A DNA stretch of 64,000 bases from Methanobrevibacter sp. TLL-48-HuF1 (GTDB lineage Archaea; Methanobacteriota; Methanobacteria; Methanobacteriales; Methanobacteriaceae): the NCBI RefSeq assembly GCF_023617305.1, contig NZ_CP081485.1:1292501-1356500 (forward strand). The letters are read 5' to 3'. How positions within the stretch are numbered: the first letter of the stretch is position 1; the number at the start of each line of letters is the position of its first letter. The notes below the pieces were generated by a model that worked only from the letters and a program-made list of their open reading frames with translations, did no database searches and was not told the DNA's origin. Both the position numbers and the translations under genes were made by a program. This document shows positions 1 through 64,000 of the stretch, piece after piece.

Positions 1-1
1 T

Positions 2-226
2 GGTGGACTTGGTGCTGTAGATGGGGTAATGATTTTATTTTACTCAACGGCAGGAATAACTCCGTCATTAAGTGCAGCTGCTACTGTAATTGAAAGATTA
101 ATTTCATTCTGGTTAGCTACTGTAATAGGAATGCTGATTTTACCTCATTATGGTTCTTCAGTTCTTGATAAAATTTCATTTAATTCAAACTCTGATGATA
201 AATCTGATGATGAACTGCTGGAATGA
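2..226 (+). CDS. C-terminal end of a flippase-like (UPF0104/AglD-type) membrane protein, partial
   Basis: The reading frame is open from the first bases of the window, so only the last 74 residues are present and the start lies upstream. The fragment opens with GGLGAVDG and continues into two hydrophobic stretches, then an acidic Ser/Asp tail. A Gly-rich loop of this kind before the last helices is typical of the lysylphosphatidylglycerol-synthase-type transmembrane family (UPF0104), whose archaeal members include AglD-like proteins of glycolipid or surface-glycan metabolism. The substrate cannot be inferred from this piece. The family call is from recognition of the loop, not from a full alignment. 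Confidence 0.6.
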
Positions 227-311
227 ATTAAATAGAAAACTTTATTTTATTTACTTTCTATATTTTTTAGTATAGCAAAAATTGATTTTTTGTAAAATAT
301 TTGGTGAAAAT

Positions 312-1202
312 ATGGAAATTAATGGCGTAGAAATTAAAGATAATTATGCAGAAGGTTTTGGAATTAAAGTAACTAGAATTTTAGTTACAGCAGCTACTAA
401 AAGATTAGCTAAAATTGCAGCTACTGAAGCTACTGGATACGGAACTTCTGTTATTGGATGTCCTGCAGAAGCAGGTATTGACTGTTACGTACCACCAACT
501 GAAACTCCTGACGGAAGGCCAGGTTATGTTATCATGCTCTGTCAAGGATCTAAAAAACAGTTAGACCATGAACTTCTTGAAAGAATTGGTATGTGTATTT
601 TAACTGCACCTACTACTGCAGCATTCAATGTTCTTGATGACGCTGATGAAGAACTTAAAACCGGTTTTAAATTAAAATTCTTCGGTGACGGATTTGAAGA
701 TGAATTAGAAATTGACGGTAGAAAAATGCATTCTATCCCAATTATGTCTGGTGATTTCTTAGTGGAATCTACTTTTGGTTTCAAAGCTGGTGTAGCTGGT
801 GGAAACTTCTTTATCTTAGCTGAAAATCAAATGGCTGGAGTAATGGCTGCTGAAGCTGCTGTTGATGCTATTTCAGCTGTTGAAGGTGTAATCACTCCTT
901 TCCCTGGAGGTATGGTTGCTTCCGGTTCTAAAGTAGGTTGTAACAATTACAAATTCTTAAATGCATCTACCAACGAAAAAATGTGTGTAACTTTAAAAGA
1001 CAAAGTTGACTCTGACATTAGGGAAGATGCTGATGGAGTATTTGAAATTGTTATTGATGGTATTGATGAAGAATCAGTACGTGCTGCAATGAAAGCAGGT
1101 ATTGAAGCAGCATGTAATGTTCCTGGAGTGTTAGAAATCGATGCAGGTAACTTCGGTGGAAACTTAGGAGCTTACAAAATCAACTTGCAAGATTTATTCT
1201 AA
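312..1202 (+). CDS. ftr: Formylmethanofuran:tetrahydromethanopterin formyltransferase
   Basis: Ftr transfers the formyl group from formylmethanofuran to tetrahydromethanopterin, the second step of CO2 reduction to methane. It is a soluble cytoplasmic enzyme. The 296-residue product has the family's usual length and starts [19 protein letters not shown], with the conserved segments [31 protein letters not shown] and a C-terminal GNFGGNLG. I chose ATG at 312 rather than an upstream in-frame start at 282, because GGTGA at 303-307 is correctly spaced and the extra residues do not look like Ftr. It stands alone, with a short terminator directly after the stop codon. Confidence 0.97.
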
Positions 1203-1230
1203 GGGTATTGTCCCTTTTTCCCTTTTTTTT
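1201..1230 (+). terminator. Terminator of ftr
   Basis: AAGGG and CCCTT form a five-pair stem around a six-base loop, starting at the ftr stop codon. It is followed by two T-rich runs ending in eight Ts. In archaea the T run alone often suffices for termination. Confidence 0.6.
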
Positions 1231-1315
1231 ATTTTAATTTTTTCATTCTTGAATTTTTACTCGTTTTTTAAAAATTGCTTTCACTTCGAAATATTGTTTT
1301 CAAATCCAAGTGAAA

Positions 1316-1325
1316 TTATATATTT
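1316..1325 (+). promoter_or_regulatory. Putative TATA box for the candidate structured RNA
   Basis: TTATATATTT is preceded by a purine-rich stretch (AAGTGAAA) that could act as a BRE. A start about 26 bases downstream of its centre falls near 1346, just before the first hairpin arm at 1349. Inferred from spacing and composition only. Confidence 0.4.
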
Positions 1326-1345
1326 AACATGGGATATAAGATATT

Positions 1346-1570
1346 TTGGAGCATGTAATGGTGTTATTGCATGCTCTGTGTTTGCAGATATATGGTATGA
1401 ATATTGATGCAAATTCGTCTGGTTAGTTTTTTGTGATACAAAAAGAGTCCAGTTAGGCATTAACTAGCTGGACATACTTTTTGTATTTGGTTAAATATAT
1501 AACTGGATATTTTAACACTTTAAATTGGTTATGTGTCCATTTTACATGGACACTACTTCTATTTTTAAAT
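1346..1570 (+). ncRNA. Candidate structured RNA with three hairpins (or a long nnr leader)
   Basis: This is the bulk of a 429-base stretch without a protein gene (1203-1631). It holds three clear inverted repeats. Arms 1349-1359 and 1366-1376 pair over 11 bases with one G-U pair and a six-base loop. Arms 1436-1445 and 1477-1486 form ten perfect pairs, enclosing arms 1447-1456 and 1464-1473 (ten pairs, one wobble, seven-base loop), with a small internal loop between the two stems. Arms 1533-1540 and 1546-1553 form eight perfect pairs with a five-base loop, followed by a T-rich run. The second and third hairpins both carry GTCCA/TGGAC. A TATA-like element sits at the right distance upstream. 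It is either an independent RNA or a 5' leader of the next gene. No match to a known RNA family is recognised. Confidence 0.5.
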
Positions 1571-1631
1571 TTTAAAATTAAAAAGAATTATTAAATACAA
1601 TTTTTAAATGTATATCTGACTGGTGATTTTT

Positions 1632-3164
1632 ATGGATCCTATAGATATGACTGTTACAGATTTAAATTGTGAATATTTAGGTTTATCAAGACTTTGTTTA
1701 ATGGAATCTGCCGGAAAATCTCTTGCAGAAGAAGTAGGTAAAATAGCTGTTTATACATTCTCAAAACCTGTTAAAATAATTATTTTTACAGGCTCTGGAG
1801 GAAACGGTGGAGACGGTTTTGTAGCGGCAAGATATCTTTTAAACAGAGGATATGACGTTGATATTTACATGTTAAAAGATAAAAACGGAATTCATTCACT
1901 TGAAGCTAAAACTAACTATGAAATACTTGAAAACATGAAACCAAGATTTTCCCGTTTGACAGTTCATAATCTAAACACAATTGATGATATAAATAACTGT
2001 GAAGTAGCTAATAGCGACAGTTTTTCAGAATTTATTATTATAGACGGAATTTTGGGAACTGGAATTCATGGTAAATTAAGAGAAAACATAAAAAGAGCTA
2101 TTGAAGTTATAAACAGTTCCAATGGATTGACAGTTAGTGTTGATGTTCCGTCTGGTCTTGATCCGTTAACCGGTCAGATACATGACGTGGCAGTTAAACC
2201 CCAATATACTGTAAGCTTTCATAAAGTAAAAACAGGAATTCACAAGGCAGGTGAAGAAAAAGTTGGGGGAATCGTAACCTGTGATATTGGAATTCCGATT
2301 GAAGCGGAATACTTTATAAATTATGGAGACATGATTAAACTTAATAAAAGATCTTTAAAATCACACAAAGGAAATAACGGTAAAGTTTTAATTGTTGGAG
2401 GCAGTAAAGAATATTCGGGTGCTCCAAGTATTGCAGGACTTGCAGCTATTGGTGCAGGAGCTGATTTGGTCTATGTTGCAGCTCCTGAATCTGCAGCTTT
2501 AGCTATTTCAACACATCCGGATTTAATTGTAAATTCATTAAAAGGAGATTACTTAACTGCAGAACATGCTGAAGAAATTTTGATGATGGTTGATAAGGCT
2601 GATGCTGTTTTATTGGGTCCTGGAGCAGGAATTAATGATGAAACAGGAAAACTGTTAAATATTTTAGCCAGTAAAATTAAAAAACCATTGGTTTTAGATG
2701 CAGATGCTCTAAAGCAGGTTAAACCTCAAATTATTAAAAATAGGGATGATGTAATTTTAACTCCTCATATTTTTGAGTTCAAATCATTTTTTGGCAAAGA
2801 CATTAAATTAGATTTGGACAGTTATGATTTTGCTGAAGTTGATGAAAATATTTCAGAGTTTCAGCAGGTCGTAAGACAGATCAACGGTGCTGTTGTGGTT
2901 AAAGGTGCAATAGATTTGGTGATTCAGAAAAATAAATTTAAACTTAATAAATCCGGAAATCCCGGAATGACTGTTGGAGGAACAGGTGATGCATTGGCAG
3001 GAATAGCTGTTTCATTACTATCTAAAGGTTTAAATGCATTTGATGCAGCTACTTTAGCTATTTTCATCAATGGTCTTGCAGGAGATGAAGCATATCTGGA
3101 AAAAGGTTATGGATTTGGAGCTACAGATGTAGTTGCACATATCGGAAAGGTAATTAAGGGATAA
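1632..3164 (+). CDS. nnr: Bifunctional NAD(P)H-hydrate epimerase / ADP-dependent NAD(P)H-hydrate dehydratase
   Basis: This enzyme repairs hydrated NADH and NADPH: the N-terminal domain epimerises the R and S hydrates and the C-terminal domain dehydrates the S form with ADP. The 510-residue product shows the YjeF_N domain in the first 220 residues or so, with GSGGNGGDGFVAAR and SVDVPSGLDPLTG. The ribokinase-like dehydratase domain follows, with VLIVGGSKEYSGAPSIAG, LLGPGAG, LDADALK, LTPH and the catalytic GGTGDALAG. Length and domain order match the bifunctional family. ATG at 1632 is preferred over GTG at 1623, because the GTG lies inside the GGTGA ribosome-binding site. The sfsA gene starts two bases after the stop. 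Confidence 0.93.
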   Translation: MDPIDMTVTDLNCEYLGLSRLCLMESAGKSLAEEVGKIAVYTFSKPVKIIIFTGSGGNGGDGFVAARYLLNRGYDVDIYMLKDKNGIHSLEAKTNYEILENMKPRFSRLTVHNLNTIDDINNCEVANSDSFSEFIIIDGILGTGIHGKLRENIKRAIEVINSSNGLTVSVDVPSGLDPLTGQIHDVAVKPQYTVSFHKVKTGIHKAGEEKVGGIVTCDIGIPIEAEYFINYGDMIKLNKRSLKSHKGNNGKVLIVGGSKEYSGAPSIAGLAAIGAGADLVYVAAPESAALAISTHPDLIVNSLKGDYLTAEHAEEILMMVDKADAVLLGPGAGINDETGKLLNILASKIKKPLVLDADALKQVKPQIIKNRDDVILTPHIFEFKSFFGKDIKLDLDSYDFAEVDENISEFQQVVRQINGAVVVKGAIDLVIQKNKFKLNKSGNPGMTVGGTGDALAGIAVSLLSKGLNAFDAATLAIFINGLAGDEAYLEKGYGFGATDVVAHIGKVIKG

Positions 3165-3165
3165 T

Positions 3166-3879
3166 ATGGATTATGTTAAAGGTATTTTTAAAAACAGACC
3201 TAACAGATTCATAGCTGAAGTTGAAGTTGACGGAAAAATTGAAATAGCTCATGTGCCTAATACTGGAAGGTGCAAAGAGCTTTTGGTTGATGGTGCTGCA
3301 GTTTATCTTAAACCTTCCGATAATCCGAAAAGAAAAACCAGATTCACTCTTCATTTTGTTGTAAACAAAGGGGAGCTAGTGTCACTTTACTCACAGGAAG
3401 CTAATAGCATTGTCTATGATGCAATATTAAATGGCAAAATAAAAGAGCTTCAGGGTTATTCATATCACCAAAGGGAAAAACAGGTCGATGATTCAAGAAT
3501 TGATATATACTTGGCTAATCAGGAAGATGATTGCTGTGGAATGGAGTTTTTAGTTAACAGCTGTTATATTGAAGTTAAAGGAGTAACTTTGATTGTTGAC
3601 GGTGAGGCAAGATTTCCGGATGCACCAACTGAACGGGGAGCAAAACACTTAAAAGAATTAATTAAGCTTAAAAATGAGGGAAATCGTGCTGTAGTATTTT
3701 TCTTAATTCAGCATCCTGCAGGCAACTATTTCCGGCCAAACTGGGAAAATGATCCTAAGTTTTCCCAAACTTTAGTTGAAGCTGAAAAGGCAGGTGTTGA
3801 AATACTTGTCTATAAATGCAATAATACTCTTGAAGGAATTGAATTAGTTCCAGAATCTTTAAATTATGATTTGGATTAA
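3166..3879 (+). CDS. sfsA: SfsA family DNA/RNA nuclease-like protein
   Basis: The 237-residue product has the SfsA layout: an N-terminal OB-like half with RPNRFIAEVEVDGK and HVPNTGRCKELL, then a nuclease-like half with FLVNSCYIEVKGVTL, GEARFPDAPTERGAKHL and VVFFLIQHP. The acidic residue, E-V-K and D-A-P-T-x-R-G motifs are the family signature. The role in archaea is not established. The E. coli name (sugar fermentation stimulation) describes a phenotype, and DNA binding or nuclease activity has been proposed for the family. It starts two bases after the nnr stop, so the two genes are probably co-transcribed. Confidence 0.92.
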   Translation: MDYVKGIFKNRPNRFIAEVEVDGKIEIAHVPNTGRCKELLVDGAAVYLKPSDNPKRKTRFTLHFVVNKGELVSLYSQEANSIVYDAILNGKIKELQGYSYHQREKQVDDSRIDIYLANQEDDCCGMEFLVNSCYIEVKGVTLIVDGEARFPDAPTERGAKHLKELIKLKNEGNRAVVFFLIQHPAGNYFRPNWENDPKFSQTLVEAEKAGVEILVYKCNNTLEGIELVPESLNYDLD

Positions 3880-3970
3880 TGTATTGGGTTAATTTCAAAG
3901 TATTCTGGCTGTGTTTTATGTGAAAATATTTATTAATATTTTAATTACAACATTATAATTGGTGTATAAT

Positions 3971-4585
3971 ATGTTAGATAAAAGAGTAACTATTTTGTCG
4001 ATTATAGTCATTATTTTGATAAGTATGCTCGTTATTCTATGTTTTGGAAGTAATTTTTCATCTATTTTTAAACAGGAAACGGATTTGACTATAACTTCGA
4101 ATTCAACATTAAATAATGGTGATAATTTCACGGTTAAACTAACTGATAGTGATGGGGAGCTAATAGCTAATAAAACTATTTGTATAAGTTTAACAGATGA
4201 TGAGGGTAATGTTAATAACTTAAATGTCACTACTAATGAAAAAGGCATAGCTAGTTTTGGTATAAATGCCAATTCTGGAAATTATTCCGCAAAATGTGTA
4301 TTCTTAGGTGATGATAATTATGATTCATCTAATGTCACACATAAGGTATCTATTGTAAATAGGGTGGTTTCACTAGATTCTTCTTCAGATGGTCAGTCAC
4401 AGACTTATAGTTATGGGAGTACTGGTTCTTATTCAGGTTCATCATCTTACTCAAATGGGCCGTGGAGAACTTGGATTAATGGTGGTTATGAATATATGAG
4501 TGAAAAAGAGTATTCTGAAAGATTCCCGGTTTTATATCATTTAAGAACTGATGGTCAGGGTCAATATGATAAAATTGAAGATTAA
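3971..4585 (+). CDS. Membrane-anchored surface protein with an Ig-like domain
   Basis: The 204-residue product begins with a basic start and a hydrophobic segment at about residues 7-30 that should act as a signal anchor. About residues 35-125 form a beta-rich domain with TLNNGDNFTVKLTDSDGE, TTNEKGIASFGI and SGNYSAKCVFLGDDNY, a pattern common to Ig-like/invasin-type repeats of Methanobrevibacter adhesin-like proteins. The C-terminal part is rich in Ser, Gly and Tyr and ends in an aromatic, charged stretch without a second membrane helix. ATG at 3971 follows GGTG at 3961-3964; an upstream in-frame TTG at 3959 is less likely. The function is unknown; adhesion or cell-surface display is an inference. 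Confidence 0.75.
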   Translation: MLDKRVTILSIIVIILISMLVILCFGSNFSSIFKQETDLTITSNSTLNNGDNFTVKLTDSDGELIANKTICISLTDDEGNVNNLNVTTNEKGIASFGINANSGNYSAKCVFLGDDNYDSSNVTHKVSIVNRVVSLDSSSDGQSQTYSYGSTGSYSGSSSYSNGPWRTWINGGYEYMSEKEYSERFPVLYHLRTDGQGQYDKIED

Positions 4586-4748
4586 ATTTAATATGTAACT
4601 CATTGGGGATAAAATTAACATATCTTCATATTTTATTTATTTTCATTTAATATTCACTTTTAAACATTCAATTTTTTCAATTCAATTAAAATATTAAAAA
4701 GAGGGGATTGCATGATTTGAAGAAACATATCTCAGTTAACAGTAAAAT

Positions 4749-5471
4749 TCATATTATTTTAGCTAATGTTTCTCCGATAGCTTCATTAATTACTAAAGTA
4801 GCTAAATTATCATAATCAGTCTGGCTTTTGTTAATTAAAACTAAATTTTTGCCTTTGAAATAATTTATAAGTCCTGCTGCAGGATATACTACAAGTGATG
4901 TTCCCCCAACAATTAAAGTGTCTGCAGACATAATGTATTCCGCTGATTTATTTAAAATATTCATGTCCAGAGATTCTTCGTATAAAATAACATCAGGTTT
5001 TATAATTCCTCCGCAGGTACAGTGTGGTATGCCTTCACTTTCTAAAATAAAGTCAAGATCATATTCTTTTTTACATATTCCACAGTAATTTCGATAAACA
5101 CTTCCGTGAAGCTCCAATACATTTTTGCTTCCTGCTTTCTGGTGTAGGCCATCAATATTTTGTGTAATTATTGCCTTTAATTTCCCTTCCTTTTCTAATC
5201 TGGCCAGAGTATAATGTGCAGGATTGGGCTCTGCTTCTGGAAAAATTAAACAGTCTTTATAATAGCTAAAAAACTTATCAGTATGTTCTAAGTAATAGCT
5301 ATGTGAAACTAATCTTTCAGGTGTATCACCATATTTTTCCAGGCTTTTAAAAATTCCGGATTCACTTCTAAAATCAGGAATTCCGCTTTCAGTTGATACT
5401 CCTGCACCTCCAAAAAATACAATACTGTCTGAAGCATCTATAATCTCTTGCAGTTTTTCTATTTTGTTCAT
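4749..5471 (-). CDS. cobB: Sir2-type NAD-dependent protein deacylase
   Basis: Sirtuins remove acyl groups from lysine using NAD; archaeal ones act on chromatin proteins and metabolic enzymes. The 240-residue product has the Rossmann motif GGAGVSTESGIPDFRS, TQNIDGLH, the catalytic His in ELHGS, and four zinc Cys as CGIC and CTC within the following 35 residues. GGTSLVVYPAAG and VLINKS lie near the C-terminus. The length is that of a minimal sirtuin. There is no Shine-Dalgarno sequence, but a TATA-like element about 26 bases upstream of the ATG suggests a leaderless transcript. It is divergent from the next gene. Confidence 0.95.
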   Translation of the reverse strand: MNKIEKLQEIIDASDSIVFFGGAGVSTESGIPDFRSESGIFKSLEKYGDTPERLVSHSYYLEHTDKFFSYYKDCLIFPEAEPNPAHYTLARLEKEGKLKAIITQNIDGLHQKAGSKNVLELHGSVYRNYCGICKKEYDLDFILESEGIPHCTCGGIIKPDVILYEESLDMNILNKSAEYIMSADTLIVGGTSLVVYPAAGLINYFKGKNLVLINKSQTDYDNLATLVINEAIGETLAKII

Positions 5472-5490
5472 AGTATAGCATTATTTGCTA

Positions 5491-5502
5491 TGTAATATAT
5501 AG
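5491..5502 (-). promoter_or_regulatory. TATA box of the sirtuin gene
   Basis: The minus strand reads CTATATATTACA here, centred about 26 bases upstream of the ATG at 5471, the classic archaeal TATA-to-start spacing. Transcription would begin at or next to the start codon. Confidence 0.5.
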
Positions 5503-5591
5503 TTTTCAGTTAATTTTATAATTTATAAAGATTACATATATTAAATAAGTTGAATTATTTTAAATTCAACTTTTCTGTGGAGTGGGTTAAA

Positions 5592-7091
5592 ATGAGAGAG
5601 TTATTTGAGAAAATGATTGATGAGTCAATGACTGCTCAAAGAGCTGACATTGACACAATTAAGAAAAAAAGAGGAACTGATTTTAAAATAAAAGATGCAG
5701 AACCTTATGTTAAAGTAGCATCAAAAATGGAGGCTATGGATAATCAGGCTCAAAGTGTGTTTGACTTGCATATAAATTCTGTTAAAACACATTTTGATAC
5801 ACTGTGCAGTCTTACAGATACGGTTATACCTGAAGATGATCCTTTTGTTGAGCATTATCAAACTCCGGCAATTCTTGAGATATTAACTGAAGAAGATGCT
5901 AGTTTTTCAGATAGCTTAGATAAATTTATAGATAAAATAGCTTCATGTGAAGCATTAATTGGAAAAGAAGTTATAAGACGTTACGGAGGTTTTTATGGCC
6001 CTACTTGTGTTGTTGATTTTGCATTGATTCCCGGAAGCACAAGTAATGTTGTTAATCAAATACTGTTAGAAACAGATATTCCTGAAAATCATAAACAGGC
6101 TATTTTAGCTGCTAAATCATGGGGTATGAATACTTCTTATGGTGTTGGAGAAGCTTTTGCCAATGCTTTGGAAGGGGGTTCAACCGCTGCTGAGGCAGTT
6201 AGTGAAGAAATAGATACATTACAAAATATATATAAAAACCCAATTGAAGCTCAAGGCCAGCTTATGGATAATGCGGGTCACTCTTCTTTTGATGTAAGAG
6301 AATATATGAATTCCTATAAGAAAAAAATGAGAAGTACAGTTATTGGGGCAATGGAAGATGATGTCCATTATGGTAATATTTTAACTGTTCCCGCATACTG
6401 TGTAGGTGATATTGCTCACCATATTTCTCAGTCAACATTCAATATGTGTAAGGATGATATGATTATGGGAATTATTGAAGCTACAACTGATGTTATTGAA
6501 ACATCATTAAGGGGCAATTTAGATAATTTCAAAAGTGTTTTTGATGTATTGTCATTTGCTACTGGTTCATCAGCATGTGCAACTGAGTATATTCTTGAAC
6601 TGGACGGTTTCAATGCAATTATGATTGTTGATTTGTTAACTAAACGTTTCCATAATTTTGTTCAGCAGTTCCCAACAAGAGGTGCTGCTGCAGAGCTGCA
6701 CAACTGTGACTTTATGGATATGATTTACAGAGGTTGGGGATATTTGGATAAAGCTAGAAAAGGCAGAGCTTCTGAATCAGGCATATTAAAACCATTTGTT
6801 TCTGGTTTTGAAGTTAATTTAAATCCTGTTGAAGAAAATGAAGTAATCATGAACCCTCAAAGATATGCATATCCTGCATGTGCCATTTCTGTAAGGTTCT
6901 CTTCTTTAATGAGATTGGCAGATTATCCTTGTTTGCTTACCAGTGAACCAATAACTGCAACTATGATGACCAACATCATGGCTCTTAATAAAGAAGATGC
7001 AGGATCTCCAGTTAAAGGCTGTAAAAATTGTGCATCTGCTTCATTAATTGATTTCAGGCATGATTTCTGTCAGTGGAAAGATGCAGTATAA
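5592..7091 (+). CDS. Cys-rich methanogen protein, DUF2193-type
   Basis: The 499-residue product resembles the DUF2193 family of methanogens; the name is from memory and no function is known. It is a soluble, mostly helical sequence with no signal peptide, about 12 Cys and many Met. The clearest metal-ligand candidate is the C-terminal GCKNCASASLIDF followed by FCQW. Other Cys-containing segments are YGPTCVVDF, VPAYCVGDIAHH and RYAYPACAIS. I place the start at the ATG at 5592, after GGAG at 5578-5581, rather than at an upstream ATG. The aquaporin gene begins right after its stop, so the two are almost certainly co-transcribed. Confidence 0.65.
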   Translation: MRELFEKMIDESMTAQRADIDTIKKKRGTDFKIKDAEPYVKVASKMEAMDNQAQSVFDLHINSVKTHFDTLCSLTDTVIPEDDPFVEHYQTPAILEILTEEDASFSDSLDKFIDKIASCEALIGKEVIRRYGGFYGPTCVVDFALIPGSTSNVVNQILLETDIPENHKQAILAAKSWGMNTSYGVGEAFANALEGGSTAAEAVSEEIDTLQNIYKNPIEAQGQLMDNAGHSSFDVREYMNSYKKKMRSTVIGAMEDDVHYGNILTVPAYCVGDIAHHISQSTFNMCKDDMIMGIIEATTDVIETSLRGNLDNFKSVFDVLSFATGSSACATEYILELDGFNAIMIVDLLTKRFHNFVQQFPTRGAAAELHNCDFMDMIYRGWGYLDKARKGRASESGILKPFVSGFEVNLNPVEENEVIMNPQRYAYPACAISVRFSSLMRLADYPCLLTSEPITATMMTNIMALNKEDAGSPVKGCKNCASASLIDFRHDFCQWKDAV

Positions 7092-7106
7092 ATGGAGTGT
7101 GTTATT

Positions 7107-7877
7107 ATGGCTCCATGTGGTATTGGAAAAAAATTCATTGCTGAATTGCTTGGAACATTTTTCTTAGTATTTTTTGGAACAGGTTCTGCAGTTATCACAT
7201 TGATGATATCAGAATCAGTTAATCCAAATAATGTAGGTATTGGAATTTTAGGCGGTTTGGGTGATTGGATAGCTATTGCACTGGCATTTGGGTTAACTGT
7301 AATGGTTTGTATCTATCTTTTTGGAAGAATTTCAGGAGCTCATTTAAATCCTGCAGTTACAGTTGGATTGCTGGTTAGTAAAAATATTTCTTTAGCAGAT
7401 TCTGTGTATTATATTGTAGCTCAGGTAATCGGTGCTTGTTGTGGTAGTTTAGCATTAGTTTTATGTTTAGGAATGCCTTCAGTGGTTGTTGGTGGTTTAG
7501 GTGCAACTGCTCCGGGTATGGGTGTAAGTTATTTACAAACAATATTTGCGGAATTTATCGGAACTTTCTTTTTAGTGCTTGTAATAATGGGTGTTGCTGT
7601 TGATAAAAAAGCTACTCCTAACTTTGCAGGTTTATCTATTGGTTTTACAGTAACTGCAGTTATTATTTTTTTAGGGCCATTTACTGGAGGTTCTATAAAT
7701 CCGGCACGTACATTTGCTCCTTATTTGATGGATTATTTGGTTGGTGGAATAAATCTCTGGATGTATTTCCCAATTTATTTAATAGGTCCAATTGCAGGAG
7801 CTATTGCTGCATCATTAGTATATACTTATCTGGCTAAAGATAATGATGTTTGTGAAATACCAGGACCATTTAATTAG
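7107..7877 (+). CDS. aqpM: Aquaporin, MIP family (AqpM type)
   Basis: This channel passes water and small neutral solutes across the membrane. The 256-residue product has six predicted membrane helices and the two half-helix NPA boxes, GAHLNPAVTVG and GGSINPARTFAP. The N-terminal FIAELLGTFFLVFFGTGSA and the internal repeat FAEFIGTFFLVLVIMGVA show the duplicated fold. The ATG at 7107 is preferred over an ATG at 7092, because GGAGTG at 7095-7100 is then a well-placed ribosome-binding site. Archaeal AqpM-type channels may also pass glycerol or dissolved gases. The coupling to the Cys-rich gene upstream is unexplained. Confidence 0.93.
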   Translation: MAPCGIGKKFIAELLGTFFLVFFGTGSAVITLMISESVNPNNVGIGILGGLGDWIAIALAFGLTVMVCIYLFGRISGAHLNPAVTVGLLVSKNISLADSVYYIVAQVIGACCGSLALVLCLGMPSVVVGGLGATAPGMGVSYLQTIFAEFIGTFFLVLVIMGVAVDKKATPNFAGLSIGFTVTAVIIFLGPFTGGSINPARTFAPYLMDYLVGGINLWMYFPIYLIGPIAGAIAASLVYTYLAKDNDVCEIPGPFN

Positions 7878-7932
7878 TTGCTATTTATGTAATGGTAACT
7901 AATTTTTATTTTTTTTAAAAAAAAGTAATTTA

Positions 7933-7953
7933 AGATAGCTGTTTAAGCTATCT
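7933..7953 (-). terminator. Terminator of argG
   Basis: AGATAGCT and AGCTATCT form eight perfect pairs around a five-base loop and overlap the argG stop codon. On the minus strand a long T run follows. The run of As and Ts on both sides could also stop transcription arriving from aqpM. Confidence 0.7.
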
Positions 7954-9123
7954 GTTAAGTTTTTGATAGTTTGCAGCTTGCAAACCGTGGTATTTAATCA
8001 TACCTTCAACTTCTCTTTGATCAGTTTCTTTATCTTCAAAAGTAATTTGTTCAATACTGTGTAAGCTGAAAGGAGATTCTCTAGTTAATGGTGCAATGGA
8101 ACCTTTAAAGAGTTTCATTGTAACTTCACCACTTACTCTTCTTTGCATATGGTCAATAGCTTGATCGATATCTTCTCTTAAAGGTTCTTGCCATAATGCC
8201 CTGTAAACTAAGTCAGCATAAAGTGTACTCATGTACTCTGCAAATCTTAATTCATCAGTAGTAAGTACTAATTCTTCTAATGCCTGATGTGCAGCAATCA
8301 GTAATTTAGCACCTGGAACTTCATAGGTTTCCCTACTTTTAAGTCCGATCATTCTGTTTTCAATAGTATCCACTCTACCAATACCATTTTTACCGGCAAT
8401 TTTATTAGCTTCTTTAATAATGTCAATAAGAGGCATCATTTTTCCATTTATAGCTACTGGAATACCTTCTTCAAATTCAATAGATACTTTTTGAGGAGTG
8501 TCAAGTGCATCTTCAGCAGAAGCAGTCCAAGCATAAATTTCTTCAGGAGGTTCATTTGCAGGATCTTCTAAGATATCTCCTTCAATTGATCTTCCCCAAA
8601 TGTTTTCATCAATACTGTAAATTTTATCAGAGTTTAATTTAATGCCTTTTTCAGCAGCATAAGCTTGTTCTTCAGTTCTTGTTAAGTTTAATTCTCTGAT
8701 TGGTGCAATGATATCTAAATCAGACATAGCTAAAATAACTGCTTCAAATCTGAATTGATCGTTTCCTTTTCCAGTACATCCGTGTGCAATAGCTGTTGCT
8801 CCTTCTTTTTTGGCAATATCGATAATTTTTTGAGCAATTAAAGGTCTTGCAAGTGCAGTACTTAACGGATATCCTTCATATTCTGCATTAGCTTTAATTC
8901 CTCTAGCTATGTATTCGTTTGCAAATTCTTCTTTAGCATCAATAGTGTAGTGTTTATAGCCACCTATTTCTTTTGCCATTTTTTCAGCTTTAGCTATTTC
9001 TTCATCGCCTTGCCCTACATCTACACATGCAGTAATAACTTCAACATCATATTTTTCTTCTAATAATTTAACACAAACAGAAGTGTCTAATCCACCACTG
9101 AATGCAAGAACTACTTTGTCCAT
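7948..9123 (-). CDS. argG: Argininosuccinate synthase
   Basis: ArgG condenses citrulline and aspartate with ATP to argininosuccinate in arginine synthesis. The 391-residue product starts with the ATP-pyrophosphatase P-loop [16 protein letters not shown] and continues with the citrulline/aspartate motifs [32 protein letters not shown] and [19 protein letters not shown]. The length is normal for the family. GGTGAT precedes the ATG by a few bases, and TTTATAATATT lies just upstream on the minus strand as a plausible TATA box. It is transcribed alone. Confidence 0.97.
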
Positions 9124-9435
9124 TTAATCACCATAATAAATATTATAAATTAATTTCTATTTTTAATAGTATTTAATATTAAGTTAAAATCAGTGTTTTT
9201 AATTTATCAGTTAATTTTGTAATTTATTTTTTCTTTGTTTGTTGCAAATATGGTTTATGTTTTTTAAATCTGATTTATTTTCCATTTTAAAAAATCATTT
9301 TAATTTTTTTAATTAAATAATGTGGGAGGTGTCTTAGTATATTGTTTCATCAATTAAAAAGAATGTTTAAGAAAAGAAAAATTATTTATTATATTAAGTT
9401 AAAATAAATGTAAAAAATATTTGATAAGTGGAAAC
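9124..9435. other. Intergenic region between argG and the DUF4012 pair
   Basis: This is a 312-base AT-rich gap between divergent genes. It holds the argG promoter at its left end. At its right end is a leader (AAAATAAATGTAAAAAATAT) closely matching the one before the second DUF4012 gene at 10262-10281. I see no RNA gene or reading frame worth calling. Confidence 0.5.
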
Positions 9436-10155
9436 ATGACTAGAAGAAAAAAATTGATTATATTCATCCTTATTGTATGTATTATAGGGATATTGGCATT
9501 TGTAGGAAGTTTCTTTTTAGGGGGTTCTAGCTTGGCTTCAGGTGATAAAAACATATTGGTTTTAGCTAGTGACAAAGATGAACAGCCAGGTGGTGGTGTA
9601 GACATGGCATACATGGTTAAACTGAAAAATGGTACTATAGCTAATTATACTCCGGTATATCCCGGTGGAATGACTCATCCTACAAAACAAGCTTTAGGAG
9701 GTCTTGAAGGGCCAATGCGTCTTCATGACTGTCTGTGGGATGGGCCGGAACAGGGTATGGAGTATGCAAAGGAAATTGTGGAATATAATACTGGAATGCA
9801 TGCTGATGCAGTAGTGATTATATATGATGATGGGTTGGATGCAATTATAGATTCGATTAGGCCTCTTAAAGTTGATGGAGTTGTAACTAATCTTAGTTCA
9901 GTAGATATTGTTAGACAAAATGATAATTATGCTGGATATGCTGGCAGAGATAGTGGAATAACTGGAAATATGTCTCGGGGCGATGCTGTATTGGTGTTAG
10001 TTAAAGCACTTTCTGAAGCATCTAAAGATCCAGTTAAGAAAAGTACAATGACCAGAGTGGCTTTGGAAGAGTATTCTAAAGGAAACATTGTAATGTCTCC
10101 AAGCGGTTCTTTTGTAAAATTATTGACTACAAAAGGTTTTGAAGGTCTTTCATAA
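9436..10155 (+). CDS. Membrane-anchored DUF4012-type protein, copy 1
   Basis: The 239-residue product has a basic N-terminus, one membrane helix at about residues 6-27 and an extracellular domain. That domain starts GDKNILVLASDKDEQPGGG and contains GTIANYTPVYPGG and GNMSRGDAVLVLV. The NILVLA-D-GGG-DM arrangement resembles DUF4012 and, more distantly, LytR-CpsA-Psr enzymes that attach polymers to cell walls. A role at the pseudomurein or glycan surface is therefore possible but unproven. The ATG at 9436 is preferred over an upstream TTG. It is a tandem duplicate of the next gene and exactly the same length, with a central tract almost identical at the DNA level. Confidence 0.75.
   Translation: MTRRKKLIIFILIVCIIGILAFVGSFFLGGSSLASGDKNILVLASDKDEQPGGGVDMAYMVKLKNGTIANYTPVYPGGMTHPTKQALGGLEGPMRLHDCLWDGPEQGMEYAKEIVEYNTGMHADAVVIIYDDGLDAIIDSIRPLKVDGVVTNLSSVDIVRQNDNYAGYAGRDSGITGNMSRGDAVLVLVKALSEASKDPVKKSTMTRVALEEYSKGNIVMSPSGSFVKLLTTKGFEGLS
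9724..10032 (+). repeat. Near-identical tract, copy 1 (gene conversion with 10586-10894)
   Basis: Read side by side with the second copy (offset 862), this stretch shows only three differences, at 9838, 9978 and 9981. Sequence before about 9629 and after 10032 is clearly more diverged. High similarity with scattered changes begins at about 9629. Confidence 0.85.
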
Positions 10156-10297
10156 TAATTGAAAAACTCGAATTTCTAATTTTTGTTGAGTTCATTAATA
10201 ATATTTATCAATATATAAACAAGAGGTTAACAAAATAATTATATTATAATAATATGAAAATTAAAATAATGTAAAAATATTTGAAAGTGATATAATC

Positions 10298-11017
10298 ATG
10301 AATAGACGAAATAAAATAATCATAATACTTGTTATTGTAATTATTGTGGGGATTGTGGCAGTTATAGCAAATTCATTTTTAAGCACTCCTACTTTAACAT
10401 TAGGTGATAAAAATATATTGGTTTTAGCTGTTGATAAAAATGAACAATCTGGAGGCGGTTTGGATATGGCATTTATGGTTGAATTAGATAATGGTACTAT
10501 AGCTAATTATACTCCGGTATATCCTGGTGGAATGACTCATCCTACAAAACATGCTCTTGGAGGTCTTTCAGGACCGATGATGCTCCATGACTGTCTGTGG
10601 GATGGGCCGGAACAGGGTATGGAGTATGCAAAGGAAATTGTGGAATATAATACTGGAATGCATGCTGATGCAGTAGTGATTATATATGATGATGGGTTGA
10701 ATGCAATTATAGATTCGATTAGGCCTCTTAAAGTTGATGGAGTTGTAACTAATCTTAGTTCAGTAGATATTGTTAGACAAAATGATAATTATGCTGGATA
10801 TGCTGGCAGAGATAGTGGAATAACTGGAAATATGTCTCGAGGTGATGCTGTATTGGTGTTAGTTAAAGCACTTTCTGAAGCATCTAAAGATCCAATTAAA
10901 AAGGACACAATGACTAAAGTAGCTATAGAAGAGTATTCTAAAGGAAACATTGTAATGTCTCCAAGCGGTTCTTTTATAAAACTGATGGCTACAAAAGGTT
11001 TTGAAAGTCTTTCATAA
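10298..11017 (+). CDS. Membrane-anchored DUF4012-type protein, copy 2
   Basis: This is the tandem paralogue of the gene at 9436, also 239 residues. It has one N-terminal membrane helix (about residues 6-28) and the same extracellular domain (GDKNILVLAVDKNEQSGGG, DGPEQGMEYAKEIVEYN). The N-terminal 60 residues and the last 40 differ at many positions from copy 1, while the centre is nearly identical. The ATG at 10298 follows AAGTGAT, and the leader resembles that of copy 1, so the duplication probably included the promoter. The function is unknown; the LCP-like surface role considered for copy 1 applies equally. Confidence 0.75.
   Translation: MNRRNKIIIILVIVIIVGIVAVIANSFLSTPTLTLGDKNILVLAVDKNEQSGGGLDMAFMVELDNGTIANYTPVYPGGMTHPTKHALGGLSGPMMLHDCLWDGPEQGMEYAKEIVEYNTGMHADAVVIIYDDGLNAIIDSIRPLKVDGVVTNLSSVDIVRQNDNYAGYAGRDSGITGNMSRGDAVLVLVKALSEASKDPIKKDTMTKVAIEEYSKGNIVMSPSGSFIKLMATKGFESLS
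10586..10894 (+). repeat. Near-identical tract, copy 2 (gene conversion with 9724-10032)
   Basis: Partner of the tract in the first DUF4012 gene, with three mismatches in 309 bases. Only one of them (Asp to Asn at 10700) changes the protein; the other two are synonymous. Confidence 0.85.
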
Positions 11018-11075
11018 AAAAGATTTATTTTGAATTTCCTTGTTAAGCTTAATAAAAAATAGTTTGACAGAAGAG

Positions 11076-11156
11076 AACTCTTAATTGGGGACTTATAATT
11101 GAGGTTGAAAAGTTATATGGGTTTATATTTGAGAAAAAATCCCCCAATTAAGAGTT
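11076..11156. repeat. Perfect 15-base inverted repeat with 51-base spacer
   Basis: AACTCTTAATTGGGG at 11076-11090 and its exact reverse complement at 11142-11156 enclose an AT-rich spacer. It lies between two converging genes (DUF4012 copy 2 and the helicase). It is too long-looped for a simple terminator. It could be a stem-loop RNA, a relic of a small transposon or a protein-binding site. No reading frame or target duplication is evident. Confidence 0.7.
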
Positions 11157-11226
11157 AGAGATTCAAAAGTATGTTCAACACTTTTTCTCTCTAATATTTA
11201 CTTGGTATGTTCTGGTATATAAAAGT

Positions 11227-13203
11227 TTAGGTGTACCTAAAATTTATCAACAAATCATTTTTCGCACAAAATTTAATTAATTTTGAGTATGTGGAATTTC
11301 TTTTCAAAGTATTTTTGTTTCCAATTACTATTAATTTTCGTTTAGCTCTAGTGATTGCCACATTAAGCCTTCTTAAATCTTTTAAAAACCCAATATTTCC
11401 ATTTTCATTACTTCTCACAGTTGAAATGATTATAATTTCTTTTTCACGTCCCTGAAAACCGTCTACACTTTTTACTTCAACAGGAATTTTATCTTTAATT
11501 AAATTGACCTGATCAGCATAGGGGCTTATAATTCCAATATCTTTGGGATCTATTCCAGTTTCTAAGTAAAATTTAGCTATTGAAGTAGCAATATCTGCTT
11601 CGCTTTGGTTGATAATTGATTTGGAATCTTTTAAATGTTTTTCTTCATTGTTTTTTAAATTGGAAGTATCAATGAATAATAGAGGTTTTAAATTGTTGTG
11701 TAGTTGTTTTTCAACATCATTTTCTTTTAGATGGGTCAACTCTTTCAAATCAATAATTTCATCAAGATTTATGTCATTGACACTGGAATCGCTTTTCAGA
11801 TTGCCATTATAAAATTCTGAATTTGGAAACTTCATTAAAAAACTATTCATTCTATACTGTACATTCAATAAACTTGCTTTATTGGGATATTTTTTAATCA
11901 GCTCTTCAAATAATGTTTTTTCAAGAAAATGTGCTTTTTTACTAATTATTGTTGGAGGCAGCTGTTTATGGTCACCTGCAAGAATGAACCTTCTGGCTTT
12001 GGATAATGGAATTAAAATACTTGGAATTGTTGCCTGGGAAGCTTCATCTACAATTACTACATCAAAGTTTGTTCTGGCTATTTCTTCAATAGCTGCTGTA
12101 GAATTGGTTGATAAAATAATTTCACTGCTGTTAATAATGTCTTTTACTATTTTATTTTCAAGTTTTTTAATTTTATCATGAATTTCATCAATTTTTTCAT
12201 TTTCTAAAAGCCAATTAGCCATTGATTCCATTTTAGAAGGACTTATTCCACGACCACCTTTACCTTTTGAGGCATTAAACAGTATATCTGAATCACTAAA
12301 ACCTCTGCGATATTGTGGGGTTGGTTTTGTAAATCTGTCTCTTGTTTCACTTATTTGTTCTATCCTTTTGTAATTTTTATTAATTTTACTGGTCAATTGA
12401 TGATTTTCAGCTTTATAAGCTAATGAGTATTGGATGTTTTCTTTTGAAACTCTTTGAGGATGGCCTAACCTTGTAATTTTCAATTTTTTATTTTGTGATA
12501 ATCTGTCTAATATGTTATCAACTGCACTGTTGCTTTCAGCTGTAACCAAAACTTTGTTGTTTTGCCTTACTTCCTGCTGGATTAACTCGACTAAAGTTCT
12601 TGTTTTTCCAGTTCCGAATGGACCATGTATTAAAAAGAAATTTTCAGTGTTTACTGCATTTTTAACAGCGTTTTTTTGAGAAGTATTAAGGGATTTATCT
12701 ATAAACTCAATATATTTTTCCTTTTTATTTTCTTTAGGATCTCTTTTTTTTAAAGTGTATTCAAGAGCATTTTTACCTTTTGTACTTAAATGCAAGAGAT
12801 TATCTTCCATTCGTCTGAAGGTAACATCATTTGCATATAAATCAATTCTTACTTTCTTTTTAAGAGCCCATTTCGGAATTGATTTTTCAAAAGCTACTTT
12901 AATAAATCTCGCACCTTTTTCAACAACGGTTCCGGTTAAATCACTTTTAAGAGGATATCCTGTACTGATTAGAACCATATCTCCAACACTGATTTCAGTT
13001 TCGATTTTTTCAGATCTTCCAAACTGTACGATTTGGGAACCTAACTGTTTTCCCAGATATTTTCCTTTTACTTTGTTGATGGCTCTTCCTAATGATTCCC
13101 TTTTCTTTGGAGACAGATTTTTTATTTCATTAGTCATTAATTCGATTTCAGCGTCTCTCTCATAATTTATAAGCTTGATTAATTGTTTAATATATTTTTT
13201 CAA
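11227..13203 (-). CDS. Superfamily 1 DNA/RNA helicase, Upf1/Dna2/IGHMBP2-like
   Basis: This is a predicted 5'-to-3' helicase acting on DNA or RNA; the cellular role in archaea is not settled. The 658-residue product has an N-terminal beta-barrel-like part containing GDMVLISTG, then Walker A GPFGTGKT near residue 195 and motif Ia AESNSAVDNILDRL. The Walker B-type VIVDEASQATIPS is followed by LAGDHKQLPPT, LNVQYRMNS, SVDGFQGREKEIIIISTV and LNVAITRAKRKLIVIGN. All helicase motifs are intact. The length fits the IGHMBP2-like archaeal family. It is transcribed towards the DUF4012 genes and appears to be monocistronic. Confidence 0.92.
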   Translation of the reverse strand: MKKYIKQLIKLINYERDAEIELMTNEIKNLSPKKRESLGRAINKVKGKYLGKQLGSQIVQFGRSEKIETEISVGDMVLISTGYPLKSDLTGTVVEKGARFIKVAFEKSIPKWALKKKVRIDLYANDVTFRRMEDNLLHLSTKGKNALEYTLKKRDPKENKKEKYIEFIDKSLNTSQKNAVKNAVNTENFFLIHGPFGTGKTRTLVELIQQEVRQNNKVLVTAESNSAVDNILDRLSQNKKLKITRLGHPQRVSKENIQYSLAYKAENHQLTSKINKNYKRIEQISETRDRFTKPTPQYRRGFSDSDILFNASKGKGGRGISPSKMESMANWLLENEKIDEIHDKIKKLENKIVKDIINSSEIILSTNSTAAIEEIARTNFDVVIVDEASQATIPSILIPLSKARRFILAGDHKQLPPTIISKKAHFLEKTLFEELIKKYPNKASLLNVQYRMNSFLMKFPNSEFYNGNLKSDSSVNDINLDEIIDLKELTHLKENDVEKQLHNNLKPLLFIDTSNLKNNEEKHLKDSKSIINQSEADIATSIAKFYLETGIDPKDIGIISPYADQVNLIKDKIPVEVKSVDGFQGREKEIIIISTVRSNENGNIGFLKDLRRLNVAITRAKRKLIVIGNKNTLKRNSTYSKLIKFCAKNDLLINFRYT

Positions 13204-13269
13204 TTTTATCCCTTAAATTATACTTTGTGTTATAATATAAATAAAAGTTTTAAAGTAATATATTAAGTA

Positions 13270-14013
13270 ATGAATTTTGAAGTACTTGATGATTTTAATG
13301 GTTTGGAAATGGCTTTCATTTCAAAAAATTCTGGAGGTTATATCTCTAAAAATAAATATATTTTTGAAGAAATAGAATTAACTCCTTTAAATCAATTTAT
13401 TTTAGAACAATCTGTTTTTGGAACACCTATATTTAAATTAGGCAGTGGTGGGGCAAATATTTTATTGATGTCTGGAATTCACGGCAATGAATTGCCTTCA
13501 CAGGCGGCCAGTTTAAAATTATTGGAGGAATTAATTAATATTGACTTGGATAATACGGTTTATATGATTCCATTTGCAGCTCCAAAAGCTACTATGAATA
13601 ATGAAAGAACTTTCAATTCAAGAGATTTAAACAGATCTGCACATATTAAAAATTCATTAAGTAATTTAATTATGCAGGCTATTGAGGAACTTAAAATTAA
13701 TTTTGTTGGTGATTTTCATTCAACAGCTAAAAACAGCAATCCCGGTTTTGAATCAATATTTTCAAGTAGAAATCCTTCTCCTGAAAGCTGTTTAATAGCC
13801 AATTATATTTCAGCACAAATAGGAAGTAAAGTAATCAGCTTTGAATTTGCAGGAAAAATTTACAAAGGGGCAGTTGAAGATGTTTGTAATTTAAATGGAG
13901 TTCCTGCAATTACCTGTGAGGTTTTATCTCCATTTGCTTTAGTTGGAAAAGGCAGTGTTGAAAAATCTTTAATGCAGATGAAAAGTTTTTTATCTTATTT
14001 TGGAATTTTTTAA
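13270..14013 (+). CDS. Succinylglutamate desuccinylase/aspartoacylase-family zinc hydrolase
   Basis: Members of this M14-like family cleave N-acyl amino acids or related amides with one zinc ion. The 247-residue product shows the metal-binding MSGIHGNELPSQA (His and Glu), the arginine-bearing FNSRDLNRS and the third zinc ligand in VGDFHSTAK. A C-terminal Glu is found in AITCEV. The length fits the shorter archaeal members. The substrate cannot be told. The start ATG has no Shine-Dalgarno sequence; a TATA-like TTATAATATAAAT at 13230-13242 suggests a very short leader. It is divergent from the helicase. Confidence 0.85.
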   Translation: MNFEVLDDFNGLEMAFISKNSGGYISKNKYIFEEIELTPLNQFILEQSVFGTPIFKLGSGGANILLMSGIHGNELPSQAASLKLLEELINIDLDNTVYMIPFAAPKATMNNERTFNSRDLNRSAHIKNSLSNLIMQAIEELKINFVGDFHSTAKNSNPGFESIFSSRNPSPESCLIANYISAQIGSKVISFEFAGKIYKGAVEDVCNLNGVPAITCEVLSPFALVGKGSVEKSLMQMKSFLSYFGIF

Positions 14014-14019
14014 AAAAAT

Positions 14020-14046
14020 AAGGAAAAAATTAATTATTTTTTCCTT
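14020..14046. terminator. Bidirectional terminator between converging genes
   Basis: AAGGAAAAAAT at 14020-14030 and ATTTTTTCCTT at 14036-14046 form eleven perfect pairs with a five-base loop. T runs occur on both strands. It overlaps the 3' end of the next, oppositely oriented gene. Confidence 0.75.
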
Positions 14047-14627
14047 TTAAGTCCTATAATTGATCCAACAATGGCGATTAATAAAATAGCTATTGGAATT
14101 CCTGTTGATTCCAGAGGGATGCTGTTGTTGGTATATGTTGTTTTATTGATATTTTGTTGTGATGCGCTATTATTGTCTTCAGTATTTGAAGTGAAGTTAC
14201 TGGTGGAGTATCCATTAGTTGAGGTTGTGTTGTCAGCGACATATAACTGTCCAGTTTCAAGTTCAACTATATAATAAGTTTTACCCTCTTTAGTAGTAAA
14301 ATATTCTGTTCCATTGTGGGTTTTTTTAATCGGACATAATCCTTCAGGAGTGCTTATATATTTTGACCCATTTATAGTCACTTCTTTATATGTGTTGTTG
14401 TTAGTTTTGGTTAAGTCTTTATAATGTTGCATTTTATTTTCTGTGTAATTTGAAGAATTTGTCATTGAATTTGCTTGCATATTTTGTGGATTATGTTGTA
14501 TTGTATGTGATTCACTTTGAGGTAATGTGCTCCCAATTGTATTATTTTCTTGTGAAATTGCATAGCTTGCAGAAATCAAACATATTCCAATTATTAAAAT
14601 CATCAAACAGAATAATATTTTTTTCAT
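14034..14627 (-). CDS. Secreted, wall- or membrane-anchored surface protein with LESTG-type tail
   Basis: The 197-residue product starts with a signal peptide (basic MKK, hydrophobic core to about residue 21, cleavage plausible near ASYA). The mature part is rich in Asn, Thr and Ser and includes two similar units, NGSKYISTPEG and NGTEYFTTKEGKTYYIV. It ends with PLESTG, a hydrophobic helix and KRKK. That motif-helix-basic tail order is the layout of sortase sorting signals, with LESTG in place of LPXTG. The function is unknown. AGGTGTGAAAA on the minus strand is its ribosome-binding site. Confidence 0.7.
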   Translation of the reverse strand: MKKILFCLMILIIGICLISASYAISQENNTIGSTLPQSESHTIQHNPQNMQANSMTNSSNYTENKMQHYKDLTKTNNNTYKEVTINGSKYISTPEGLCPIKKTHNGTEYFTTKEGKTYYIVELETGQLYVADNTTSTNGYSTSNFTSNTEDNNSASQQNINKTTYTNNSIPLESTGIPIAILLIAIVGSIIGLKRKK

Positions 14628-15065
14628 TTTTCACACCTCTGATGTATATTAATATTTATTAATAATGACATATATATGTTACATTTTGATTTTTTGAATA
14701 ATCAATATTTTTTGATATTTAATCAATTTATTTAATCAACACAGTTTCCACTAAATGATGTAAATACATTTAATGCACTTTTGCCATGATTAATAAAATA
14801 AATATAATTCATTTTCTAAGTATTGCACAACCTTTAGAAGTAGTAATATCGTGTATAATAATTAACATTAACATTAGCTATAGGATTTTTCATGAGTATT
14901 TAAGATATATTTCTTCTTTTTTAAGTATCTATAATAATATTAATCAATTGTTCATTTTTAAGAATTATTAATTTGTAGAATATTGGCTATTTTTTTTAAA
15001 TACTTTTCAAATGCTATCACTATTAATTTGTAATATAATTTATAATCTAAAGTTAAGGTGATTTT
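14628..15065. other. AT-rich intergenic region without recognisable gene
   Basis: This 438-base gap separates the divergent surface protein and DUF457-like genes. It is extremely AT-rich, with short repeats such as ATTAATTTGTA occurring twice near its right end. A possible 61-codon frame (14786-14971) has a composition expected from AT-rich noncoding DNA and no ribosome-binding site. Promoters for both flanking genes should lie here, but I cannot place them reliably. Confidence 0.4.
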
Positions 15066-15776
15066 TTGTCTTCATATAAAGGACACACAATATTTGCATT
15101 GATTCTGGCTTTAATGTTTTTTCATAATCCTCTGATTATTGCCTTAAGTGTAATTGGTGCTAATATTCCTGATTTTGATCATAAACTTAAAAAAGACAAT
15201 GTCTATAAAATGATTATTTTGGGATTAATCGTGTTTATATCTCTTTATATCTTAAAATTACCTTATTATTTAGGTTTAATAATAGTATTTTTAGGAACTG
15301 TCTTTTATTTTTCCCAGCACAGGAGTTTTACTCACTCTATTTTTGGTGTACTCACATTAACTGCGACAGTTTCTTTAATACTTATTTGGGCTTATGAGCT
15401 TCTTATGAATATAACAATAATTCCTACATCTTACTTATTCATGGCTATTTTAATAGCTCTTTTAAGCTTTTTATTCCTAAATAAGAAATTGCTTTTAATA
15501 TTCCTGCCATTATTCTTTATTAGCTTATTTTTATTTGGAACACTAACTGTAAACAATATTGAAATAGCTATTGGGTTGTTTTTAGGATTATTAAGTCATA
15601 TTATACTGGATGCTTTTTCTCCATCTGGAATAAAGTTATTTGCTCCAATATCTTCTAAAAAGTCACATAAGCAATTTGGGATGTTATCTATAATAATTTT
15701 AGGAATATTGGCCATTTATTTAAGGAGATTTGAAATACTTTCTTTAATGGCATATTTTTTTCCAAACATTTATTAA
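15066..15776 (+). CDS. DUF457/YdjM-type membrane protein (metal-dependent hydrolase-like)
   Basis: The 236-residue product has about six membrane helices and His/Asp-rich motifs on their ends: GHTIFA, ANIPDFDHK, SQHRSFTHSIFG and LSHIILDAFSP. This is the pattern of the DUF457/YdjM family, annotated as membrane-bound metal-dependent hydrolases. The true substrate is unknown. The start appears to be TTG at 15066, because GGTGA at 15057-15061 is correctly placed and no ATG lies near. The small exporter gene follows 24 bases downstream and is probably in the same transcript. Confidence 0.8.
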   Translation: MSSYKGHTIFALILALMFFHNPLIIALSVIGANIPDFDHKLKKDNVYKMIILGLIVFISLYILKLPYYLGLIIVFLGTVFYFSQHRSFTHSIFGVLTLTATVSLILIWAYELLMNITIIPTSYLFMAILIALLSFLFLNKKLLLIFLPLFFISLFLFGTLTVNNIEIAIGLFLGLLSHIILDAFSPSGIKLFAPISSKKSHKQFGMLSIIILGILAIYLRRFEILSLMAYFFPNIY

Positions 15777-15800
15777 TTATTTTTTTAAAACAGTTGTTGT

Positions 15801-16121
15801 ATGAATTCATGGATTTATTTATTTGTTGCAGGTATTTTTGAAATGGGCTGGGTTTTAGCTCTAAAATTTTCTGAAAATTTCACAAAATTATTATTTGCAG
15901 TTTTAACTGTTGTATTCATGATTTTAAGTTTGATTTTCTTATCATTTTCATTTAAATCAATCCCTATGGGTACTGCTTATGCTTGTTGGACAGCTATTGG
16001 AGCAGTTGGTGTTATAATCTTTGGCATTTTCTTTTTGGGAGAATCTGCAAATCTTTTAAGATTATTTTTTATAGGGCTGGTTATAACAGGAATTATTGGA
16101 CTTAAATTAACTGCTTCCTAA
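15801..16121 (+). CDS. sugE: SMR-family exporter, SugE/Gdx-like
   Basis: The 106-residue product has four membrane helices. It carries the essential Glu in GIFEMGWVLALKFSE, the Gdx/SugE signature GTAYACWTAIGAVG and FLGESANLLRL. These match the SugE/Gdx branch, whose characterised bacterial members export guanidinium, rather than the EmrE multidrug branch. Guanidinium as substrate here is inference. The gene overlaps the next, oppositely oriented gene by four bases at the 3' end. I see no guanidine riboswitch-like element in the short gap upstream. Confidence 0.88.
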   Translation: MNSWIYLFVAGIFEMGWVLALKFSENFTKLLFAVLTVVFMILSLIFLSFSFKSIPMGTAYACWTAIGAVGVIIFGIFFLGESANLLRLFFIGLVITGIIGLKLTAS

Positions 16122-17053
16122 TATCTTTTTTTAATAGCAAGTAATAGCTTTGATACTCCATATAAAACAGGTAATTCTATTAATGGTCCAATTACCAGTC
16201 CGATTAATATCAATTCTCTTCCGGGGAATGAATTTACAGCAATAGCTAGTGCCAATGGTGAATTTCGAGCTAAAGTAGTCATTGTTAGGCTTGCATAGTT
16301 TTCATAATTAAATTTCATGTTTTTAGCTACTATGAAATCTAAAACGAGATTTATAATAAAAAACAGGATTAATGGGATAAATATTGATAAAATTGAGTTT
16401 AAATTACTGAATACTATATCTCCGTTGCTGTTAAATATCCCAAATACTGCAGCAGCTAAAAAGATTATCTGACAGCTTGAAAAGAAATTGGTTATTTTTT
16501 CATTATTTTTCAATAGGAATTTAGTTAGCTGAGCTAAAAGAAATGGGATTATCACAACAATTAATATGGAATATCCGATTTCATAATAATCTATGGAGTT
16601 GTGACTTGAAAAGAATAGAATTAAATAAACCGGCAACAACACGATTTGAAGTATCAGATTTATTGGAAGGATTGAAAGACTTAAATTTATATTTCCTCTT
16701 GCCATTTTCGTAAATACTAAATACCAGTCAGTACATGGAGTTAAGATAAGCATGATAAATCCAATTAGAATATCTGTATTTCCTTTTAAAAATAGTGACC
16801 CGAGGAAGTATCCAAGTAACGGTGTCCAGATAAAGTTAATTATTAAGCTGGTTTTTGTAAATTTAAAATCTTTAAAACTCTTTTTTAAATCTTTAAGGGG
16901 AACTTCTAGAAACAGTCCATATAACATAAGACAGAGGAATAATGTTATTAATGATTCACTATTGTTTCTTAAAATGGATATGTCACTTAATCCAAGTCCT
17001 AATATGATGGCTAGGAAGATTATTGCTGGTTCTGCTTTTTCTAGAATTTCCAT
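16118..17053 (-). CDS. ACR3/bile-acid:sodium-symporter-superfamily transporter
   Basis: The 311-residue product has about ten membrane helices. TPCTDWYLVF in the middle and LARNSPLALAIAVNSFPGR near the C-terminus correspond to the two conserved discontinuous-helix segments of the BASS superfamily. The conserved Cys in the first motif points to the ACR3 arsenite-exporter branch. No arsenic-resistance regulator or arsenate reductase lies nearby, so the substrate is open: arsenite, a bile acid or another organic anion. It converges on the SMR gene. Confidence 0.72.
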   Translation of the reverse strand: MEILEKAEPAIIFLAIILGLGLSDISILRNNSESLITLFLCLMLYGLFLEVPLKDLKKSFKDFKFTKTSLIINFIWTPLLGYFLGSLFLKGNTDILIGFIMLILTPCTDWYLVFTKMARGNINLSLSILPINLILQIVLLPVYLILFFSSHNSIDYYEIGYSILIVVIIPFLLAQLTKFLLKNNEKITNFFSSCQIIFLAAAVFGIFNSNGDIVFSNLNSILSIFIPLILFFIINLVLDFIVAKNMKFNYENYASLTMTTLARNSPLALAIAVNSFPGRELILIGLVIGPLIELPVLYGVSKLLLAIKKRY

Positions 17054-17405
17054 TTAAATCACTTTTTTAGGTATGTCTAAATTTTGTCAGTTCGTATTAT
17101 TAATTTTTTTTATTTGTGCTTTTGCCTTAAAATTAAATAGTTAATTCTTTTAAGTTTTTTTTAAACAGTCTGATATTTGATTTAAATTTTTTAAATCAGT
17201 TATATTTATTTTTAAATAATTTATAGTTGTATTTTTAATTTTTATAAATTTTCAACACCTTTTTTAAATTTTGATAATTTTTTATTGCTCCAAATTCAAA
17301 TGCATACATTTATAATAAATAATCATGATAATTAATAATTGTTTATGTAGTCAATTTTTTATTTTATTATGTTGACTTTTTAATCTACGAAATGGAGCTT
17401 ATTTA
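17054..17405. other. Intergenic region upstream of the ehb operon
   Basis: This is a 352-base AT-rich gap between the divergent transporter gene and ehbA. It holds the presumed ehb promoter, plus AGTCAA and TTGACT half-sites in the predicted leader (about 17350-17373) that could form a weak hairpin. I see no RNA gene and no reading frame. Confidence 0.45.
17309..17320 (+). promoter_or_regulatory. ehb: Putative TATA box of the ehb operon
   Basis: TTTATAATAAAT is the best TATA-like element upstream of ehbA and predicts a leader of roughly 65 bases. Other AT-rich stretches nearby cannot be excluded. Confidence 0.35.
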
Positions 17406-17720
17406 ATGTTTTTAACTAGACTAGGTTATGGAATTGTTTATTTCTTGGATCTTATTTATGAAATACTTAAAGCAACTTTTGATGTTGCTGTTAATGGAAT
17501 TATGAGACAAAATATTGATCCGGTAGTTGTAGAAATTGAAACAGTTTTAGAGAGACCTGTTTCTCAAACAATTTTGGCTAACAGTATTTCTTTAACTCCG
17601 GGAACTTTGTCAGTTGATTTGGATTCTGAAAATAACATTATTAAAGTAGCTGCTATTTCTCCAAGAAGTAAGGAAGATATTATTCCTTTTGAACCATATA
17701 TAAAGAAGATGTTAGAGTAG
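17406..17720 (+). CDS. ehbA: Energy-converting hydrogenase B subunit A (MrpE-like)
   Basis: This is the first gene of the 17-gene ehb operon for a membrane-bound [NiFe] hydrogenase that couples ion flow to ferredoxin reduction by H2. The 104-residue product resembles MrpE/MnhE antiporter subunits: a membrane-associated N-terminus followed by SISLTPGTLSVDLDSE and a hydrophilic C-terminus. GGAG about ten bases upstream supports the ATG at 17406. Position at the head of the operon and the MrpE-like motif identify it as EhbA. Confidence 0.9.
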   Translation: MFLTRLGYGIVYFLDLIYEILKATFDVAVNGIMRQNIDPVVVEIETVLERPVSQTILANSISLTPGTLSVDLDSENNIIKVAAISPRSKEDIIPFEPYIKKMLE

Positions 17721-17760
17721 TTTTCTTTATATGTTTAAATAATTGTTGAGTGGGATAGTA

Positions 17761-18024
17761 ATGGACATATTATTTGTTTCAAAATATTTTGTGGTTGTTG
17801 CATCAATGATAATGATGCTTGCTGCGTTAAGGGCAAGTGCTTATAAATCTACAACAATGGGACTTTTAAGTAGTTCTGTTGTAGTTGTAGCTTTTGCATT
17901 ATCTTTACTTGTTGTTGGAGATATGTATGACATATCATTCTTTAAAGATATTTCATTAGCTTTAGTGCTTTTTGGATTTATAGGGACTGTTGCTTTTGCT
18001 GTTACACAAGGAGGAGATGACTAA
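17761..18024 (+). CDS. ehbB: Energy-converting hydrogenase B subunit B (MrpF-like)
   Basis: The 87-residue membrane protein has three predicted helices and an MrpF-like layout, with ALRASAYKSTTMGLLSSS in the first loop. GAGTGGG at 17748-17754 supports the ATG at 17761 over an upstream TTG. The stop codon TAA shares its last base with the ATG of ehbC, so translation is probably coupled. It is assigned from operon order and from the Mrp-type module that these hydrogenases share with sodium/proton antiporters. Confidence 0.88.
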   Translation: MDILFVSKYFVVVASMIMMLAALRASAYKSTTMGLLSSSVVVVAFALSLLVVGDMYDISFFKDISLALVLFGFIGTVAFAVTQGGDD

Positions 18025-18455
18025 TGTTTGCAGTTGAGTTGATTCAGTCTGTTCTTCTTATTATTTCAGCTATTTTAATGATAATATCTGCAATTGGTTT
18101 TTTAACTCTGGATAAAAATATGAATAATTTAATTTATGCCAGAATCCATATTGTTGGTGTTTTTGATGTTGCATTTATTATAGCAATGATTGGGTTACAA
18201 CAATATCTTTTAGCAGGTATTTATTTAGTTATAGCACCATTTACAGCACATGCAATAGCTAATGCTTTTTATAACTCAGAAGATAAAGTAAATAATTTAA
18301 AAAATAAAGAAGTGGAAGTTGAAAGTTCAGACGATGAAAATCCGTTTGTTCATAATATAAATAAAGTTAAAGAAATGGAAAATAAATCAGATGAGAGTAA
18401 TGATGATAGTATTAAATTTTCTATTTCTACATTAGAGATTAGTGAGGATGAATAA
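18024..18455 (+). CDS. ehbC: Energy-converting hydrogenase B subunit C (MrpG-like)
   Basis: The 143-residue product has three membrane helices in its first 90 residues with an MrpG-like pattern ([32 protein letters not shown]). A charged, acidic cytoplasmic tail of about 50 residues follows, rich in Asp, Glu and Ser. The tail is longer than in plain MrpG subunits. The start overlaps the ehbB stop, and the stop lies one base before the preferred ehbD start. Confidence 0.88.
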
Positions 18456-18456
18456 G

Positions 18457-18690
18457 ATGTTAAGTATTATATTAATGATTATTACAGTTTTAAGTGCGAT
18501 TCTTGCTCTTATTCAAAAAGATTTGTTAAAAGCAGCAATTTTAACAGGATTTTCTGGTGGTGCTCTTGCAGTACTTTTCCAACTTTTACTTGCTCCGGAT
18601 GTTGCTTTAACACAAGCTATTGTTGGTGCAGCTATTGTTCCTGTATTTTTAGCATTGGCTGTTAAGAAAACACAAAGGGATGGTTCCTAA
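18457..18690 (+). CDS. ehbD: Energy-converting hydrogenase B subunit D (MbhD/DUF4040-like)
   Basis: The 77-residue membrane protein has the DUF4040 signature [20 protein letters not shown], found in MbhD and in the C-terminal part of MrpA. I prefer the ATG at 18457, with GTGAGG at 18442-18447 as ribosome-binding site, over the ATG at 18448. The TAA stop overlaps the ATG of ehbE by one base. It is part of the ion-translocating membrane arm. Confidence 0.88.
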
Positions 18691-19076
18691 TGGCATATAT
18701 GCAATTAGCAGCATTGTTTACTGCAGGAGCATTGGTAGTTGTTGGTCTTTTTGCAGCTATTTTCATTGATAATATTATAAAGAAAATAATTGGTATTAGT
18801 TTTATTGAAGAAGGTGCAAATTTATTTATTATAGCTATAGGATACAAACCAGGAGGAGTAGTTCCAATTTTAATGCCTGGAATGAGTCCATCTTGGTATG
18901 CTGCAAACTCTGCCTATCCTTTGCCTTTTGGATTGGTACTTACAAGCATTGTAATCGGTGCAAGTACGCTGGCAGTAATGTTGGCTATTGTAATGGTTAT
19001 TTACAAAAAATACGGAACTTTAAGTACAAAAGTACTTTTGGCAGACACATCTAAACAGGAGGAATATGATGAGTAA
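18690..19076 (+). CDS. ehbE: Energy-converting hydrogenase B subunit E (MrpC/NuoK-like)
   Basis: The 128-residue product has three helices and the NuoK/MrpC-type core [19 protein letters not shown], followed by [20 protein letters not shown]. The conserved Glu in the second helix region is kept. This subunit type forms part of the ion pathway next to the antiporter-like subunit. The start overlaps the ehbD stop; the last eleven bases overlap ehbF. Confidence 0.9.
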
Positions 19077-20526
19077 TTATTTGATTCCTCTTATGGTAAT
19101 AGTTCCTATGCTTTGTGCAATACTTGTAAATGCTTTTGCTAAATTCAATAAATCTATTAAAGTATTGACATTTGTAGTAGCTATCTGTTTACCGATTATT
19201 CCATTAATTTCCAATTACGGATTGCACTTCTTTGGAGGATATACTCCGATGGTAGATAATGTAACTGGAGTAATTTATCATCCGGCTATTACATATTCTT
19301 TTGACATGCTGCAACAAATATTTATAGCTGCAATAGGATTAATAACATTTTTAGTAGCTTTTATTTACTTGTCAAAATATAAAAAAGCATCTGGGCAGTA
19401 TTTGTTCTTATTGTTTATGGGTACAGCATCTGTAACTGCATTAATGCTTACTGATGATATATTCAACATGTTTGTATTCTTTGAGATACTTGCATTAGTC
19501 CAAGTGGGTATTGTAATTGCATCTCCTATGGATTACAGTTATGAAATGGCTCTTAAATACATGATTTTAGGATCTATTGGAAGCCCAATAATGCTTTTAG
19601 GAATTGGATTTTTACTTGCAAGTACTGGTAATATTAATATATCTGATATAGTTGTAGCTCTTCACAATGGAACTTTAAGCTTCACATCTCCAGTATTATT
19701 GATGTCATTTGCTTTAATATTCTTCGGATGGTTATATGCTTCAGGTTTACCTCCGTTCCATATCATAAAATCAGGAATGTACAGTAAAGCAGAACCTCAC
19801 GGAGCAGCTTTGCTTCAGACATTTACAGTTATCTCAATGATTTCTATTGTATTAATAATGTTTAGAATATTCCATGAATTGCCAATATTTGAATTGTTAT
19901 TAGTATTGTTTTCAGTATTAGCTATGATTCTAGGTGTTTCACTGGCTTTAACTCAAACTGACTTCAGAAGAATGATTGGTTATTTGGCAGTTGGTGAACT
20001 TGGTTTTATCGGATTGGGTATTGGTCTTGGAACTCAGTTTGCAATTACTGCAGGTCTTTTCCAGGCACTTAATGAAATAATCACTACAGCATTATTATTT
20101 ATAGGATTCGGACTTATTGCTTATGTAACTAAAGAGGAAGACACTCGTAAATTGGGAGGATTGCTTGCTTATCATCCAAAAGTTGGTTTAATGCTTTTAT
20201 TTGGTGGTTTGGCAATGGCTGGAGTTCCTCCATTTAGCGGATTCCAAAGTAAATTAATGCTTGTTCAGGCTTCATTAAGTTGCGGATATCCAGAATTATC
20301 AATTCTTGCAGTTGTAGTAAGTATAGCTACATTTGTTGTATTTGTTAAAACGTTCTATGGAATGTTTTTAAGACCAAAGCCAAAAGGTTTGGAAGTTCCT
20401 GATAATGAGGTTCCTAAATCAGCAGTCTTTGCAATGGTTGTTTTATTAGCTTTAATTATTATATTAGGTCTTTTCCCAGGTCTTGTTACAACTGGGATTT
20501 CTGAGTTTGTAGGAGGTATTTTATGA
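19066..20526 (+). CDS. ehbF: Energy-converting hydrogenase B subunit F (antiporter-like, NuoN/MrpD type)
   Basis: The 486-residue product is the large antiporter-like subunit with about 14 helices. Recognisable parts are [19 protein letters not shown] with the functionally important Glu, the central [18 protein letters not shown] with conserved Lys, and [17 protein letters not shown] near the C-terminus. It should form the ion channel that drives ferredoxin reduction. AGGAGG at 19057-19062 precedes two adjacent ATGs (19066, 19069), either of which could be used. It overlaps both neighbours. Confidence 0.95.
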
Positions 20527-20858
20527 AACTTTATGATCAAATCTTCAATGTTGTAAAAGATTTTAGAAAATTCTTTTCTCCAGGTCCTGTAACTAATGCA
20601 GATGTTTCTGGAAGTATTACCTCTGAAATATTGTTGATTGTTTCATTAGTGTTGGCCTGTTTATTATTAAGACATGTTCATATATTGCTTGCAGGTCTTG
20701 TTACTCTAATTATCCTTGTTGTTTTAATAAAGAATATGCCGTTAATTCCTAAATTTAAAATTGAACAGGATGATTCTCTAGATAAAATGATATTTTATGC
20801 AGTGATGGTGCTTGGAATAATTGTTGTATTTGTTTACTGGGGTGGTAACCTTGTCTAG
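20523..20858 (+). CDS. ehbG: Energy-converting hydrogenase B subunit G
   Basis: The 111-residue product has a polar N-terminus of about 35 residues and three predicted membrane helices. It has no strong motif of its own; I assign it from its fixed place between ehbF and ehbH. GGAGG precedes the ATG, which overlaps the ehbF stop by four bases. It probably sits in the membrane arm. Confidence 0.82.
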   Translation: MKLYDQIFNVVKDFRKFFSPGPVTNADVSGSITSEILLIVSLVLACLLLRHVHILLAGLVTLIILVVLIKNMPLIPKFKIEQDDSLDKMIFYAVMVLGIIVVFVYWGGNLV

Positions 20859-21129
20859 TAGTATTAGAACATTAGTTGCATCAGTAGTAACAGTGTTATT
20901 TTCCATATCTTTATTTGATGCATTATTTAACTTAAATAAAGTCATTGTTCCTGGTGTAAGTAATATTTACAATGCTTTAGGTACCAGCATATCTCCAAAC
21001 TTGATTACTGTTGTAATTTTTGATTTTAGAGGTTATGATACCTTAGGTGAGTCTATTATATTATTAACTGCAGGTTTAGTTGTTTTACTTGTATTTGGTA
21101 GAGGAAGATTAGGAGGTAAAGAAGAATGA
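20851..21129 (+). CDS. ehbH: Energy-converting hydrogenase B subunit H (MrpA C-terminal/MbhE-like)
   Basis: The product is a 92-residue membrane protein with two or three helices. [19 protein letters not shown] matches the conserved NVILVDFRGxDTxGE segment found in the C-terminal part of MrpA and in MbhE-type subunits. The start seems to be TTG at 20851, overlapping the last codons of ehbG, because GGGGTGG lies a few bases upstream and no ATG is in frame nearby. The stop overlaps the ehbI start. Confidence 0.85.
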
Positions 21130-21599
21130 GCCAAAATAGTGTGATTTTAAAGTTGATAGCTTTACCTATTGCAATTTTTGTATCATGTATGGGAATAATG
21201 ACTATTTTAGGAGGACATATAACTCCTGGTGGGGGTTTTCAAGGTGGAGCCATGATTACTGCAGGTGTTATTATGTGTCTTTTAGTGTATGGATTGGATA
21301 AATCTCCAATAAATTTTTCTCATGATTTTGTAGATATTGTAGAAAGTTTCGGAGTCTTGGTTTATATTGGACTTGGTCTTGTAGGTTTATTCTTTGCAGG
21401 TGCTTTCCTATACAATGTAGGAACAGATCTTTCAGGAGTGGTTCCGGAGTTTGTAAGAACAATTTTCCATTATCCTGATATAACAAATGCAGGAATAGTC
21501 CCATATTTAAATATAGTAGTTGGGTTAAAAGTGTTTGTTGGTTTAAGTGCAATTGTTATAGCTTTTATGGGATTTAAGAAATTTGAAGAGGAAAACTGA
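21126..21599 (+). CDS. ehbI: Energy-converting hydrogenase B subunit I (MrpB-like)
   Basis: The 157-residue product has four or five helices and the clear MrpB/MnhB signature [20 protein letters not shown] near residue 30, with a GGHITPGGG loop that is nearly invariant in that family. It is another module shared with multi-subunit sodium/proton antiporters. The ATG overlaps the ehbH stop by four bases. Confidence 0.9.
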
Positions 21600-21608
21600 G
21601 GTGAACAT

Positions 21609-21857
21609 ATGTTAAATTTAGGAGCAATAATATTCGGATTTTTATTTGGTGTTCTTATAGGTTCTCAAATCAAAACTAAAGCTATGGATACACAGTTCAC
21701 TTTAGCATCATTCATAATAATTTTTATTGTAGGAGTAATTTCTGCATGGCAATTGGGCCCATTTCCATTTTATACAGACATGCCAATAGCTTCAGGATTT
21801 TTCTTCGGATTAATTGGTATTTTTGTAGGTAAATTATTATTTGACAGAGGAGATTGA
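21609..21857 (+). CDS. ehbJ: Energy-converting hydrogenase B subunit J
   Basis: The 82-residue hydrophobic protein has three predicted helices and GQ/GS-type small-residue patterns, ending LLFDRGD. No family motif is obvious to me; the call rests on its place between ehbI and the polyferredoxin. GAGGTGA is its ribosome-binding site. Confidence 0.82.
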   Translation: MLNLGAIIFGFLFGVLIGSQIKTKAMDTQFTLASFIIIFIVGVISAWQLGPFPFYTDMPIASGFFFGLIGIFVGKLLFDRGD

Positions 21858-21867
21858 GGGGTTTATA

Positions 21868-23283
21868 ATGTTTGTATCGACTAATACATGTGATGGAAAA
21901 GGGGAATGTATTAAACAATGCCCCACAAAAGCTATTCGTTTAATTAATGGAAAAGCTTTAAGTTGCCTTACCTGTGGATTATGTTATAAGAACTGTCCAA
22001 GTAATGCAATATTCATTAATAGCTATGGAGGTTATGTTGTAGACAGAGCTAAATGCAGTGGCTGTGGAATGTGCATGTATAACTGCCCTATAAATAATAT
22101 TAAAATTGAAGAGGGGGTTGTTTATGGTATTTGTTCACGTTGTGGAGTTTGTGAAGAAGCTTGCCCGACACATTCCAGAATTGATAGCTTCAAATTAACT
22201 GAAGAAAAACAGCTGGAATTTATAAAATCTTTAAGCAATGCATTACCTACATATAAGGGAGTACCTCATAAGCCTAGTGAAACGACAGAGGTAAGCAGAA
22301 GCTATTTTACAACAGATTATAATAATTGTATTTATTGTGGAAGATGTGAAAAGTACTGTCCGACCGGTACGATTCAGGTAACTTTAGATAGGGATGAAGG
22401 AATTTGCAGTGACTGCGGACTTTGTAGTGATGTTTGTCCTAATGGGGCAATGAATAAAAGTCATGTTGTTAATAAAAGCACTTGTACACTTTGTTTAAAC
22501 TGTTTGAAAGCATGCCCTCATAATGCAATATCTATTGAGAAGTTTAAAATAAATGTAAATCATATTAATCAAAAACCGGAAGGTTCTATTGTCTCTTGTA
22601 TTAATTGCGGATTATGTGCGGAATTATCTGAAAATGACTCTTTAAGATATGAGGATTCAAAATTAAGATATGATCCAACAGAAGATGTTGGAGAAAATAT
22701 TTCAAAAGCACATAAAATAGCTATTGATTCATGTCCGGCAGCTACATTAAAAGAAGATGATGAAATGCTTCTTGTTAATGAAATAACTGGGGAAGAACAA
22801 AACACACTTTCAGGATTTTGTGTATCCTGTGGAAACTGTGTTAAAGTCTGTGAAAATGATGCAAGATTGTTTAAAGTAGCTACATGGGATGGATCAATAA
22901 CTGATGATTGTATTTCCTGCGGAATATGTTGTGAAGTATGTCCTGAGGAAGCTATTACTTTACATAGAGGAACAATTTCCGTTGATTTAGATAAGTGTAT
23001 TTTATGTGAAAATTGTAGTGTTCATTGTCCGGTTGATGCAATTCCAAGAACTACGATGCATAAAAAAGAAATCATTGACGGATTCTGTTTCATTGAACAG
23101 CAGTTATGTATGCACTGCGGTTTATGTTATGATATTTGTCCATATGATGCAATTAATAAAAATGACGGCAAATTTGAAGTAGATGAAGATAAATGTAAAT
23201 ATTGTGGAGCATGTAAAAATGCCTGTCCTGCAAATGCATTTATGTTTGAGAGAAATTTTAAAGATTCTATAGAGGAGATCTAA
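21868..23283 (+). CDS. ehbK: Energy-converting hydrogenase B subunit K, polyferredoxin
   Basis: The 471-residue product is a string of ferredoxin-type motifs: I count thirteen Cys clusters. Most read CxxCxxCxxxCP, for example CLTCGLCYKNCP, CSGCGMCMYNCP and CKYCGACKNACP. The first is a variant with a longer first spacing. In the eighth (CINCGLC) the fourth Cys is displaced by about 40 residues to DSCPA. It should carry up to thirteen [4Fe-4S] clusters and pass electrons between the hydrogenase and ferredoxin users. I place the start at ATG 21868 after GAGGGG; the frame upstream overlaps ehbJ. Confidence 0.93.
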   Translation: MFVSTNTCDGKGECIKQCPTKAIRLINGKALSCLTCGLCYKNCPSNAIFINSYGGYVVDRAKCSGCGMCMYNCPINNIKIEEGVVYGICSRCGVCEEACPTHSRIDSFKLTEEKQLEFIKSLSNALPTYKGVPHKPSETTEVSRSYFTTDYNNCIYCGRCEKYCPTGTIQVTLDRDEGICSDCGLCSDVCPNGAMNKSHVVNKSTCTLCLNCLKACPHNAISIEKFKINVNHINQKPEGSIVSCINCGLCAELSENDSLRYEDSKLRYDPTEDVGENISKAHKIAIDSCPAATLKEDDEMLLVNEITGEEQNTLSGFCVSCGNCVKVCENDARLFKVATWDGSITDDCISCGICCEVCPEEAITLHRGTISVDLDKCILCENCSVHCPVDAIPRTTMHKKEIIDGFCFIEQQLCMHCGLCYDICPYDAINKNDGKFEVDEDKCKYCGACKNACPANAFMFERNFKDSIEEI

Positions 23284-23769
23284 ATGAGAAACATGCTTAA
23301 AATAGCACTGGAAGGAGCATTTACTAACTTTAAAAGAATATTTTTCGCAGCAGATAGAGTTACTGACATGGAAATGCGAAAACAGATAAGTACACTTTCT
23401 GTCAAACCAGAAAAAAAAGTAGATGAAGATGCCTGTATTGGCTGTGGAGGCTGTGCCAATGTTTGTCCGACTAATGCTATTGAAATGAAGAAATTAGCAT
23501 CTCCAGTAAAATTAACTGACAGCTGGACAAAAACAGAAGTTCCTGAGTTAAATTCACTAAAATGTGTTGTATGTTATTATTGTCATGATTTCTGTCCAGT
23601 ATTTTTATTATACGGTGAAAAAGGAACTATTCATCCGAATACTGTTGGAAATCAGGAAGTAGATGTTTCAGAACTTATTAATCAGCCAGTTAAAATATCT
23701 GATGATAAATTAAAAGTTATTTCACAATATCTTTCAGATAAAACAATATTAAAAAATAGAGAGGACTAA
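23284..23769 (+). CDS. ehbL: Energy-converting hydrogenase B subunit L, two-cluster ferredoxin
   Basis: The 161-residue soluble protein has two [4Fe-4S] motifs, [16 protein letters not shown] and [12 protein letters not shown], separated by about 30 residues as in NuoI/HycF-type subunits that sit next to the hydrogenase small subunit. It starts immediately after the ehbK stop, with GAGGAG as ribosome-binding site. It probably links the NiFe module to the polyferredoxin. Confidence 0.92.
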
Positions 23770-23779
23770 GGGGGATTAT

Positions 23780-24226
23780 ATGGGAATTAAATCATTTTCA
23801 AGAGCAAGAGCAATACATCTGATGTTAGTTTATACTGGCGGATGTAATGGGTGCGATATTGAGATTGTTAACTCTGTATTATCACCTAGATTTGATGCTG
23901 AACAATATAAGGTTTTCCTAACATGGAATCCTCGTGAAGCTGATGTTTTAGTGGTTACTGGTCCTGTAACCAAATTAAACAGAAAACCATTAGAGGAAAT
24001 TTATAAAGCTATACCTGAACCTAAACTGGTAGTAGCTGCAGGAAGCTGTGCTTTAATGGGTGGAGTTTATAAGAATATTCATGGAGATATTCCTTCTGAA
24101 GAAATTGATGGACCTGTTGAAAACATAATACCTGTAGATGCAAAAGTTCCGGGATGTGCTGTAAGGCCTCAGGATGTTTTGTCTGGTGTTGTATCAATTT
24201 TACCAAAATTATTAGATGCAGATTAA
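23780..24226 (+). CDS. ehbM: Energy-converting hydrogenase B subunit M, NiFe hydrogenase small subunit
   Basis: The 148-residue product is a NuoB/group 4 hydrogenase small subunit. The four ligands of its proximal [4Fe-4S] cluster are visible in [24 protein letters not shown] and [11 protein letters not shown]. It is short, as in other energy-converting hydrogenases, and lacks the medial and distal cluster domain of periplasmic enzymes. It forms the catalytic dimer with EhbN, encoded 17 bases downstream. Confidence 0.94.
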
Positions 24227-24242
24227 AAGGGGAGTTTAAAAA

Positions 24243-25370
24243 ATGGATGAAAAAATACCAAATAGTAAAATTATAGAAACAGAAATTCCTATGGGTACAG
24301 TTCACCCAGCTGCATTAGAGCCATATAGAGTAAGGCTTTTTGTAGAGGATGAAATTGTACAGGAAGCTGAAATAACTATTGGCGTTAACCATAGGGGTGT
24401 AGAAAGAATTATGGAAGGGCTCCCTGTTGAAAAAGCCAATGCATTAACTGAAAAAATATGTGGAATTTGTTCTAATGCTCATGTTTGGAATTCTGTAAGA
24501 ACTGCAGAATTGGGTTTGGATATTGAAATTCCGGAAAGGGCAAGTTATATTAGGATAATTGTTGGAGAATTGGAAAGGTTACATAGTCATTTTCTCTATT
24601 TAGCTCATGGTTGTGAAGTTTTATCTCATGAAACTTTTTCAATGAGGGTTTTCTACCTTAGAGAAATAGTAATGGAACTTCTAAATATGATTGGAGGTAA
24701 TAGAGTTCAGTATGGATGTTCTGTTATTGGTGGTGTTAGGCCAAGATGTGAATTGGATTCTAAAAGAATTGAAAGATTAAATAATGATATGGATGCACTG
24801 GAAGAAGGCTTAACAGACTTTGTAAACAGATTCACTGCAGATTCAATATTAATGTCAAGGATTACCGGAATAGGTGTGCTTCCTCAAAAACAAGCTATTA
24901 AATTAGATGTTACCGGTCCATCTTTAAGAGCTACTGGGGTATTGCAGGATTTAAGAACAACTATGAAAGAATATGATCCATTTGATTTTAACATTATAAC
25001 TCAGGAAGATGGTGATGTTAAATCTAATTTGATGATGAGGGCATTGGAATCATTGGAATCCATTAAAATCATTCGTCAGGCGGTTAAAAACTTACCAGAA
25101 GGTCAGGTTGTAACTCATGACTGGGAAATGAAAGATACTGATATTATTGAAAGCCGTATTGAAGTTCCAAGAGGAACACTGTATCATTCATATGCTTTAG
25201 AAAGTGGAAGAGTCAGGCATTCTATTATCAGAACACCTTCTATGGCAAATATTGGTGCAATGCAGTATGCCTGTATTGGTGACCAAATAACTGATGCACA
25301 ATTATGTATTGTACAATGTGATCCATGTTTTACTTGTACTGATAGAGCAATTGAGGTAATTAGGAGATAA
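24243..25370 (+). CDS. ehbN: Energy-converting hydrogenase B subunit N, NiFe hydrogenase large subunit
   Basis: The 375-residue catalytic subunit carries both NiFe ligand pairs: [14 protein letters not shown] near residue 75 (CxxC) and [12 protein letters not shown] at the C-terminus (CxxC). [10 protein letters not shown] near residue 50 is a family motif. The protein ends only a few residues after the last Cys pair, so there seems to be no long C-terminal extension for protease cleavage, as in some group 4 enzymes. AAGGGGAG precedes the ATG. It activates H2 for ferredoxin reduction. Confidence 0.96.
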
Positions 25371-25374
25371 AATC

Positions 25375-26373
25375 ATGATGCAAAATATTATTATCTTTTC
25401 TATTTTGGCAGTAGTTGTTACAGTAGTTGTTTGTTTTATTGTAAGTACATTTTTGCCAGGTATTGAGCGAAAATATGTTCATGCTAGAATTCAGCAAAGA
25501 ATAGGACCTCCAGTAACTTCTCCCGGAATAATGGCTCCCATTAAATTTGCATTTAAGGAAAATGTTGATGCAGTCTCACCGCTTCCAAAATTGTATAAAG
25601 CATTGCCAATCATATGTTTTATTGCTGTATTATGTATATTGATTGCTTTAACTCCTCAGGCATTCCATATTCCTGCATTAGCTAGTTTAATAGCTATTGT
25701 TGGATTGTTAAAAGTTGAAGAAATATGTTATGTGTTGATGGGTGCATTATCCAAATCTGTAATGTCTGTCAGGATGCCGTTTCCGGATTTGGCTAAAGGA
25801 GCAGCACATACAAATACTACAAGGTCTTTCATGGAAGATATAAGTGCAAGAAGATCCTTAAGAATGATTACTTATGGTTCATTCCCATTATATTTAGCAT
25901 TATTTGCACCTATAACATACTGCGGAAGTATTTTCCTTCAGGATATAGTTCAATATCAGCAGGCTAACGGCCCATTTTTATTTACTGTATCCGGTGCTAT
26001 TGCAGCAATCGTATTTTTCATAGGATACATGATACTGTTAAATGAATATCCATTTTCAATTATTAAAGCGAAATCTGATGTAATTGAAGGTCCATATATG
26101 GAATATGCAGCTAAGTACAGGTCTGTTGTATTTATCACCAGAGGCTTTCTAATGTTTGTACTTGGCGCTCTATTTTCAGTACTGTTTATTGGAATACCTC
26201 CAAATGTATTTTCATGGGGAATTTTAGTTAATATTGTTGTAGTTTTAATATTTGTATTTATGATGGGTATTTTTTCAGCATTCACTCCAGTATTTACAAA
26301 CAGACAATTATTGCCAACTATTGTTGGAACATCTTTACTTGGAGTATTAGCTATTGTAATTGGAGTATTATGA
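25375..26373 (+). CDS. ehbO: Energy-converting hydrogenase B subunit O (NuoH/HycD-like)
   Basis: The 332-residue product has about eight helices and the NuoH-type loop GIERKYVHARIQQRIGPP near residue 30, with acidic residues in later loops (for example NEYPFSIIKAKSDVIEGPY). This subunit anchors the NiFe module in the membrane at the quinone-like cavity. Two adjacent ATGs (25375, 25378) follow TAGGAGA. Confidence 0.94.
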   Translation: MMQNIIIFSILAVVVTVVVCFIVSTFLPGIERKYVHARIQQRIGPPVTSPGIMAPIKFAFKENVDAVSPLPKLYKALPIICFIAVLCILIALTPQAFHIPALASLIAIVGLLKVEEICYVLMGALSKSVMSVRMPFPDLAKGAAHTNTTRSFMEDISARRSLRMITYGSFPLYLALFAPITYCGSIFLQDIVQYQQANGPFLFTVSGAIAAIVFFIGYMILLNEYPFSIIKAKSDVIEGPYMEYAAKYRSVVFITRGFLMFVLGALFSVLFIGIPPNVFSWGILVNIVVVLIFVFMMGIFSAFTPVFTNRQLLPTIVGTSLLGVLAIVIGVL

Positions 26374-26382
26374 GGTGATTAT

Positions 26383-26637
26383 TTGAAATTTGTAATGCAG
26401 CCAAAACACATGGTAAGTCTTGGTGGATATATTGTAGAAACACAGTTTCCTTATAGGAATCTTATAGTTATAAATAAAACCTCTGAACCTATTAAAATTG
26501 AAATTCCAGTTTTTGATGAAAGCTGGATTGAAGAACACAGAGAGTTAGGACTGGAAGTAATTCCTGTATCAAAAGAAGATAATTATTTAAAAATGTGGAA
26601 AAGGGCACATGCAGAATTAGATAAAATAAGGAATTAA
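26383..26637 (+). CDS. ehbP: Energy-converting hydrogenase B subunit P
   Basis: The 84-residue hydrophilic protein has no cysteine cluster and no membrane helix. The start appears to be TTG at 26383, with GAGGTGAT at 26372-26379; an in-frame ATG lies at 26395. It has no recognisable domain; the assignment is from operon position between ehbO and ehbQ. Confidence 0.82.
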
Positions 26638-26638
26638 A

Positions 26639-27298
26639 ATGGAAAATTATAGTTTAACTATTAAATCTGACGAAAAAAAAGGAGTTTTAGATGATATTAC
26701 TTCAATTATAGTTGCTCATGAAGTTAATATTAGCTATACTCATCTTTTCATTGAAAAAAATAATGTAGGTACAATAGATTTAGAGCTTGAAAATGTAGAA
26801 GATATTGATTCATTAATAGCTGATTTGGAATTGCTTAAAGAAGTCAAGTCTGTAGAAATTCATTCTTCCCAATCAAATATTTATGGAAAACGGATTATTA
26901 TTGTTGGTGGGGGAGCGCAAGTATCTCAAGTAGCTTTAGGAGCAATTACTGAAGCTGATAGGCATAATATTCGTGGAGAACGTATTAGTGTAGATACTCT
27001 TCCGATTGTTGGTGAAGAAAATATAGCTGAAGCTACTGATGCTGTATCCAGACTTCCAAGAGCACATGTTTTAGTATTGGCAGGTTCTTTAATGGGCGGA
27101 GAAATATCTGAGGCTGTCAAAAAAATAAAAAAAGAAAAAGGTGTAATTGTAATTTCCTTAAATATGCCTGGAAGTGTTACAGAGTATGCAGATTTAATTA
27201 TAACTGATCCTGTACAGGCAGGGGTACTTGCTGTAATGGCAATAGCTGATACTGCAGTCTTTGATATTAAAAAACTTCATGGAAATATTAAATATTAA
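26639..27298 (+). CDS. ehbQ: Energy-converting hydrogenase B subunit Q, ACT-domain/DUF5612-type protein
   Basis: The 219-residue soluble protein has an N-terminal ACT-like domain ([20 protein letters not shown]) and a C-terminal DUF5612-type domain with [19 protein letters not shown] and [22 protein letters not shown] domains usually bind amino acids or other small ligands, so a regulatory role for the last ehb product is plausible but unproven. It starts two bases after ehbP and its end overlaps the converging nuclease gene by four bases. Confidence 0.8.
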
Positions 27299-28089
27299 TC
27301 TTTTGTACAAATTGCATAATATTCGCAGTTTCTACACTTTTTTTCATTTATTTTTACTTTTGGGATTTTTTTATTAATTATAATCTCTTTAACTTCATTC
27401 AATACACTAAATAGTCCTTTTCTAAGATTCATATCCATAATTACAGGTCGTTTATCATCTATTTTTGAATATTTTACAAATCCTACAAAAACTTCTGTGT
27501 CAAATTCTTCTTCAATTAAAATGGCATTTGCAGCTAGTTCTATTGCATCGGAGTCCCATATGCCTTTAAGTGGTGGTTTTGAACTTTTAAAACTTATTGG
27601 ATAATATTTTCCATCAATAATTTCTATTTTATCACATATTCCAACTAAATCAAGTTGTTTATCTTTCATTAGGTAGGAATACATGCAATTTGGGAAAAAC
27701 ATCTCAACAATTTCCATTCCGTTTTTGTCCAGTATATTCATTGCTTTTTTAGCTTTGAGGGATAATATTTTTATGTTGAAATAAGTTTCATCTGTTATTT
27801 CACCTATCTGTTCTTGCGTAATGTCTAATTTTAAATTCTTTATGGTATCTATGTTATTTTCTGTGTATGCAGCTATATTTTGACCTAAAGCAGTTTCTAT
27901 TTCATTTAAATCCATACTTTTCTTTAGTTTACGCATATTTTTCTGCAATAAATCCTGAATATCTATTTTAAGATTTTTAATTTCATTATACAACTGATAT
28001 TCATTATTTTGAGAGATGTCTACATGTGTTTTTAGATATAATTTCATTGGGCAGTACATATGCATTTTTATTGATGATATATTTATCAT
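27295..28089 (-). CDS. Solitary Cas4/Dna2-like nuclease (PD-(D/E)XK)
   Basis: The 264-residue product has the Cas4 layout. A first Cys lies in [10 protein letters not shown] near the N-terminus, the nuclease core is [21 protein letters not shown] (motifs D and xxK), followed by a helix [17 protein letters not shown]-terminal cluster [10 protein letters not shown] could, with the first Cys, hold an iron-sulfur cluster. Cas4 proteins are ATP-independent DNA exonucleases. No CRISPR array or other cas gene lies in the window, so this is a stand-alone member, perhaps in DNA repair. It converges on ehbQ with a four-base overlap. Confidence 0.78.
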
Positions 28090-28192
28090 TTTTTAACCTC
28101 TTTAAAATCGATATTATTGATTAGAATTCAGTAATATAAATAATAAGAGGTTATAAACTGTCTAAATTCTTTAAAATTAAGTAAAAAAAGAG

Positions 28193-28216
28193 AATAGCTA
28201 ATAATATTTAGCTATT
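28193..28216 (-). terminator. Terminator of the nucleotidyltransferase gene
   Basis: AATAGCTAA and TTAGCTATT form nine perfect pairs around a six-base loop. On the minus strand they are followed by CTCTTTTTTT. The same stem sequence is used at 33197-33218. Confidence 0.75.
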
Positions 28217-28228
28217 AAAACAATTTTA

Positions 28229-29302
28229 TCATGCCGGACTTTCTTTGAGTTTGACATATTCGTCCATGGATTCTCTGGTGGTTCCAACAACAAGTCTGTA
28301 GGAATCGTTTTTACCTTCACTAATGACTTTTTCGACTTTTCCTTTAGCTATGACATGTTCTTTGTCAATAACTTCGCCGGCATATGTATGGGTAAATGAA
28401 ACAACTTCAGATATTGGCGCTTCAACTCCATCAAGTATTTTTAAGTTTTCAATAGTGTATAATGAAGGATTATCAAATGCACCAAGTGCACTTGCAATAT
28501 CACATTCGATTTGAGCTATTCCTAATGGTTCATAAACAGTATCTCCCCATTTGCCGCTGATTTCATCATAATTTTTAGTGCATAAAATATCAAATAGGGT
28601 TCCGTCTATAGTTCCTCTGTTTCCTTTTCTGTTTTCATACCATTTGAATTCGTCCATAGTCAAACTGGAATCTTTCATACGTTTGTTGTAGACTTTTTCC
28701 CAGAATTCATCTACAATTCCTTTTACAGTGATATCTTTGTCAATTTCATCAATATGGACATTTTTACCTTTATTTTCTCTAAATGCTTTCATAGCTTTTC
28801 TATGATTTTCCAGTCCGAAGATTACAAAGTCAATATCAGAAACATCTTCCTTGTGAAGTCCTGGAAGGATGGATCCGGAAATTCCTAAGTTTTCATAAGG
28901 TATGTCTGCAACATAATGGAAAAAGTCACTTACATCCATTAATTTAGCCATTATTTCAGGATTTTTTAACTCTTCTCCTTTATTGAAAGCATCTCTAAGT
29001 TCAGCTAGTCTTTCTTCAGGTTTAATAATTTTAGCTACTTTGTCTTTAGGAACACCCATCATTTCAACATTTGTCACATCACAGAAGTATAAATAGTCTG
29101 GATGATTTTCTCTTAAGTAACTGTAAGCTTCATCAGATGTAACTTTTCTGTATCTTTTACCTTCTTTTTCCCTGTCTCCATTTGGGTCAGGTATATATCT
29201 TAAAAATGAGATAAATCTATCGTCAGGATGGACATAGTTTGTAGAAGCAAAAAACAGTCCATCAGTTGAATAAATAAAATCTCTTGTTCTAACTTGTTTC
29301 AT
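28229..29302 (-). CDS. Archaeal nucleotidyltransferase-domain protein
   Basis: The 357-residue product has a polymerase-beta-type nucleotidyltransferase motif near its middle: ISGSILPGLHKEDVSDIDFV, with the GS and D-x-D signature. The N-terminal 130 residues contain conserved-looking TSDEAYSYLRENHPDYLYFC, and the C-terminal part is beta-rich. The substrate is unknown; such proteins may modify nucleic acid or small molecules. GGAAGTTA precedes the ATG. It is divergent from the deazaguanine genes. Confidence 0.7.
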   Translation of the reverse strand: MKQVRTRDFIYSTDGLFFASTNYVHPDDRFISFLRYIPDPNGDREKEGKRYRKVTSDEAYSYLRENHPDYLYFCDVTNVEMMGVPKDKVAKIIKPEERLAELRDAFNKGEELKNPEIMAKLMDVSDFFHYVADIPYENLGISGSILPGLHKEDVSDIDFVIFGLENHRKAMKAFRENKGKNVHIDEIDKDITVKGIVDEFWEKVYNKRMKDSSLTMDEFKWYENRKGNRGTIDGTLFDILCTKNYDEISGKWGDTVYEPLGIAQIECDIASALGAFDNPSLYTIENLKILDGVEAPISEVVSFTHTYAGEVIDKEHVIAKGKVEKVISEGKNDSYRLVVGTTRESMDEYVKLKESPA

Positions 29303-29397
29303 AAAAATAACTTCCTTGTTTTATTATTATGAAATTAATGTTAAACTTAATTTTCTATTTAATTTTCACTTCTTATTTTTCAGCACTTCACAATATT

Positions 29398-29407
29398 TTT
29401 ATATAAA
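29398..29407 (+). promoter_or_regulatory. TATA box of the DUF366-queD-queE operon
   Basis: TTTATATAAA is centred 26-27 bases before the ATG at 29429, with no Shine-Dalgarno sequence between. This is the expected picture of a leaderless archaeal transcript. Confidence 0.6.
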
Positions 29408-29428
29408 AATAGTATCTAACATTAAATC

Positions 29429-30022
29429 ATGACTATTATTCACAGACATATTGATGATATTTTCGAGTATGATGGAAGTCAGATTAATCCTTCCTGGGCT
29501 TTTAATGAATTTGGAATTTACGGATCATCTGTTATTACTTGGGTAGGTCCTGTAAATATCACTCCTGATAATTTAAAGGATTTTGCAGATGTTGGACTTG
29601 AAATTAAATCTAATTATATGATTAATTTTATTTGTGAATTTTTTGACTGCCAACCTGCAAACATGAGAATAGCTTACCTTCGCCAAAGACTGCTTGTTAT
29701 GATTTTTAGAGAAGTTCTATTTGAAAAAGGAATTGTTTCTAAAAGGGAAGGTGATGATATCTTTGTGGAAAATAGAAAATTAAGTATTTCGATAGCTAGT
29801 GCATCTTTAAGTTCCATGAAAATACATTTTGCTCTAAATTTAGAGGATAAGGGAACTCCAGATGATGTTGAAACTATTGGTCTTTTCGATATTAAAGATG
29901 AAGCAGGTAATCAGATATTTAACAAAGATAACTTAACTGACTTAGTTAATGATGTTGCCGGCAGATATATTGATGAATTAGAAACAATTGAAAAAGATAT
30001 TAGTAAAACTAACTTATTATAA
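29429..30022 (+). CDS. DUF366-type archaeal protein next to deazaguanine genes
   Basis: The 197-residue soluble protein resembles the archaeal DUF366 family (name from memory). Features are [19 protein letters not shown] near residue 25 and [19 protein letters not shown] in the second half. The function is unknown. It is the first gene of an apparent operon with queD and queE, twelve bases upstream of queD, suggesting a role in 7-deazaguanine or archaeosine biology. Confidence 0.7.
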
Positions 30023-30034
30023 GATGGTGATTTT

Positions 30035-30556
30035 ATGAAAATTATGATTAATGGTATACAATCTAATTTAAGGTTCTCTTCAGCTCATGTTATTCCAGGT
30101 CATGAATCTTGCGGTTATATCCATGGACATTCTTATTTTGTCGATGTGGAAATTGAAGGGGAACGTGCAGGAGAATTTGAATTTGTAGTGGATTTTAAAG
30201 ATGTTAAATCATATACTAAAGCAATCTGTAATGAATTGGATCACAGATTATTAATTCCTGTTTACAATAATTTAATAGATATTAAAGATTTTGATAAAAA
30301 AACAGATTCCATTTTTGATTTAAAAGAAGAAAAAACAGTTTATTTCAAAATAGCTGGAAAAGGATATTCAATTCCTAGTGAAGATTGTGTTTTCTTACCT
30401 CTTCCTTATTCTTCTGCTGAAGAGTTATCTAAATTCTTTGCTGAAACATTAGCTAAAAAATTAGCTGAAAAATATGATAATCTGGAATATGTTGCAGTTG
30501 GAGTTAATGAGGGAATCGGACAGGGTGCAGTTTATAAAAAAGTGCTTGATGATTAA
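30035..30556 (+). CDS. queD: 6-carboxytetrahydropterin synthase
   Basis: QueD turns dihydroneopterin triphosphate into 6-carboxytetrahydropterin on the way to preQ0 and archaeosine. The 173-residue product shows the zinc His ligands in [11 protein letters not shown] and IHGHSYF, a Cys in ESCGY between them, NELDHRLL and the C-terminal VGVNEG. A poorly conserved middle part of about 40 residues is longer than in bacterial QueD. GGTGAT precedes the ATG, and queE starts two bases after the stop. Confidence 0.9.
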
Positions 30557-30558
30557 TT

Positions 30559-31263
30559 ATGAAAGCTCCAATAATTGAAATTTTTTCAAGTTTTCAAGGG
30601 GAAGGCCTTTTCATAGGTCAAAGACAGATTTTTGTTAGATTTGCAGGTTGTAACTTAAATTGCAACTATTGTGATACTAATGACAGTAAATCTGAAAAAT
30701 CAGGAAAATTAATGACAGTTGAAGAAGTTTTAGCAGCTATTGAAAATATCAGAACTCCTGACTGCCATGTAATTTCTTTTACTGGTGGTGAACCTAGTTT
30801 ATATCCTGAATTTATTAATGAAATTGCTAGCAGGACTGATTTGAAAATTCTTCTGGAAACAAACGGTACTTTACCTGAAAAAATTAATTCTATTGAAAAA
30901 TTAGACATTGTATCATTAGATATTAAATTACCTGAACATTTTAACAATGATTTTGATAAAGATATTTTTATCAACGAAATCAAATCAGTAAATTTATTAA
31001 TGGCAAAGTCTATAATGTTATATTGTAAAGTAGTTGTATTGCCTTCAACAAAAACAAAATTAATTCAAGAGGTAATGGAAAAATTATCTAATAATATTTC
31101 AAGCAAAAACAATCTTCAAATAATTATCCAGCCATCCAGTCCTTTAGATGATTGGGGTAATTCTAATTCTAATTCTAAATTATTTGAATTTTCAGAAATT
31201 GTTGGGCAATATTTTGAAGTATCCACCATTCCACAAGTACACAAGATATTGAATATTGAGTGA
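30559..31263 (+). CDS. queE: 7-carboxy-7-deazaguanine synthase (radical SAM)
   Basis: QueE contracts carboxytetrahydropterin to 7-carboxy-7-deazaguanine by radical chemistry. The 234-residue product carries EIFSSFQGEGLFIGQRQIFV and the radical-SAM cluster CNLNCNYCDT (Cx3Cx2C), then SFTGGEPSLYPE for SAM binding and KILLETNGTLP. It is the last gene of the DUF366-queD-queE operon. A queC homologue is not in this window. Confidence 0.94.
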   Translation: MKAPIIEIFSSFQGEGLFIGQRQIFVRFAGCNLNCNYCDTNDSKSEKSGKLMTVEEVLAAIENIRTPDCHVISFTGGEPSLYPEFINEIASRTDLKILLETNGTLPEKINSIEKLDIVSLDIKLPEHFNNDFDKDIFINEIKSVNLLMAKSIMLYCKVVVLPSTKTKLIQEVMEKLSNNISSKNNLQIIIQPSSPLDDWGNSNSNSKLFEFSEIVGQYFEVSTIPQVHKILNIE

Positions 31264-31346
31264 ATGTGGAAATATTTTTTGTTTTGAATTTTTATTGAAT
31301 TGTTTTTTGTTAGGCGTACACTTAGAACTACTAGAGGTGTGATAAA

Positions 31347-32285
31347 ATGAAAGATAAATCATCCATTTTAAGAAAATCTATAAAGATGGGCTCAGTCGAG
31401 CATGAAACAAAAGTTTCTAATAAAGAAGGAGAAATCATGGCTATTGCAACCAAAGACGTGATTTCTATACCTCCAACTAAAAGTATCAAAGATACTGCTA
31501 AAGTAATGATGGAACATGAGTTTAGGAGGTTACCAATAGCTGATCCGGGTTCTGGTAAGGTTTTAGGTATTGTTACAGTAATGGATATTTTGGATTTCTT
31601 TGGTGGAGGAAAGAAATTTAACATTATTGAGAAAAAATACGAAGACAACTTTTTAGCAGCTATTAATGAACCTATTAGAGAAATTATGACTCGTGATGTA
31701 ATTTGCCTTTCTAATAAATCTTCTATTAAGGATACTATTGAAACAATGTTATCTAATCAAATTGGTGCTATTCCTCTTGTAGATGCTGATGATAAACTTG
31801 CAGGTATTGTAACTGAAAGGGATATTGCATTATCATTAGCTGGTGTATTAACTGAAGATGTTGCACAAGATTACATGTCTACTAAAGTATTTACAACCAC
31901 TCCTGGAACTCCAATTGAAAGTGCTTGTAAGATAATGGTTAGAAACGGATTAAGAAGAATACCTATTGTTGGAGGTGAAGCTGACATATCTAATGCAAGT
32001 AAAAAATTATTAGGTATAGTAACTTCTACTGATATTATTAGGTATCTCAATGCAAAAGAATTATTTGATAACTTAAATTCTAATGCTGCTTCAGAAGTAT
32101 TGAAAAACATAGTTTCTAATATTATGGCAGAAGATCCAATTACTGTATCTCAAACAGAAAGAATTGGAGATATTTGTGCATTATTTGCTGAGAAAAATAT
32201 TGGTGGTGTACCTGTAACTAAAGATGATGAAATTATAGGTATCATTACTGAAAAAGATATATTAAATGCAATTAAAACATTATAA
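31347..32285 (+). CDS. Four-CBS-domain protein, first copy
   Basis: The 312-residue soluble protein consists of four CBS domains after a short polar N-terminus. Typical segments are RRLPIADPGSGKVLGIVTVMDI, QIGAIPLVDADDKLAGIVTER, LRRIPIVGG with GIVTSTDIIRYL, and IGGVPVTKDDEIIGIITEKDI. CBS pairs bind adenosine nucleotides or SAM and usually regulate another protein; the partner is not apparent. GAGGTGTGAT precedes the ATG. A ten-pair terminator follows. A similar gene lies 82 bases downstream. Confidence 0.88.
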   Translation: MKDKSSILRKSIKMGSVEHETKVSNKEGEIMAIATKDVISIPPTKSIKDTAKVMMEHEFRRLPIADPGSGKVLGIVTVMDILDFFGGGKKFNIIEKKYEDNFLAAINEPIREIMTRDVICLSNKSSIKDTIETMLSNQIGAIPLVDADDKLAGIVTERDIALSLAGVLTEDVAQDYMSTKVFTTTPGTPIESACKIMVRNGLRRIPIVGGEADISNASKKLLGIVTSTDIIRYLNAKELFDNLNSNAASEVLKNIVSNIMAEDPITVSQTERIGDICALFAEKNIGGVPVTKDDEIIGIITEKDILNAIKTL

Positions 32286-32291
32286 ACTTTA

Positions 32292-32326
32292 AAAAATAGG
32301 AGTATTTTCCTTTTATTCCTATTTTT
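32292..32326 (+). terminator. Terminator after the first CBS gene
   Basis: AAAAATAGGA (32292-32301) pairs with TCCTATTTTT (32317-32326), ten perfect pairs; the right arm supplies the T run. Confidence 0.65.
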
Positions 32327-32367
32327 CGATGATGTAATTTATTCGTAACTGAAAAGGAGATGATAAT

Positions 32368-33186
32368 ATGCAAATAAAAAACTTGATGTCTGAAGATTTA
32401 ATCACTGTTGATAAGGATCAAAAACTTTCTGATGGTTTAAAATTATTGGCTAAAAATGATATTTCACGTTTGCCGGTAATTAATACCAATAAAGACCATC
32501 AAAGAGAATTGGTGGGAATTATTTCAGAAAGAGATGTAGCTGATAAATTAGGTTCTTCAAGATATGAAAATATGCCTGCATCAAGACTTCATATTTCATC
32601 TGTTATGGTTAAAGATGTAATCTCTGTTGTTGAAACAATGGATTTGGCAGATGTTGCAAATTTAATGCTGGAAAATGGTATTGGTTCTGTACCTATAGTA
32701 TCTGATGATGATATGATGGTTGGAATAGTTTCAAAAGCTGATTTTGTAACTCTTGCAGTTGGCAGGGCATTTGATAAAATAACTGTTAAGGAAGTTATGT
32801 CTGATAGTATTAAAGCAGTATCTTCACAGGAAAGGTTAGTTCATGCAAGAAGAATCATGATTGATTCCCGTGTAGGCAGATTGCCTGTTATTGATGGAGA
32901 TGAGCTTGTTGGTATGATGACTTCAAAAGATGTTATGAAAGCATTTATCAATTTCAGAAAAAATGTTCCTGAAAAATATCAGAAAACTCAAATTAAAGAA
33001 ATTTTAGTTGAAGAAGTCATGTCTGATAATCCGTTGTCTATTTCAAAAGATGCATCTATTTCCGAAGTGGCTAACACAATGATGGATACTGGTTATAATG
33101 GATTACCTGTTGTTGAAGACGATAATGTAATTGGTATTATAACCCAAACAGATATTTTAAGACTTATAGCTAAATTGGAGTCTTAA
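32368..33186 (+). CDS. Four-CBS-domain protein, second copy
   Basis: The 272-residue protein is built of four CBS domains and little else: LMSEDLITVDKDQKLSDGL, then units ending ELVGIISERDVADKL, MMVGIVSKADFVTL, ELVGMMTSKDVMKAF and NVIGIITQTDILRL. It is related to the preceding gene but clearly diverged. A sensory role through adenine-nucleotide binding is the usual inference. AAAGGAGATGAT precedes the ATG, and it ends in a strong terminator. Confidence 0.88.
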   Translation: MQIKNLMSEDLITVDKDQKLSDGLKLLAKNDISRLPVINTNKDHQRELVGIISERDVADKLGSSRYENMPASRLHISSVMVKDVISVVETMDLADVANLMLENGIGSVPIVSDDDMMVGIVSKADFVTLAVGRAFDKITVKEVMSDSIKAVSSQERLVHARRIMIDSRVGRLPVIDGDELVGMMTSKDVMKAFINFRKNVPEKYQKTQIKEILVEEVMSDNPLSISKDASISEVANTMMDTGYNGLPVVEDDNVIGIITQTDILRLIAKLES

Positions 33187-33196
33187 TTCAAAATTT

Positions 33197-33218
33197 AATA
33201 GCTAATATTTTAGCTATT
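33197..33218 (+). terminator. Terminator after the second CBS gene
   Basis: AATAGCTAA, a four-base loop and TTAGCTATT form nine perfect pairs followed by a long T-rich run. The stem is identical to the terminator at 28193-28216. Confidence 0.8.
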
Positions 33219-33280
33219 TTTTCTTTTTTTATTTTTCACAATAAACTTTTTAACTGTTAAATAATATAACACAAAGTATT

Positions 33281-34087
33281 ATGTGTATTAATATTTCATT
33301 TTTAGGTCCAAAAGGAACTTTTACTCATGAAGCGGCCCACATGCTTGGGAAAAATTTAGTTCCGTACTGCACTATTCCTGCAGTGATGGAAAGTGTTTCA
33401 GGGGGGGAGTGTCAGTTTGGAGTGGTACCAATTGAAAACTCTATTGAAGGTCCTGTGGGACTTACTTTAGATTCTCTAGCTCATAAATTTGATTTAAAAA
33501 TATTTAAAGAAATAGTAATTCCAATTAATCAAAATTTAATTGTTAATCCTGAAACGACTATGGATGATATAACTGATGTATACTCTCATTCTCAAGCAAT
33601 AGCTCAATGTCAGGAGTTTATTCAGAGTAATAAAATAAGTCCTCATTATGCTGTAAGTACGGCAAGTGCAGCTAAAAGTATTTTGGGAGATAAAACAAAA
33701 GCAGCTATTGGAAATTCTAAAGCTGCTGAGATTTATGATTTGGTAATCCTTAAACCAAATATTCAGGATATTGATAATAATGAAACACGTTTTGTTGTTT
33801 TATCGAAAAATGATCATGAACCTACTGATAGAGATAAAACTTCAATAATATTTTCTATTTATGAAGATAAACCAGGAATGCTTTATAAGATATTGGGAGT
33901 TTTTGAAAAAGAACATGTTAACTTAACAAAAATTGAATCAAGACCCTCTAAAAAAGGTTTAGGCAAATATTTATTCTTTGTTGATTTTTATGGTCATAGA
34001 ACTGATAAAACAGTTCAGAATATTTTAAATGAACTGGGTGGGCTTACTTACTTTTTAAAAGTTTTAGGTTCTTATCCGGAGTTTTAG
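33281..34087 (+). CDS. pheA: Prephenate dehydratase
   Basis: PheA converts prephenate to phenylpyruvate in phenylalanine synthesis. The 268-residue product begins ISFLGPKGTFTHEAA and has GVVPIENSIEGPVG, the catalytic Thr in NETRFVVLSK and a C-terminal ACT domain (FSIYEDKPGMLYKILGVFE, then LTKIESRPSKKGLGKYLFFV) for feedback control by phenylalanine. There is no chorismate mutase domain. No Shine-Dalgarno sequence is present and TTAAATAATATA lies 15-26 bases upstream, so the transcript is probably leaderless. Confidence 0.95.
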   Translation: MCINISFLGPKGTFTHEAAHMLGKNLVPYCTIPAVMESVSGGECQFGVVPIENSIEGPVGLTLDSLAHKFDLKIFKEIVIPINQNLIVNPETTMDDITDVYSHSQAIAQCQEFIQSNKISPHYAVSTASAAKSILGDKTKAAIGNSKAAEIYDLVILKPNIQDIDNNETRFVVLSKNDHEPTDRDKTSIIFSIYEDKPGMLYKILGVFEKEHVNLTKIESRPSKKGLGKYLFFVDFYGHRTDKTVQNILNELGGLTYFLKVLGSYPEF

Positions 34088-34149
34088 AAAAAACTTTAAA
34101 TTAGTGATTTAATAAAATAGTATTATGATAAAATTCATGGATGGTATAC

Positions 34150-34821
34150 ATGCCAAATGATAAAGAGAAACTTCTAAGAGTTATGCGTAGTTTGGATGCA
34201 GACTATGCTCATGGTAAGATTTCTGAAGAAAAATACAGATATTTTCGCTCTAAATATGAAGATAAACTCAATACATTAGATGCTCGTGATGCTACTAATA
34301 GAATTAGGTCTATGCAGGGTAAACCATCTGGTAAAAGAAAAACTAACCCTAAACCTCCTAAGCTTAATAGAAAGAAAAAAGAGGAGCAAGATTTGGTTCA
34401 AAAATATATTATTAATCCAAAAAAAGGTGATAAATCTTTAAATAAAGAGAAAAAACAACCTATGGATAATAGTACTTTTAGATTAGTTGCAGTTTTAGTT
34501 TTAGTAATTGGATTTACTGCAGGCATCGGTTACGGAGTTTTAACTTTTGACTTTGGAAATATTTCAGTAACTGATGCACAAGCTATTGTTGAGGATACAG
34601 CATTTCCTGAAGTTGAGGAAGTTAAAGTAAATGATACGAGTAATGATTCTGTTCAAGTTGGAGATACTTACACTTCAGATAATTCATATGATAGTGGAGA
34701 TACATACTCTAGTCAAGGTTCTGAAAATTATGATTCTGGGTGGAGTGAGGATTCTGGGTCAGGAAGTGGTTCTGACACAGGAAGTTATGAATCTTCAGGT
34801 GCTGGATCTGAAGGTGGATAG
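34150..34821 (+). CDS. Single-pass membrane protein with acidic Ser/Gly tail
   Basis: The 223-residue product has a charged N-terminal domain containing DYAHGKISEEKYRYFRSKYE, which resembles the short oligomerisation (SHOCT-like) helices of many small membrane proteins. A Lys-rich linker follows, then one membrane helix (about residues 108-130) and an outside tail of some 80 residues rich in Ser, Gly, Asp and Tyr. The function is unknown. I place the start at 34150, using GGATGGT just upstream, rather than at the ATG at 34141. A second membrane-anchored gene follows 20 bases later. Confidence 0.7.
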   Translation: MPNDKEKLLRVMRSLDADYAHGKISEEKYRYFRSKYEDKLNTLDARDATNRIRSMQGKPSGKRKTNPKPPKLNRKKKEEQDLVQKYIINPKKGDKSLNKEKKQPMDNSTFRLVAVLVLVIGFTAGIGYGVLTFDFGNISVTDAQAIVEDTAFPEVEEVKVNDTSNDSVQVGDTYTSDNSYDSGDTYSSQGSENYDSGWSEDSGSGSGSDTGSYESSGAGSEGG

Positions 34822-34841
34822 AAGTTAATTATGGTGAATTT

Positions 34842-35411
34842 ATGAAGAAAAATATTATATGTGGAGTTATAATAATTGTAGCAATTATTTGTGTGTTTGG
34901 ATACTTGATTATGAATAATGTATCTACTTCTGACATTACTGGAGGTAGTGGTGATAACACTACCAAAATGTTAAGTTCTTCCAAAGGAGGGGTTATGGTT
35001 CAATATCCTTCTGACTGGGTACTTTCTGAATCGACTTCAAATGATTCTGTAATTGCTCTTGCAAAATCCGACTCTATAGATTCATCTAAAGTAGGGCAAG
35101 TTACCATCAATGTTGAAAAACAGCCTATTGAGGGAAGTTTTGATTCATTTATAAATCAAACTTACACTGCAATGCAGCATGATTCCTCTTTTAATTTGAC
35201 ATCTTCTGGTCAGGTTTTAATTGGAGATAAGAATGCTACTGAATATGTTTATACATCTAATATTAATGGAGTAGTTAAAGAACACAAAGCTCTATGGTTT
35301 GATAAGGGCGACCAAGCTTATGTTGTATTGTATAGTGCACCAATTGATAAATTTGATGAAAATCTAAATTCATTTAATTATATTTTAGAAAATATGCAAA
35401 TTGGTGCATAA
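34842..35411 (+). CDS. PsbP-like membrane-anchored protein
   Basis: The 189-residue product has an N-terminal membrane segment (about residues 4-25). The extracellular domain starts GGVMVQYPSDWVLSESTSND and continues with LIGDKNATEYVYTS and KALWFDKGDQAYVVLYSAP. This order matches the PsbP-related/DUF1795-like fold found in methanogen lipoprotein-like proteins. The function is unknown. Close spacing suggests co-transcription with the preceding membrane protein, and the coaC gene follows after 29 bases. Confidence 0.72.
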   Translation: MKKNIICGVIIIVAIICVFGYLIMNNVSTSDITGGSGDNTTKMLSSSKGGVMVQYPSDWVLSESTSNDSVIALAKSDSIDSSKVGQVTINVEKQPIEGSFDSFINQTYTAMQHDSSFNLTSSGQVLIGDKNATEYVYTSNINGVVKEHKALWFDKGDQAYVVLYSAPIDKFDENLNSFNYILENMQIGA

Positions 35412-35440
35412 TTCTTTTTATTTTTTTAGAGGTATTTTTT

Positions 35441-35947
35441 ATGATTATATTATGTGTTACGGGTAGTATTGCAGCTACTGAATCTATTAAATTAGCTAGA
35501 GAACTTAAAAGAAATGATGTGGAAGTTAAATGTTTTATGAGCGAAGCTGCTTGTGACATTATAACTCCAAATGCTATGGAATTTGCAACGGGTAATGAAG
35601 TAGTGACTGAGTTGACTGGTAAGATTGAGCATGTTAAATATTCTCAAGAGGATTTGATATTAGTTGCTCCAGCTACTGCAAATACTATAAGCAAATTTGC
35701 ATATAAGATAGCTGATAATCCAATTTCTACACTTTTGATTACTGCATATGGGCATGACACTCCAATTTTGTTTGTTCCGTCAATGCATGATTCAATGTTT
35801 AAGGCTATTAAAGGCAGCATTGATAAAATTAAAAAAGAGGGCTCTGCTTCATTTATCAAACCTAAAATGGATGAAGGTAAAGCAAAATTCCCAGATAAAG
35901 AAGATATAGTTTTAGAAGCATTAAGAACAATTAATTTAAATAAATGA
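35441..35947 (+). CDS. coaC: Phosphopantothenoylcysteine decarboxylase (CoaC part of a split CoaBC)
   Basis: CoaC decarboxylates phosphopantothenoylcysteine in coenzyme A synthesis. The 168-residue product matches the flavoprotein half of archaeal CoaBC: LCVTGSIAATESIKLARELK, LVAPATANTISKFAYKIADN and LFVPSMHDSMF. It ends at a TGA exactly where the linker to the CoaB half should be. The CoaB sequence continues in the same reading frame right after that stop. The protein is normal for a stand-alone CoaC, so the pair is probably functional as two polypeptides. Confidence 0.85.
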   Translation: MIILCVTGSIAATESIKLARELKRNDVEVKCFMSEAACDIITPNAMEFATGNEVVTELTGKIEHVKYSQEDLILVAPATANTISKFAYKIADNPISTLLITAYGHDTPILFVPSMHDSMFKAIKGSIDKIKKEGSASFIKPKMDEGKAKFPDKEDIVLEALRTINLNK

Positions 35948-35959
35948 GGTGGTTTTATC
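35946..35959 (+). promoter_or_regulatory. coaB: Shine-Dalgarno sequence followed by ATC
   Basis: GAGGTG, five bases and ATC mirror the ribosome-binding sites of neighbours such as queD (GGTGATTTTATG). It overlaps the coaC stop codon, which would favour coupled translation. Confidence 0.6.
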
Positions 35960-36595
35960 CACGAAAAAGTTTTAATAAGTATGGGTGGAACTTATGAACC
36001 GATTGATCCAATAAGAGGAATAACTAACAAGTCCTCTGGAAAAATGGGTTTGGAATTAGCTAAACAGGCTTATATTCGTGGATTTGATGTTACATTAATT
36101 GTAGCTAATGTTAGTGTAAAAATTCCTTCTGTATTTGATGTTATTAAAGTTGAAACAGCTGGAGAAATGAATGATGTGATTAAAGAATTAATTCCTACAC
36201 AGGATATTTTTATTTCAACAGCTGCTGTTTCTGATTTTAAATTTGAAGATAAGGAAATTCATAAAATAGATTCTTCAAAAGCATTGTCTATAAATTTAAA
36301 GCCAACTATTAAAATCATTCGCCAAATTAAAGAACTGAATCCCAATATCTTTTTAGTTGGATTTAAGGCCGAAGTTAATATTTCTAAGAAAGATATAATA
36401 GCCAGTGCAAAGCAGCAAATTAAAGATGCCGGAACTGATTTGGTAATAGCCAATGATGTTAGTGACGAGAACTGTCATTTCGGTTCAGACAATAATAAGG
36501 TGTGGATTGTAGATGATGATATTGTAAGTGTTCCGCTATCTTCAAAAAAAGAAGTAGCCAATATAATCTTTGATGTTATTTTGGAAAAATTTTAG
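35957..36595 (+). CDS. coaB: Phosphopantothenate-cysteine ligase (CoaB part of a split CoaBC), apparent ATC start
   Basis: CoaB joins cysteine to phosphopantothenate. The product carries KVLISMGGTYEPIDPIRGI, TNKSSGKMGLELAKQ, STAAVSDFKFE and LVGFKAEV, all typical of CoaB. The first in-frame ATG (35981) would begin at the second Met of that motif, deleting the first beta strand, and has no ribosome-binding site. GAGGTG at 35946-35951 is correctly placed for a start at 35957, where the codon is ATC, which would give a 212-residue protein. Either ATC is used as a start, or ATG was changed to ATC by mutation or sequencing error, or the TGA is read through. Confidence 0.72.
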   Translation: MHEKVLISMGGTYEPIDPIRGITNKSSGKMGLELAKQAYIRGFDVTLIVANVSVKIPSVFDVIKVETAGEMNDVIKELIPTQDIFISTAAVSDFKFEDKEIHKIDSSKALSINLKPTIKIIRQIKELNPNIFLVGFKAEVNISKKDIIASAKQQIKDAGTDLVIANDVSDENCHFGSDNNKVWIVDDDIVSVPLSSKKEVANIIFDVILEKF

Positions 36596-36928
36596 TGATG
36601 TTTTCACTGTTTGAACCTTAAAAAGTAATACTTTTTTAGTTAAAATAGCTTTTTTTAAATATTTATTAAAATTTTGATAAAAATAAGTATTTTTTAAAAA
36701 TAAGTTCATTCCTTTAGGAATTACCAATTTGAGTGATTAATAGAGTGATTTTTTCCCTAAAGGCATTTAAAATGAACTTTTTTTTATTTGCATTAGCATA
36801 TTGTATATTTCATTTTATGTTATAAATAGCTATCGAAGTAATACTTTTTTCAGTATTTTGACTTATTTTTTTAATTTTCTCTTTGTCCTTTTTTTAAGCT
36901 TTTACAAGTGTAGTCGGGATATTTTTTA
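36596..36928. other. Intergenic region between coaB and flpA
   Basis: This is a 333-base AT-rich gap between converging genes. Its centre is filled by the long imperfect inverted repeat at 36702-36779. The remainder contains T runs but no reading frame, tRNA or clear C/D-box pair. Confidence 0.45.
36702..36779. repeat. Long two-part inverted repeat, possible RNA or terminator
   Basis: AAGTTCATT (36702-36710) pairs with AATGAACTT (36771-36779), and directly inside it CCTTTAGG (36711-36718) pairs with CCTAAAGG (36756-36763), leaving a seven-base bulge on the right side. The loop of about 37 bases contains GAGTGATT twice. A T run follows on the plus strand. It could terminate coaB and flpA transcription or be a small RNA. 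Confidence 0.6.
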
Positions 36929-37570
36929 TTAAAAATTTTTCTCTACTACAAATGCAATATGGTCTTTTTCGTAGGGTTCCAGTTTTACTTTTTCAATAAT
37001 TTTAAAACCATTTTCTCTTAATTTCTTCTCTTCTTCTTTAAAAATCTTTTTAGGCTTTTGTACAACATCAATACTTCTAGCTTTAATCATTAATATTCCT
37101 ATGGCATTATCTTTCCCTATTAAGTTCATATTTTTCATAAACAATTGACTTTGTGTTGGTTGAGCTACATCGCAGTATACAATGTCTGCTTTTTCAGTTA
37201 TATTCAAATAATTTTTAGGTTTGGTAGCATCTCCTAAAATCGGAGCAATATTAGTCCTTTGTCTGGCTAGTCTGACTAATTTTTTAGCTGTTGTTGGTGA
37301 AAATTCAACTGCATATATTTTTCCGTCAGTTACTATGTCTGAAATGTGTGAAACTGTTGTTCCAGTTGATGCACCTAAGTATAGGACTTTTGCATTTTCA
37401 GGAATCTCTAGTTTTTCTAATCCATTTAATAGAGCTGCAGCTAATTTTGACCTTCTGGGATTCCATATTCTGTATTCTTCATTTTCCTGAATTAATTCTT
37501 CCCCATAAACTGAAATTCCAGGTGTTAAATTTTTGGTAGCTATTTGTCCGTCCTTTAAATAAACTTTCAT
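36929..37570 (-). CDS. flpA: Fibrillarin-like rRNA/tRNA 2'-O-methyltransferase
   Basis: FlpA is the methyltransferase of archaeal C/D-box guide RNPs and methylates the 2'-OH of rRNA and tRNA. The 213-residue product has NPRRSKLAAALLNGLEKL, the SAM-binding VLYLGASTGTTVSHISDIV, VYCDVAQPTQ and the C-terminal YEKDHIAFVVEK. The length is that of archaeal fibrillarin. It starts three bases after nop5 and is co-transcribed with it, the usual archaeal arrangement. Confidence 0.95.
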   Translation of the reverse strand: MKVYLKDGQIATKNLTPGISVYGEELIQENEEYRIWNPRRSKLAAALLNGLEKLEIPENAKVLYLGASTGTTVSHISDIVTDGKIYAVEFSPTTAKKLVRLARQRTNIAPILGDATKPKNYLNITEKADIVYCDVAQPTQSQLFMKNMNLIGKDNAIGILMIKARSIDVVQKPKKIFKEEEKKLRENGFKIIEKVKLEPYEKDHIAFVVEKNF

Positions 37571-37573
37571 AGC

Positions 37574-38737
37574 TTATTTCCTCCTTTTATTTTTTCTTCT
37601 TTTTTTAGATTTCTGGTGTTTATTTTTAGATTTTGAGCGCTCTTCTTTTCGTTTTTTAGTAGTCTTTGTTGGAAATGGATTTTCTTTTTCTATCTGTTCT
37701 GCTTTTCTGATAAATTCTTCGTAAATATTCGGATCAAAATCTTTAGTGAAAATATCTTTTCTGCATGCCAGTGATATTTTAGATGCAAGCATTCTAGCTA
37801 TTTTTCCACGATTCCACCAGTTAGCTCCTCTAATTTGTGGATGCTGGTAAATTAAACCGTATTTTGGAGGTCTGTCACCACTTTTCAAATGTCTGAACAA
37901 TGCTTTTTCAGCACCCATTATCTGAACAGTACTTGAAGGATAAGTAGCTAATCTTTTAAGTCCTCCTGCATGGGATATTAATTTAGCACCAAGTGAAGCT
38001 CCAACTAACAGTTTCAAATTCGGTGCTAAGGATTCCATTTTATCTTCAATGTAATTTTCAATAGCTTTCCTGCTTTTTTGCAATTCATAAATGGAATTTG
38101 CATAATTATTCATTATGTCTAAATCCTTCTGATTAATTTCCTCATCATAATCAGGGTCTATTAAAAATACATCGGGTTTGGCTTGGATGATTTTTTCTTT
38201 AGTTTTGTTTTCAGCTATTAAACGGACATATGTTTCATTATTTTTAATTACATCCATTTCAGGGAAATACAAAGCATACCATTCTCTAATGCGTTCAATT
38301 AATTTGCTGATAGATTCATCAATTTCGTCAATGGAGTTTATAGCTTGAATAAGATGTTTATCTTCTGATTTTGATGCTTCTTTCATTTTAGCAATAGCTA
38401 ACTGCTGATAAACTTCCAGGCAGTTTTCATCAACAAATTTTTCTAAATTGCTTCTTAAATAATCTCCACCTGCATTAGGTGTTTTAATTTCTAATTTATC
38501 AAATGAATTTAAGCTGGAATAATCAGAGATTCTTTTATTTGATTCAATAATGATTTTATCATAGTCTTTTGAAACTTCTTCAATAATCTCTTTTTCCTGT
38601 GAATCTATTTTTTTATTTTCAATTTCCATCAGTGCAGTTACAATACTTTCTTTTGGAAATAATTTTTTTGCTATTAATTCAAAATCCTCATTAAAAGCTA
38701 AAAATCCCTTAATGCAATAGGTTATATAACATTCCAT
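37574..38737 (-). CDS. nop5: Nop5/Nop56-type C/D-box RNP core protein
   Basis: Nop5 bridges fibrillarin and L7Ae on guide RNAs. The 387-residue product has an N-terminal fibrillarin-binding part, a central coiled coil (about residues 110-190) and the Nop domain with APNLKLLVGASLGAKLISHA, YPSSTVQIMGAEKALFRHLK and PKYGLIYQHPQIRGA. It ends in a strongly basic Lys/Arg tail that probably contacts RNA. It is the first gene of a nop5-flpA pair. Confidence 0.95.
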   Translation of the reverse strand: MECYITYCIKGFLAFNEDFELIAKKLFPKESIVTALMEIENKKIDSQEKEIIEEVSKDYDKIIIESNKRISDYSSLNSFDKLEIKTPNAGGDYLRSNLEKFVDENCLEVYQQLAIAKMKEASKSEDKHLIQAINSIDEIDESISKLIERIREWYALYFPEMDVIKNNETYVRLIAENKTKEKIIQAKPDVFLIDPDYDEEINQKDLDIMNNYANSIYELQKSRKAIENYIEDKMESLAPNLKLLVGASLGAKLISHAGGLKRLATYPSSTVQIMGAEKALFRHLKSGDRPPKYGLIYQHPQIRGANWWNRGKIARMLASKISLACRKDIFTKDFDPNIYEEFIRKAEQIEKENPFPTKTTKKRKEERSKSKNKHQKSKKRRKNKRRK

Positions 38738-38871
38738 ATTTTTCCACTCAAAATGACTTTGTTAATTTAATACTAAATTTATTGTAACTGATATATTAAT
38801 ATAGAGAATTGCAAATATTTAATTGATTTAAAAGATATAGTTTAATTGAATATTTTGTGGAATTGGAAATC

Positions 38872-39429
38872 ATGACTAAAGCGAATTATAATAAAAAGAA
38901 ATTTCAGGACCTTAAAGAAACAATTGAGCTAAGAAATGCAGAAATTGATGAGCTTAATATGCAGTTAGCTACTAAGGATAAGGAAATTAACAAGTTTAAA
39001 AATTACATCACTAAACAAAAATATGAACTTAAAACACTGGAACTTAAAGTGGATAGTGAGATTAACAATGAAAAAGCTAAAATTAAAGAGTTGGATAATC
39101 TTCAACAGAAACTTAAAGAAAAACAAGATATAATTGATGATAAACAGGATCAGATAAAATATTTAAGAACTTTAATTGATGACTATAAATTGCAGATGCA
39201 TAATAATACTGAAAATCTTGAAATTCAGTTAAGAAAAATTTCAAAAACTTATGATGGACTTTTAGCACAAAAAGATTTAATAATTGAAAAACAGGATGAA
39301 AACATCAAATCTTTATTAAAAGATAAAGAAGAAATTATTAAATCTAATAAAACCAATGTAATAAGTTTAAAATTACAAAATGACAAATATCGTGAATTAA
39401 TTAAGAAATATGAAGAAAAACTTGATTAA
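38872..39429 (+). CDS. Predicted coiled-coil protein of unknown function
   Basis: The 185-residue product is almost wholly a charged, Lys/Glu/Leu-rich heptad sequence, with segments such as IELRNAEIDELNMQLATKDK and LRTLIDDYKLQMHNN. It has no membrane segment, no Cys and no recognisable domain. ATG at 38872 is preferred over GTG at 38857, since GGAA just upstream gives a weak but better-placed ribosome-binding site. It may be a structural or scaffold protein, but I do not recognise a family. It is divergent from nop5. Confidence 0.6.
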   Translation: MTKANYNKKKFQDLKETIELRNAEIDELNMQLATKDKEINKFKNYITKQKYELKTLELKVDSEINNEKAKIKELDNLQQKLKEKQDIIDDKQDQIKYLRTLIDDYKLQMHNNTENLEIQLRKISKTYDGLLAQKDLIIEKQDENIKSLLKDKEEIIKSNKTNVISLKLQNDKYRELIKKYEEKLD

Positions 39430-39488
39430 GAATGTATAAATGTTTTATAATACATAATTAATTTTATATAAAAAATTTTGGTGTAATC

Positions 39489-40400
39489 ATGTTGAGGACA
39501 AACGTTTGCGGAGTTGAATTTAGAAATCCTTTAATGTTAGCTGCAGGAGTTATGGGGAGTAATGCTTCTTCTATGAATTGGATTTTAAAATCTGGTGCAG
39601 CAGGTGTTGTTTCTAAATCTTTTTCTTTAGAACCTAATCCAGGTTATGTAAATCCTACAACTGTAGGTGTTGAATGTGGTATTATTAATGCTATTGGCCT
39701 TTCAAATCCTGGTGTAGAAAACTTTAAGGAAGAACTTAAAAGAATTGATAGAAAAGGAAATGTTTCAATAGCTTCAATTTATGGAGCAACTCCTGAGGAA
39801 TTTAGTAAGTTAGTTTTGGAAATTGGAGATTATGTTGATATGATTGAATTAAATATTTCATGTCCTCATGCTATGGAAGGTTATGGTGCATCTATTGGTC
39901 AGGATGCTAATTTAACTCATAAAATTGTTAGTGCTGCTAAGGATAGTGCAAATAAACCAATAATAGCTAAATTAACTCCGAATGTTACTGACATTGTTGA
40001 AATAGCTATGGCGGCTCAGGATGCAGGTGCAGACGCCTTGACTTTAATCAATTCATTAGGTCCTGGAATGAAAATCAATATTGATGTTGCAAAACCTGTT
40101 TTGTCAAATAAGTTCGGTGGAATGAGTGGTAAGGCTATAAAACCAATAGCTCTTCGTAATGTCTATACAGTTTATGATAATGTGGACATTCCAATTATTG
40201 GTGTTGGAGGAATTTCAAACTTTGAAGATGTTGTTGAATTTTTATTTGCTGGAGCCAGGGCAGTTCAGATTGGTACTGTTATTATGGTTGAAGGTGTAGA
40301 AGTATTTAGCAAAATTAACAAAGGTTTAGAAGAATTTATGAATAAAAAAGGTTACGGATCTATTGATGAAATGATTGGCCTTGCACATGAGGAGTTGTAA
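39489..40400 (+). CDS. pyrD: Dihydroorotate dehydrogenase, catalytic subunit (type 1B)
   Basis: PyrD oxidises dihydroorotate to orotate in pyrimidine synthesis. The 303-residue TIM-barrel product has NPLMLAAGVMGSN, GIINAIGLSNPGV, the active-site Cys in MIELNISCPHAME, KLTPNVTDI, LINSLGPGMKI and GVGGISNFEDVVEFLFAGA. A catalytic Cys rather than Ser marks class 1, and the adjacent pyrK marks type 1B, which passes electrons to NAD. GGTGTAATC precedes the ATG. Confidence 0.96.
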   Translation: MLRTNVCGVEFRNPLMLAAGVMGSNASSMNWILKSGAAGVVSKSFSLEPNPGYVNPTTVGVECGIINAIGLSNPGVENFKEELKRIDRKGNVSIASIYGATPEEFSKLVLEIGDYVDMIELNISCPHAMEGYGASIGQDANLTHKIVSAAKDSANKPIIAKLTPNVTDIVEIAMAAQDAGADALTLINSLGPGMKINIDVAKPVLSNKFGGMSGKAIKPIALRNVYTVYDNVDIPIIGVGGISNFEDVVEFLFAGARAVQIGTVIMVEGVEVFSKINKGLEEFMNKKGYGSIDEMIGLAHEEL

Positions 40401-40403
40401 TTT

Positions 40404-41210
40404 ATGAATGATGTTCCACAAATTGTTGAAATTAATGAAATAATTGAAGAGACTCCGACTATTAAAACTTTTATCTTTGATTGGGATATGGATAAGTTTG
40501 GTGTTCCTTCTCCGGGGGAATTTGTAATGGTTTGGAACTTCCATAATGAAAAACCAATGTCTATTTCTTTAATTGACAAAGAAAATTCAAGATTAGCTAT
40601 CAGTGTTAAAAATGTTGGTGAATTTTCATCACAGCTTCATGATTTGAAAGTTGGAGATAAAATAGGTATTCGAGGCAGCTATGGAAACGGATTTTCAAAT
40701 GGTTTAACTAATAAAAAAATTTTAGCTATTGGTGGTGGGGTTGGAATGGCTCCGATTAATGCAATAGCTAGTGATTTACTTAAGAAAGGCAATTCTGTCG
40801 ATGTCGTTCCGGCAGCTGTTACAAAAGATGAATTATTGTTTATGGATTCATTAGAAAAATCCGGTGCTGATATTTATCCATGTACTGATGATGGAAGTTT
40901 TGGCTTTGAAGGATTTGCAACAGATTGTACTGTAAGTTTACTTGAAGATAAGTCTTATGATTTTGCATTTGTTTGCGGTCCTGAGATAATGATGAAAGGG
41001 ATCTATGAAATACTTGAAGATGCTGAAATAACTGCAGAATATTCTCTAGAGAGATACATGAAATGTGCCTTAGGTATATGTGGTCAGTGTTGTGTTGATA
41101 ATACTGGGTGGAGAATTTGTGTAGAGGGTCCGGTTTTTAAAAATGAGAAAATAGAAGAAATTTCAGAGTTTGGAAAATACAGAAGAAATGCTGCAGGAAT
41201 AAAACAGTAA
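40404..41210 (+). CDS. pyrK: Dihydroorotate dehydrogenase electron-transfer subunit
   Basis: PyrK carries FAD and a [2Fe-2S] cluster and moves electrons from PyrD to NAD. The 268-residue product has an FAD-binding barrel (PGEFVMVWNFHNEKPMSISL), a nucleotide-binding half starting LAIGGGVGMAPINAI, and the cluster motif MKCALGICGQCCVDNTGWRI followed by C at the end. The gene starts three bases after pyrD. Confidence 0.95.
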   Translation: MNDVPQIVEINEIIEETPTIKTFIFDWDMDKFGVPSPGEFVMVWNFHNEKPMSISLIDKENSRLAISVKNVGEFSSQLHDLKVGDKIGIRGSYGNGFSNGLTNKKILAIGGGVGMAPINAIASDLLKKGNSVDVVPAAVTKDELLFMDSLEKSGADIYPCTDDGSFGFEGFATDCTVSLLEDKSYDFAFVCGPEIMMKGIYEILEDAEITAEYSLERYMKCALGICGQCCVDNTGWRICVEGPVFKNEKIEEISEFGKYRRNAAGIKQ

Positions 41211-41225
41211 TTAAATGTGATTCTA

Positions 41226-42272
41226 ATGGAAAAAGACTTAAAAGAATATATAACTCCTCCAGTACTGTTAGTATTGTTCCTGCTTGGAATATCAGTAATG
41301 ATTGTATCTCCAGTTTTGAATATGGTTATACTGGGGGCTATATTAGCTTATGCTATTCGCCCATTAGCTAGAAAAATAACTTCTAAAATAAAAATCAAAT
41401 CAATTTCTATTTTTCTGGCTGTAATTTTAGTTATGATTCCATTGGTTATTTTAATTGCATATGTCATTTCAGTAATATCTGGTGTTTTATCTGAGGTATT
41501 GATAGTTAATCCAACTGGATTTAACTTAAATTTGGATACTATAATTAATCAGATGATTAATAACTTACCTGCTGATGTAAGTTCAAGTATTGATGCTGCA
41601 ACAATTAAATCATCTTTATCTACTTTCATAACTGATATAGGAAATGTTATATTGGATTATATTGTAAGTTTAGCTAGTAAACTTCTTTCAATTTCTGTAG
41701 ATCTATTTATATTATTTGCATCAATATATTACTTTATTCGAGATGGGGACAAATGTTATAATTTTGTTGAATCATTTATACCTCGGGAAAGTAAGGATTT
41801 CTTTACAAGAACCGTAAATTCTGTTAAAGATGTTTTAAAAAGTATATTTTATGGACATTTTTTAACTTCTTTAATTATTGGTATTATTGCAGCTATAGGG
41901 TATTCATTGCTTGGATATTCTCAGGGTGTATTTTTAGGTGTGATTACAGGTATTTTCCAGTTAATTCCAGTATTCGGGCCTTGGCCGATTTATTGGACAT
42001 TAGCTATTGTAGATTTACTTTCTGGAAATTATGTAAGGGTTGTAATAGTACTTTTATTTGGATTTTTCCTTAGTTTAAGTGATATGTATATTCGACCGGC
42101 TTTGTCCAGCCATTATGCAGATATTCATCCTTTAATTTTACTTATAGGGTTTTTAGCAGGTCCATTAGTTTACGGAATTGTTGGATTTATTTTAGGCCCG
42201 TTAATATTAGGTATAACTTATGCTGTTTTGGATAACTTCAGAATAGAACTTAATAAAAGCAAAGGGGAATAA
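41226..42272 (+). CDS. AI-2E family (UPF0118) membrane transporter
   Basis: The 348-residue product has about eight helices with the family pattern: two N-terminal helices (LVLFLLGISVMIVSPVLN, ILAYAIRPLA), a soluble middle, GHFLTSLIIGIIAAIGY, the characteristic GIFQLIPVFGPWPIYW and a C-terminal FILGPLILGITYAVLD. Members have been linked to AI-2 export or to cation/proton exchange; the substrate here is unknown. ATG at 41226 follows GTGATT. It begins 15 bases after pyrK and ends three bases before polB1. Confidence 0.88.
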   Translation: MEKDLKEYITPPVLLVLFLLGISVMIVSPVLNMVILGAILAYAIRPLARKITSKIKIKSISIFLAVILVMIPLVILIAYVISVISGVLSEVLIVNPTGFNLNLDTIINQMINNLPADVSSSIDAATIKSSLSTFITDIGNVILDYIVSLASKLLSISVDLFILFASIYYFIRDGDKCYNFVESFIPRESKDFFTRTVNSVKDVLKSIFYGHFLTSLIIGIIAAIGYSLLGYSQGVFLGVITGIFQLIPVFGPWPIYWTLAIVDLLSGNYVRVVIVLLFGFFLSLSDMYIRPALSSHYADIHPLILLIGFLAGPLVYGIVGFILGPLILGITYAVLDNFRIELNKSKGE

Positions 42273-42275
42273 ACA

Positions 42276-44063
42276 ATGGAAAAAAATGTTGTTATTTTAG
42301 ATATTGACTATGTTACTTATGAAAATAAGCCTGTAATTCGTTTATTTTCAAAAGATAAAGATAAAAATATAGTTTTATTGGATGATAGCTTTGAGCCTTA
42401 TTTGTATGTCGCTCCTAAAGATAATGTTAAAAAGTGTCAGGAACAGATTCTGGATACTTTAGATGGTATACATATTGAAGAGGTTATTAAAAAGGATTTT
42501 CAGGTGGAAAAAACATTTTTAAAAGTGACTTTTTTAAATCCTCAGGAATTAGCTAAAAACAGGGATGCTTTACGTGATTTGGATCAGGTGGACCATATAA
42601 GAGAACATGATATTCCTTTTTATAGAAGATATTTAATTGACCGTGATGTTATTCCAATGACTGAAGTTAAAGCCTGCGGGGAAAAAATCGATTCTTTTTT
42701 AAATTTGGATTCTAAAAAACACGATTTGGAAATTATTAAACTTACCAAACCTCTTGAAAGAGTGGGGGATGATTTACAGGATTTCAGAATCTTAAGTTTT
42801 GATTTGGAAGTTAGGAATCCTCATGGAATGCCGAATTCTGAAGTTGATGAAATAATTATGATTGGAGTTGCCAGTAATTTTGGAATAAATCAGGTTATTT
42901 CAACTAAAACAAATTCCGAAGACAGAGATGACTTTGTTAATCAGGTAGCATCTGAAAAAGAAATGATTGAAACATTTATTGACATAGTTAAAAAAAGCAA
43001 TGTTGATATTATTGTAGGATATAATTCTGATAATTTTGACTTTCCATATCTTAAGGATAGAGCTAAAAGTCATGGTATTGACCTGGATTTGGGAATGGAT
43101 GATTCTAATATTAAATTTATTAGAAGGGGTTTTGCAAATGCAGCATCTTTTAAAGGTTTAATCCATGTTGATTTGTATCTTGTTATGAGAAGATACATGA
43201 CTCTGGAAAGATATACTTTAGAAAGAGTTTATTATGAATTATTCGGGGAAGAAAAGGTCGATGTTCCTGGAGAGCATATTTGGGAGTATTGGGATAGTGA
43301 TTCAACACAATTGGACGATTTATTTGATTATTCTTTAGATGATGTTGTCTCCACTTTAAAAATTGCTCAGCAGACACTTCCGCTTAATCTGGAACTTACC
43401 CGTATTGTAGGTCAGCCTCTTTTTGACTTAAGTCGTATGGCTACTGGTCAGCAAGCTGAATGGTTTTTAGTTAAGGAAGCATATTTTGACAATGAGGTTG
43501 TACCAAACAAGCCTGGAGGGTCAAACTTTGCAATTAGGGCAGCTGAAGAAGATAATGAAGGGGGATATGTTAAAGAACCTGAAATTGGATTACATGAAAA
43601 TTTAGTGCAGTTCGATTTTAGAAGTCTGTATCCAAGTATAATTATTTCAAAAAACATTTCTCCAGACATGCTGGTTGTTGGAGATGTTGAAAATAGGGAA
43701 GATTACAATATTTCTCCTGAACATGATTTAAAATTTAAAAAGAATCCGAAAGGTTTTATTCCATCAGTTATATCTAAAATTCTCAATGAAAGATTTAAAA
43801 TTAAAAAAGCTATGAAAGCATCTGTTGATCCTACTGAAAAAAAGACGTTGGATGTGCAGCAACATGCTATAAAAAGATTAGCTAATACTATGTATGGTAT
43901 TTATGGTTTTCCCCGCTTCAGATGGTATTCTTATGAATGTGCAAAAGCTATTACTTCATGGGGCAGGCAATATATTAAAAGAGCAATGAAAAAAGCAGAA
44001 GATTATGGTTTTTATGCAATATATGCAGATACTGATGGTTTTTATGCTAAATATAAAAAATAG
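42276..44063 (+). CDS. polB1: Family-B DNA polymerase, large part of a split enzyme (PolB1)
   Basis: The 595-residue product covers the N-terminal, exonuclease and most of the polymerase domain. The exonuclease motifs are LSFDLEVRNP, VGYNSDNFDFPYL and YSLDDVVSTL. Polymerase motif A is DFRSLYPSIIIS, motif B KRLANTMYGIYGFPRF, and motif C YADTDG. The protein stops only about seven residues after motif C, so the thumb is missing. In Methanobacteriales the polymerase is known to be encoded as two genes with this break; the small partner is not in this window. A palindrome follows the stop. Confidence 0.92.
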   Translation: MEKNVVILDIDYVTYENKPVIRLFSKDKDKNIVLLDDSFEPYLYVAPKDNVKKCQEQILDTLDGIHIEEVIKKDFQVEKTFLKVTFLNPQELAKNRDALRDLDQVDHIREHDIPFYRRYLIDRDVIPMTEVKACGEKIDSFLNLDSKKHDLEIIKLTKPLERVGDDLQDFRILSFDLEVRNPHGMPNSEVDEIIMIGVASNFGINQVISTKTNSEDRDDFVNQVASEKEMIETFIDIVKKSNVDIIVGYNSDNFDFPYLKDRAKSHGIDLDLGMDDSNIKFIRRGFANAASFKGLIHVDLYLVMRRYMTLERYTLERVYYELFGEEKVDVPGEHIWEYWDSDSTQLDDLFDYSLDDVVSTLKIAQQTLPLNLELTRIVGQPLFDLSRMATGQQAEWFLVKEAYFDNEVVPNKPGGSNFAIRAAEEDNEGGYVKEPEIGLHENLVQFDFRSLYPSIIISKNISPDMLVVGDVENREDYNISPEHDLKFKKNPKGFIPSVISKILNERFKIKKAMKASVDPTEKKTLDVQQHAIKRLANTMYGIYGFPRFRWYSYECAKAITSWGRQYIKRAMKKAEDYGFYAIYADTDGFYAKYKK

Positions 44064-44064
44064 T

Positions 44065-44084
44065 GAAGAATAAATTTATTCTTC
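44065..44084. terminator. 20-base perfect palindrome between polB1 and comC
   Basis: The ten bases GAAGAATAAA are followed directly by their reverse complement TTTATTCTTC. The palindrome starts after the polB1 stop and covers the comC stop codon. It probably serves as a shared 3' signal for two converging genes; as double-stranded DNA it could also bind a dimeric protein. Confidence 0.55.
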
Positions 44085-45104
44085 TAAGTAGGAATCAAAG
44101 TCGATATCTAAATCGTCACAGATTTCTTTTAATTGTTCATATAATTTTTCATCTATTTCCATTCCATTAGCTTCAGCATTAGCTATTTTTTTAACTTCTA
44201 AATCTCCTGGAATTGAAACATTTTCTCCTGCAGCTCTTGCCTGATTACAGAAATCTGTAGTTTTTGCTTTGAAATCTTCCATTGAACCGAATTTACTTGG
44301 ATCAATAGCTATGTATAAATCTCCTTTTGTACAGTTTTTAGTTGGTGAAGCTGTACCAGTTACTCCTTTTCCATATTCAGCATTTACTAAAGGTCCGGTT
44401 AAAATTTCAATCATAAATGCTAATGCATATCCTTTAAATCCACCAAATGCTAAAATTGAACCTTCAAGGGCAGCTTCTGGATCAGTTGTTGGGTTTCCGT
44501 CTTTATCAAGTGCCCAACCTTCAGGTAATTCTAATCCTTTTCTTTTTGATTCTAATATTTTTCCACGTGCAGTAACTGATGTAGCCATATCTACTGCAAT
44601 GTATGAATCACTTGGAATACCGATAGCGATTGGGTTTGTTCCAATAAGTGCTTCACTTGCACCAAATGGAGCAATTGCAGGATCAGTATTTGCAAGTACA
44701 GTTCCAATAACTCCTTCTTTAACTGCAATATCTGAGTAAAATCCAGTTACTCCGAAATGGTTTGAATTGTGTACACCTACACATCCGATACCTACTTCTT
44801 TAGCTTTTTTTACAGCTAATTTCATAGCTTTATATGCAACAGCTTGTCCAAATCCGCTGTTACCATTTATTAAAGCAATAGCAGGAGTTTCTTTTTCAAT
44901 AGTTATGTTATCTTTTAAGTTTATAGTTCCTGATTCAATACTAATCAAGTATTGTGGGAATCTGCCAAGTCCGTGTGAAGTAAATCCTTTTAAATCTGCA
45001 TCAATTGTAGCTTCTGCTACCAATTCGCTGTCTTCTTCGCTAGCTCCTAATTTTTTTAATATTTCTTTTACAAGAGCTATTTCATTATCTTTCATTATTT
45101 TCAT
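44076..45104 (-). CDS. comC: L-sulfolactate dehydrogenase / malate dehydrogenase-family enzyme
   Basis: ComC oxidises sulfolactate to sulfopyruvate in coenzyme M synthesis; close relatives act on malate. The 342-residue product belongs to the LDH2/malate family (not the Rossmann MDH family): DADLKGFTSHGLGRFPQYL, CVGVHNSNHFGVTGFYSDI, PIAIGIPSDSYIAVDMATS and FGGFKGYALAFMIEILTGPL. AAGGAG nine bases upstream of the ATG supports the start. The comB gene lies about 16 kb away in this window. Confidence 0.88.
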   Translation of the reverse strand: MKIMKDNEIALVKEILKKLGASEEDSELVAEATIDADLKGFTSHGLGRFPQYLISIESGTINLKDNITIEKETPAIALINGNSGFGQAVAYKAMKLAVKKAKEVGIGCVGVHNSNHFGVTGFYSDIAVKEGVIGTVLANTDPAIAPFGASEALIGTNPIAIGIPSDSYIAVDMATSVTARGKILESKRKGLELPEGWALDKDGNPTTDPEAALEGSILAFGGFKGYALAFMIEILTGPLVNAEYGKGVTGTASPTKNCTKGDLYIAIDPSKFGSMEDFKAKTTDFCNQARAAGENVSIPGDLEVKKIANAEANGMEIDEKLYEQLKEICDDLDIDFDSYLEE

Positions 45105-45131
45105 GTTTTCACTCTCCTTATAGTTATTGAA

Positions 45132-46151
45132 TCAGTATGTAACTTCGCTGCCTTCAAAAGTTTTAACGGTAATTTTTTCATCATCAGTTACTTTACCGAT
45201 AATTTGGCAGTTACAGTATTCTTTTAAAGTTTTCATTATTTTTTCAGCTTCATTTTCACTGGTAATTACAACAAAACCGACACCCATATTGAAAACTTTG
45301 TACATTTCTTCAAGAGGGACATTTTGTTGGTATATGAGTTTAAATATTTCTGGAGCCTCTGGAAGGTCATAAATATTATATCCCACACCTTTTTTCAAGC
45401 GTCTAAGGTTAGTAAAACCTCCACCAGTTATATGTGCTAATCCATGAATTTCGTATTCTTCTTTAAATAAAGCAACTATTGGTTTGACATATAATTCAGT
45501 TGGTCTTATTAATTCTTCTCCGATAGTTGTATCACAATTAGGCATTTTGTCATCGATTGAAAAGCCGCCATCATCAAATAATGCTTTTCTAGCTAAACTA
45601 TATCCGTTTGAATGGATACCATTACTTTCAATGCCTATTAAAACGTCTCCAGCTTCAATATCTTCTCCAGTAATAATTTTATCCACATCTACAAAACCTA
45701 TTCCGGTTCCAGCTAAATCAAAGTCTTTTATTATTCCCGGAAGTGATGCAGTTTCCCCACCAATTATTGAAATTCTGGATTCTTTTGCTCCTGTTACAAG
45801 ACCTTCAGCTATTTCTTCGGCTCTTTCAGGATCAGGTTGTTCTACTGCAAGATAATCTACTAGTGCTATTGGTTCTGCACCGACACAAAGAATATCATTT
45901 ACAACCATAGCTATGCAATCTATACCTACAGTATTGTATTTGTTCATCATTTCAGCAATTAAAATTTTACTGCCTACTCCGTCAGTACTCATTGCAATAG
46001 CTTTATCGCCTAATCTAACTAAAGCAGCATAATGTCCGCTATCAGTTATTATATCTCTATATTCCAATGTTGATTTAAGTTTTGATGCAAGTTTTGAAAC
46101 AGTAACTGCTTCAAGGTCAATATCAACACCGGATTCTGAATAAGTAACCAT
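45132..46151 (-). CDS. purM: Phosphoribosylformylglycinamidine cyclo-ligase (AIR synthetase)
   Basis: PurM closes the imidazole ring in purine synthesis, using ATP. The 339-residue product has [70 protein letters not shown] and [13 protein letters not shown], with full length for the family. It is encoded 27 bases upstream of comC on the same strand and may be co-transcribed with it. Confidence 0.96.
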
Positions 46152-46240
46152 TTTTTTAACACCTAGTGGTATTTTTATTTTTTAAAATTAATAAAAATTT
46201 AAATTATATTATTATATTTATCTCAATTAGTATTTATTTA

Positions 46241-48151
46241 TTAGTGTATTCTTACACTGTCTAAATTCACAGGACTTTTGGTTTCAATTTTATAACTTCT
46301 ATGTATTGATGAAGCCAAGTCTGTTGTTTTATAAGGGTCTCCATGACAGGTAATGACTTTATCCGGTCTTGGATTAAGTCTTTTTACATAATCCATTAAT
46401 TGACGCCTATTGGAGTGTCCACTAAATCCGTTGATAGTTTTGATTTCCATTTTAACATTGAATACTTTTGTTTTATTGTCTTCTTCAAGAGGCACTTCTT
46501 TCCATCCTTTTTGGATTCTTCTACCTAATGAACCTTCAGATTGATATCCTACAAATATTAATGTGTTTCTGTCATCTTCACATAACCATTTAAAGTATTC
46601 AACTGAATTACCTCCAGTTAACATACCTGAAGTGGATAAAATAATTGCTGGACTGTTGCTTTCAACAATATCTTTTCTTTGGTCAAGATTTTGAACTTTA
46701 TTAAACATATCTGAGATAAATGGATTTCTGCCCATGTGGAATATTTGATCTCTTAAATCTTTACTTAAATATTCTGGTCTTGCAGTATGGATGGCTGTAG
46801 CTTCCCAGATCATACCGTCGATGTAAATAGGAACTTCATCAATCATTCCATGTCTCATGTATTCTTCAAGCACTACCATAAGCTCTTGTGCTCTTCCTAC
46901 AGCAAATACTGGAACTAAAACTTTTCCTCCTCGTTTTAAAGTTTTGTAGATAGTTTTCATCATTTCTTTTTCTGCAGAGTTTCTTGAAGGTTGTATGTCT
47001 TCACGACCACCGTATGTACTTTCCATGATTACAGTTTCAGCACGTGGGAATCTGAATGTTGCAGGTTCAAGTAATCTGCTTCTTTCATATTTGAAATCTC
47101 CAGTATAAACTAAATTATGAGCTCCGTCACCAATATGCATATGTGAAATAGCTGAACCTAAAATATGTCCTGCATTATGGAGGGTTAATCTAATATCTGG
47201 TGAGATATCAGTTACTTCACCATAATCTAAGGTTATTGTATGTTTAATAGCTTTTTGCACATGTTTTACATTGAATGGTAAAGGATTACCTTCTCTGTGA
47301 GCAATATCTAAGTGATCAAGCTGTAAAAGTGTTGTTAAATCTCTTGTTGGAGTTGTACAGTAAATTGGTCCTTCATATCCATAATGATAAAGATATGGTA
47401 CAAATCCGCAGTGGTCTAAGTGAGCGTGTGAAATAATGACTGCATCTAACTCTTCAATTGAAAATTCAGGAACATTTAAGTATGGAAATGCGTTTTTATT
47501 ATCTGATGCAGCTACATTGACACCACAATCTAATAATACTCTACTGTTCGGGGTTTGTAAAAGCATTGATGAACGTCCAACTTCTTTAAAACCACCCATT
47601 GAGGTTACTCTAGCCCAATCATTAGGATGTTTGGTACCTTGATGTATTTGTCTACCAAGACGCTGCAACATTTTTTTCCTGTCTTTACTGCTACTTTTTA
47701 AGGTAGTTCTGATTTTTCCAATAACATCGGAACTTATTGGAGGTGTTCTTAAAATCTTAGGTGCCCATCCGGTATTTTTAACAATTGTTCTTGAGGTTAC
47801 ACCATATTTTCCAATAACAAGTCCCGGTTTTTTTGCAGTGATAACTACTTCGCAAGTAACTGTATCAAAGTAAATGTCTGTAATTTCTGCTCCTTCAGGA
47901 ACTATTTCATGAACTTTTTTAATTGTTTCTTCAGGACCTAATAATGCACTTTTATCAGATCTGATAATGATTCTTTTTCTAAGTTCTTTAGCTAATGATC
48001 GTATAAGATCGCCATTGTCAGTTATAATTTCTGGGTTTTTAGTGTAAAGTACCACTTCAGGACCTTCAAATTCTACTTTTGAAACCTGAGCATTTTTTGG
48101 TAACTTGTCCATTATTTCTTTTTTGATATCTTCTAAAATCTCTGAAGTCAT
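46241..48151 (-). CDS. Beta-CASP ribonuclease aCPSF1 with N-terminal KH domains
   Basis: aCPSF1 is a metallo-beta-lactamase ribonuclease that cleaves transcripts at U-rich 3' ends and is a general termination factor in methanogens. The 636-residue product has two KH-type RNA-binding domains in about the first 140 residues ([20 protein letters not shown]), then the catalytic [29 protein letters not shown] and MESTYGG. The beta-CASP part includes [13 protein letters not shown], and [15 protein letters not shown] and ITCHGDP follow. Its T-run targets fit the T-rich 3' ends seen in this window. Confidence 0.95.
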
Positions 48152-48279
48152 ATAATCCCTTCAAAAAAAAGTATTGTGTAAATATAGTCCATGAAAAAGC
48201 TTGTTTGCTATAATTAGTTAAAAACTTCATAAACTATTTACACATTTATATAAAAAGTAGTTAGTTATGAAAAATAGTC

Positions 48280-48894
48280 TTATATTTTCGCTACAATATC
48301 ATTAACCTTTTCCTTATCTAACATTTCAAAGCCGTCTTTAGTTACTTTAGCTACTAAATATCCATTTCCTGAAAATGTGTCACGTTCGCTAGCAGCTTTG
48401 ATAGCTCTTATAGCTATTTCTAATCCTTCGTCAGTTGTAATTTCTTCATGGTATCTGTCTTCGAGAACACCATATGCTACAATAGAACCTGATCCGGTGG
48501 ATATGTATGTGTCTTTAATCATGCCTCCTGCAGGGTCAAGAGAGTATAATGAAGGTTTATCTCCATCCATTCCTCCAAGTAATGTTTGCACATACATTGG
48601 GCCGGAACGTAAAATGTTTGCTGTTACTGATGCAGCAGCTTTTACACTCATGTGGTCGTTATTTCTCATTTGATAAAGAGAAACTTCTGCTTCAATTATT
48701 TTCATTAAATTTTGAGCATCTCCAACACTACCAGCAATGGTTGTTACGATATGATCATTTATTTTAAATATTTTTTCTGCGACTTTATGAGCTACAAGGT
48801 TTCCCATACTAGCTCTTCTTTCGCTAGCAAATACAACACCATCTTTACAGGTTATTCCTACAGTTGTTGTACCTTCTAATATTTTATCATCCAT
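48280..48894 (-). CDS. psmB: Proteasome subunit beta
   Basis: The catalytic subunit of the 20S proteasome. The 204-residue product has a short propeptide, MDDKILEG, after which the new N-terminal Thr of TTTVGITCKDG would be exposed by self-cleavage. VVFASERRASMGNLVAHK, TIAGSVGDAQNLMKII and STGSGSIVAYGVLED follow. I choose ATG at 48894 with GAGGTG just upstream; the GTG at 48903 is inside that ribosome-binding site. The alpha subunit is not in this window. Confidence 0.96.
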   Translation of the reverse strand: MDDKILEGTTTVGITCKDGVVFASERRASMGNLVAHKVAEKIFKINDHIVTTIAGSVGDAQNLMKIIEAEVSLYQMRNNDHMSVKAAASVTANILRSGPMYVQTLLGGMDGDKPSLYSLDPAGGMIKDTYISTGSGSIVAYGVLEDRYHEEITTDEGLEIAIRAIKAASERDTFSGNGYLVAKVTKDGFEMLDKEKVNDIVAKI

Positions 48895-49100
48895 GTTAAA
48901 CACCTCATGTAAGTATTTAAAATATTTGTATTTTTCAACTATATTGTAGGTTATACATAAATTTTATATAAACACGTAATTTTTAATTATTAATATTTAT
49001 AAAATCAGAATCAATTAATTAGTATAAACTAACTAATATTACATTATGTATTTACATATATAAAGTTTTCTTTTTAAGATGCTTTAATGGAGTTTTGTTA

Positions 49101-49838
49101 ATGAAATGGAAAAAAATAGGCGATATTTTAATATTAGACAATAAATTCACTGTACAATCAGATACACAATTAAAAGAACTTTCAGATAAACATAATGTAA
49201 AAACCATTATGAAAGTTGACCATATTTATGGGACTAAAAGAGAACCTGTTATAAAATTATTATATGGTAATGATACTGAAACAATCAACAAAGAAAATGG
49301 ATGTCTTTTTAAATTGGATTTAAAAAAAGTAATGTGGTCAAAAGGAAATAACAATGAGAGAATAAGAATAGCTAAACTTGTTGAGGATAATGAAACAGTA
49401 ATTGATATGTTTGCAGGAATAGGTTACTTTTCAATTCCAATAGGAGTTCACAGTAATGCAAAACAGATTTATTCGATAGAAATTAATCCTAATTCATTTC
49501 ATTATTTAAAGGAAAATATTAAATTAAATAAAATAAGCAATATTACTCCTTTACTTGGAGACTGTATAAACATAACTCCGGATTATAAAGCAGACAGGAT
49601 TATAATGGGATATGTAAAAACAACTCACCATTATTTAAAAGTAGCTATTGATAGCTTAAATAAAGGTGGAGTTATTCATTATCATGAAACAGTTCCTGAA
49701 AAATTAATGGATATCCGTCCGATAAATAGAATTAAAGAACTGGCTGGAGACAGGCAGGTGGAATTTTTAAAATTAAATAAAGTTAAGAAATACTCTCCGG
49801 GAGTATTTCATGTAGTATGTGATGCTAGGATAAATTAG
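49101..49838 (+). CDS. taw2: tRNA wybutosine-pathway aminocarboxypropyltransferase (Taw2)
   Basis: Taw2 transfers the aminocarboxypropyl group of SAM to the tricyclic base at position 37 of tRNA-Phe. The 245-residue product has KLDLKKVMWSKGNNNERIRI, the SAM loop VIDMFAGIGYFSIPIGVHS and MGYVKTTHHYLKVAIDSL with IHYHETVPE, where Trm5 methyltransferases have an N-[LP]P motif. That favours Taw2 over Trm5. GGAG at 49089-49092 supports the ATG at 49101. Its end overlaps converging cofG by 14 bases. Confidence 0.85.
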   Translation: MKWKKIGDILILDNKFTVQSDTQLKELSDKHNVKTIMKVDHIYGTKREPVIKLLYGNDTETINKENGCLFKLDLKKVMWSKGNNNERIRIAKLVEDNETVIDMFAGIGYFSIPIGVHSNAKQIYSIEINPNSFHYLKENIKLNKISNITPLLGDCINITPDYKADRIIMGYVKTTHHYLKVAIDSLNKGGVIHYHETVPEKLMDIRPINRIKELAGDRQVEFLKLNKVKKYSPGVFHVVCDARIN

Positions 49839-50907
49839 CTATTTTTTCAAGTAAAGTTTTATTTAGCCATTTATCATTAACGTATTTTTCATAAACACAC
49901 AATCTTTCGATTAATTCAAATCCGGCATCTTGTGTCAGTCTGTTTAATTCATTTAGAGTTGGCCAGGGAGAGGTCGGATTTACATAATCATGACTTACTG
50001 GAGAAACACCGCCCCAATCATCTGCACCGCAAAGTAAAAATATTTGGGCAGTGTCATGGTTTAAATTAGGTGGGACCTGAATGCTCACGTCTGTATCCTT
50101 AAATAACAGTTTTCCAGCCATTACTGTTCTTACCATATCTAAAAAAGTAGGTTCTTCCCAATTTTCCATTTCAATTCCTGGGCTGGTGGTGAAATTTTGG
50201 ATAATTACTTCTTGAATGTGCCCGTATTTATCATACAGGTCTCTGATAGCTAATAATGACTCAGCTATTTCTTCTTTTGTTTCACCAATTCCAATTAAAA
50301 TTCCGGTAGTGTAAGGTATTTTAAGTTTTCCTGCATTGGCTATTGTTTCTAATCTGATTTCCGGGTTTTTACCCGGACTTTTATTATGTGCTATTGTTTT
50401 CATTAATCGTTTAGATGTACTTTCAAGCATCATACCCATAGAAGCATTAACTTCTTTTAGCTTTTTTAGATTTTCATAGCTAAAATTACCACCATTTGTG
50501 TGAGGTAGTAAGGTAGTTTCATTTAAAGTCATTTTACAAATATCAAAAACATAATCTACAATATTTTCATACCCGAATTCAGCTAATTTCTGTTTTACTG
50601 ATTCTTCTTCATCAGCATCTTCCCCAAATGTAAATAAAGCTTCACTGCACCCATATTTTTCAGCTTCTTTTAAACTAGCCAATACTTCATCTTTTGTTTT
50701 TAGAATAATTGCAGTAGGATCATCAGGAGTTTTTTTAAAATTACAGTAACCGCAATCATTTTTACAGATTTCAGTTAAGGGAATGAAAATATTTTTAGAG
50801 TATGTAATAAGGTTATTCTCCCGATATTCTGAAGCTTTGTTCATGAAATCAATAATCTGACTGTCAGTTGATTCCAATATCTGGAGAATTTTTTCTTTTC
50901 TTTGCAT
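49825..50907 (-). CDS. cofG: 7,8-didemethyl-8-hydroxy-5-deazariboflavin synthase subunit CofG
   Basis: CofG is the radical-SAM half of the FO synthase that makes the chromophore of F420. The 360-residue product has the cluster CKNDCGYCNF (Cx3Cx2C) near residue 48, EALFTFGEDADEE, LPHTNGGNFSYENL, TGILIGIGETKEEIAESL and CGADDWGGVSPVSHDYV. The cofH partner is not in the window. It is in a tight run with the next two genes upstream on the same strand, ending with mptA. Confidence 0.95.
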   Translation of the reverse strand: MQRKEKILQILESTDSQIIDFMNKASEYRENNLITYSKNIFIPLTEICKNDCGYCNFKKTPDDPTAIILKTKDEVLASLKEAEKYGCSEALFTFGEDADEEESVKQKLAEFGYENIVDYVFDICKMTLNETTLLPHTNGGNFSYENLKKLKEVNASMGMMLESTSKRLMKTIAHNKSPGKNPEIRLETIANAGKLKIPYTTGILIGIGETKEEIAESLLAIRDLYDKYGHIQEVIIQNFTTSPGIEMENWEEPTFLDMVRTVMAGKLLFKDTDVSIQVPPNLNHDTAQIFLLCGADDWGGVSPVSHDYVNPTSPWPTLNELNRLTQDAGFELIERLCVYEKYVNDKWLNKTLLEKIANLS

Positions 50908-50910
50908 GTT

Positions 50911-51351
50911 TTATTCTTCTTTTTCTGAAACTGTTACTTCAACATATAATGGGGGGTATCCATGTTTATCCTGCCATATTGCAATTACAGCATAACAGCA
51001 TGGTAATTCGAAAGCTTTATACTCAACTATAAGACCCATAGCTTCAAGTTCTTCCTGCATTCTTTCTAGGCCATGTTTGTCTATATTTGTTGTCTGACCT
51101 TCGCTTTCCTGTATGCTTTTATCACCGCTTTCTAAAAGTTTGGTGATTTTTTTAGAATCGGATTCAATTTCTTTACCGTTTATTATGCTTCCAATTTCAT
51201 TAAGCTTTGAGTTAAAGTCATTAACATCTAATGTTTTTCTTGATCTTCCTCTAACGATTAGGATTTTGTCATTGTCAATTGCAGGTCTTGATCCTTTAAA
51301 TGCATCAAAAAACCCCATTACTTCTCCTGCTACTTCATAAAACTTTTGCAT
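50911..51351 (-). CDS. Conserved methanobacterial protein, possibly DUF2120-type
   Basis: The 146-residue soluble protein sits between mptA and cofG, four bases from each. Recognisable parts are DNDKILIVRGRSRKTLDVND, a polar central region, and GLIVEYKAFELPCCYAVIAI with two adjacent Cys, followed by WQDKHGYPPLYVEV. I think it belongs to DUF2120, but this is from memory and uncertain. Its place between two cofactor genes suggests a role in pterin or deazaflavin synthesis, without direct support. Confidence 0.5.
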   Translation of the reverse strand: MQKFYEVAGEVMGFFDAFKGSRPAIDNDKILIVRGRSRKTLDVNDFNSKLNEIGSIINGKEIESDSKKITKLLESGDKSIQESEGQTTNIDKHGLERMQEELEAMGLIVEYKAFELPCCYAVIAIWQDKHGYPPLYVEVTVSEKEE

Positions 51352-51355
51352 TTAA

Positions 51356-52291
51356 TCAGATCCTTAATTCTTCTTTTAATTCACCCATTGTCGTTACTTT
51401 TTCTGCAAAAGCATTGTGTCTGTGGATACTTTCATGATTTTCCTGACGTGATGTGATTAGAGTGTCTTTCGGAAAATCAGCATATTTTTTAGCTATTTTT
51501 TCCATCATATTTCTTACACAGTCTTCGACAAAAACAGGTTTTTTATGAGCATTTAAAACTGTAGCATTTTCATCCGGTCTTTTTAATAATTCGCAGACTG
51601 GGGAGCTCATGGATTCTTCTATTATTTCTATTATGTCTTCACCTTTAACTTCTTTGCCTTCTGGAACTTCAATTAATAAAGTTCCAACACCTCTTTGATT
51701 GTGGGAAGCAAAAGTCACAGTATCTAATACTTTTTGTGTAGTTTCTTCATCTAAAAATTCCAATAATTTATTTTTGTCTGATTCTTTTACAGATTCCTGA
51801 GCACATGGGCAAACAGTCATTCCAATAACTTCAGCTCCAATGCTTTTTCTAATTTTAATTTCACCATCTTCTCTGTAACCAATAGCTTTAGCTTTAAGTT
51901 TAGCCATTTCTTGTGTTTTATTTTTAGTTACTGGTGATTCTCTCATAAACATATAATCAGTAGTCATTGATATTTCAACACGTTTTGCATATTCGTGTTT
52001 TGACATCATTTTACTCACGATTTTTGCGCATAATGTTTCTACTTCCACTGAACTGTCATTAGCTACTTCATCTAATACTTCACTAATTGCTTCAGGGTTT
52101 CTAGACATATGCACTCCTTTTTGATCGTTTGGTAAGTCTACAAATGCATCAAATGTAGGTACTAAAATTATAGGTCTTTTGTTATTTCTTTCGAGTTGCA
52201 ATAATTTTTTAACTCCAGTTACACCTACTCTTGTTAATTTAATAGGTATGCTGGGAGTATCATCTTGGGTGTCAGGTAAACAAACTGCCAT
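51356..52291 (-). CDS. mptA: GTP cyclohydrolase MptA
   Basis: MptA converts GTP to dihydroneopterin 2',3'-cyclic phosphate, the first step of methanopterin synthesis, using Fe(II). The 311-residue product belongs to the FolE2/MptA (type IB) family: IPIKLTRVGVTGVKKLLQL, VPTFDAFVDLPNDQKGVHMS, the metal-site GMTVCPCAQESV and FASHNQRGVGTLLIEVP. It is the first gene of an apparent three-gene transcript with the small unknown gene and cofG. Confidence 0.94.
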   Translation of the reverse strand: MAVCLPDTQDDTPSIPIKLTRVGVTGVKKLLQLERNNKRPIILVPTFDAFVDLPNDQKGVHMSRNPEAISEVLDEVANDSSVEVETLCAKIVSKMMSKHEYAKRVEISMTTDYMFMRESPVTKNKTQEMAKLKAKAIGYREDGEIKIRKSIGAEVIGMTVCPCAQESVKESDKNKLLEFLDEETTQKVLDTVTFASHNQRGVGTLLIEVPEGKEVKGEDIIEIIEESMSSPVCELLKRPDENATVLNAHKKPVFVEDCVRNMMEKIAKKYADFPKDTLITSRQENHESIHRHNAFAEKVTTMGELKEELRI

Positions 52292-52455
52292 TTAATAACC
52301 TCTATTATATAATTGATTTTTAATGTTATGTTTTTTGAAACTTATATATTTTAAGCTTATTTTTGGCAATTTTTTACAAGTAAAAATAAGTTATTTGGTG
52401 TAATATTGTTTAAAGGAATGTTGTGATGGTTTGGTTTAATAAATTATAATTTAAG

Positions 52456-52932
52456 TTATAATATGTTTGAAGAACCCATATCTTCTTTTATAACGTCTAA
52501 TACAGTTTGAGTATATGTTCTTTCTATATTAGGGTCTTTAACTAAATCTTTAATAAATGTGTTTAATTCATTGGTATCTTTGAATTTAGCTATTAAAAAA
52601 GCATCATACTCCCCAGTTACATCATAGATTCCAACTACATTTTTATTAAAGTAAGTTTTTTCTTCCCAGTTTTTGAGTTTTCCACCTTTAACCCTTACTC
52701 CAATTATGGTTGTGAGGACATATCCTAATATTTCATGGTCAATTACTGGTGAAAACTTTTTGATTACTCCGCTTTTAACCATTTTATCGATACGATTGTG
52801 AACAGTTCCAACAGATACATCTAAACTACGTGATATTTGTCTATAAGATGTTCTGACGTCTTCATTTATTATTTTCAAAATGTTAACATCAATATCATCT
52901 AATTTGATAAATTCTTTATTTTCATTAGCCAT
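52456..52932 (-). CDS. Lrp/AsnC-family transcriptional regulator
   Basis: The 158-residue product has an N-terminal winged helix (DDIDVNILKIINEDVRTSYR, then ISRSLDVSVGTVHNRIDKMV) and a C-terminal RAM ligand domain (VGIYDVTGEYDAFLIAKF). Such proteins sense amino acids or act as chromatin-like regulators; the target is unknown. ATG at 52932 is preferred over 52938, because AGAGG then has normal spacing. It is monocistronic, with long AT-rich flanks. Confidence 0.9.
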   Translation of the reverse strand: MANENKEFIKLDDIDVNILKIINEDVRTSYRQISRSLDVSVGTVHNRIDKMVKSGVIKKFSPVIDHEILGYVLTTIIGVRVKGGKLKNWEEKTYFNKNVVGIYDVTGEYDAFLIAKFKDTNELNTFIKDLVKDPNIERTYTQTVLDVIKEDMGSSNIL

Positions 52933-52938
52933 ATTCAT

Positions 52939-53378
52939 AACCTCTCTAAATGACTATATTAATTGCTTATCTGAATAAACAAATAATATAGGCATATTAA
53001 TGTTTTATGTTTATATTATATAAATTATTCGTACATTTTTTAATTTTTTTAATATTATTTTAAATGGCATTCGGAAAATAATGGGTTTTGTTGTAAATCA
53101 TTAGTTACATATTTTTGAATATAATTAGAATATTAATCATGTCTTTTTGTTTTTATTAAATTAATATACAATTGGCAGTATATTGTAAATTATCTATTTT
53201 TTTAAGTATTTTTTTAAATGATTATATTATAAGAAAAGTTATTATTGTATCAGCATATATTTTATTTTATTTTTATTAAAAAAAGGGATAGAGGTAAAAC
53301 TATGGTTTATTTAGTGTTCGTAAATAATTCATAGGCTATATCTAGTTTTTTCACTATTTGTGTATTTTGAATATTTGT
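52939..53378. other. AT-rich intergenic region between Lrp and trm1
   Basis: These 440 bases are upstream of the Lrp gene and downstream of trm1, both on the minus strand. They should contain the Lrp promoter and the trm1 3' end. The only thing I notice is a ten-codon frame at 53302-53334 on the plus strand preceded by AGAGGTAAAACT. No RNA gene or strong hairpin is evident. Confidence 0.4.
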
Positions 53379-54545
53379 TTAATTTGATGATGACAAAGTT
53401 TTTATTATTTCCTTAATTTTTTTTAGTGGAGCGTTTGTTTTTATTCCAAGAGGGTTGAAATGTGTTTTAACAGCTTCAAATCCTTCTTTTTCAAGGTTGT
53501 CAAATACCAGATCTAATTTTGGTGCACTGATTTTTAGGAGTTTACAGATTTTGTGCACGTCATAGAATGTAGCAGGGCTTTTCGCTTCTACACGGCAACT
53601 TTCCAGTAGTTTTAAAACATCTTCTTTTGTATTCAATTTTTTATTTTCAGATTCTTCAATCATTTTTGAAATAAATTCTGCATTCTGAATATCTCCAAGC
53701 CATAAAGGTCCTGCCTGAATTAATTTTTCACCACATTCAGGACAGATATCTGGTGTAGATGTAGCTAATCCTTTATTCTGTTCTCTATATAGGCAATGTT
53801 TACAGTGACTGATGTATCCTATATTTTTTAAACATTCATCACTTTTTTTGGAACCTTTCTTAACTTCTATATATAATCTCATATAATGTTCAGTACTGTG
53901 GGATAATTTAACTTCTATGGATTTACTATATTTGGCCAGTGTAAGGGCTACAAATCCTGCCAATATACGGATTCCGGTTTCATGACAATATTCGCTTTTA
54001 TAAGGTTTTGCATTGTATTTGCGAATACACGGTTCTTTGTAGGTTCCACATAATGCAGAAGTATCAGTAGCTGTAACACATAACAGTGAATTTCTACGTG
54101 AACAGTATCCTGCAGAGTCTAAAAATGGGGAAGGAGTTCCAAATGGATCAATGTCTATAACATCAAATTCTCCTCTGTGCATTCTTAAAAACATACTTGC
54201 ATCATGTTGAAATATTTCAATGTCTTCCAAATTATTTAATTTAACATTATGTCTTTCATATTCATTTGCAGTTTCACTAATGTCATTTATAAAAACATGG
54301 TCCACTCCATTAATTTCATTTTTATAACGAACACCACGTATTCCACTACCTCCAAACAAATCACAAATGTTTATGTCTTGATTTTCTTGTTTTTGAAAAG
54401 TTTGAAGAGCTAAAATAGAAATGTCTCTATTTAATTCCATATGTGGATTGTAAAAAACAGGTGCCTCAGATGAAATTTTATCGAATTCGGGAAATTGAAT
54501 TTTTGTTAATCCCTCTTCAACTGTTTTAATGTTATATTCGTCCAT
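53379..54545 (-). CDS. trm1: tRNA (guanine26-N2)-dimethyltransferase
   Basis: Trm1 methylates N2 of guanine 26 in tRNA. The 388-residue product has EAPVFYNPHMELNRDISILA, CDLFGGSGIRGVRYKNE, the catalytic VIDIDPFGTPSPFLDSAGYC, and a C-terminal zinc module with CKHCLYREQ and CPECGEKL. The length fits archaeal Trm1. It is transcribed alone. Confidence 0.95.
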   Translation of the reverse strand: MDEYNIKTVEEGLTKIQFPEFDKISSEAPVFYNPHMELNRDISILALQTFQKQENQDINICDLFGGSGIRGVRYKNEINGVDHVFINDISETANEYERHNVKLNNLEDIEIFQHDASMFLRMHRGEFDVIDIDPFGTPSPFLDSAGYCSRRNSLLCVTATDTSALCGTYKEPCIRKYNAKPYKSEYCHETGIRILAGFVALTLAKYSKSIEVKLSHSTEHYMRLYIEVKKGSKKSDECLKNIGYISHCKHCLYREQNKGLATSTPDICPECGEKLIQAGPLWLGDIQNAEFISKMIEESENKKLNTKEDVLKLLESCRVEAKSPATFYDVHKICKLLKISAPKLDLVFDNLEKEGFEAVKTHFNPLGIKTNAPLKKIKEIIKTLSSSN

Positions 54546-54648
54546 AGTTTATCACTTTTTTAAATAATCAAGTAATATTTTAAATATTATTAGATTTAAA
54601 TATTATTGTAAGTTTAGATTAATCTATTTTTAAGATTTGGTGATATAA

Positions 54649-55755
54649 ATGGCGGATATTAAAGTTCCAATTGCAAAACCAATAATTGGAGAAGAAGAAA
54701 TTAAAAATGTTGTAGAAGTTTTAAAATCAGGAATGATTGCTCAAGGTCCTAAGGTAGCTGAATTTGAAGAAAAATTTGCTGCTTGGATTGGAACAAAATA
54801 TGCAATTGCAACTAATTCAGGAACATCTGCTCTACATGTAGCGCTACTTGCCGCAGGAATAGGTAAAGGTGATGAAGTAATAACAACTCCATTTACATTT
54901 ATAGCTACTGGAAATTCAATTGTTTACACTGGAGCAACTCCTGTTTTTGCAGACATTGATTTAAAAACATACACTATTGATCCGGATAGTATTGAAGCAT
55001 TGATTAGTGATAAAACAAAAGCTATTTTACCAGTTCAATTATATGGACAATCTGCAGATATGGATAGAATTAATGAAATTGCTGATAAACACGGCTTAAA
55101 AGTTATTGAAGATGCAGCACAGGCTCATGGTGCAATGTACAAAGGTAAAAATGTAGGTGCACTTGGGGATGCAGGTTGTTTCAGTTTTTATCCTACTAAA
55201 AACATGACTACCAGTGAAGGCGGAATTATAACTACTGATGATGAGGAATTAGCTAAAAGAGCACGTATGTTCAGAGCTCACGGTTCCAGCATAAAGTATA
55301 CTCATGATGAAATTGGTTATAATTTTAGAATGACTGATATTTCTGCAGCTATTGGCCTTGCACAATTAAATTCAATTGATGAATTCAATGATAAAAGAAT
55401 AGCTAATGCAGAATATTTAAACGAAGGTTTAAAAGATGTTGATGGGGTTCTAACTCCTTATTCAAATGATGATTTAAAACACGTTTACCACCAATATACA
55501 ATTTTCATTGAAAAAGGAAAAAGAGATGACTGGGTTAATTTCTTAACTGAAAAAGGTATTGGAACTGGTGTTCATTATCCTATTCCATTATATAATCAGC
55601 CAATTTATAAAAAATTAGGTATTGAAGGCAATGCACAGAATGCAGAACTTGCTGCAAATCATGTAATTTCTTTACCTGTGCATCCTTCATTAACACATAA
55701 AGATTTGGATTTAGTTATTGATGCTGTTAAACAAGCTAGTGACAGCTTTAACTAA
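54649..55755 (+). CDS. DegT/DnrJ/EryC1/StrS-family sugar aminotransferase
   Basis: These PLP enzymes usually transaminate keto-sugar nucleotides for surface glycans. The 368-residue product has [54 protein letters not shown] and the PLP-binding Lys in [15 protein letters not shown], followed by [18 protein letters not shown]. The sugar substrate is unknown and no other sugar-nucleotide gene lies beside it. GGTGATATAA precedes the ATG. Confidence 0.9.
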
Positions 55756-55770
55756 TTTTCTTTCTTTTTT

Positions 55771-56076
55771 TTATTTTAACATTTTATTTACTGTGTCAAC
55801 TTTGGCATCTAAAGTTCTGTTTTCCAAATCACGTCTGTCATCAACTTTGATTACTGTATAAACTCTGCCAATTCCAGTTTTAAATACTGTTTCCTGAGCA
55901 TTGGCTATTGCTTCATATAATTCTTTAAGGTTTTCAGCTTCTATTTGAGTTCCCATACCTGTTAACTGATAGTTAAGTCCTGAATCTTTAATAGCTTGAA
56001 CAGCAGCAGTTACATATTCTTTACATTCAGTATCTTTAGTTCCAACAGGCAATATTGCGAAATCTGCACTTATCAT
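55771..56076 (-). CDS. MTH1187-family (UPF0045) thiamine-binding-type protein
   Basis: The 101-residue product is a small ferredoxin-like-fold protein of the MTH1187/YkoF-type family: SADFAILPVGTKDTECKEYV, LNYQLTGMGTQIEAENLKEL and RVYTVIKVDDRRDL. Relatives have been reported to bind thiamine, but the cellular role is unclear. GGTGA precedes the ATG. It is convergent with the DegT gene and divergent from ncsA. Confidence 0.88.
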   Translation of the reverse strand: MISADFAILPVGTKDTECKEYVTAAVQAIKDSGLNYQLTGMGTQIEAENLKELYEAIANAQETVFKTGIGRVYTVIKVDDRRDLENRTLDAKVDTVNKMLK

Positions 56077-56130
56077 TTTTAATTCACCTAGTAAAATTAT
56101 TTATTTATCTTATTATAAATTTATTTAGTA

Positions 56131-56997
56131 ATGGTTCAATTAAACAAAAATGAATTTAATGAAAAAATATTTACAAGAATTAATAATTTAATTCATGATT
56201 ATAATTTAATAAATGAACATGAAATGATAGCTGTTGCATTGTCTGGAGGTAAAGACAGTGTTTTAACTTTATATGCTTTAAAAAATTATCAAAATTATTT
56301 GGATTTTGATTTAGTGGCTATTAGTGTTGATGAAGGTATTGAAGGATACCGTCAGCATGGTATTGATTCAGCTATTGATAATGCAGAAAAGTTAGATGTT
56401 GAATTAATTCAAAAATCATTTAAAACAGAAGAGGGATTTACACTGGATGATATTTACTCAGGATTTAAAAGTGCATGTATTCCCTGTGGCGTTTTTAGAA
56501 GAAATATTTTAAATAAAACTGCATATGAACTTGGGGCAGATAAAATAGCTACTGGTCATAATCTTGATGATGAAATTCAGTCTTTTTTAATGAGTTTTGC
56601 CCGTGGTGATTTAATTAAATTCTCAAAATTCGGCCCTCAACTTGATGTTATTCATCCAAAGTTGATTCCACGTATTAAACCATTGTGGAACACTCCTGAA
56701 AAAGAAGTTGGAACCTGGGCAATTTTAAATGATATTAATATTCATTTAGATGAATGTCCATATTCTCATTTATCTTTAAGAGCTAAAATTAAGGATTTTT
56801 TAAATAATAATGAGGATAAATATCCTGGAATAAAAAATAATATTATGGAATCCTTCCAGAAGATTTTAACCTTTGAAAGTGATATTCCATCTAATTTAAA
56901 TGAATGCAGGTTATGTGGTGAACCTACATCTTCTGATATTTGTAAGGCCTGTGAGCTAAAGAAATTAATTTCTGAGAATCACGAATGCCATATATAA
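56131..56997 (+). CDS. ncsA: tRNA 2-thiolation enzyme NcsA/TtuA-type, lacking the N-terminal zinc finger
   Basis: This ATP-pyrophosphatase adds sulfur to uridine 34 (or 54) of tRNA. The 288-residue product has the PP-loop MIAVALSGGKDSVLTLYALK, the iron-sulfur Cys pair in ACIPCGVFRR with a third in DECPYS, TGHNLDDEIQSF and a C-terminal zinc motif (CRLCG and CKAC). Archaeal relatives usually begin with a four-Cys zinc finger of about 20 residues; here the protein starts directly at the helix before the PP-loop, and an in-frame stop lies shortly upstream. Its end overlaps the converging antiporter gene by 33 bases. Confidence 0.85.
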   Translation: MVQLNKNEFNEKIFTRINNLIHDYNLINEHEMIAVALSGGKDSVLTLYALKNYQNYLDFDLVAISVDEGIEGYRQHGIDSAIDNAEKLDVELIQKSFKTEEGFTLDDIYSGFKSACIPCGVFRRNILNKTAYELGADKIATGHNLDDEIQSFLMSFARGDLIKFSKFGPQLDVIHPKLIPRIKPLWNTPEKEVGTWAILNDINIHLDECPYSHLSLRAKIKDFLNNNEDKYPGIKNNIMESFQKILTFESDIPSNLNECRLCGEPTSSDICKACELKKLISENHECHI

Positions 56998-57906
56998 TAT
57001 GAATAATCCTAATAAGATTATTCCTTCTTTTCTATCAAATTTGTTATGTGTTTTACCAAATATAAAACATAAAATTGTAACAAATATCATTAAACCTAAG
57101 TCTATAATCATATTTGAACTTACTGAAATTGGAGTTATGGCACTGCTTAAACCCAGTACAAATAAAATATTGAATATATTTGATCCGATCACATTTCCTA
57201 TAACCAGTTGGTTTTCATCTCTTTTTAGAGCTGTTAGGGAAGTTACAAGTTCCGGTAAAGATGTACCAATAGCTACAATTGTTAAACCAACTAATGTTTC
57301 ACTCATTCCACAGGCCATTGCAATATATGATGAGGAGTTTACAACAAGTTGTGCACCAAGAATAATTGCAACAAGACCTATAATTACATAAACAATACTT
57401 TTTGGAAGGCCAAATTTTGGTTTTTCAACAAAATCCGCTCCTTTTGATTTTTTAGATGTATATACTAAATGAGCAGTGTATCCAATTATAAGGAGCAGTA
57501 ATATAATTCCTTCAATTCTTGTTATATTCCAGCTAAGCAATATAAATCCGACAACAAGCAAAGTAACAATTAAAAGGAATGGGATGTCTTTGTCAAGTAC
57601 ATTTTCTCCAAGCTTTAACTCTTTAAGTAGGGCACAAATACCAATAATTCCTAAAATATTGAAGATATTACTTCCAACAATATTACTTACAGCTAGTGCA
57701 TTACTTCCTTGAATGGACGCAGATATGGATACTGCAGCTTCAGGAGCACTTGTACCAAAAGCTACAATAGTTAATCCTACTACAAGTGTCGGAATTTTTA
57801 GAATAGTAGCTATATTACTTGATCCGCTTACAAAAATGTCAGATCCTTTTATTAAAATTGCAAATCCGACAACAAGCAATATGATTTGTATTAATAATTC
57901 AATCAT
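56965..57906 (-). CDS. Calcium/sodium antiporter, CaCA family (YrbG-like)
   Basis: The 313-residue product has about ten helices and two inverted alpha-repeats with the family signatures GLTIVAFGTSAPEAAVSISA and NIVGSNIFNILGI, then GLTIVAIGTSLPELVTSLTA and NVIGSNIFNILFV. It should exchange Ca2+ (or another cation) for Na+. I take the ATG at 57906, with GATGTGG just upstream, over the ATG at 57915; either way it overlaps the end of the preceding gene, so the two are translationally coupled. Confidence 0.93.
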   Translation of the reverse strand: MIELLIQIILLVVGFAILIKGSDIFVSGSSNIATILKIPTLVVGLTIVAFGTSAPEAAVSISASIQGSNALAVSNIVGSNIFNILGIIGICALLKELKLGENVLDKDIPFLLIVTLLVVGFILLSWNITRIEGIILLLLIIGYTAHLVYTSKKSKGADFVEKPKFGLPKSIVYVIIGLVAIILGAQLVVNSSSYIAMACGMSETLVGLTIVAIGTSLPELVTSLTALKRDENQLVIGNVIGSNIFNILFVLGLSSAITPISVSSNMIIDLGLMIFVTILCFIFGKTHNKFDRKEGIILLGLFILYMAFVILRN

Positions 57907-59236
57907 TTTCCACATCTTCTGCTGTTTCTTCTTCTTGAGGACCTAAATCAGTTACAAGAATTTTATCAATTTGATGTCCGTCAATATCTATAATTTCAAA
58001 GCGGAATCTGTCCCATTCGTATACTTCATTTTCATTAGGAATTTTACCACTTAAACTTAAGATAAATCCTGCTATTGTAGTGTATTGATCTTCTTTTTCA
58101 TCAGGGAACTCTTTTTCATAATCAAAAAGTTCTTTAAATTTGTCAATTTGGAATCTTCCATCAATTAACCATGTACCATCTATTCTTTGAGTAGCCATCG
58201 GGTCATCAGTTTCATCAATACCTGGAATATCTCCAACAATTCCTTCAAGTAAATCGTTTAATGTTATCAAACCTTCAACACTACCAAATTCATCAACAGC
58301 AAGAGCCATATGGACATATTCTTTGTTTTCTTTAAATTCTTTTAACAATTCTAATGTTTCAAGATTTTCAGAAACAACTAAAGGTTTTTTAATAATTGAA
58401 TTGATATCAAATTTTTCTTCACTAAATAAAAGTGCCAAAATATCTTTTGCTTGAACAACACCGATGAAATCATCTAATTCTCCACTAGCTATTGGAAAAA
58501 TGGATCTTTTACTTTCCATGATTTTGATTTCATTTACTCTTTTGTCATCTTCCAGATTAACCCAGATAATTTCATTTCTAGGAGTCATTATGGATTCAAC
58601 TTTTTTATCATCCAATTTAAAGACTCTTTTAATGATATCTTCTTCTTCTTTTTCAATAGTTCCGTCTTCTCTTCCTTCTTCAATTAATAACTCGATTTCT
58701 TCTTCTGTAACTATTGATTCAGATGTACTTTTCATACCTACTGTCCATAAAACGAAATCAGTTGATTTAGCAAGAACTACACTAATTGGTCTACAGACTT
58801 TTGAAAGTATGGCCATACTTTTAGCTAATTTTAAAGAAACTTTTTCAGGGTTATTTAGAGCAATAACTTTTGGTACAATTTCTCCAATTACTAAAGTTAG
58901 ATAAGTTGTAACAATAACAACTACTAAAATACTTATTGTTCCACTATAGGGGATATATGGTCCAATTAATTGGGATAATGGTTCAGCTAAAGTAGCTCCA
59001 CCGTATGCACCAGTTAATATACCAATAAGTGTAATTCCTATTTGTACAGTAGATAAAAATTGATTTGGATCTTCTGCAAAGTCAATGATTATTTGGGCAC
59101 TTTTATGTCCTTCATTCAATAATTTTTCTAATTTTGCTTTCTTTGTCGAAACAACAGCTAATTCAGCCATTGATAAAATCCCGGTAAGGATAATTAAAAT
59201 TATTATTAATACTATTTCAAATATTACGTTAGCCAT
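57899..59236 (-). CDS. CNNM/CorC-type membrane protein (DUF21, CBS pair, CorC_HlyC domain)
   Basis: The 445-residue product has a DUF21 membrane domain with four helices (LSMAELAVVSTKKAKLEKLL), a cytoplasmic CBS pair starting RVFKLDDKKVESIMTPRNEI and containing FIGVVQAKDILALLF, and a C-terminal CorC_HlyC domain (MATQRIDGTWLIDGRFQIDK). Members are linked to Mg2+ or other divalent-cation export; the old name hemolysin is misleading. Overlap with the Ca/Na exchanger gene downstream suggests one cation-homeostasis transcript. Confidence 0.92.
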   Translation of the reverse strand: MANVIFEIVLIIILIILTGILSMAELAVVSTKKAKLEKLLNEGHKSAQIIIDFAEDPNQFLSTVQIGITLIGILTGAYGGATLAEPLSQLIGPYIPYSGTISILVVVIVTTYLTLVIGEIVPKVIALNNPEKVSLKLAKSMAILSKVCRPISVVLAKSTDFVLWTVGMKSTSESIVTEEEIELLIEEGREDGTIEKEEEDIIKRVFKLDDKKVESIMTPRNEIIWVNLEDDKRVNEIKIMESKRSIFPIASGELDDFIGVVQAKDILALLFSEEKFDINSIIKKPLVVSENLETLELLKEFKENKEYVHMALAVDEFGSVEGLITLNDLLEGIVGDIPGIDETDDPMATQRIDGTWLIDGRFQIDKFKELFDYEKEFPDEKEDQYTTIAGFILSLSGKIPNENEVYEWDRFRFEIIDIDGHQIDKILVTDLGPQEEETAEDVEND

Positions 59237-59266
59237 TTTTAAACAGACCTTTGTTAAAATTATAGA

Positions 59267-59479
59267 TTATAAATCACTGGCTCTTTGAAAGTCAGTGTTT
59301 CCATATATTTCATCCTGCATTTCCTGAACTGCTAATGAAGCTTCTTCACGAGTTTCTACTTTTTTAAATATTCTGCGCTGTTTTACTTTGAGGGTTTTTC
59401 CACAAACACACTTGCGGGTAGCTACCCCTTCTTTTGCATACAATACTCTTCCGCAGTCACATCGAAATATGAAATACAT
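59267..59479 (-). CDS. DUF1922 (MTH1184-type) small zinc-ribbon protein
   Basis: The 70-residue product has a zinc-ribbon pattern, FRCDCGRVLYAKEGVATRKC with CVCG following (CxC and CxC), and a charged helix afterwards. This is the MTH1184/DUF1922 type, a small protein of known fold but unknown function in Methanobacteriales. It lies 30 bases upstream of the CNNM-type gene on the same strand. Confidence 0.85.
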   Translation of the reverse strand: MYFIFRCDCGRVLYAKEGVATRKCVCGKTLKVKQRRIFKKVETREEASLAVQEMQDEIYGNTDFQRASDL

Positions 59480-59549
59480 AGTAATTAAATTCCATTAAAA
59501 TTTTTTATTTAATAATTATGTAAGTATACTTTATAAAAATTATTATTTT

Positions 59550-60719
59550 TTATCCGCCAAATATTTTCATAAATAATGGTATAAAGACTTGTGAAGGCAA
59601 TATAACAAGTGTAGCTAAACTGACTCCCAGATTAGTTCCAACTACAACAAGTAAAATTCTTACTATATTATTGTGCCATAAATCTTTTAAGCTTTCAACT
59701 TTAGTAAGATTGCCAATGTCTCTTTTTCTAACTTTCCTATATTTAGCTTCAACCAGTCCTGAAAACCATCCTGCTGCAAGTAATGGGTGAATAATAGTTA
59801 AAGGAGCCACTATTCCACCAACAACAGCGGACTGAATTTTTGATCCGGAAAGAATGGAACCGACAAATCCCATTATCATACTTATGACTATGAACTCATA
59901 AATGTTCCAGGTTATATTAATCCCGCTAATGTAGGCCAGAAAAAATATCACAATAAATAATATTGGAATTAAAGCTAAAATAACTTTAAACCATGGAATT
60001 CCTTTTTTTTCTTTAATAATTTCTAATTGACTTAAAGGAGGAATAGTTTCAGGATTGTCCAGATATCTGTTAATTCCTGGTTTATGTCCTGCACCTACAA
60101 CAGCTATCACATGGTCTTGAGGGATTCTTAAAAGATTTCCTGCAAGATAAGCATCTCTTTCCTGTACAAGAACTTCATATACTTTTGGAGATTCATCTTT
60201 AAAGAATTCCATTAACTCATCAAGATTATCAGGATTTTTTAGCTCTTCAATATCAATTTCATCTTCTTCATCATCTGAAAAAATTGAAGTAAGTAAACTA
60301 AATGCAAATTTGAATTTTTCTACAAATCCCATCTTATTAAGAGCTCTTTGTAATGTTGTATTTATTTCTCTGTCAATTAATGCTATTGGAATTTCCAAAT
60401 CTTGGGCAGCTTCAATAGCTCCAATCATTTCTGATCCGGGTTTTACATCAACATCTTCTCCGATTTTAGACTGGAAATATGAAAGAATTGTTGTAGCTAA
60501 AAATAGTCCGACTTTTTCTTCTTTAATAATTTTTGAAACAGAAATAGTGTCATCCTCTTTAATACCCATCATTTCATTTTTCAATCGAGTATATCTTCCT
60601 TTGTCTAATTCAATAGCTACTATTTCTGGATGTTGCTCATAAATTGCATTTTTAACTTCATCTACACTGTTTGCAGATACATGAGCAGTTCCTATTATGG
60701 TTAAACATTCTCTTTTCAA
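59550..60719 (-). CDS. TraB/PrgY-family membrane protein
   Basis: The 389-residue product has an N-terminal TraB/GumN-like domain: LTIIGTAHVSANSVDEVKNA, VAIELDKGRYTRLK and the second motif VIAVVGAGHKPGINRYL. Four or so membrane helices follow at about residues 245-389. The family includes bacterial pheromone-shutdown PrgY and is thought to be a membrane protease, but the archaeal role is unknown. The start is ambiguous: TTG at 60719 is better spaced from GATGTG than GTG at 60728. Confidence 0.83.
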   Translation of the reverse strand: MKRECLTIIGTAHVSANSVDEVKNAIYEQHPEIVAIELDKGRYTRLKNEMMGIKEDDTISVSKIIKEEKVGLFLATTILSYFQSKIGEDVDVKPGSEMIGAIEAAQDLEIPIALIDREINTTLQRALNKMGFVEKFKFAFSLLTSIFSDDEEDEIDIEELKNPDNLDELMEFFKDESPKVYEVLVQERDAYLAGNLLRIPQDHVIAVVGAGHKPGINRYLDNPETIPPLSQLEIIKEKKGIPWFKVILALIPILFIVIFFLAYISGINITWNIYEFIVISMIMGFVGSILSGSKIQSAVVGGIVAPLTIIHPLLAAGWFSGLVEAKYRKVRKRDIGNLTKVESLKDLWHNNIVRILLVVVGTNLGVSLATLVILPSQVFIPLFMKIFGG

Positions 60720-60778
60720 AAAAAACACATCTGTTAATATTAATGTTATAATATATATTTTACAATTTGTATATAAAT

Positions 60779-61471
60779 CTAATCTTTAATTAATTTTAAT
60801 ATATTGTTTTCATAGACTGCCACATTTTCACTTATATTTTTTAACACGCAGCAATCAATATCTTTTTTAGATTTAAGTCTTGTTAGTTTTTTCCCGGAAT
60901 TGCAAGTATAAAATCCTTCTTTCAGAGCATTATAATCTCTACTGGCCAGTATAGCTGCTTTTGCATAATCGCTTATTTCACAGTTATTATTTAGCTTATT
61001 ACAAATCCAGTAAAGAATTTCACCAGCTGCTAAAAAGTCTTCCAGAGCAAAATTTCCTTTATAGCCTGCCATCACAACATCAATTTCATTTTCAGCTATT
61101 TTCACGCTTTTATAAGCTGCTGCTTTTGCATTTACCATAGATCCTACAAGAACAGTTGATTCCATATCCTTGAGAATTCGGGTTCCATTGCTGGTAGTTA
61201 ATATAAGTGTTTCAATATCAGTCTTATAATTTTCAACATCTCTTGGCGAATTTCCAATATCAAAGCCTTCAACACGTTTTCCACTTCTTTCACCAGCTAT
61301 CACTCCATTAACTTCTTTTTTTAACTCAAATGCTTCTTCTGGTGTGAAACAGGGGATGATTTTATTGAAGTTATTCAAAGCAAGTGTAATTGTGGTACTT
61401 GCCCTAAGTGCATCGACCATTATTGATGTATCTTTTGTTTGTGTTTTTTCAAAGCTTAATGTAATTTTCAT
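60779..61471 (-). CDS. comB: 2-phosphosulfolactate phosphatase
   Basis: ComB removes phosphate from 2-phosphosulfolactate, the second step of coenzyme M synthesis from phosphoenolpyruvate. The 230-residue product has MVDALRASTTITLALNNF, GVIAGERSGKRVEGFDIGNS, LILTTSNGTRIL and VVMAGYKGNFALEDFLAAGE, the conserved segments of the family. The next step, by ComC, is also encoded in this window. It is divergent from the next gene. Confidence 0.93.
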   Translation of the reverse strand: MKITLSFEKTQTKDTSIMVDALRASTTITLALNNFNKIIPCFTPEEAFELKKEVNGVIAGERSGKRVEGFDIGNSPRDVENYKTDIETLILTTSNGTRILKDMESTVLVGSMVNAKAAAYKSVKIAENEIDVVMAGYKGNFALEDFLAAGEILYWICNKLNNNCEISDYAKAAILASRDYNALKEGFYTCNSGKKLTRLKSKKDIDCCVLKNISENVAVYENNILKLIKD

Positions 61472-61530
61472 GGTTCATATTTATAAAAATTAATTAATTT
61501 TAAATTTTACTTTTTATAATAATTATTAGT

Positions 61531-62046
61531 ATGAAAATTGTCACAACACCTATGTGTGAAGAGCTTGTAAAATTGGTTGGAATAAAAAATTACAATGTTA
61601 ATAAACACCCCACTAAGGATGATGGTAATCTGGCTATTTTATTGTCTGAAAGTAAGGTTGAAATAGACTCCATTCCAGTCAAAGTCAATTCATCAGCCCA
61701 AATTTTTGAAAGTATTAAAAAAATAGATTTTGACAGCCGGTTAACTGATGAGGAAATACTTTCATTTTTTGATGATTATCCGTTAGCTAAAAAATATCTT
61801 AATAATGATATCAAAAACAGCATTCACGTTAAAGTTTATTCTAACTTTTTAAAGGACACTGCTGAAAGTATGGGATTTGTTATTGATGATAAAAACTATG
61901 ATTATGTAATATATCCCGATTATTTGGCTAATGAAGTTCAAAATGAAACTAAACCATTAATTGAGATTTCTTCACACAGTTTTGTATCTAAAAATCCATT
62001 TGCAAGACTTGAAAAAAGATATGAAATTTTGGAAAAGTTAATATAG
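61531..62046 (+). CDS. Unrecognised protein upstream of mmp7
   Basis: I do not recognise the family of this 171-residue soluble protein. It starts MKIVTTPMCEELVKLVGIK, contains DGNLAILLSESKVEIDS, HVKVYSNFLKDTAESMGFVI and YDYVIYPDYLANEV, and ends with a polar helix. The alternating strands and helices look like a small alpha/beta fold. There is no Shine-Dalgarno sequence and the ATG may be leaderless. It lies 50 bases upstream of mmp7 on the same strand and opposite comB, so a methanogenesis-related role is possible. I considered methanogenesis marker 5 but the sequence does not fit what I recall of it. Confidence 0.7.
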   Translation: MKIVTTPMCEELVKLVGIKNYNVNKHPTKDDGNLAILLSESKVEIDSIPVKVNSSAQIFESIKKIDFDSRLTDEEILSFFDDYPLAKKYLNNDIKNSIHVKVYSNFLKDTAESMGFVIDDKNYDYVIYPDYLANEVQNETKPLIEISSHSFVSKNPFARLEKRYEILEKLI

Positions 62047-62096
62047 AAATAATGTAAAAAACTTACTTAATAAAATTATATGAGGGATTTTTTAGC

Positions 62097-63017
62097 ATGT
62101 ATGAAACATTAACATATACTGGTGGAGTTCATAAAAGTGAAGAAGTCAAGGAGCTTATTGAAGATTTAGGTGGTTTCATTCTTCAAGAAAACATTTTACA
62201 AATGGAATTGGTTTTAAATTTAGCTATTCCTTTGGAAGATGTGGATATTATTAAAAACAAGGCTAAAGAATTGTTGGCTAAGGTAACAGTAGCTCCAATG
62301 GCAGGTTCTGAAATAGCTATTGTATCTCCAACACTTGCAAGGCATCATTTGCCTCATGCAGCATGTGATATTTCTGAATATTTGCGTGAATTCGGTGCTA
62401 AAGACAATATGATTGGTCTGGCCAGAGGAGACGGAAAAGGAACTTCTGGAATTACTGAAGAAGAAAAAAGCTTAATTGAAGAACATGATGTGGCTGTTTT
62501 CGCATTAGGCAGTTTTAAAAATTGTATTCAAGAAAAATCCTTTTTATATGATGATATTAATGTTCCAGTTATTGTAACTGGTGCTCCTGAAATCCCAATT
62601 GAAGAACTTCCAGGTGCTGATGCATATGTTGGCGGACTTGGCAGGATTCCAAGAAGGCTTAAAAGAGGTCCTGATATAAGAGCTCTTAATGATTTAGTGG
62701 ATACTATTGAAATAATTTTAAATAATAAAAAAAGAGAAATGGCATTGGATCCACCACTTGTTCCTTCTATTGTAGTTAAAAATGCTATTGAAAATCAGGT
62801 TCCGGCTATTGAAGATGTTATATCTCCTGCACCGATTACTGTTCAACTTGACGGAGTTAGAGTAAAATTAAATTATGATAAATATCATGAATTAATTGAA
62901 AATGTAGTTATAGAAGGTAAAAAATTATCTGATTTGGCTGAAATTAAAAAATCTTTCATGTATGATTATATTTTAGTAAAAATCCATACTGAAAGTTCTA
63001 TTATTGATGATTCTTAA
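62097..63017 (+). CDS. mmp7: Methanogenesis marker protein 7
   Basis: The 306-residue product matches the methanogenesis marker 7 family: [77 protein letters not shown] and a charged C-terminus. It occurs throughout methanogens with methyl-coenzyme M reductase and has been linked to cofactor F430 or MCR maturation, but its reaction is not settled. GAGGG precedes the ATG. It converges on mmp10. Confidence 0.88.
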
Positions 63018-63031
63018 ATCATCTGCTTTTT

Positions 63032-64000
63032 TTATATTTTCATTCCAAAGAAGTTAATAGCATCTACCAAATCATTAAATTGAGTTAATTCTTCTTCAAT
63101 AACATTTTCATCGGTTTTATCAAAACTAAGCTCTCCATCTATTGTTAAAGTATCTGGTCCACGCCCAACAATACGTTCTATACCGTCAGCACTTAAAATT
63201 CTCTCAGCATCTAATTGATGAACAAAAGCACGTCCTGGAATGATAACTGCCTGTTTTACTTCACTTAAATCAATCTGTTCCAAATCTTCTTTTGTAATTA
63301 AACAGGCTATCTCTTTTGGAACAGCTATTACATTTACATCCTCTGCATCTATTTTATCAAATATTTTACTTATGAATGGTGCAGCTATTTTAGATGTAAT
63401 TATGGTAGCTTCTCCAGTTACTTTTTTAATAAACTGTAAAAATATTTCATTTTCATCTTTAGCTATTGCAAATGGCCCTCCTGTTTCAGGATCACATAAT
63501 GGTGTTCCTGTTACTCTGAAGTTATATTCTTTATTGATTTCTTCGACTAAATGCCCAAATTCTTCAACAGGTTGCGATTCAATTCCTTTAAGAATAGGTT
63601 CGTTTCCTAAAATCAGTCCTTCATTAAATGTATTTGCAAATCGCATTAGGATAAATCCTTTAGCTCCCCATTCTTCTAAGGTATTGCATGTTTGTCTAAG
63701 TACATCACCATCATTAACTCCGGGAATTATTACTCCTGCTCCTGTTAAATCAACATTTTCACAAAAAATTTTACATGCTTTCAGAGCTTCTTCAGGTTTT
63801 TGATCTTTTACCCATTCTTTTCTGAGTTTGGGGTCTGTTGAAAAAACAGTAAATGTAACTTCATCAACACCGTTATTAATCAATCTGGAAGCTATTGCGC
63901 TGTCAGTAATGCCTTTTCCACATGTATATCCTAAGTGGGAATTAAGTGAAAACTGATTTAAATTAGCAGTTAAATTTTCAAGATAAGGATAGCAGCTAAC
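63032..64000 (-). CDS. mmp10: Methanogenesis marker protein 10, C-terminal part (MCR arginine methyltransferase)
   Basis: Mmp10 is a cobalamin-dependent radical-SAM enzyme that methylates an arginine of methyl-coenzyme M reductase. The minus-strand frame is open to the end of the window, so only the last 322 residues are present; the start and the radical-SAM Cys motif lie beyond 64000. Visible parts are YPYLENLTANLNQFSLNSHL, GAGVIIPGVNDGDVLRQTCN, LMRFANTFNEGLILGNEP and TGTPLCDPETGGPFAI. Internal TTG or ATG codons should not be taken as starts. It converges on mmp7, 14 bases away. Confidence 0.88.
   Translation of the reverse strand, partial: VSCYPYLENLTANLNQFSLNSHLGYTCGKGITDSAIASRLINNGVDEVTFTVFSTDPKLRKEWVKDQKPEEALKACKIFCENVDLTGAGVIIPGVNDGDVLRQTCNTLEEWGAKGFILMRFANTFNEGLILGNEPILKGIESQPVEEFGHLVEEINKEYNFRVTGTPLCDPETGGPFAIAKDENEIFLQFIKKVTGEATIITSKIAAPFISKIFDKIDAEDVNVIAVPKEIACLITKEDLEQIDLSEVKQAVIIPGRAFVHQLDAERILSADGIERIVGRGPDTLTIDGELSFDKTDENVIEEELTQFNDLVDAINFFGMKI

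Follow-up and report, generated by a model that had tools for sequence, protein, structure and literature searches.

A putative lineage-specific small RNA gene between ftr and nnr in Methanobrevibacter sp. TLL-48-HuF1

What lies between ftr and nnr in the genome of Methanobrevibacter sp. TLL-48-HuF1, and is it a gene in its own right? In the window, by which we mean the whole 64,000-nt stretch of contig NZ_CP081485.1 analyzed here, ftr (Pfam FTR and FTR_C matches) has its stop at 1202 and nnr (YjeF_N plus Carb_kinase) starts with an ATG at 1632 on the + strand. The gap of 429 nt between them houses a candidate RNA, which an initial annotation had taken for either a free RNA or a leader of nnr. 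We believe that the candidate is probably a young, stand-alone intergenic sRNA gene of the regulatory type, encoded on the + strand and specific to its lineage. Computation supports its fold, its strand, its conservation in two genomes, its restricted distribution and the history of the locus.

The + strand of 1316–1600 is predicted to fold at −78.9 kcal/mol, compared with −51.1 kcal/mol (sd 4.1) for dinucleotide shuffles (z = −6.79; 0 of 200 equally stable), so the unusual density of stems noticed initially is more than chance. Among 1,602 segments of 160 nt taken from both strands of the 64 kb, the candidate RNA holds the top z-scores; three of these segments were placed on it by hand, and the on-grid segments starting at 1361 (+) and 1441 (+) also rank within the top 12. 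Elsewhere in the window, the strong fold starting at 7841 (+) resembled an ordinary 3′-end hairpin, and other strong folds are predicted at about 49521–49680 (−) and at 55281–55440 (−), with z about −5. The fold of the candidate is also strand specific. It is far stronger on the + strand (−55.4 kcal/mol) than on the − strand (−34.5 kcal/mol) because many of the + strand pairs are G–U.

The fold predicted for the sRNA comprises three strong hairpins, with a terminator hairpin after them. Hairpin 1 (1348–1377, +) is present as annotated, with 11 pairs that extend to 13 when wobbles are counted, and closes on a 4-nt loop. Hairpin 2 (1382–1414, +), which has 7 + 4 pairs, a 3 × 3 internal loop (GAU/UGA) and the apical loop GGUAUGA, was absent from the initial annotation, as was the basal stem closing the long hairpin 3 (1418–1508, +); both were predicted by RNAfold. 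The internal loop GAU/UGA below the GGUAUGA loop is symmetric and might form tandem G–A pairs, a possible protein-binding feature. In hairpin 3, the basal stem (about 1418–1425 with 1501–1508) encloses a two-part hairpin (1436–1486, +), which agrees with its first description in having 10 perfect pairs and then 10 with one wobble, and whose loop is GCAUUAA.

Predicted transcription signals lie on both sides of this fold. A GGG...CCC hairpin plus T runs at 1203–1231 (+), with a terminator-like scan match at 1201–1216 and a T-rich tract after it, is a probable ftr terminator and probably sets ftr apart from the RNA unit. The TATA-like element noted initially, here TTATATAT at 1316–1323, was seen again within an archaeal BRE/TATA promoter-like site, AGTGAAATTATATATT (1309–1325, TATA from 1315/1316, +). 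Scored with a position weight matrix (PWM) derived from the promoters of the genome's own tRNA and SRP RNA genes, this site comes first in the ftr–nnr gap and ranks 77 of 127,970 window positions, and its TATA/BRE resembles tRNA promoters. At the level of sequence, the candidate has the promoter of its own that characterizes an archaeal intergenic sRNA, in the form of the best-scoring TATA/BRE site of the gap. Transcription would begin near 1346, from the TATA at about 1316. Two ends are predicted for it: one at 1482, for an RNA of about 137 nt, and a likelier one at about 1567, for an RNA of about 220 nt. The possible early end coincides with a T5 tract (1478–1482, +) that was matched in the terminator-like scan, and the later one with a probable terminator (1533–1567, +). 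Its hairpin (1533–1553) has the 8 pairs claimed for it, but the T run at 1562–1567, containing a T5, lies about 9 nt downstream instead of following immediately. A further PWM match about 40 nt before nnr, AAAAGAATTATTAAAT (1581–1596, +), is a probable separate nnr promoter. Three transcription units, namely ftr, the RNA and nnr, would be the simplest model; the use of the promoter and the ends of the sRNA transcript are what we infer from these signals.

A search of 67 genomes of the genus with BLAST and covariance models found the RNA only in the genome of the window and in one sister genome, G006. The DNA of the sister genome is about 93–95% identical to the window and keeps the whole RNA with no stem lost; its counterpart of the candidate lies at G006:C1:1043513-1043680 (− strand). 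When 1346–1497 is aligned between the two, there are five substitutions, one deletion and one insertion. The substitutions amount to 5 in 152 nt (3.3%) vs 57 of 421 four-fold sites (13.5%) in ftr, nnr and sfsA, and 28% of the 152-nt segments of the region are as conserved as the RNA. The promoter region (1284–1345) carries 2 substitutions in 62 nt. The stretch at 1555–1631 before nnr, probably the nnr promoter and leader, surpasses the RNA in conservation, as only 1 of its 77 nt is substituted.

All 57 pairs of the consensus structure are retained in both sequences; five of them vary, each remaining a standard pair, and one is altered on both sides. Hairpin 1 is identical, hairpin 2 shows one A–U to G–U change, and the terminator hairpin (1533–1553) preserves its pair through a U–A to U–G change. 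The basal stem of hairpin 3 is the fastest-changing part of the RNA, with its pairing retained. The one-sided stem changes leave G–U on the + strand and would give A–C mismatches on the − strand. As to compensatory changes, pairs are kept throughout but only one has changed on both sides, from U–G to G–U, within a stem that depends on the alignment; covariation is minimal because only two closely related sequences exist. Against random mutants of 1346–1560 with the same substitution types, the fold of the sister sequence is better than 97.7%, with 2.3% as good. Taken separately, the tail is equaled by 0.9% of the mutants and the core by 10%, the latter a weak result. This test modestly favors selection on the RNA structure, and a stable structure is maintained across the two genomes that carry the RNA. 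A repeated GTCCA/TGGAC motif in two of the stems had been taken as a hint of a protein or small-molecule site. The reuse is real in the window, but the motif reads GTTCA..TGGAC in one stem and GTCCA..TGGGC in the other in G006, and therefore the repeat is probably a coincidence and its reading as a binding site is unsupported.

The same comparison bears on a small protein-coding gene as an explanation, in the form of a 26-aa ORF (1346–1426) that overlaps hairpins 1 and 2. Between the two genomes its 5′ half hardly varies, and an SD-like GGAG stands 6 nt before an internal ATG at 1358. The coding reading is weakened, however, because a 1-nt deletion in G006 shifts the frame near the end of the ORF; the sole earlier substitution is non-synonymous, and the start is buried within the 13-pair hairpin. 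We regard a coding function as highly improbable.

Covariance models of the whole RNA, the 5′ domain and the 3′ domain were run against the 67 genomes of the genus and against 139 genomes of the family, and returned only the two known copies as credible. Weak matches in three genomes (G017, G014 and G082) fall inside open reading frames, and two other genomes, G046 and G049, gave further weak ones (E about 9). The pattern of hairpin 1 gave nine matches in a collection of genome contigs, all in unrelated bacteria, and the Nnr protein as a query gave no match in that collection. This distribution is central to whether the RNA is a long, structured, riboswitch-like 5′ leader of nnr. The RNA does lie directly upstream of nnr on the same strand, with only a weak terminator between them. 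But nnr is present in 64 of the 67 genomes of the genus, almost all of them, and the RNA in only two, a mismatch that defeats the leader reading. Moreover, a conserved promoter-like site lies close before nnr itself, and relatives show AT-rich, promoter-like sequence immediately before nnr. A leader is thus a distinctly unlikely explanation, and this half of the initial proposal found no support. The other half, a free RNA, gained support from its own promoter-like site, the terminator-like hairpin of ftr before it and the separate promoter-like site of nnr, as well as from the + strand-specific fold and from stem changes that stay paired in the sister genome.

Could the structure instead consist of DNA-level inverted repeats left by a mobile element such as a MITE? 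The hairpins are bounded by a perfect 13-nt inverted repeat, TTATATATTTAAC (1316–1328) and GTTAAATATATAA (1490–1502), which overlaps the TATA site, and the unit has replaced a gene that is present in relatives. Yet the unit is single copy, with one orthologous copy only in the 138 other genomes of the family, and a search of viral contigs, phages and plasmids recovered no copy. The 13-nt repeat is absent from G006, and a repeat of at least this length arose in 4 of 200 shuffled versions of the gap. The mobile-element reading is weakened because the unit is single copy and the repeat is lost in G006, and the fold is strongly strand specific, which DNA repeats do not require. We consider such an origin very unlikely.

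The gene replaced can be recognized in relatives. Where enough upstream sequence is available, the gene preceding nnr is mostly one for a TrkA-type K+ channel, encoded on the opposite strand, and where the DNA extends far enough, ftr is often found just beyond the channel gene. We name it a K+ channel from its sequence as read, which has a pore motif (TVGYGDY) and a TrkA-like nucleotide-binding domain. The gene is missing from the genome of the window and from G006, where only distant TrkA-like matches occur. The RNA unit thus occupies the former place of the channel gene, which this lineage has lost. In another genome, G005, ftr and nnr are neighbors separated only by a decayed channel gene; TrkA-type fragments (two tblastn pieces with a stop) were observed in the gap on the reverse strand of G005:C52. 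This apparent pseudogene is an intermediate between the intact channel of relatives and its loss in the window.

Two observations, the decayed gene in the same gap of G005 and the terminator-like matches in the window's own gap, invite the reading that this gap has no RNA function and consists of terminators in tandem or of a relic intergenic sequence, made up of the ftr 3′ region and the remains of the channel gene. However, no channel-gene remnant is recognizable in the ftr–nnr gap of the window (tblastn best E 7.8), and the decayed gene was rejected as a source of the RNA sequence for this lack of similarity. In addition, a terminator-like hairpin at 1201–1231 already belongs to ftr, several of the hairpins are not of the terminator kind, and the promoter-like site and the hairpins change more slowly than four-fold sites. 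A functionless relic is unlikely.

The candidate sRNA gene can be compared with known systems. In Methanosarcina mazei, sRNA154 and sRNA162 are intergenic trans-acting sRNAs restricted to the methanogen lineage, and for sRNA154 a stable structure has been predicted in which a pair of loops binds target mRNAs (review PMC5867862; PMC3600222). Our candidate, predicted from sequence alone, is likewise intergenic and lineage-restricted; unlike them, it comes from a different methanogen order, and the Rfam scan gave nothing credible for it. At gathering and permissive thresholds, Rfam 15 returned no family and only spurious matches, the best of which (E 0.17) is far below threshold. Like archaeal RNase P RNA and SRP RNA, the candidate is strongly folded behind a TATA-like promoter, but it matches no Rfam family and the genome has both of these RNAs elsewhere. 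The archaeal RNase P model (RF00373) had no match in the window, the copy of the genome being at G000:1237923-1238203, and the SRP RNA gene was also located outside the candidate locus. The candidate resembles riboswitches and structured leaders as a structured RNA upstream of a gene, and differs from them in that its distribution in the genus does not follow that of nnr and that nnr has a separate promoter-like site. In the openly accessible literature, we found no sRNA described for the genus.

The sRNA would most likely act through pairing of the hairpin 2 loop GGUAUGA, the hairpin 3 loop GCAUUAA/GUAUUAA or the 5′ domain with target mRNAs, or through binding of a protein. Regulation through base-pairing is a guess made by analogy. 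One 11-nt seed around the hairpin 2 loop matched only within reading frames and revealed no convincing target, nor any shared one close to a start codon. A bolder version, which we hold to be doubtful, is that a structured RNA gene peculiar to the M. smithii complex arose recently, replaced the lost K+ channel gene, stands outside the described RNA classes and might bind a protein or ligand rather than act by simple antisense pairing. The candidate gives a precise, testable prediction of a transcript with its start, strand, size and structure, and would illustrate neatly how an RNA gene restricted to a single species complex can occupy the place of a protein gene that has disappeared. Should it prove to be transcribed, the lineage of the dominant human-gut methanogen would have a dedicated structured sRNA.
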